A model generated the notes under the pieces. It was not told the origin of the DNA. It ran no database searches and worked only from the letters and a program-made list of their open reading frames with translations. A stretch of DNA of 21,936 bases from a virus. Position 1 is the first letter of the stretch; each line of letters opens with the position of its first letter. The translations under genes and the position numbers were made by a program. Location of the stretch: positions 1 to 21,936 of the IMG/VR virus record IMGVR_UViG_3300028557_000214; one strand, given 5' to 3'. Below are positions 1-21,936 of the stretch, in pieces.

Positions 1-911
1 CTCAAAGGGTTATCGTCAATATCAGTTATTAAAACACTATCAATTGTAAAGTTATTTACTCCTTGGTTGTACTTTTCATTGTACCATCCAACGTTCCCGT
101 TCATTCCACTATAACTGAATGTTAATTGAGAATTTGGATTGTTTTCTTGTGGATAGCAATTCAGCACAAAATAAGGCTTCAATGATTGACCACCACTTAA
201 ATAGCTAGGAAAATCAAAATCAGAATCCTCAAATTCAGTAGGTAAAGAATATTCTAATTTTACTTTAAATGCCTTGTTGCTTGAAACATCTGCAATTCTT
301 TTTAAAGTTGACGAATAATAAGAACCTCCACTTTTATTCCCTAATTGAACTAAGTTAACAGTATCGTTAACCGCCATTGAATCAACATTATTAACTCCAA
401 ATCTATTAACTTCTCCATCAACAAAAGAATTTATTGAACCACTTGAAGCATTGGTAATAATGTTATGGTAAAACTCAACGCTTTCAGGAATCGAACGCGT
501 TAGATTTAGAATTATTAAAGTTGTATTTTGTTCGTCACCACCATTCAAAGGCATCAAACTGCCTGTAACCCCTGTTATTGCAGTTGCAAATGTTAATATG
601 TCATCGTTAATATCTGTAATTGTAGTTGCTGTTGCAATTATAATTGTGCTTGTAACTCCTACTTGTATAGCTCCTATCAACTGAATAGAATCTCCAATAA
701 TGAATCCTTTACTTTGCCAATTGCTACCTAAAATCTGTACTTGCGTTTCAGTTATAAATTGGCATTGCTCGTTATAGCTACTGATATAATCGAAATCTAA
801 AACAAAATCCAATGTTTCAGTAACAATTTGCCCTCCATTTTGCAATAAAAAAGAATTACCCGAAGTATGGTTGCGAGTTGCGTATTTTCTACTAATATTT
901 GATATTGCCAT
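1..911 (-). CDS. Beta-rich tail/baseplate protein, C-terminus cut by window edge
   Basis: An open frame starts at the ATG at 911 and runs without a stop to base 1, giving at least 303 residues; the C-terminus lies outside the window. The sequence is rich in Ser, Thr, Asn, Gly and Ile/Val, with a threonine-rich stretch around residues 88-115 (TSTIIIATATTIT, then ITDINDDILTF) and few charged clusters, as in beta-structured virion proteins. I recognise no named domain. It is the last gene seen of the tail module, downstream of the tape measure and tail-tip genes, and its start overlaps the end of the small coiled-coil gene by 20 nt. Position and composition suggest a distal tail, upper-baseplate or receptor-binding component. 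That role is inference from order; the coding call itself is firm. Confidence 0.8.
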   Translation of the reverse strand, partial: MAISNISRKYATRNHTSGNSFLLQNGGQIVTETLDFVLDFDYISSYNEQCQFITETQVQILGSNWQSKGFIIGDSIQLIGAIQVGVTSTIIIATATTITDINDDILTFATAITGVTGSLMPLNGGDEQNTTLIILNLTRSIPESVEFYHNIITNASSGSINSFVDGEVNRFGVNNVDSMAVNDTVNLVQLGNKSGGSYYSSTLKRIADVSSNKAFKVKLEYSLPTEFEDSDFDFPSYLSGGQSLKPYFVLNCYPQENNPNSQLTFSYSGMNGNVGWYNEKYNQGVNNFTIDSVLITDIDDNPL

Positions 912-1095
912 CTTGCTTCATTTGTTTGATTTCGGCTAATTGCTTTTCGATTTGTTGCATAACTTCTGGACTTATTTTGTCCTTATTTTGCTGTAAAAGT
1001 AATAAATTAGGTTGGATTTTTTTTTCCAAATCTAAAACTGATTTTATTAAGTTAGGAATATCCTTGCCTAATATTTCGCTCCAATTATCCTGCAT
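892..1095 (-). CDS. Small coiled-coil protein in tail operon
   Basis: This 67-aa protein is almost wholly alpha-helical in appearance: LIKSVLDLEKKI, then a Leu/Gln-rich stretch and heptad-like hydrophobic spacing through EVMQQIEKQLAEIKQM. There is no signal peptide or membrane segment. The ATG at 1095 lies inside the last codons of the 563-aa tail gene (11-nt overlap), and its TAG overlaps the start of the next gene by 20 nt, so it is tightly embedded in the tail operon. A frame on the plus strand covers much of the same DNA but does not fit the operon. The function is unknown; a small structural or assembly helper of the tail tip is a guess from position only. Confidence 0.72.
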   Translation of the reverse strand: MQDNWSEILGKDIPNLIKSVLDLEKKIQPNLLLLQQNKDKISPEVMQQIEKQLAEIKQMKQDGNIKY

Positions 1096-2776
1096 TTATT
1101 ACAATTGTTTGTTCGTTAGTTGATTGTTTTCTAATTGCTACGTCAATAATTCCCACATTGTCAATTTCTGACCAATTTAATCTCTGTATGTCAATTACTC
1201 TTCCGTCCGTCAAAGTTACATAATTATTATTCAAAATATCAAATATTTCAGTTTCAGTCATTGCAACTGGTAACGCTTCAATTAATTCCTTTTGTCCGTT
1301 TTCAATAAATCTTGAATAATGATAGCCATTAACAATAACATCACAACCTATGAATTGGTTTTGATTGCTATGTAATTTTGTACCATTTAAATAAGCTAAT
1401 TTTGTAACTCCAAAATATTGACTACTAATCTGCATGCAGTTTTTGCGTGCTTCAATTTGAGAACTTAATGAAGTGCCACAAAACAAATCAATTGCTTTTG
1501 CGAATGCTTTTGCGCTTTGTTCAACAAAATTTAATGTTCCTTTATTTGTTGCTCTTGCAAATGGAATACCAACGTTATCAAATCCTTTTATCTCAACAAG
1601 GTTATTATCTGGGTTTACAATTACTTCGTTTGAAACTTCATAAAGTGTTTTTTGTTGGTCATCGAACGTATTTAAGTCGATTGGGTCAATTTGGTAACTT
1701 GCAACTAATCTTTTGAAAATATCGCTTTTATTTGTTGTCGATTTGCTTTCGATTTTGTCCTGTAAATTAAAAGAAAGTGGAATTAATCCTTGCGGGTTTT
1801 GCTCGAAAAACATTTCTTGTTCAATCGTAACAACTCCATTTGAAACTTTTGTTTTTGCGTTAAATATTGTTTCGATTTGTTCAATCGCACCTCCTAAGGT
1901 GCTAATTACGTCTCTTGTTGCTGGGAATCCATTTGTAAAAGCTAACGATTGAGGAGCGAATAATTCCCTAAATAATTGAGGTTGTTTTGGTCGAAGTGGT
2001 ACAGGTATAATTGTTAAACCACTTAAGGAATTTAGTAAAGTAGAACTAAGTTGATAACCTAATCTTTGACATCCTTTTTCAATCAATGTTTTGTAAGAAA
2101 TACACTTGAATTGTCTAATTTTCGGGAAAATGATATTTATTAATTCAGTTGCTGCTCGAATCAAAGCAATGACGATAAATATAGCGTATGCTATTCGTGC
2201 AAGTAGCTTGATAACTGCAACTGCAATTGCTCCAAAGTCGGGCGCAGGTATTGGTAAACCTACAGGAGTAGCCGCCTTTACAACATCTGCTATCCCCTCT
2301 GCTATTTCTTGTACCGACTTTGCTAATTCTTGAGCAAGACTGAAAGTAGCCAACGCCAACGAAATATAATAGGTTACTTGATTTTCAGAAATAACAACGT
2401 AATCAATGTATCTAAAATGCGATTCATTCCATTGCACCGCTGAAAATGTCATACCGTTAGCATTGTCGAAAAAATTATCAATACCTCGATAACGTTTGCA
2501 TTTTGTTTTGATAATATTTGTTTCGGTTGTGTCAACGGTCAAAATATATTTAACTGTTAATCCATTCGAGTACACAATATCCAAAGGAATACCAACAAAA
2601 TCACCGTAAATATTAACCCAAGTTTCAATCGCTGTTTTATCCTCTCCTACAAATTCCAACGAATCAACCGATAACTCCAATTCACGGATTTTTCTATCTG
2701 TAAAATCGAATTTATATTGAACACTATCTTTATTTAAAGGGTTGCATTCTACACCGTTTAAGAAGTATTTTATCAT
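1085..2776 (-). CDS. Tail-tip/baseplate-like protein with hydrophobic helix region
   Basis: 563 aa, directly downstream of the tape measure gene, which is the position of distal-tail (Dit) and tail-associated (Tal) proteins in siphophages. The N-terminal ~130 residues (MIKYFLNGVECNPL onward) look like a beta-rich Dit-type start. Residues ~136-216 are strongly hydrophobic and helical, with a continuous apolar run near 183-215 (AVAVIKLLARIAYAIFIVIA), unusual in the middle of a tail protein. The remainder is mixed alpha/beta and ends with ...TDGRVIDIQRLNWSEID. The ATG at 2776 overlaps the tape-measure TGA as ATGA, implying coupled translation. The tail-tip assignment rests on order and general resemblance to Bacteroidota phage tail proteins; the specific subunit is uncertain. 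The apolar segment could be a membrane-active element used during DNA entry. Confidence 0.78.
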   Translation of the reverse strand: MIKYFLNGVECNPLNKDSVQYKFDFTDRKIRELELSVDSLEFVGEDKTAIETWVNIYGDFVGIPLDIVYSNGLTVKYILTVDTTETNIIKTKCKRYRGIDNFFDNANGMTFSAVQWNESHFRYIDYVVISENQVTYYISLALATFSLAQELAKSVQEIAEGIADVVKAATPVGLPIPAPDFGAIAVAVIKLLARIAYAIFIVIALIRAATELINIIFPKIRQFKCISYKTLIEKGCQRLGYQLSSTLLNSLSGLTIIPVPLRPKQPQLFRELFAPQSLAFTNGFPATRDVISTLGGAIEQIETIFNAKTKVSNGVVTIEQEMFFEQNPQGLIPLSFNLQDKIESKSTTNKSDIFKRLVASYQIDPIDLNTFDDQQKTLYEVSNEVIVNPDNNLVEIKGFDNVGIPFARATNKGTLNFVEQSAKAFAKAIDLFCGTSLSSQIEARKNCMQISSQYFGVTKLAYLNGTKLHSNQNQFIGCDVIVNGYHYSRFIENGQKELIEALPVAMTETEIFDILNNNYVTLTDGRVIDIQRLNWSEIDNVGIIDVAIRKQSTNEQTIVINAG

Positions 2777-5700
2777 TTTACCCTGTATCTGTTAGTTATT
2801 TGATTACCACCTTTATTTACTTGCTCGATAATGTTTCCCATCGTATCCCAATGTACTTTAATTTGAGTAGCATTATTTTTAATATCGGTTCTCATTCCTT
2901 TGATTTCAGAAAGCAAAGGAATCAAATCGTAACTATTTCCTGCAACGTCTTGAACTTTTGCTATCTTATTTGCGTTTGATATTTCGCTGAAAATCTTAGC
3001 GGTATTTTGAGCATTTATAATTTTATCACCACGCTCTAAATATTTCATTTGCGCACCTTTTGAACTTCCGAAATCTTTAATTTTTCCACTTTTATCGAGG
3101 TGTAATTCTGCTCCTTTTTCATCTGTTACAGCGAATCCTTCGGGTGCGTTTTCTGTACCTTTTTCAAAGAAGTTAAGATTTGAAAGCAATTGAACTAATG
3201 TTTTAGTAGTTACTAAAGTCGTTGCAAGTGCCTCCGCTGGTGATTTACCTTTGCTTATTTCACCCTCAAAAGTTTTTAGACCTGTCGAAATCATTTCTAA
3301 ATTTTGTTTTTGCTTTTCAAGTCTCATTTGCTCTTCTTGTGCATCACGTTGGATTTGTATTTTTTCTGCAATAGATTGTTGAGCGAAAATATTACCTTGC
3401 GCTGCTAATTCTTGTAATTGGTCTTGTTGCGTTTTAGCAAAGTCGGATTCTTTTTGTAAAAGTGCAATTCTTTTATCAATTTGTTCCTTTAGAAAGTCTG
3501 TAATTGCTTCTTGTATTTGCTGGAAAACTTCAAGTTGTTCTGCCTCTCGTTCTACTTTTGTCTTCGCTTGTTTTTCGGCTTCTTCGTTTTCTTTTTCCCG
3601 ATTGTCTTTTGCAATATCATTTTTAGTTTTATAAAATTCAATTTGAGTATCAATTAAAGTATCATTTACGTTGTTGATTTCTTGATTTTTATCTTTCTCA
3701 ATTTGAACAATTAAATCTTTTAAAGTTTTCGTTAATAGTACTTTTTGAGTTTCCAAATCCTTAACTCGCTCGTTTTCTTCAAGTCTTAATTTTTCATTTT
3801 CAACTTTGTAATTAGCGTTTATTTTATCAATTGCTGTTTTGTCGCCTTTTGCATTTTTAATTAATTGGTCACGCTCCTCATCCAATTTTTGTTGACGTAT
3901 TATTTTCTCACGCTTATAAGTATCTATTATTGTTTGAATTTGTAACTCTAATTTTTTGCGCTCAAATTCTTTTTCTAACTCGAAACGGTCGTTTATCATT
4001 TCTTCTAATAAATCGCTTTCGATAATTCCAGTTTCTGCAGTTGATTGATTAGCAAGACGTAACATTTCATCAATGTTTTTATCCATTTGGTCTAAAATTC
4101 GCTCGTTTTCGATTTGTTTGATTTCGTTCAAAAGTCGAATCTGCTCACTCAAATATTCATTTGTTTGTTTGAACTCGGTATTAATTTCATGTTGTGTTTT
4201 TACTTTTGCTTTATCTTCTTTCGATAATCCAATTAATTCAGCCTTGTTAGTTTCAATAGCTTCTTTGTTTTCATTGATAGCGGATGTATAACCTTTTATT
4301 TTAATAGATGCACCTTTTATGTTAGCTTCTAATTGACCCATTACATCTTCTGGAATAAACGGCAAATCATAACCTAAAACATCTTTATTTGCTTTAATGT
4401 TGTATTTTTTAGCTATACTTTCAGCTAGTTTAGTTCTTGCTTCAGCAACATCAATATTTGTGGTATTTAGTATTTTTTTGTTTTCAGCTTTAATAAACAA
4501 TAAATCTTGAATGTACTCGTTTTTTCTTGAAATTACTTTATTTTTATTCGTTCTAAGCTCTTTAATAGTTAATTCGCTACTTTCTTTTTGTAACTTAATA
4601 AACTGCTCTTGTGTGATGTTTTTAGCTGTTAATTGGTCTTGAATTTCTTTATTTCTTAACCTTTGTTTTTCAAGAATTTTATTAATGTTTTTATCGAGTG
4701 ACTTTGTAGCGTCTTCGGTTGTGGCGTTCAATCTTGCCATGTCCTCTTCTGCTTGTTTTGCTCCACTTGCAATTTCCCAAAGTGCCGAACCTAGCTCAAA
4801 TAAAGCTGTTACAATTAACGCCCAAGGTATGGCATTTATCAATTTACCTGCTCTACTGGCTGAAACGCCTGCTTGTTGTGCCGCTCTGCTCGCTTGAATT
4901 TGCGCTAAAGTATAGGCTCTTGTTCCGGGTATACTTCTAAGAAAAGATTTTGCTATTCCGTCAATACCCAATCTCATTAAGTCATTATACTTAGTGATAG
5001 CTATCGAGCTAGCTTTATAAACTAAAAACCATTTTATTGCTTTACTTCCAACTGCTACAATTGTTCCGAGGTTTTTAGCAAGAAACATAAATCCACTAGC
5101 AATTTTTGAAGTTACACCATTTGCATTATTGCCCTCGTTAACATAAAGCATTAAATTAGTTTTCAGTACATTCCAAGAACCACCAATTGTATTTATATTT
5201 TTTTGCGCATTTGCTCCAACTGTTTTTTCAAGTTCAATAGCAAAACCCGGCAAAACATCTTTTGTCATAACATTTCCAGCCTGCATTAATTTACCTAACT
5301 CTTGTTCAGTAACTCCCATTGAACGAGCCATTATTCCAAACGCACCGGGTAATCTTTCCCCTAATTGACCTCTCAACTCTTCTGCTGAAACTGTACCTTT
5401 TGAAAACATTTGTTGAATAGCTAAAAGAGAACCTTTAATTTCGTCATTTGACAAAGCTAAACTTGACCCTGCTTTTATTACAGATTCATAAATTTTGTTA
5501 AGTTCAAATAATGATAAATTAGAAGATTTAGATGCTGCAATGAATCCTTTGTAAGTATCTGTTAAAACAAGTAAATCTTGTCCGTAAACTTTTGATAGAT
5601 TAGTAAGATAAGCAAATGATTGATTGTATTTATCGGTTGTTCCCATTACGTTTTGCAACGCTAATTGAAGTCTTTGTAATTGGATTTCATTACCAGTAAA

Positions 5701-6363
5701 GAAACTTACAATCTGCGCACCCCCAAAAGCTAAACCTAATGTTCCTAGTGCATTTCTTAACTTTCTAACAGCTTCGGTATAGCTTCCGACTTTTCGTTGA
5801 TTGTCTCCTACTCTTTCATCTAGTTTCTTTAATTGTGAATCTCCTTGTTTAGCAGCTTGAGTAGTTGCATTGTACTGAATCGCTAACTTTCGATATTGTT
5901 CGGTGTTTTTCTTTCCGTTTTGCTCCAAATTAAGCATTTCAGCGCCTAATCGTTTGCTTTCGTTCTTTAAATCAGCAGTAGCTTTGGATAATTTTTTATA
6001 GGCGTTTGCTTCGTCTTGCGCTAATTTAACCGCTCTTTCAGTTGTTTTATTTGCTTTTTCTTGTGAACGTTCTTGAGCTTCGGTTGCCTTGCGTTGTTGC
6101 TCTTGTAACTTTATTTCTGCTTGTTGGGTTTTTAACTTCGCTTGTAGTAGTCTTTCACTTTCAATCATTGCTTTATCTACCTTTTCAATTCCTTGTAAAT
6201 TAGTATTTAAAGCCCCCGACAAATCCTTTTGTAAATGCGTTGCAAGTTGAATTATTTTAGCATCAAATTTATTAATAGCTGTTAATGCAACCTCCATATC
6301 TTGAGCAATCTCCGTGAATGGTTGCCCTTTTACTATATCCTCTTTATTTATTGCTTGCGACAT
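2773..6363 (-). CDS. Tail tape measure protein
   Basis: 1196 aa, the longest gene in the window, as expected for the protein that sets tail length and lies within the tail tube. Residues ~60-200 are charged coiled coil. A tape-measure N-terminal-type domain follows at about 215-400, with its hallmark segment near 322-350 (KGTVSAEELRGQLGERLPG). Around 500-540 is an apolar stretch (INAIPWALIVTALFELGSAL), common in tape measures. Long Lys/Glu/Gln coiled coil fills ~560-1040, and the C-terminus is less repetitive. The ATG at 6363 overlaps the preceding gene by 20 nt. The TGA overlaps the next ATG. Length predicts a flexible siphovirus-type tail; at the usual ~1.5 A per residue that would be in the region of 150-180 nm, an estimate only. 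Confidence 0.95.
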   Translation of the reverse strand: MSQAINKEDIVKGQPFTEIAQDMEVALTAINKFDAKIIQLATHLQKDLSGALNTNLQGIEKVDKAMIESERLLQAKLKTQQAEIKLQEQQRKATEAQERSQEKANKTTERAVKLAQDEANAYKKLSKATADLKNESKRLGAEMLNLEQNGKKNTEQYRKLAIQYNATTQAAKQGDSQLKKLDERVGDNQRKVGSYTEAVRKLRNALGTLGLAFGGAQIVSFFTGNEIQLQRLQLALQNVMGTTDKYNQSFAYLTNLSKVYGQDLLVLTDTYKGFIAASKSSNLSLFELNKIYESVIKAGSSLALSNDEIKGSLLAIQQMFSKGTVSAEELRGQLGERLPGAFGIMARSMGVTEQELGKLMQAGNVMTKDVLPGFAIELEKTVGANAQKNINTIGGSWNVLKTNLMLYVNEGNNANGVTSKIASGFMFLAKNLGTIVAVGSKAIKWFLVYKASSIAITKYNDLMRLGIDGIAKSFLRSIPGTRAYTLAQIQASRAAQQAGVSASRAGKLINAIPWALIVTALFELGSALWEIASGAKQAEEDMARLNATTEDATKSLDKNINKILEKQRLRNKEIQDQLTAKNITQEQFIKLQKESSELTIKELRTNKNKVISRKNEYIQDLLFIKAENKKILNTTNIDVAEARTKLAESIAKKYNIKANKDVLGYDLPFIPEDVMGQLEANIKGASIKIKGYTSAINENKEAIETNKAELIGLSKEDKAKVKTQHEINTEFKQTNEYLSEQIRLLNEIKQIENERILDQMDKNIDEMLRLANQSTAETGIIESDLLEEMINDRFELEKEFERKKLELQIQTIIDTYKREKIIRQQKLDEERDQLIKNAKGDKTAIDKINANYKVENEKLRLEENERVKDLETQKVLLTKTLKDLIVQIEKDKNQEINNVNDTLIDTQIEFYKTKNDIAKDNREKENEEAEKQAKTKVEREAEQLEVFQQIQEAITDFLKEQIDKRIALLQKESDFAKTQQDQLQELAAQGNIFAQQSIAEKIQIQRDAQEEQMRLEKQKQNLEMISTGLKTFEGEISKGKSPAEALATTLVTTKTLVQLLSNLNFFEKGTENAPEGFAVTDEKGAELHLDKSGKIKDFGSSKGAQMKYLERGDKIINAQNTAKIFSEISNANKIAKVQDVAGNSYDLIPLLSEIKGMRTDIKNNATQIKVHWDTMGNIIEQVNKGGNQITNRYRVK

Positions 6364-6832
6364 ACTCGTTAAATAAGTTTTTAAATTCTACAACCGTTAT
6401 TTTTTTTGTGTCAATCCAATATCCAGACCACTTGCTCAAATGTACTAAACATTGTCCTATGTCCATTCCTTGAGTTTTGGACGGGTCTAACTGCTTTAAA
6501 CGTGCCTCTTCAAAATCAATTTGATTCAATAAACTTGCATCACCTGTTTTGACAAATTCCAACTTCAAATTAATTAATTTTTTTTTTAGTTTAATGTACT
6601 TTTCGTAATCTTTCCCTAATCCAAAACGTTCTAAATACTGATTGTACAGTTCAATAAATTTAACCTCGTTTAAAGGCGTAATTTTGCGCTGTAAATGTAC
6701 AAATTCCAATTTTCCATCGTTGCACTTTATCCAATTAAACAAAGGGAACTCCTCAATTGATTGATAGTATTTGTTTGAGTTGGTCAATGTAGCTTTGTTT
6801 AACTTTTGCTTGAAGTTTTGTAATATTTTCAT
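6344..6832 (-). CDS. Tail assembly chaperone-like protein upstream of tape measure
   Basis: 162 aa from the ATG at 6832; a TTG lies 12 nt further upstream. It is hydrophilic and helical, with the segment EEFPLFNWIKCNDGK at the N-terminal end, LYNQYLERFGLG in the middle and HLSKWSGYWIDTKKITVVEF near the C-terminus. I associate this layout with a family that recurs just before tape measure genes in Bacteroidota phages, but no biochemical role is known to me. Position matches the tail assembly chaperones that coat the tape measure protein during assembly (lambda G/GT). The start overlaps the preceding gene by 80 nt in a different frame (+1 relative to it), which is long for this genome; either translation starts later or the two products are partly fused by frameshifting. 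The coding call is sound; the chaperone role is inferred from order. Confidence 0.75.
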   Translation of the reverse strand: MKILQNFKQKLNKATLTNSNKYYQSIEEFPLFNWIKCNDGKLEFVHLQRKITPLNEVKFIELYNQYLERFGLGKDYEKYIKLKKKLINLKLEFVKTGDASLLNQIDFEEARLKQLDPSKTQGMDIGQCLVHLSKWSGYWIDTKKITVVEFKNLFNEYVASNK

Positions 6833-7196
6833 CTGTAAGAGCAATTATATTTTTTGAGTACCATTCTTTATCTTTTAGCTTTTCATCGTTGCCGTCAATT
6901 CGTATTTCGTTTAAAAACACATTAACAAACATAGATTTAAACAAGTCGCCAGTATCTAAAAAAGTGTAATGTGTGTTAAATTTCTTCTTCGGATTAATTC
7001 GACTTGTATTCATCGAATAATATCCAATAATCTTGCCTTGTGAATCTATACCTTTCTCAAAAAGTTGGTCATACCTAATCCAGTCTAAAATCTGCTTTTT
7101 CGTCAAAGTGTCAAACGAATTTATCCATGCGATATTTTCCTGAACAAGTCGAAACCGTCTTAATTTTTCGTGAAGTTTTGATTGTCCGATTGGCAT
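6753..7196 (-). CDS. Virion morphogenesis-like protein (gp10/tail-completion type)
   Basis: 147 aa from the ATG at 7196; the frame also contains a TTG three codons upstream, but MPIGQSKLHEKL is the natural start. Residues 43-61 (DQLFEKGIDSQGKIIGYYS) and 81-89 (DTGDLFKSM) form a pattern seen in Bacteroidota phage proteins and similar to the DTGxLxxS motif of HK97 gp10/virion-morphogenesis proteins, which complete the head-tail or tail-terminator joint. It lies between the tail tube gene pair and the tape measure. A hairpin terminator and a possible promoter lie just upstream. The last 80 nt are shared with the next gene in another frame. The family resemblance is by motif only; an alternative reading is that it is part of the tail chaperone pair. 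Confidence 0.75.
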   Translation of the reverse strand: MPIGQSKLHEKLRRFRLVQENIAWINSFDTLTKKQILDWIRYDQLFEKGIDSQGKIIGYYSMNTSRINPKKKFNTHYTFLDTGDLFKSMFVNVFLNEIRIDGNDEKLKDKEWYSKNIIALTDENITKLQAKVKQSYIDQLKQILSIN

Positions 7197-7202
7197 AGTG
7201 CC

Positions 7203-7231
7203 CAAAGTTACAAAATAAAAAAGGGTTACAA
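7203..7231 (-). promoter_or_regulatory. Possible promoter overlapping a terminator
   Basis: On the minus strand TTTTG is followed after 18 nt by TAACTTTG (7210-7203), matching the Bacteroidota -33/-7 pattern with a spacer one short of the usual 19. Transcription would begin at or very near the ATG at 7196, so the mRNA would be almost leaderless. The -33 element lies inside the terminator stem. Weak evidence; could be chance in AT-rich DNA. Confidence 0.3.
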
Positions 7232-7245
7232 AATTGCAACCCTTT
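7211..7245 (-). terminator. Intrinsic terminator behind tail tube / 46-aa genes
   Basis: The minus strand reads AAAGGGTTGCAA, a short loop, then TTGTAACCCTTT followed by TTTATTTTG. The stem has about 11 pairs including one G-U pair that exists only in the minus-strand RNA, and a T-rich tract follows. It sits 5 nt past the stop of the 46-aa gene. Plus-strand RNA could also end here because it too is followed by T-rich sequence. Confidence 0.75.
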
Positions 7246-7250
7246 AATTT

Positions 7251-7391
7251 TTATTTTAGCTTCTTAGCTTCTTTGAATACTTCGCGTAAAGTTTCTATAT
7301 TGTGCTCTTTGAATTTGGCGCATAGTTCTTTAAATGTCAATCGCTTTAACGATTCCAAGTTAAAGTGCGTTCCGTCTTTCTCTACCCACAT
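7251..7391 (-). CDS. Small protein after tail tube gene
   Basis: 46 aa from the ATG at 7391, which lies one base after the stop of the tail tube gene. Upstream ATG (7427) and TTG (7436) codons in the same frame would overlap that gene; the tight spacing at 7391 favours the short form. The peptide begins MWVEKDGTHFN and then has two amphipathic helices (LKRLTFKELCAKF and IETLREVFKEAKKL), with a basic C-terminus. No family recognised. It is cotranscribed with the tube protein and followed directly by a terminator, so it may be made in large amounts; a small chaperone or tube-associated role is possible but not shown by the sequence. Confidence 0.7.
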   Translation of the reverse strand: MWVEKDGTHFNLESLKRLTFKELCAKFKEHNIETLREVFKEAKKLK

Positions 7392-7392
7392 A

Positions 7393-8316
7393 TTAAGCAA
7401 AGATAAACGATAATGGAGCTCCCTCATAACTAGCAACTGAAATATTAGTTGAAGCCTTAAACGCTCCTAAAATTCCTACATCCCCTGGTGTTTGTGCATC
7501 TAAAACAATCGCATAAGTTCCAGGAGCTGTTTCTGTAACCGTAACAATAGTAACACTTTGTTCTGTTGCTGTGTTACTAATTGAAAAGTTAGAACCAATC
7601 AATGCTCTAATTGGTTTTTTTTCTGTAATTCCCCCAAAGTCGGATACAGCAACTACCGTTAAGTTAGTGCTGTCGACAACTGTGATATAAAAATTAACGT
7701 TTAAGAAACCTATGGAATCACAAGGATTGTTAACCCCAAATTCATCCGCAGTAATAAAGGCTTGAGTTTCGTTTGTTGCCCTCACATCAAAATCAAATTC
7801 TAACATAATTTTGTTAACGTCAGAACTTGAAGCGTATTGAAACACTATATCCAACGAGTTGTGATTTACTTCTCTTGGAAAAAATTCATCTCCAATCAAC
7901 TCCCCCTGAATGTTTCCACAAGTATCAACTAAAAAAGTACCAAACTCAACGCAATTGTCTTTTACTTTTGTGAAAAATTCTTGCGATGTGTTCCATAATT
8001 CAGCTTTCAAAGTTGTAATTCCTGCACGTGTTACAAATCTTGAACCATTTGAACCCGTCACTTTTTCGCTCGTTGCTTGTTCAACAACAAAATTTTCCAA
8101 TCCCATTAAAGGATATGCACGTTTTGAAGGGTCAACATTGTTAATCATAACTAAAAGTTGCGATGCTAAAGATTCTGGGTCAGAAACGTCAAATGAATTT
8201 CTTGTGCCATCGTTAGCAACAAGTGGCACCATTAATAAGCCGTATGGTGTTCCAAATTTTTGGGCGTTAGCTAAATAACCAGTATTAGCAATTGCTCCGT
8301 TACAAGTACAAATCAT
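7393..8316 (-). CDS. Major tail (tube) protein
   Basis: 307 aa, starting MICTCNGAIANTGY. It is rich in beta-prone and small polar residues, with the segment RFVTRAGITTLKAELWNTSQEFF in the first half and a C-terminal ~100-residue Val/Thr-rich section (SVTIVTVTETAPGTYAIVL) that looks like an added Ig-like or decoration domain on the tube surface. It lies between the connector genes and the tape measure, where the tail tube gene sits in siphophages, and a terminator follows its operon partner, consistent with high expression. No promoter is visible in the short gap upstream. The assignment is from order and composition, supported by resemblance to Flavobacterium phage tail proteins; the Ig-like reading is inference. 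Confidence 0.78.
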   Translation of the reverse strand: MICTCNGAIANTGYLANAQKFGTPYGLLMVPLVANDGTRNSFDVSDPESLASQLLVMINNVDPSKRAYPLMGLENFVVEQATSEKVTGSNGSRFVTRAGITTLKAELWNTSQEFFTKVKDNCVEFGTFLVDTCGNIQGELIGDEFFPREVNHNSLDIVFQYASSSDVNKIMLEFDFDVRATNETQAFITADEFGVNNPCDSIGFLNVNFYITVVDSTNLTVVAVSDFGGITEKKPIRALIGSNFSISNTATEQSVTIVTVTETAPGTYAIVLDAQTPGDVGILGAFKASTNISVASYEGAPLSFIFA

Positions 8317-8345
8317 AATTTTTCTTTTTTTAGGTTATAAAATTT

Positions 8346-9014
8346 TTATTCAAAATTACAACATTTTAAGAAATATTGTAAAGAAATATTTAATTTAATT
8401 GCTGAAAGTGTCGAATTGAACAATAACTCCTTAACTCCGTCTTTTTCCATTTCTCCAAATTTAGGATAATCGTATGTTGAATAGTTCGCTAATCCTTTTA
8501 CATTTGGCACTCTTTTACGTTTGATTGTTTCTAAAAATTCATTTAGTAAAGATTTCAAAGGTCGCAAAGATTCGTTTTGCCGGTCAATATTTAACTTTGT
8601 CCAGTCGCTCCAATGTACAAACCAAAGTTCACAATTTGACGTTATTAACTCAGTTGAGTTTGATGTTTCTTCTGTTGGTGATTTCAACCAAACAAAAGGA
8701 AGTTTGTCGCTTTCTTTACCTTTGAATTTATCCCACTCGCTTTTGGTGTTTGACAATGTGCCGTCTAGTACGGTTGGACGTTGCAAAGTAAAATCTGAAA
8801 GCATCGTATAAGCTGTTTCAACTCCTGAAAGCGTGACTGAATTATTTGATATTGACTTAATTGTTTTGCCGTCCAATTTCTTGAATAGCTTAATCCATCG
8901 TAAACATTTGAAAGTTATTGTTTGCTCGTTAGCATCAGATAATTCCGAAACGGCTGTAACTTCTAAACTTACATCGAGTGAATTTACTATACTTTTGATT
9001 TGATTTACAACCAC
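8346..9014 (-). CDS. Head-tail connector/tail completion-like protein
   Basis: 222 aa with no ATG near its beginning. The GTG at 9014 overlaps the preceding stop by 10 nt and is the best start available; the next in-frame ATG lies ~70 residues in and would remove conserved-looking sequence. The protein has a mixed alpha/beta make-up (LPFVWLKSPTEETS, ELWFVHWSDWTKLN, FGEMEKDGVKELLFNSTLSAIKLNISLQYFLKCC). The pattern of a VWL segment followed by a long strand-rich C-terminus resembles minor tail or head-tail joining proteins placed between connector and tube genes. I do not recognise a named domain. The role is inferred from position between the adaptor-like gene and the tube gene. Confidence 0.7.
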   Translation of the reverse strand: MVVNQIKSIVNSLDVSLEVTAVSELSDANEQTITFKCLRWIKLFKKLDGKTIKSISNNSVTLSGVETAYTMLSDFTLQRPTVLDGTLSNTKSEWDKFKGKESDKLPFVWLKSPTEETSNSTELITSNCELWFVHWSDWTKLNIDRQNESLRPLKSLLNEFLETIKRKRVPNVKGLANYSTYDYPKFGEMEKDGVKELLFNSTLSAIKLNISLQYFLKCCNFE

Positions 9015-9460
9015 GACTTATATCTTAAAAGTTGACCGTTAAATAAAGTTACTCCGTTCTTAACTATTCTATTTTGAATAGCTCTAAATGTCGAAACTCC
9101 TTGATTGAAAATATTATAATCATTAGTCAAAGTCCCTGCTTCAATGCTTGCTGTTGAATTACCTATTGAAGTTGGAATAGTTGGCGTATCGTAACAATAA
9201 TGCCACCAAATCAAACAAAGTAACATTTCTTTAATTCCTTTTGATGTTAAAATAGTACTGCAATAATCAATAGTAAATGGTTCTAAATATTCGTCTGGAA
9301 TAGTACCGATATAAGAAACTAACAAATCCGCTCCGAAAAGTTGATTAAGGTAATAATCTTCATAACGTTCAATGCACTCTTCTAGCTTTGCGCCATCGTC
9401 CTGAAATGCTATCGAAACGGCATATCTTAGCGTAAAATCTTCAATTGTGATTATTGGCAT
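9005..9460 (-). CDS. Putative head-tail adaptor protein
   Basis: 151 aa. The N-terminal ~60 residues are helical and acidic (DDGAKLEECIERYEDYYLNQLFGADL), with YLNQLFGADLLVSYI resembling the start of Bacteroidota connector proteins in which a motif like YLxxLLGxxL follows the first helix. A hydrophobic helix follows (KGIKEMLLCLIWWHYCYD). It sits after the capsid and glycosyltransferase genes and before tail genes, the usual place for gp6-type adaptors, which bind beneath the portal ring. Its ATG overlaps the glycosyltransferase gene end by 20 nt. The adaptor call is by order and weak similarity. Confidence 0.7.
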   Translation of the reverse strand: MPIITIEDFTLRYAVSIAFQDDGAKLEECIERYEDYYLNQLFGADLLVSYIGTIPDEYLEPFTIDYCSTILTSKGIKEMLLCLIWWHYCYDTPTIPTSIGNSTASIEAGTLTNDYNIFNQGVSTFRAIQNRIVKNGVTLFNGQLLRYKSWL

Positions 9461-10184
9461 TTCTTAATTTTATTAGCTTCGTTTGTACTGATTTAGGGAA
9501 CAAATTAAACACTTTATTTTCATCTACTTTTGTAAATAAACCCGTATTTGTTTCTTCGGTATAAAGAAATCTTCTTTTCAATGAAATAGTGTTAAATCCG
9601 TCCGTATGCACTCCATTTGAAAAACCGTTGTATTTTACGTTTTTCAGTTCGCATTTAGAAAACAACCAAGTGTCAACTCCATATTTTGGAAAAACATTTT
9701 CTTTAACTTTATCAATTGCATATTTTGAAACGCACATAAATAACGCTGGTTTGTTTTCTTCAATCTGAAATAAACCAGCAGTATTATCTAAAATATTATA
9801 GAAATTTCCGCTATTCCATTGAACCCAATCATGACCGCTTTGCAAGGCTTCAAATGAATCTTTGATACGTGTTTCAAAAGAATAATTGTCCGAAGCGCAT
9901 AAAAGCATTCCGCTACTTTCCTTACTCATGTTATCTCTAATGACTATCCATTTTTGACCTAGTGAAATCCATTCAGATAATTCAATAAAAACTATTCTTT
10001 TACAGTTAGCTTTTTTTAATTTATCCTTAAATTTCAATAGATTTTCACGTCCAAAATAATTATCGCTTTGCTCTTCGCAAACAATTAACTCCCATTTTGG
10101 GGCATCTTTTTGATTACATAAAGCCGTTAATTGAAGCCAAATGATAGAAGCATTATTGTAAGTAGGCAAAGCACAACTTATCAT
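9441..10184 (-). CDS. Family-2-like glycosyltransferase inside head module
   Basis: 247 aa. It begins with a typical GT-A opening, SCALPTYNN (residues 3-11), followed by LQLTALCNQ and WELIVCEEQ, the nucleotide-binding Rossmann half. Residues 74-84 (SLGQKWIVIRD) and 94-101 (LLCASDNY) correspond to the region that normally carries the DXD motif; here the acidic site is ASDN rather than a plain DXD, so metal use cannot be assured. The middle part (GHDWVQWNSGNFYNIL) and YAIDKV are consistent with acceptor-site loops. It is translated in an ATGA overlap with the small gene before it and lies among capsid and connector genes, suggesting that it glycosylates a virion protein or is expressed with structural genes to alter the host surface. 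The fold call is good; donor and acceptor are unknown. Confidence 0.8.
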   Translation of the reverse strand: MISCALPTYNNASIIWLQLTALCNQKDAPKWELIVCEEQSDNYFGRENLLKFKDKLKKANCKRIVFIELSEWISLGQKWIVIRDNMSKESSGMLLCASDNYSFETRIKDSFEALQSGHDWVQWNSGNFYNILDNTAGLFQIEENKPALFMCVSKYAIDKVKENVFPKYGVDTWLFSKCELKNVKYNGFSNGVHTDGFNTISLKRRFLYTEETNTGLFTKVDENKVFNLFPKSVQTKLIKLRNANNHN

Positions 10185-10375
10185 AATTCAAAAACGTTTA
10201 ATTTAACTTCAATTTTGTTTATCATTCGTGAGTTTGGTGCTTTTTCTTTAATTCTTAAAATCTTTAAATACCCCTTTTCTTCTAAACTTTTTGCAGTTTG
10301 TTTTTTTAGCGTTTTATTTTCTCCAATTGAAAACATGCCTTCTAAGTTTTTAATTATTTTACAAGCTACTCTCAT
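10181..10375 (-). CDS. Small protein after major capsid gene
   Basis: 64 aa from the ATG at 10375. A longer frame begins at 10411, but that ATG sits in the stem of the preceding terminator, so the internal ATG is preferred. The peptide (KIIKNLEGMFSIGENKTLKKQTAKSLEEKGYLKIL) resembles small phage proteins of the pattern 'FNxGExxxLxxxxAKxLxxxGYxE' often found next to capsid or connector genes. No enzymatic motif, signal or membrane segment. It ends in an ATGA overlap with the glycosyltransferase gene. Function unknown; a minor head component is possible. Confidence 0.65.
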   Translation of the reverse strand: MRVACKIIKNLEGMFSIGENKTLKKQTAKSLEEKGYLKILRIKEKAPNSRMINKIEVKLNVFEL

Positions 10376-10390
10376 AACACTTTTTACCAC

Positions 10391-10418
10391 CAAAACCCCG
10401 AATGTTTCCATTCAGGGC
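10391..10418 (-). terminator. Intrinsic terminator behind major capsid gene
   Basis: On the minus strand CCCTGAATG, loop GAAA, CATTCGGGG, then TTTTG. The nine-pair stem closes on a GNRA-type tetraloop and contains one T-G pair that would be a C-A mismatch in plus-strand RNA, so it is directional for the minus strand. It begins about 20 nt after the capsid stop codon. The T tract is short, so partial read-through into the downstream genes is likely. Confidence 0.72.
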
Positions 10419-10437
10419 GTTTGATGTCTTTTTTATT

Positions 10438-11709
10438 CTAAGATGCTGTAATTGCGGTTACTGCTGCATCAACATCAGTAATTTTGATAAAGCCAGTTTG
10501 GTCAACTGTTCTAATTAAGAACAATAAACGCTTTCTAACTTTTAACGTCAGCATATCTTCTACGAAAGTAGTATCATTTGAATCAGATTTTGAAACCAAT
10601 AAGCCATTTTTTTCATAGATACGAGCGAAACGAGAATCACCTAATACCAATTGATTCGCTGGAAAAATGTTGCTTTCAACTACTAACATTCCATCAACTT
10701 CTCTCCCATCACGAGTAACAAATGGAGGAATAACGTAATTTTCGTTAGCATCTTTTGTTAATCTCATTTTGTTGATTGTTGATTTTCTCATTACAACAAA
10801 ATTTGGAGTGTATTTTCCACCACCAGTAATTGAAATCTGCTCGGTTGAAACCGCAAGTAAATCGTAAATGGTAGCATCTTCAACTTTAGTAATTCCAGTT
10901 GCTGAAAATGCTGGAACTGAAGCAAATAAACCTTTGATGTCGTTTGTTCCTGTTCCGTTTGCTAACTTGTTGTCAATAGCTAAATCAACATTAGTTTTCA
11001 AGAACATTTCTAACTCACCTGCTGCCATTGCTTCATCTTCAAAGAACTCTTCTGAAACAACCAAGGTATCACCAATTTTTTGAAGTGGTAAAGTGTACAT
11101 TTGAAATTTAGCTTCTGATTTTGGAAAAGTTCCGCCCTCTGCTATTCTTGCTGCTGCTCTTACACTTGTGTCTTGGTCCCAGTCCATATAACGAACAATT
11201 CCGTTATCATTTGTTGAGTTCATTGGAATTTTCGGGAACAAATCATACAATGATAATTTACGGCTTGCTAATTGTCCGATTCCCATTAAGTCGTCAGCGT
11301 GTCCATTGTTTGCAATGTTAGCTCGAACAACTTCGCCTGTTTTCAAAACTAAATCAGTAGAACTGATTTTAGTAGCCAAAGCCTTTAACTGTTCTTTGTT
11401 TTCTTTCAAAGACTTAATGATTTCGCTTTCATTTTGATTCGAGCTTTTCTCACTATTCTTTGAAATCAATTCAGCTAAACGGATAGCTTCTTTTTTGATA
11501 GCCTCGTTTGCATCTTTCAAAGATTCAAATTCTTCTTTTGAAACTTTGCCTTCAATCGAATCTTCAATTTCTTTGAAATACTCATCGTTTGATTTTGAAA
11601 GCTCGTTTAAAAGTTCGTTTCTTTTTTCGGCTTCCATTTTTTCATAAACATCGTTAGCTATTGATTTAAATGCTAAAAATGTCGCTACTGTAAAAAATTT
11701 CTTTTTCAT
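10438..11709 (-). CDS. Major capsid protein, HK97 fold
   Basis: 423 aa from the ATG at 11709. The frame is open further upstream to 11832, but that part overlaps the protease gene and reads as low-quality sequence, while MKKKFFTVATFLAF follows directly after the protease stop. Residues ~22-115 form a charged coiled coil, the scaffolding delta domain that is normally removed by the prohead protease. The mature shell part starts around residue 120 and contains GIGQLASRKLSLYDLFPKIP, a VVSEEFFEDEA segment (the E-loop/spine-helix region), NKLANGTGTNDIKGL and KVRKRLLFLIRT near the C-terminus, all typical of HK97-type capsid proteins. It is followed by a terminator. Gene order (portal, protease, capsid) supports the call. 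Confidence 0.92.
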   Translation of the reverse strand: MKKKFFTVATFLAFKSIANDVYEKMEAEKRNELLNELSKSNDEYFKEIEDSIEGKVSKEEFESLKDANEAIKKEAIRLAELISKNSEKSSNQNESEIIKSLKENKEQLKALATKISSTDLVLKTGEVVRANIANNGHADDLMGIGQLASRKLSLYDLFPKIPMNSTNDNGIVRYMDWDQDTSVRAAARIAEGGTFPKSEAKFQMYTLPLQKIGDTLVVSEEFFEDEAMAAGELEMFLKTNVDLAIDNKLANGTGTNDIKGLFASVPAFSATGITKVEDATIYDLLAVSTEQISITGGGKYTPNFVVMRKSTINKMRLTKDANENYVIPPFVTRDGREVDGMLVVESNIFPANQLVLGDSRFARIYEKNGLLVSKSDSNDTTFVEDMLTLKVRKRLLFLIRTVDQTGFIKITDVDAAVTAITAS

Positions 11710-11719
11710 TTTTTCGGTT

Positions 11720-12496
11720 TTAGTAATATAAATAATTTTTTTTCTCTTGAGTGACGGTTGTCGGCTCGTTTTTATTTTCGTTTGAAGTGTTCTCTGTAAC
11801 GGCTTCAATTGATAATGTTGGTGTTGCGTCATTTGACCCTTTTACTACTGCTGAACCCTCGACTATTTGAGCCTCTGTTACCGCCCAAAAATAACCTTTT
11901 GCATCTGCTACGTCTTTATTTGCTACTTGTGGGTAGTATTTATTCCAGTTAGCTTTTTCACTTGAATACATTGCATCTTCTTTGTTTATACATAAGAATA
12001 TTTTAACGTAACGCATTCCTACTGAATGTTGATTGACACGACCTTTTTTGTACAAATCAAACATATAAGGGTTCACATCTCTTTTAATTTCGGCATCAAA
12101 AACTAACGCTTCCGTGCTGCCTTCTAATTCCAAACCTAACGATTTGAAAGTTCTATTTTCAATATTTACGCTTAATTTATCAATTGTCGAATCTGCAATG
12201 ATTTTGTCAAATTCCATTTCGTGTTCTTGCAATAAAAACACTTGTTTTAATTCAGACAATGACTTTTTCCAAATTCCTTTAATGTGACAATCCATGTGGC
12301 TGTCTATAATATTCGTTGTGTTTATAACAACTTTTACTTTCAGTAAGTCAGGATTATTTTCTTCGCCCTCCGATTTAGTTACAACAATAGGATTTTCAGT
12401 AGTTGAAATATTTAAAACAACATCTCCACGTTTTAACGCTAATTTCTTCTTAGTTAGAATTAAATCTTTGTTCTTAAATACTTCTTCAATTGTCAT
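11720..12496 (-). CDS. HK97-family prohead protease
   Basis: 258 aa. The segment VINTTNIIDSHMDCHIKG (residues 57-74) matches the 'D..gD.i.pG' strand pair of herpesvirus-type assembly proteases, and the catalytic candidates are His92 (LLQEHEM) and Ser158 (VNQHSVGM). Near residues 205-230, VTEAQIVEGSAVVKGSNDATPTLS corresponds to the conserved end of the domain, where phage proteases read 'EvSlV..gaNp.A'. The last ~30 residues are polar and probably disordered. It cleaves the capsid scaffold domain during head maturation. It lies directly before the capsid gene, 10 nt away, and its ATG overlaps the stop of a 27-aa upstream frame as ATGA. Confidence 0.9.
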   Translation of the reverse strand: MTIEEVFKNKDLILTKKKLALKRGDVVLNISTTENPIVVTKSEGEENNPDLLKVKVVINTTNIIDSHMDCHIKGIWKKSLSELKQVFLLQEHEMEFDKIIADSTIDKLSVNIENRTFKSLGLELEGSTEALVFDAEIKRDVNPYMFDLYKKGRVNQHSVGMRYVKIFLCINKEDAMYSSEKANWNKYYPQVANKDVADAKGYFWAVTEAQIVEGSAVVKGSNDATPTLSIEAVTENTSNENKNEPTTVTQEKKNYLYY

Positions 12497-12576
12497 TTTT
12501 TTACAATTTCGTTTGTTTTAACGCTCTTTTCTTTAATTTCTTTAATCTCCTTGATTTCTTTATCTGAAAGTCTCAT
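12493..12576 (-). CDS. 27-aa leader-like peptide before protease
   Basis: A short frame from the ATG at 12576 to a TGA overlapping the protease ATG as ATGA. The peptide is Lys/Glu/Ile-rich and helical (DKEIKEIKEIKEKS). It would be the first translated frame from the leftward member of the divergent promoter pair. It may be a genuine small protein or only a translational-coupling leader; the ATGA junction used at many sites in this genome argues that it is translated. Confidence 0.5.
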   Translation of the reverse strand: MRLSDKEIKEIKEIKEKSVKTNEIVKK

Positions 12577-12584
12577 AAAATCAA

Positions 12585-12620
12585 TTTTTAGCAAATTTAT
12601 AGTAATTAATTGTAAATTTG
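12585..12620 (+). promoter_or_regulatory. Rightward promoter for portal gene
   Basis: Plus-strand TAAATTTG at 12613-12620 fits the -7 box, 17 nt before the portal ATG at 12638; a T-run at 12585-12589 is a weak -33 candidate. Together with the leftward box it forms a perfect inverted repeat, CAAATTTA (12592-12599) and TAAATTTG (12613-12620), separated by 13 nt. Confidence 0.5.
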
Positions 12621-12625
12621 AACAA
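12592..12625 (-). promoter_or_regulatory. Leftward promoter for head and tail genes
   Basis: Minus-strand TAAATTTG at 12599-12592 fits the Bacteroidota -7 box TAnnTTTG. A TTTTTTG tract upstream is the best -33 element but lies 23 nt away instead of about 19. Transcription would begin around 12586, roughly 10 nt before the ATG at 12576. It is the only promoter-like site found ahead of the protease and capsid genes. Confidence 0.5.
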
Positions 12626-12637
12626 AAAATATAAATT

Positions 12638-13864
12638 ATGTCATTTTTCGGATTTAAAGGTAATAAATTTTCATTTGGATTTCAAACGGGAACAGACCAT
12701 TTAACAAGAGGTTTGCCGATTTGGAGCAACCTAATAAATAAAATCTACGGGTTAAATACCCAAGAAGTCTGGGAGACGGTCAACAACAACGAATATAAAT
12801 TATTCTCAACTACTCCAGAAGTTTATATTCCTGTAATGCGAAAAGCTAATTTATTCTCAAACGGTCGTTTTGTCGTGAAAGATTGGAAAACAAACGAACC
12901 TATCGAAAATCACCCAATAATAAAATTACTTGAAAATCCAACGCCTTTAATGAATCGCAACGAATGGCTAATTGCTGTTTCAGTCTTGCATGACATTTAC
13001 GGCAACGTTTACATTTACAAGAATCAACCATCTCGACTTTCAGAAGCACCAAACACGCTTTCAATTTTACCTAATGACGATATTAAGTTGAAACTTTCGG
13101 GCGTAAAATACAAGCAATTGAACGAAGAAGAAATTATCAAAAAATACATTCTTTCGACAAATAACGAGGAATTTGAACCATCCGAAATTATCCACTTAAA
13201 GAACTTTTCAACAGACGGTATCAAAGGTCAATCAATACTCGAATCGTTGCAAATGCCTATAAGCAATGCAAGGGGTTCTTACGGATTTATCAATGTGAAT
13301 AACACAAAACGTGGAGCTCACGGTATAATTTCTCCAAAATCAGGTGCACAAGGAACGATTCCGCTTATTGAAAAAGACCGTCAAGACATTGAAAAACAAT
13401 ATCAACAAGATAACGGAATTTATGACCGTCAAACTCCAATAAAAATAGTTGATAAACCAATCGACTATACTCAGATTAGTTTAGCTTTAAAGGAACAAAT
13501 GCCTTTTGAAACTATAGGTCTAGCTATGTCAAAGGTTGTGGATGCAATTGGTTTAAATATGAATTTATTCTCAACTGATAAACAATCAACTTATGCAAAT
13601 CAAGAAAACGGAGAAAAACAAGCTTACAATAGTTGCATTATTCCATTTGCTGAAAAGTTTTGTTTTGCAATAAATAACAAACTAAACTTAGTTGAAAAAG
13701 GCATTTACATTGAACTTGACTACTCTCATTTACCACCTATGCAAGTAAACGAAACACAGGTAGCTACTGAAATGAAAATGAAAGCCGAAGCTATTGATAA
13801 ACTTGTTCAAGTTGGTTATTCACTTTCTGAAGCAGAGGCACTACTTGGAATTTCATCAAAATAA
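12638..13864 (+). CDS. Portal protein, HK97 type, on opposite strand
   Basis: 408 aa, the only convincing plus-strand gene here. It shows portal features in order: an N-terminal region with PEVYIPVMRKANLFSNG, then NEWLIAVSVLHDIYGNVYIY (residues ~108-127), SEIIHLKNFSTDGIKGQSIL (~188-207), the loop with KRGAHGIISPKSGAQG, KDRQDIEKQYQQ, and the C-terminal EAIDKLVQVGYSLSEAEALLGI typical of the portal C-terminus. It forms the twelve-subunit ring through which DNA enters the head. It occupies its normal slot between terminase and protease but is read in the opposite direction, has its own promoter, and overlaps the last 49 bases of the large terminase gene tail to tail. An A-rich stretch before the ATG serves as ribosome-binding context. 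Confidence 0.93.
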   Translation: MSFFGFKGNKFSFGFQTGTDHLTRGLPIWSNLINKIYGLNTQEVWETVNNNEYKLFSTTPEVYIPVMRKANLFSNGRFVVKDWKTNEPIENHPIIKLLENPTPLMNRNEWLIAVSVLHDIYGNVYIYKNQPSRLSEAPNTLSILPNDDIKLKLSGVKYKQLNEEEIIKKYILSTNNEEFEPSEIIHLKNFSTDGIKGQSILESLQMPISNARGSYGFINVNNTKRGAHGIISPKSGAQGTIPLIEKDRQDIEKQYQQDNGIYDRQTPIKIVDKPIDYTQISLALKEQMPFETIGLAMSKVVDAIGLNMNLFSTDKQSTYANQENGEKQAYNSCIIPFAEKFCFAINNKLNLVEKGIYIELDYSHLPPMQVNETQVATEMKMKAEAIDKLVQVGYSLSEAEALLGISSK

Positions 13865-15249
13865 CCTAAATGAAAATCTCGAGCCATTTTACAAAGTCCC
13901 TCTAAACAGTCGGGGGCATCATCATGTTTAACTGTTCCGTTTTTGTTGTATTCAGTTAAGTTTTTAATGAATTTATCATAATCGCTACCGTGTTCGTAAT
14001 TTGACCTAAATACGCAAGTCATTTTAATAAATCCAGCTAATTGTGTTATTCTTGCATGCTTGTTTGATTTTGCACGTACTGGAATTAAAGCAATAGAATC
14101 TTTTATTTTTGGTTGCAAAAGTTGAGAATACATATTACCTCCGAAATTAGATTCAACGTTGCAATATTCGGGTTGCCAAATATTCAATATATTAGCTGTT
14201 AAATCTACGTTGGTATCCGTTCCTAATTTGGTAAATAATACATCTTCAATGAATAGTTTTTTATTAAACAAAGTACCAATAATTACACAGTGATTATCTT
14301 CCCCTGTGTCTGCTATATCAATGTAAGAAAGCCTACCAATACGTTCTTTAAAGTCAATATTTGAAAAGTCTTGAAAATGTAAATCTGATTTTGGAAACAA
14401 TAATCCCTCTCTTGGGGTTGGGTTTTGCATGTACTGAGTTTGAAAAACCATTTCGTTGATTTTTTCTAAATGCCTCAATTCCTCAATTGTATGCTTTTCA
14501 CTCCATAAAGCCGTTCCATCTTCTTTAATTACTGGCATAGATATAACTCGCCATTCTCCTGGTTCTATTTCTTGCAAATAACCACAAAGGTCATTTTGAT
14601 GTAACCGCTGCATAATTATAATAATCGCTGTATCTCTTGAATTTACACGATTACGAATAGTTGAATCAAATTTATAATTAACTTTTTCTCTAATTGTTGG
14701 ACTTTCTGCATCGTCAGGCTTAATAGGGTCATCAATAATAATTGCTCCTCCAAACTCTACAATTTCATTATCAAAATCCGTTTGCCCTGCTCCAAATCCT
14801 GTTACTTGACCACTTGCGGAACGTGCCAAAACTCCCCCTCCTTCGGTTGTGTACCATTTATCTTTTGCTTTTGAATGTTTTTTAATTTGAACGTAAGGGA
14901 ATAACTCTAAGTATTTATCACTTTGGATAATATCTTTTATAGTTTCTGAATTATCTAATGCCAAAGTGTCTGAATAAGATAAATGAATGAAACGAGCCTT
15001 TGGATTATTAGCAAGTGACCACGAAATAAACATTTTAACTGCTATTTCAGTCTTTCCATAACGTGGAGCTATGTTAAATATTTCACGGTTGTATTTTCCT
15101 TGTGCAATCGCTTCTAACTCATCAAATAAAACTTGATGGTGTGTATTTACGCTAAACTTTTTCCCGTTCAATTCTTTGAAAAAATAACGAGTAAAAAAGC
15201 TAAATGATTTTAAACATTTCGAACGGATAACATCATTTTCAGTAATCAT
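13816..15249 (-). CDS. terL: Terminase large subunit
   Basis: 477 aa. ATPase motor: Walker A variant APRYGKT (residues 61-67) and Walker B IIIDDP (170-175), with QRLHQNDL (214-221) as coupling region. Nuclease domain: acidic candidates in SYIDIAD (D311, D314), CNVESNFGG (E366) and KHDDAPDCLEGL (D443, D444, D447). It pumps DNA through the portal and cuts it. The ATG at 15249 overlaps the small-subunit stop by 11 nt. The last ~16 residues (through SSASASESE) are encoded opposite the 3' end of the portal gene and are low-complexity Ser/Ala/Glu, suggesting that the C-terminus was extended into antisense DNA after the portal was inverted. Confidence 0.95.
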   Translation of the reverse strand: MITENDVIRSKCLKSFSFFTRYFFKELNGKKFSVNTHHQVLFDELEAIAQGKYNREIFNIAPRYGKTEIAVKMFISWSLANNPKARFIHLSYSDTLALDNSETIKDIIQSDKYLELFPYVQIKKHSKAKDKWYTTEGGGVLARSASGQVTGFGAGQTDFDNEIVEFGGAIIIDDPIKPDDAESPTIREKVNYKFDSTIRNRVNSRDTAIIIIMQRLHQNDLCGYLQEIEPGEWRVISMPVIKEDGTALWSEKHTIEELRHLEKINEMVFQTQYMQNPTPREGLLFPKSDLHFQDFSNIDFKERIGRLSYIDIADTGEDNHCVIIGTLFNKKLFIEDVLFTKLGTDTNVDLTANILNIWQPEYCNVESNFGGNMYSQLLQPKIKDSIALIPVRAKSNKHARITQLAGFIKMTCVFRSNYEHGSDYDKFIKNLTEYNKNGTVKHDDAPDCLEGLCKMARDFHLGYFDEIPSSASASESE

Positions 15250-15592
15250 TTTCTAATTCGTCAGCTTTTTTCTTAGCTTGTTCAACTGTTAATTGATTGA
15301 TTGATTGTCCGTTTGTGGTTAGGTCTTGTTGCGGAGCTCCATACCCTGAGTCCATTAATGCTTTATAAGCATTAACATCTCCCTCCCTTGCTTTCTTAAC
15401 TAGTGCTAAAGTCATTAAATCTTCTTGACTCATAACTTCATCTTTACCATTTAAGGGGTTTTTTAAAGACTGTTCAACATCAAGCCATTTTCTCGCTATA
15501 GTTGACCTGTTTTTACTCCCTTTTGGTCTACCGTTAGGGTTTCCGCTTTCTCCTTTTTTCCAATTTGGCTTTAAATTGTTTTCTTTATTCAT
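15239..15592 (-). CDS. terS: Terminase small subunit-like, DUF5681 type
   Basis: 117 aa from the ATG at 15592; the frame is open 11 codons further but that part overlaps the nuclease gene and lacks the family pattern. Residues 12-30 contain WKKGESGNPNGRPKGSKNRS, the Gly/Pro/Arg/Lys-rich motif of DUF5681 proteins found next to phage terminases, here probably a DNA-contacting arm. A helical segment with LALVKKAREGDVNAYKALMDSGYGAP follows, as in small terminase and DUF5681 proteins. Its stop overlaps the large-subunit start and its start overlaps the PLD gene by 8 nt. It probably recognises the packaging site. Assignment is by motif and position. Confidence 0.85.
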   Translation of the reverse strand: MNKENNLKPNWKKGESGNPNGRPKGSKNRSTIARKWLDVEQSLKNPLNGKDEVMSQEDLMTLALVKKAREGDVNAYKALMDSGYGAPQQDLTTNGQSINQLTVEQAKKKADELENDY

Positions 15593-16277
15593 TCGGTGTA
15601 ATTTCGGTGTTTTCGTCAAAACCAAAACAAACTAATTCTTTTTTTTCCTTTAAGTATATTCTAATTTTTTTAAACCATTCTTTTGTAAAGTTAAATAAAT
15701 TTTTGTCGTTATCTATTACATACTGCTCAACCCTTGAATTAAATGACAAATTCCCAGAACCTTCAATGTGATAATAGTTTCCTTTTTTTGTTTTAACGGA
15801 GATAATTTTAGCGTGTGATGAACAGAAAAATAATTTCACATTTTTGTTTTTAATAAAAATTTCTTTTGTTAACTCTTCTTTTTTTCTATAAGCTTGATTC
15901 CGCAAATTAGAAATAAGTATTTCTGTTTTACATTCATTTGCATTAATTATTGAATCAATTAATTTTACTGAATCGTAATTAATTGAATACGCTGCAATAA
16001 GTAATTCTTCTATTTTTTCTTGTTTTGCTATATGTTGTAATAGCAAAGAAGCATTCATTGATTTGAATGTTACAATTCTTAGTGATGTTTCTTTTTTTGG
16101 AAGTATAATATCTTTTTCAGAATTTATAATTTCAAAAGTTTTTTTAGAGTTTAATTGAAACTTTACGTGAGATAAATCCTCCAAAGAGCTATCATCTAAG
16201 TCTTTTTCTTTATTTATTAAATTAGTATTATCCCAATCAAAAGAATCTAAATTCCAATTTTCAATGTTATTTTTCAT
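15585..16277 (-). CDS. PLD-superfamily nuclease-like protein
   Basis: 230 aa from the ATG at 16277; another ATG at 16307 would add 10 residues but lies in the stem of a terminator hairpin. The C-terminal half carries one HKD-type motif: SSHAKIIS (His155, Lys157 in the short form) followed by EGSGNLSFNSRVEQY (Ser174, Asn176, Glu184). The aspartate of the classical HxKxxxxD motif is not evident. Before it, IEELLIAAYSINYDSVKLI and CKTEILISNL fit the strands of a PLD fold. Single-motif PLD enzymes act as dimers, and phage or restriction members are often metal-independent nucleases. It lies directly upstream of the terminase genes, where HNH nucleases sit in many HK97-like phages, so a role in packaging-linked DNA cutting or in defence is plausible but unproven. 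Confidence 0.75.
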   Translation of the reverse strand: MKNNIENWNLDSFDWDNTNLINKEKDLDDSSLEDLSHVKFQLNSKKTFEIINSEKDIILPKKETSLRIVTFKSMNASLLLQHIAKQEKIEELLIAAYSINYDSVKLIDSIINANECKTEILISNLRNQAYRKKEELTKEIFIKNKNVKLFFCSSHAKIISVKTKKGNYYHIEGSGNLSFNSRVEQYVIDNDKNLFNFTKEWFKKIRIYLKEKKELVCFGFDENTEITPNE

Positions 16278-16278
16278 A

Positions 16279-16308
16279 AAAAGAAATGGGTTTTTAAAGA
16301 GACCCATT
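16279..16308 (-). terminator. Possible intrinsic terminator after radical SAM gene
   Basis: Minus-strand AATGGGT (16308-16302), a 10-nt loop, ACCCATT (16291-16285), then TCTTTTT directly before the ATG at 16277. A seven-pair stem with a T tract on the minus strand only. It would reduce flow from the accessory genes into the PLD and terminase genes; no clear promoter follows it, so it is likely leaky. Confidence 0.55.
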
Positions 16309-16322
16309 AAACTCTGTCAGCG

Positions 16323-17144
16323 TTACAAAATTACATTTAATCTTTGATTTTTCAAAGCCATATAATCCATGTCCGTTTCATAATCATTTAAAAACAAACT
16401 TTCTTCTTTGTATTGCAAAAGATCCTTTTTAATGTAAAACAGTTTATTATGTTTTCTCATTATTTTAACTGAATCGGTTAAAAATTTTGTCCAGTCAAAT
16501 TTATCTTCGTGCTTTTTAAAATGATTTAATTTACCAATTTTATAAGAATCAACGTAACTAGAAGTTAACTCCATTATTTCAAGAGATTGGTCAGGATAAA
16601 TAACAGGTTCCATACTTGCCCAAGTTTTTATTCCGTTTTCGTGCATTATCTTTAAAGTTTCGAATCTATCTTTTGGTAACGCTCCGTTTTTTTCCCATTT
16701 TAAACTATCTTCATTGTTTGTAAAGGTTAAACTTCCTCCAATCTGAATATTATCGCCAAACATTTTAAAAACGTCTAAATCTTGAATTAAATTTTTTCCA
16801 CCTTTACTTAAAATAGAAACAGGGATATTATGTTCTAAAAGCATCAATAAAACCTTTCTTGTTAATTTTGTATCATTATTAAAATGACTGTAAGGGTCTG
16901 TTAAAAATGATAAGAAAACTTGTTTTTCTGAATTTTGAAATTTCTTACAACTTCTTTTTAACTCTTTCATTAAAGTTTCTTCTTCTTTGATGTAAACGTC
17001 TGAATGGACGTAATTAGAATTAAATCTTTTCATCATTTTTGGAACGTAACAATATACGCATCCGTGGTCACATCCTTTGATGTAATTTAAAGCTAGAGGG
17101 CTGTATTCACGCGCTGCTCCGCTTGGTTCATAAATAGCTGACAT
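16323..17144 (-). CDS. Radical SAM protein of SPL (COG1533) type
   Basis: 273 aa. The iron-sulfur motif is near the N-terminus: GCDHGCVYCYVP with Cys25, Cys29 and Cys32 (CxxxCxxC), preceded by SPLALNYIKG as in spore-photoproduct-lyase-like proteins. The FLSFLTDPYS segment after ~residue 77 and ILSKGG (~111-116) fit the family's barrel strands, and WASMEPVIYP (~171-180) matches the SPL 'SiEP.i.p' strand. Such enzymes use S-adenosylmethionine to start radical chemistry; the founding member repairs a thymine photoproduct, while many relatives have no known substrate. It follows the methyltransferase-like gene by about 37 nt and precedes the PLD gene. Repair of phage DNA or modification of a nucleic acid is possible. 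Fold and cluster are secure; substrate is not. Confidence 0.88.
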   Translation of the reverse strand: MSAIYEPSGAAREYSPLALNYIKGCDHGCVYCYVPKMMKRFNSNYVHSDVYIKEEETLMKELKRSCKKFQNSEKQVFLSFLTDPYSHFNNDTKLTRKVLLMLLEHNIPVSILSKGGKNLIQDLDVFKMFGDNIQIGGSLTFTNNEDSLKWEKNGALPKDRFETLKIMHENGIKTWASMEPVIYPDQSLEIMELTSSYVDSYKIGKLNHFKKHEDKFDWTKFLTDSVKIMRKHNKLFYIKKDLLQYKEESLFLNDYETDMDYMALKNQRLNVIL

Positions 17145-17181
17145 ATTTACTTATTTTTAAAAGTTACTTAATCAAATATAT

Positions 17182-17724
17182 TCATTTTAACTCAAAATGA
17201 ATATAATACTTTCTACCATCACCATAATAATTAATTTCATTAATTCCAATATTAGCTAGGTATTTTTTAATTTTATCAAACATATTTTTCGAGAACAATG
17301 TTCTGCTTTTTTTTGTCATTGCTTTTGTATATCCTAATTTTTCAAGTATTAAATCGGGTAAATTGCCCATTCCTGAAGATATACAAGTTAAAAAAATATG
17401 TCCTTTATAATTTTTAGACATTAAATAATCTAATTGTTTAGCTGCAAAACCATAACTATCCAAATCAATAGTTGAATATTTATGAATGTTGATAGAAAAT
17501 AACCATTTCAAATTATCTCCTTTTAAATTTATTCTTTCGTAATTTTCAACATCTATCGAATGAATTATAAGGTTTTTAATTTTTGAAATATCACGATATA
17601 AAACACCATTACCTCCGTAACATTCTAAAACATTACTATTATTAGGTATGTATTTTGAACGCAAATCTATTTTTTTTTTTGTCCAAAAATGATCATTATT
17701 TGTTTTAATTACTTGTGCTTTCAT
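17182..17724 (-). CDS. Small class I methyltransferase-like protein
   Basis: 180 aa from the ATG at 17724 (a TTG two codons upstream is the alternative). Residues 32-42 (VLECYGGNGVL) match the glycine-rich SAM-binding motif I; HSIDVE (55-60) fits the acidic end of strand 2, and TIDLDSYGFA (85-94) fits motif IV, where 'DLDxYG' is reminiscent of the DxDPxG catalytic strand of Trm1-type guanosine N2-methyltransferases. No target-recognition domain is present, so a small RNA, nucleobase or protein substrate is as likely as DNA. It overlaps the ParB-like gene by 20 nt and is followed by the radical SAM gene, suggesting joint action. Fold confidence is moderate; the reaction is unknown. Confidence 0.68.
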   Translation of the reverse strand: MKAQVIKTNNDHFWTKKKIDLRSKYIPNNSNVLECYGGNGVLYRDISKIKNLIIHSIDVENYERINLKGDNLKWLFSINIHKYSTIDLDSYGFAAKQLDYLMSKNYKGHIFLTCISSGMGNLPDLILEKLGYTKAMTKKSRTLFSKNMFDKIKKYLANIGINEINYYGDGRKYYIHFELK

Positions 17725-18232
17725 ACTCAATTCCTTGAATGTTTTTTATTTCTTGCAATAAGTCTTTTATTTCAAAAAAAACATCTGCGCTACATGAAAT
17801 TAACACATGAGTTTTTTTATATGGCACTAATTTTTCTGTTTGTTCTTTTTGTTGTGATTCTTTTTCAATTTCTGGAACATCCAACCCCCAATCCTCCAAC
17901 TGTTCAACGTCCCATTCATTAGCCAACATTTCAAAATCCCACTCGCCACCCGAAACGTTATCTTTAATCAAAAACTCACGTTGTTGTTCTTCCGTAAGGT
18001 TATCAGCAATAATAATTGGTATTTCTATCATTCCTACTTCTTTACACGCTTTCAATCGCATATTACCACCGAGAACAACCATATCAGCGTTAACAACAAT
18101 CGGTCTAATCTCAAGCATTTCAGGAAGTTCTTGAATTGATTTAACCAACTTCTTAAACTTGTCGTCTTTGATTAAACGTGGGTTGTTGGGGTTGAGTTTA
18201 ATCTCGCTTATTTTAACTTTTTGAATTTTCAT
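17705..18232 (-). CDS. ParB/Srx-fold protein
   Basis: 175 aa. The N-terminal ~90 residues form a ParB-like domain: KISEIKLNPNNPR (7-19), ELPEMLEIRPIVVN (35-48) and the nucleotide-binding segment VVLGGNMRLKACKEVG (52-67). DNVSGGEWDFEMLANEWDVEQLEDWGL (91-117) is the helical extension usual in phage versions. The C-terminal part (THVLISCSADVFFEIKDLLQEI) is a separate small alpha/beta piece also found in Bacteroidota phage ParB-like proteins. In phages such proteins lie near terminases or methyltransferases and may bind or nick DNA; there is no ParA partner here, so plasmid-type partition is unlikely. It starts 10 nt after the small RHH-like gene. Confidence 0.85.
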   Translation of the reverse strand: MKIQKVKISEIKLNPNNPRLIKDDKFKKLVKSIQELPEMLEIRPIVVNADMVVLGGNMRLKACKEVGMIEIPIIIADNLTEEQQREFLIKDNVSGGEWDFEMLANEWDVEQLEDWGLDVPEIEKESQQKEQTEKLVPYKKTHVLISCSADVFFEIKDLLQEIKNIQGIEYESTSN

Positions 18233-18242
18233 AAGTTTAATA

Positions 18243-18380
18243 TTAGTCTTTTTTATTAAGTGATTTAGCGAATTTTCTAATTTCTTCTATTTGGCTAGGG
18301 TAACAAGTAACAGAGAATGTTTTGATTTTCTCTGTTACTGATGGTCGTCCTGCTCCTAATCTTTTTCCTCCTCTTTGCAT
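18243..18380 (-). CDS. Ribbon-helix-helix-like small DNA-binding protein
   Basis: 45 aa, beginning MQRGGKRLGAGRPSVTEK. The N-terminal GGKRLGAGRP resembles the AT-hook-like arm that precedes RHH domains in many phage proteins ('RGGxRxGAGRPK'). It is followed by a strand IKTFSVTCYP and helix SQIEEIRKFAKSL; the protein ends within or just after the first helix, so it is shorter than a full RHH domain. Its ATG shares one base with the preceding TAA (TAATG). The gene contains a perfect 12-bp inverted repeat (18306-18317 and 18328-18339). It is probably a small regulator, perhaps acting on its own operon; truncation leaves this uncertain. Confidence 0.7.
   Translation of the reverse strand: MQRGGKRLGAGRPSVTEKIKTFSVTCYPSQIEEIRKFAKSLNKKD
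18306..18339. repeat. Perfect 12-bp inverted repeat within RHH-like gene
   Basis: Arms AGTAACAGAGAA (18306-18317) and TTCTCTGTTACT (18328-18339) are exact complements around a 10-nt centre. Arm centres are 22 bp apart, about two helical turns. No T tract follows on either strand, so it is not a typical terminator. It could be a protein-binding site or an RNA hairpin in the mRNA. Confidence 0.8.
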
Positions 18381-18871
18381 TAGGCTGTTTTGTTTAGTTT
18401 GCTAAACCATTCGCCTTTAAAATTTACGTAATTATCATTTTTTCCATTCAATGATATTTTACGACCATTTTTATTAATATAGTGCGTGTTATTGTTTTTG
18501 TACTTATTGTTTAAACATAAGTCACCGAATGCATAAAGTTTAGCTGAATTGCAAGATATTAAATTCATTGAATGATAATAAATTCCATCTTTACCTAATA
18601 AACTTTTATATTCCTCAACGTTTTCACAATTGTAAACTTGTTCTGTATTTAAGAATTTTTCAATCTGATTAATAAGACAAGTCATTTTAATTTTTGCTAA
18701 TCTACCAGCGTTGTGATTGAAACTAACTTTTGTTTCTTTTACTTCTTTGATGTTGCAATTAGTAGCTAATTTCATTTTTTCAATGTTTGCAAATGGAACA
18801 ACGATGTTACATTCTACTGTTGAAAAATCTGTTACTAATCTTACTTTGTTGTTTTCGATAATTGCTTTCAT
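18380..18871 (-). CDS. Unknown phage protein, first gene of accessory/packaging operon
   Basis: 163 aa. The N-terminal half has alternating strand-like segments (KVRLVTDFSTVECNIVVPF) and a helix (GRLAKIKMTCLINQIEKFL); the C-terminal half is Asn/Lys-rich (NNKYKNNNTHYINKNGRK) and ends NFKGEWFSKLNKTA. It has five Cys residues without a zinc-binding spacing. No family recognised. It has its own strong promoter, with a leader of about 28 nt, and is directly followed by the RHH-like gene in a TAATG overlap, which places it first in the operon leading to the terminase. A regulatory or DNA-interacting role would fit, but nothing in the protein shows one. Confidence 0.75.
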   Translation of the reverse strand: MKAIIENNKVRLVTDFSTVECNIVVPFANIEKMKLATNCNIKEVKETKVSFNHNAGRLAKIKMTCLINQIEKFLNTEQVYNCENVEEYKSLLGKDGIYYHSMNLISCNSAKLYAFGDLCLNNKYKNNNTHYINKNGRKISLNGKNDNYVNFKGEWFSKLNKTA

Positions 18872-18905
18872 AATGTTTTATTTTTTTGAGTGATTAACTA
18901 TGAAA

Positions 18906-18935
18906 CAAAGATAAGGTTTATTTTGATATAATCAA
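18906..18935 (-). promoter_or_regulatory. Bacteroidota-type promoter of accessory/packaging operon
   Basis: Minus-strand TTG (18935-18933), exactly 19 nt, then TATCTTTG (18913-18906): a complete match to the TTG-N19-TAnnTTTG pattern of the Bacteroidota primary sigma factor. The expected start is near 18899, giving a ~28-nt leader with an A-rich stretch before the ATG at 18871. The best promoter in the window. Confidence 0.85.
18923..18935. repeat. Operator-like palindrome at promoter -33 element
   Basis: TTGAT, 3 nt, ATCAA: a perfect 5-bp inverted repeat covering the -33 TTG of the 18906-18935 promoter. A second TTGATTA copy lies directly upstream on the minus strand, so the heptamer TTGATTA occurs twice 12 nt apart. 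Suits a repressor or activator site; short, so chance is possible. Confidence 0.4.
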
Positions 18936-18966
18936 CTATTTAATCAATATTTATTCATAAAACTTT

Positions 18967-19125
18967 TTAATCATTTTCATCAAGTTTCATAACTAACTCA
19001 CAAAATGCAATTATTTTGTCTAGTGCTTTACCAATTTCTGTTGGGTTCGGCATTTCATGTATTCCATCATTATCACGTCTCCACAATTGGTATTGTTTTA
19101 TTAATTCTAAGTCTTGCTCGGTCAT
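18967..19125 (-). CDS. Small unknown protein ending the early operon
   Basis: 52 aa from the ATG at 19125, whose first bases overlap the nuclease stop codon as ATGA. It begins MTEQDLELIKQYQLWRRDND, continues with a short loop (GIHEMPNPTE) and ends with an acidic helix (IGKALDKIIAFCELVMKLDEND). It is probably an all-helical protein. No family recognised. It is the last gene of the six-gene coupled set before the promoter of the next operon. Confidence 0.68.
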   Translation of the reverse strand: MTEQDLELIKQYQLWRRDNDGIHEMPNPTEIGKALDKIIAFCELVMKLDEND

Positions 19126-19658
19126 TTTATATGTATTAATTCTTGTATTTCTTTTTGGAACTGCTCAAAGTCTGTCCACTTGCAAAGGTAGTAAATGCCA
19201 CCATCTTTTTCAACTTCAATCTGTCTTTTTAATTGTGATTCTCGAATTTGATCCTTACCTATTTTTAATTCAAGTGAAAGAAATCGACCGTAAATAATTC
19301 CCTCGATGTCGCTCATTCCTTTGTTTGAACTTGGAATGTAACCTACATTTTTACGCCATTTTCCCTCGCTTGAAATTCTACGAACTGAACTGCTGCCGTA
19401 AACGTAACGCAAATAATCGAGAATTAATTTAGTAATTCCGTTGGTGTCGTGAATTGAAACATTATAAGCAGGTTGTAATACAACTTCATAAGGAACTAAA
19501 TTTTTATCGTATTCAGTCAAAGTAACAGCTTTTTGTTTTTCTTTACTTTTCGTTACTGAATACTTACGTTTTGGCACGGTGTAAGGCGGTGCTGTTGTGT
19601 TTAAACAGTCCAACATGTGAACGTACTCGATGAATTCTTTTAGGGTATAAATTTTCAT
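19122..19658 (-). CDS. VRR-NUC / PD-(D/E)XK nuclease-like protein
   Basis: 178 aa. The catalytic core is in the C-terminal half: GMSD (residues 114-117, Asp117), then a strand with LELK (129-132, Glu130 and Lys132), and Gln142 in the following helix (QIRESQLKRQ), the order G-x-S-D ... E-x-K ... Q of VRR-NUC and phage Holliday-junction-resolvase-like nucleases. The N-terminal ~75 residues, containing a Lys-rich stretch (VPKRKYSVTKSKEKQK), are not part of the core and may bind DNA. It lies in the replication operon, where such enzymes resolve branched DNA or trim replication intermediates. ATGA overlaps join it to both neighbours. Confidence 0.83.
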   Translation of the reverse strand: MKIYTLKEFIEYVHMLDCLNTTAPPYTVPKRKYSVTKSKEKQKAVTLTEYDKNLVPYEVVLQPAYNVSIHDTNGITKLILDYLRYVYGSSSVRRISSEGKWRKNVGYIPSSNKGMSDIEGIIYGRFLSLELKIGKDQIRESQLKRQIEVEKDGGIYYLCKWTDFEQFQKEIQELIHIK

Positions 19659-19840
19659 TTGATTAATTCTTGAATTTGTTTATTTTCTTCTTCATTAGGT
19701 TCTCGAATGAAGTTGATTTCAATGTTATTAGCATTGTGCCAAATTACAGAATGAATACAAGAAATCGCCATAAGCTGCTGCATTCGTTGTTCATCTTTTT
19801 GAGTAATATCTCTTTGCATTGATAATTCGCGTTCTTTCAT
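19655..19840 (-). CDS. Small unknown protein in replication operon
   Basis: 61 aa from the ATG at 19840. The N-terminus is polar and Gln-rich (SMQRDITQKDEQRMQQL), the middle is hydrophobic (MAISCIHSVIWHNANNIEINF) and the end is an acidic helix (PNEEENKQIQELIK). One possible reading is a short alpha-beta-alpha fold. No family recognised. It is joined to the 48-aa gene before it and the nuclease gene after it by ATGA overlaps, which supports real translation. Confidence 0.68.
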   Translation of the reverse strand: MKERELSMQRDITQKDEQRMQQLMAISCIHSVIWHNANNIEINFIREPNEEENKQIQELIK

Positions 19841-19983
19841 ACTTTTTCAATTTTAAATCCTTGTGAATAATTACCGCTTGCGATTAATAGTTTTTTCTTC
19901 CATAGCGCTAATTGACGGCTTGTGAATATCCAGCTTTGAATCGGTTGCTTTGTTGTTAGGTTGTAGTAAATTAGTTTATTCAT
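19837..19983 (-). CDS. 48-aa unknown protein in replication operon
   Basis: A short gene from the ATG at 19983 to the TGA at 19837, with ATGA overlaps at both ends. The peptide (MNKLIYYNLTTKQPIQSW, then SRQLALWKKKLLIASGNYS) has a strand-like start and a basic helix, and an isoelectric point that looks high. No family recognised. It was accepted because the frame exactly fills the gap between two coupled genes. Confidence 0.65.
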   Translation of the reverse strand: MNKLIYYNLTTKQPIQSWIFTSRQLALWKKKLLIASGNYSQGFKIEKV

Positions 19984-20309
19984 TTTATATTGATTTTATA
20001 CGTTTCAAATTTCTGCTTCAGCTGTTCGTTTTGTAACTCTAAATCTCGAATGTACGATTGAGATTTATTAAAATATTCCTTAATCAAAAGTAAACGGTTT
20101 AATGTTTTCTCAAATCGTTGTATTATTTGATTATTTGGTAAATCTTCCTTTTGCTTTCGGATTAAGTTACGCTCAACTTCAATAATAATATCATTTAGAA
20201 AATAACCTGAGTGCCTGTACTGCGTTTCTATTATCCAACTCATATCGAGTTTTTTCCATGCTTTCTCCATTTCTTCCGTTTCTTTTAGCATTTCTTTTAT
20301 TGAACTCAT
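19980..20309 (-). CDS. Coiled-coil protein after primase-helicase
   Basis: 109 aa, nearly all helical and highly charged. The N-terminal helix (IKEMLKETEEMEKAWKKL) is acidic, a central segment (YRHSGYFLNDIIIEVERNLIRK) is more hydrophobic, and residues ~65-105 (RLLLIKEYFNKSQSYIRDLELQNEQLKQKFE) show heptad spacing of a coiled coil. It may be an oligomeric partner of the replication proteins. No family recognised. Its ATG overlaps the primase stop as ATGA, and its own TGA overlaps the next start. Confidence 0.75.
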   Translation of the reverse strand: MSSIKEMLKETEEMEKAWKKLDMSWIIETQYRHSGYFLNDIIIEVERNLIRKQKEDLPNNQIIQRFEKTLNRLLLIKEYFNKSQSYIRDLELQNEQLKQKFETYKINIK

Positions 20310-21784
20310 ACTCCTGCTTTTTTATTTAGTTCGTCCCAAATTTCAACTTTTTCTTTTACAATAACTGGTTCACGTTTTATAAACATTACGTGCTTAATTC
20401 CGTTAGGTTCACAATAATCAACTTCTAATTCAAAGAATTTAACATATTTATTAAACGCTTGAGTAAATGCCGTTTTTGTTTTCAATCCATACTTTCCAAC
20501 GTTTAAATTATAGTCGTTAAACAACTTGTCGTAATTGTACCAGTCATTAAATTTCAAACCCTGCAACTGATTGTAAAGTTCAATGTTAATTTCAGTTTGT
20601 AATTTCTTAATAGGTAACGAAATTTTATCGTAATCCAGTAAACCGCTTTCTAAATAAAATTTAATACATTGAATCATGTAGGAGTCAAAACGTGCCCATT
20701 CTTCATCGTTCCAATTGTCAAAAAGTTTATGTCCAAAATAATTAATAGGAGTGTATTTTGAGTTAAAAAATGTGCTGAGTTCAACTTCAAATTTTCTAGC
20801 ATCGTGTGAACCTCCTGAACCTTTTAAAGTGTAATTTGTAGTTATTAAAATCTTTGGACTTTCTGCAATTGAAAGTTTAATTGTGTCAACTCCCTTGTAA
20901 GTTATTCCAATACCTTCTGTTATTTCACTAAATAAATTCTCAAAAACAAAGTTTTTTTTCACATCATCATAAACTAAAATTTGAGTATCTGTTTTAACTC
21001 CTGAATACTTGAATTTATCTGTGTGGTCAAATTCTTTTCCGTTAAGTGAATGTACTTTTTTTAGGTGTTTTAAAGCATTCCAAAACAAACCTTTTCCGCT
21101 TCTTCCGTTTGGTTCATCACTAATCATTTCATCGTTTAAAATTATTGCTCTATTTTCACAACCTACATTAAACGAATGCAGCAAATAACCGATAACTGAT
21201 TTAAAAGTATTGTAACGGGAAACCGCTTGTTTTTTATCTTCAACTTGTTTTGCGCTGGGGTTTTCTGTCAAATTAAAACCTCCTGAAATTAACCAGATAA
21301 ATGTTCTGTATTCGCTATCGTGGTGGTCGCATTCTTTATAATCTCGGTCAATAATTTGGTCTTTCCAAACGTTAATATTCAAATCTTTGTAGCTTTTTAA
21401 TTCGGTGCTTTCTTTTGTAATTTCTAAAATTCCATTTCGATAATAAAGAAAACACGATTTTTCGTTGTCCTTTATTAAGTTTATTTTTTCCGTTTTTATC
21501 ATTGAAAGATAATCACGTTTAAACATTGAAAGCTTTGAAGTTATTAAGTTAAAAACATTTTCATTAAAATCATTTTCTTGAATGTGGTCTAATATAAAAT
21601 CTTTGATATCAATTTCGTTTACTATTTTTAAAAATATTCCTTCTTTTTTTATAAGGTTAAAACTGCTGTTTTCGTTTGGTTTATTCTTGAAGTAATTGTT
21701 GGCTTCTAAAAACCGCTTGAACTGAAAGTTATTTATGTAATATTTTCCGTCCTGCGTTTTACTCCAAAATTCTATATTTTCCAT
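20306..21784 (-). CDS. Primase-helicase, SF3/DUF5906-like
   Basis: 492 aa from the ATG at 21784; a GTG at 21829 would add 15 residues, and the frame is open to the right window edge, so a longer form cannot be excluded. The ATPase core shows Walker A GRSGKG (residues 227-232), Walker B-like ILVYDDV (269-275), sensor TTNY (315-318) and a possible arginine finger in SHDAR (326-330). This matches the P4-type/D5 helicase domain of phage primases. The N-terminal ~160 residues contain no clear primase catalytic motif, so priming may depend on another protein. It is the first gene of the coupled early operon. Confidence 0.85.
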   Translation of the reverse strand: MENIEFWSKTQDGKYYINNFQFKRFLEANNYFKNKPNENSSFNLIKKEGIFLKIVNEIDIKDFILDHIQENDFNENVFNLITSKLSMFKRDYLSMIKTEKINLIKDNEKSCFLYYRNGILEITKESTELKSYKDLNINVWKDQIIDRDYKECDHHDSEYRTFIWLISGGFNLTENPSAKQVEDKKQAVSRYNTFKSVIGYLLHSFNVGCENRAIILNDEMISDEPNGRSGKGLFWNALKHLKKVHSLNGKEFDHTDKFKYSGVKTDTQILVYDDVKKNFVFENLFSEITEGIGITYKGVDTIKLSIAESPKILITTNYTLKGSGGSHDARKFEVELSTFFNSKYTPINYFGHKLFDNWNDEEWARFDSYMIQCIKFYLESGLLDYDKISLPIKKLQTEINIELYNQLQGLKFNDWYNYDKLFNDYNLNVGKYGLKTKTAFTQAFNKYVKFFELEVDYCEPNGIKHVMFIKREPVIVKEKVEIWDELNKKAGV

Positions 21785-21821
21785 ATTGTTGTTGATAAAA
21801 AAACCCTCATTAACTCCGTTG

Positions 21822-21881
21822 CATCTCACTTCAACTTCATTAACAAGGGCAATAATTCCTTTCGGTTTATAATGTGAGATG
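21822..21881. repeat. Inverted repeat in primase-helicase leader
   Basis: CATCTCAC (21822-21829) and GTGAGATG (21874-21881) are perfect 8-bp complements 44 nt apart, both within the expected leader RNA. Pairing would bring the two ends of the leader together and enclose a second small stem, CGGTT/AACCG. It could be a regulatory RNA fold or a protein-binding pair; short arms limit confidence. Confidence 0.45.
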
Positions 21882-21891
21882 AACCGTTTTA

Positions 21892-21918
21892 CAAATATAA
21901 AAATAATTTCAATACAAA
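21892..21918 (-). promoter_or_regulatory. Candidate promoter of replication operon
   Basis: Minus-strand TATATTTG (21899-21892) fits the -7 box TAnnTTTG. Upstream is a long T tract ending TTTG at 21918-21915, only 15 nt away, so the -33 spacing is poor. Transcription would begin near 21885, leaving about a 100-nt leader before the ATG at 21784. The rest of 21785-21936 contains only the inverted repeat. Confidence 0.45.
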
Positions 21919-21936
21919 AAAACTTTCCTAAACTAA

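Follow-up and report, generated by a model that had tools for sequence, protein, structure and literature searches.

A ParB, methyltransferase and radical SAM gene cassette conserved ahead of the terminase genes in viral contigs

Gene content of the locus

The window, by which we mean the whole stretch of DNA analysed, comprises positions 1-21,936 of IMG/VR record IMGVR_UViG_3300028557_000214 (21,936 nucleotides). An original prediction, made from the letters of this DNA, held that four genes are tightly packed ahead of terS and terL and could form a set. The packing was confirmed: all four ORFs are present on the minus strand in the order ParB_N, methyltransferase (MT), radical SAM protein (rSAM) and PLD-like protein, followed by terS and terL. 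The features, with the evidence used for each, are as follows.

17705..18232, minus strand: ParB_N-domain protein, 175 aa (PF02195, E 1.7e-7; phrog_498; tail analysis)
17182..17724, minus strand: MT, small class I SAM-dependent methyltransferase, as predicted from relatives, alignment, AlphaFold2, Foldseek and hhalign
16323..17144, minus strand: radical SAM protein, 273 aa (PF04055; NCBIfam; relatives; AlphaFold2; fold)
15585..16307, minus strand: PLD-like protein, 240 aa (phrog_20533, E 4.9e-18; family alignment; 80 loci; L167 fusion)
15239..15589, minus strand: probable small terminase subunit terS (DUF5681; PF18932, E 6.8e-16; directly before terL)
13816..15249, minus strand: large terminase subunit terL (phrog_38, E 1.2e-100; PF22530)

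Direct reading of the sequence reveals that the ParB and MT genes share 20 nt (17705-17724), with the MT start lying inside the end of the ParB gene, and that the PLD stop overlaps the terS start (15585-15589).

The ParB-domain protein and its tail

The ParB fold that had been proposed for the first protein is supported by its match to the Pfam ParB_N domain, which is over the cut-off. The protein consists of this N domain followed by a short tail at the C-terminus, spanning roughly residues 130-175 ('THVLISCSADVFFEIKDLLQEIKNIQGIEYESTSN'). This tail is typical of ParBs that precede MT, occurring in 96 of 96 MT-adjacent ParBs when scored with a model built from these same proteins. It is also carried by four ORFs upstream of MT that the ParB model had missed, and by no ParB-beta-MTase fusion. 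A match to phrog_498 (ParB-DNA methyltransferase; E 1.6e-31) covers the ParB part only, corresponding to positions 33-171 of 633.

MT represents a viral methyltransferase family

Judging from its structural model, MT is a small class I SAM-dependent methyltransferase belonging to a viral family so far undescribed. It scores over the cut-off in no curated family of Pfam, NCBIfam or PHROGs. Single-sequence scans of viral contigs with MT or PLD gave no matches and alignment-based searches were needed; 117 MT relatives are present in IMG/VR, and the MT alignment (A5) contains 67 sequences. The AlphaFold2 model of the window protein (pLDDT 93) retrieves class I methyltransferases in Foldseek, generic ones only. 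Motif I reads LECYGGNG and motif IV reads IDLDSYG. Thus, the earlier description of a small methyltransferase with a Trm1-reminiscent DLDSYG motif holds: the modelled fold is class I and the Trm1-like motif is real.

An hhalign comparison of MT with Trm1 scored 94.5% over 108 columns, with the Pro of motif IV replaced by Ala or Ser. A control comparison with RsmD also reached 91%, but over 36 columns that include motif I only, which makes the Trm1 score generic in part. Pfam TRM is matched at E<0.01 by 15 of the 67 family members. The window protein falls short of a full-length Trm1, giving 14.8 bits against a cut-off of 27 and measuring 180 aa against a model of 376 positions. Because Ala or Ser stands where Trm1 has Pro, the activity of MT is not certain, though the Asp residues of motif IV are kept.

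Two other assignments were considered for MT and rejected. Identity with TcmP was suggested by a common motif and by a DUF5131 partner, but profile comparison gave only 10% over 40 columns, the window protein has no NCBIfam match of any kind (including TcmP, TIGR04474), and PADLOC does not recognize MT as TcmP. A beta-class DNA methyltransferase was set aside on a profile comparison of only 9.6%.

Trm1 acts on tRNA, and MT taken alone could therefore argue for RNA as the substrate. Under such an explanation MT would act like Trm1 on a tRNA or rRNA base and rSAM would add a second modification, so that tRNAs are guarded from the host's anticodon nucleases or translation is tuned. Among the families compared, Trm1 is nearest to MT in motif IV and the SAM-binding core, and the TRM matches within the family point the same way. 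Nevertheless, we consider RNA modification unlikely, given that ParB domains work with DNA, that ParB-fused DNA methyltransferase domains occupy the place of MT elsewhere (see below), that the cassette sits before the terminase genes, that MT lacks the C-terminal half of Trm1 (180 versus about 375 residues), and that the RsmD control reveals a generic component in the score.

Only four MT matches were found in a genome collection of 84,980 species, with phage-like surroundings in three (L168, L169 and L170) and looser ones in the fourth (L171), which indicates that the family is viral. Plasmids yielded no match. Furthermore, among 50,697 sequenced phage records MT occurs in a single one, and culture-based work would thus rarely have met it. 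Of named phage records, Dulem virus 36 (PP511521, reported from lemur faeces) alone contains the cassette.

The radical SAM protein resembles spore photoproduct lyase in fold

Pfam PF04055 matches rSAM over its cut-off (E 1e-12), and the protein has both the CxxxCxxC motif (residues 25-32) and the partial TIM barrel that define the radical SAM superfamily. Cys25, Cys29 and Cys32 are invariant in 38 relatives; 99 relatives are present in IMG/VR. The closest curated families in NCBIfam are PA0069 (E 7e-20), Rv2578c and rSAM_mob_pairB, each scoring under its own cut-off, which for PA0069 means 71 bits versus 360. Pfam DUF5131 is likewise not reached (21.4 bits, cut-off 28.9), and the partner of MT in the window is of the PA0069 type. 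Matches of the rSAM profile to bile acid receptor were set aside as spurious.

The AlphaFold2 model of rSAM (pLDDT 95) has spore photoproduct lyase (SPL; 4k9r, TMq 0.65) and SuiB as its closest solved folds, and the SPL-family model gives E 0.06. An SPL-like catalytic fourth cysteine is missing, as only the three cluster cysteines are conserved in the 38 relatives. The protein had been called an SPL-type radical SAM enzyme; the fold and the radical SAM identity stand, but identification as an SPL was rejected for want of this residue. The similarity in fold would fit a repair function, in which rSAM mends damaged phage DNA in the manner of SPL while ParB and MT serve as loading factors. We find this explanation highly improbable, since neither the cysteine pattern nor the marginal SPL-family score favours it and a methyltransferase partner would make little sense.

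ParB, MT and rSAM form a conserved cassette

To describe the neighbourhood of MT we used 80 viral contigs that had been found through MT only. A ParB gene overlaps or abuts MT (no more than 150 nt upstream) in 74 of these, and in the remaining four testable contigs an ORF with the same tail occupies the ParB position. A radical SAM protein is encoded within 1.5 kb of MT in 73 of the 80, with 68 of the window type and five of the DUF5131 type. The 68 window-type genes lie downstream on the same strand (50), convergently (17) or upstream (1). The 17 convergent cases indicate that the adjacency of ParB-MT and rSAM has been kept through gene inversion and not only as an operon. TerL lies within 3 kb downstream of MT in 58 of the 80 contigs. 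When 80 contigs were instead found through rSAM, the neighbour was MT in 53, a beta DNA methyltransferase in eight and ParB alone in four; ten had no such neighbour and five were cut by the contig edge.

Altogether, some 100 viral contigs contain ParB, MT and rSAM together, with rSAM in either orientation relative to the other two, and the three genes constitute a conserved cassette before the terminase. The contigs are interrelated and the counts are not independent, with 65 non-redundant triples at <85% rSAM identity.

The fourth gene behaves differently. Its product carries the PLD-like motifs HAKx4KT...EGSGN...EQ, and H165, K167, G183, S184 and N186, which make up the HxK and GSxN elements, are invariant in alignment A8. 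However, where HxKx4D has Asp, all six aligned family members have Lys, and the designation 'single-HKD PLD nuclease' is for this reason only partly right. A phage relative matches PLDc_2 below the cut-off. Among 80 PLD loci from viral contigs, picked regardless of neighbours, cassette genes are present in only three, whereas TerL was detected in at least 36. Its independent distribution led us to reject PLD as a fourth core gene, and we think it more likely that the product is a nuclease-like protein linked to packaging. The exception is a natural ParB-MTase-PLD fusion (L167, 4235-6004), which shows that PLD can join the module. The PLD-like gene is thus a terminase-linked neighbour and an occasional partner of the cassette.

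The proposed four-gene set is therefore reduced to ParB, MT and rSAM. Independent occurrence, named beforehand as the observation that would count against a set, is largely what the PLD gene displays, but not what the other three display. An extension of the PLD result to the entire locus, wherein independent cargo genes gather at a pre-terminase site without joint function, holds for PLD in most genomes and agrees with the poor correlation of MT and rSAM distances (trees not clearly congruent; Mantel rho 0.08, equalled or exceeded in 141 of 999 permutations). For the three cassette genes we judge it quite improbable in view of the ParB/MT gene overlap, the tail specific to ParBs that partner MT, adjacency in both rSAM orientations, and the loci where a ParB-fused methyltransferase stands in for MT.

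Parallel arrangements in viruses and bacteria

In four loci (L005, L008, L130 and L167), a fusion of ParB with a DPPY-type DNA methyltransferase (PADLOC MTase_II) precedes the same rSAM, and in two more (L132 and L141) a ParB-DNA methyltransferase fusion is convergent with it. The catalytic motif is altered in some of these fusions, reading DPDF in L008 and DPEW in L167. The presence of a standard DNA methyltransferase, fused to ParB and in the place of MT before the same rSAM, argues that DNA is the substrate.

A second parallel is found in bacteria, where TcmP, with its comparable D-P-[YF]-G motif, adjoins DUF5131 in 21 of 21 loci fetched. The two proteins score in PADLOC as PDC-M30/M41 A and B, and a true DUF5131 partners five viral MT genes. 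These data could mean that the cassette is a viral version of PDC-M30/M41, directed against competing phages or serving to blunt those systems, and not a device for modifying its own genome. We regard this as distinctly unlikely: MT is not recognizable as TcmP, PDC-M30/M41 are themselves listed by PADLOC as candidate defence systems, for which we found no functional test, and the pre-terminase position points to a function in the viral cycle itself. We found no paper on DUF5131.

A possible role in viral DNA modification

Modification of DNA before packaging is a plausible role for the cassette. We see an even chance that ParB, MT and rSAM work together as a single viral module for nucleic-acid modification, acting most likely on phage DNA before packaging. 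The chemistry we infer would take place late in infection. The ParB domain would bind or select DNA, and its tail would dock MT, with docking replacing the covalent link of the ParB-MTase fusions. MT would methylate a base at an exocyclic amino group, and rSAM would then alter that base or the methyl group on it. The modified base would shield phage DNA from host nucleases.

More tentatively, the cassette may be a new viral DNA hypermodification system in which two SAM enzymes act one after the other. A Trm1-like MT docked on ParB would mark a base at its exocyclic amine, which would then be further converted by a radical SAM enzyme of the PA0069 or DUF5131 type; in bacteria, the related pair of TcmP and DUF5131 would serve in defence against phages. 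This possibility we hold to be less than probable.

Should this interpretation be correct, the catalogue would gain a widespread methyltransferase family that is encoded by viruses and has no curated model. The coupling of this family to a radical SAM enzyme would point to an as yet undescribed base modification. DUF5131/TcmP and PA0069 radical SAM proteins, both very common and functionally uncharacterized families, would also be placed beside DNA methyltransferases and ParB, which would provide a testable handle on both. The original prediction knew of no described system with this composition, and our literature search found no paper on it, none linking ParB and radical SAM with base modification in phages, and none joining phage, radical SAM, ParB, methyltransferase and spore photoproduct lyase.

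Comparison with known systems

The window ParB differs from a full ParB of a ParABS system, which has a central helix-turn-helix; in its 175 aa Pfam sees only ParB_N (2-92), and no ParA is encoded among the 20 window ORFs scanned. The phrog_498 and PADLOC MTase_II fusions have a closely similar ParB part and precede the same rSAM elsewhere. Unlike phrog_498 proteins, the window ParB has no methyltransferase domain, whose place is taken by a separately encoded class I enzyme from a different family.

MT resembles Trm1 (tRNA guanine-26 N2-dimethyltransferase) in the SAM-binding core and in motif IV, where IDLDAYGSP compares with IDIDPFGSP (Trm1 pattern: [FY]-D-x-[IV]-D-[LI]-D-P-[FY]-G). It differs in lacking the C-terminal domain, in having Ala or Ser for Pro, in being virus-borne and in its tie to ParB and rSAM. 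Spore photoproduct lyase is alike in fold to rSAM, which has no conserved fourth cysteine and no spore context. The PA0069 family and rSAM_mob_pairB have in common with rSAM the sequence family of its core, but its scores lie under the curated cut-offs and no rSAM_mob_pairA partner is present here.

Like the cassette, the TcmP-DUF5131 pair combines a methyltransferase-like protein bearing a D-P-[YF]-G motif with an adjacent radical SAM-like protein, in collinear or convergent arrangement. ParB was not found with the bacterial loci fetched, and MT is much smaller than TcmP and not demonstrably homologous to it beyond the methyltransferase fold.

Genes of the window

The window, 21,936 bases of a viral record, carries the following genes:

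18232-17705, minus strand: ParB_N-domain protein (ParB), passes the Pfam cut-off
17724-17182, minus strand: small class I methyltransferase (MT), no curated family above cut-off
17144-16323, minus strand: radical SAM protein (rSAM), passes the Pfam cut-off
16307-15585, minus strand: PLD-like protein (PLD), no curated family above cut-off
15589-15239, minus strand: terS
15249-13816, minus strand: terL

The ParB and MT genes overlap by 20 nt, and the PLD and terS genes overlap at ATGAATAA. An AT-rich, near-perfect inverted repeat (17177-17205; TATATTCATTTT-GAGTT-AAAATGAATATA) spans the MT stop codon and, lying between MT and rSAM, may act as a terminator or a regulatory hairpin. Upstream of ParB, a small unlisted ORF (18246-18380, minus strand) reads MQRGGKRLGAGRPSVTEKIKTFSVTCYPSQIEEIRKFAKSLNKKD, which looks like a small regulator of the ribbon-helix-helix type. 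The portal gene (12638-13864, plus strand; PF04860, E 1.6e-28) is convergent with terL and overlaps its end by 49 nt; the other large window genes are on the minus strand, making this an unusual inversion in the packaging module.

A conserved cassette ahead of terminase

ParB, MT and rSAM constitute a conserved three-gene viral cassette ahead of terminase that includes an undescribed methyltransferase family. Among eight viral loci from a first scan with rSAM, four have the order ParB, MT, rSAM, and a fifth (L007) has MT and rSAM in order on a contig that begins just before MT. MT is far more diverged among these loci (27-40% identity) than rSAM (45-92%). All three genes are also present in Dulem virus 36.

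Alignment of MT yielded 117 relatives in IMG/VR, from which 80 loci were kept regardless of their neighbours. ParB lies within 150 nt upstream of MT in 74 of these; two are untestable at contig edges, and in the last four (L033, L053, L060, L090) an ORF overlooked by the ParB model, directly upstream, carries the ParB tail described below. A PA0069-type rSAM occurs less than 1.5 kb from MT in 68 loci, downstream and on the MT strand in 50, convergent in 17 and upstream in one; the radical SAM-like DUF5131 is the neighbour in five, and seven have neither. In 58 of the 80, TerL follows MT at a distance of no more than 3 kb. Alignment of rSAM gave 99 relatives, and the 80 loci kept have nearby MT (53), a beta-class DNA methyltransferase (8), ParB alone (4), no recognised neighbour (10) or a contig edge (5). 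Because cassette contigs are mutually related and the two sets partly overlap, the counts cannot be taken as independent; with rSAM identity limited to below 85%, 65 triples are left. A chance collection of genes ranks fourth among the alternatives to DNA modification by the cassette.

The tail model is matched by 96 of 96 MT-adjacent ParBs (consensus like THILLSFPPEKxxxIxxxIxxIxxIEYEQSSN), a figure that is partly by construction since the model was built from these proteins. This does not apply to the tails on the four ORFs that the ParB model overlooked, nor to the lack of any match among ParB-beta-methyltransferase fusions and among ParBs elsewhere in the fetched loci. The tail would serve as a docking element.

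The original prediction of a four-gene set thus holds for ParB, MT and rSAM, but not for PLD: an independent scan of 80 PLD-family loci found cassette genes in three and detected TerL in at least 36. PLD accompanies the cassette in the window, L017, L054/L055, L073, L127, L135 and L167, and is best described as linked to terminase, with occasional membership of the cassette. In L167 a single ORF (4235-6004) is a natural fusion of ParB, a beta-class DNA methyltransferase (motif DPEW; Pfam N6_N4_Mtase, 7e-12) and PLD; rSAM comes next, with TerL further along. The proposed single HKD motif fits only in part: Lys replaces the HKD Asp in all six aligned members.

A second PLD-like subfamily (NHAK/NHSK...ESSANINTNPRxEN) lies near cassette and terminase in L073 (6564-7250), L127 (1258-1920) and L135 (3401-4078). 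Flavobacterium phage 6H (L012, 2631-4320) shows another ParB-plus-enzyme pairing: a ParB-like gene and, next, two genes with the annotation PAPS reductase; the PLD gene and TerL lie a few genes downstream.

In a genome collection covering 84,980 species, MT is matched four times. Two of the matches are on MAG contigs of Bacteroidota and a third is on a contig assigned by binning to Thermoplasmatota; all three of these carry ParB-MT-rSAM or ParB-MT-DUF5131. The fourth, a Bradyrhizobium locus, is looser. A non-exhaustive pattern search of 50,697 phage records returned Dulem virus 36 only, and none was found in plasmids. TerL proteins from cassette contigs form three BLAST clusters (69, 16 and 2).

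Enzyme families and replacement of MT

From a 67-sequence alignment, MT is predicted with pLDDT 93 to have the class I methyltransferase fold. As originally predicted, its motif IV, [FY][DN][IV]IDLD[AS][YWF]G, resembles that of Trm1 (FDYIDIDPFGSP), and profile comparison with Trm1 gives 94.5% over 108 columns. These two results suggest that MT has a core in common with Trm1-like base N-methyltransferases. RsmD scores 91%, in motif I only (36 columns), TcmP 10% and beta DNA methyltransferases 9.6%. Pfam TRM is matched at E <0.01 by 15 of 67 members, and no member matches a PHROG at E 0.001. Membership of Trm1 itself fails on length and cut-off.

The predicted rSAM structure (pLDDT 95) has spore photoproduct lyase and SuiB as its nearest folds. 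The suggested spore photoproduct lyase type therefore fits the fold, but the only cysteines invariant among relatives are the three of the cluster. Repair, the activity that such a type might imply, ranks third among the alternatives.

L005 and L008 lack MT and instead have a fusion of ParB with a beta-class DNA methyltransferase (FTDPPYDL and FTDPDFSM, respectively); the same rSAM follows. Further fusions lie upstream of rSAM (L130, L167) or convergent with it (L132, L141), and in L103 rSAM precedes a ParB-like/beta-methyltransferase protein. Because such fusions adjoin the same rSAM, a DNA methyltransferase domain occupies the MT position, and mainly for this reason DNA is preferred as substrate over RNA, whose modification by the cassette is the first-ranked alternative. 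In L129 (1217-2251) a fusion of ParB and an MT-like domain precedes rSAM, with DFDDEG in place of IDLDxYG; this domain is possibly a third methyltransferase type in the MT slot.

The L008 fusion (6864-7988) has DPDF, not DPPY, and this rSAM-linked enzyme may be catalytically altered. In L112 (2-1034), a DNA methyltransferase (SCPPYYN) and a short ORF resembling an S-adenosylmethionine decarboxylase-type protein lie ahead of rSAM.

Proposed function and comparison with known systems

We infer that the cassette modifies phage DNA: ParB would target the modification, MT would make the first change and rSAM would act after it. Radical SAM enzymes take part in other phage DNA hypermodification pathways; our literature search found no paper on this subject, nor any description of the ParB-MT-rSAM combination, in the openly available literature.

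DUF5131 is the partner of MT in L023, L039, L044, L063 and L078 of the MT set and likewise in L169. In bacteria, a DUF5131 protein adjoins the methyltransferase-like TcmP in 21 of 21 loci; PADLOC lists these pairs as candidate defence (PDC-M30/M41), and a defence role of the cassette ranks second among the alternatives to DNA modification. TcmP has D-P-[YF]-G at the place corresponding to MT motif IV. Because DUF5131 pairs with MT in viruses and with TcmP in bacteria, the two systems have a common design, a methyltransferase-like protein with a radical SAM-like protein, and the likeness of MT to TcmP is one of design rather than demonstrated homology.
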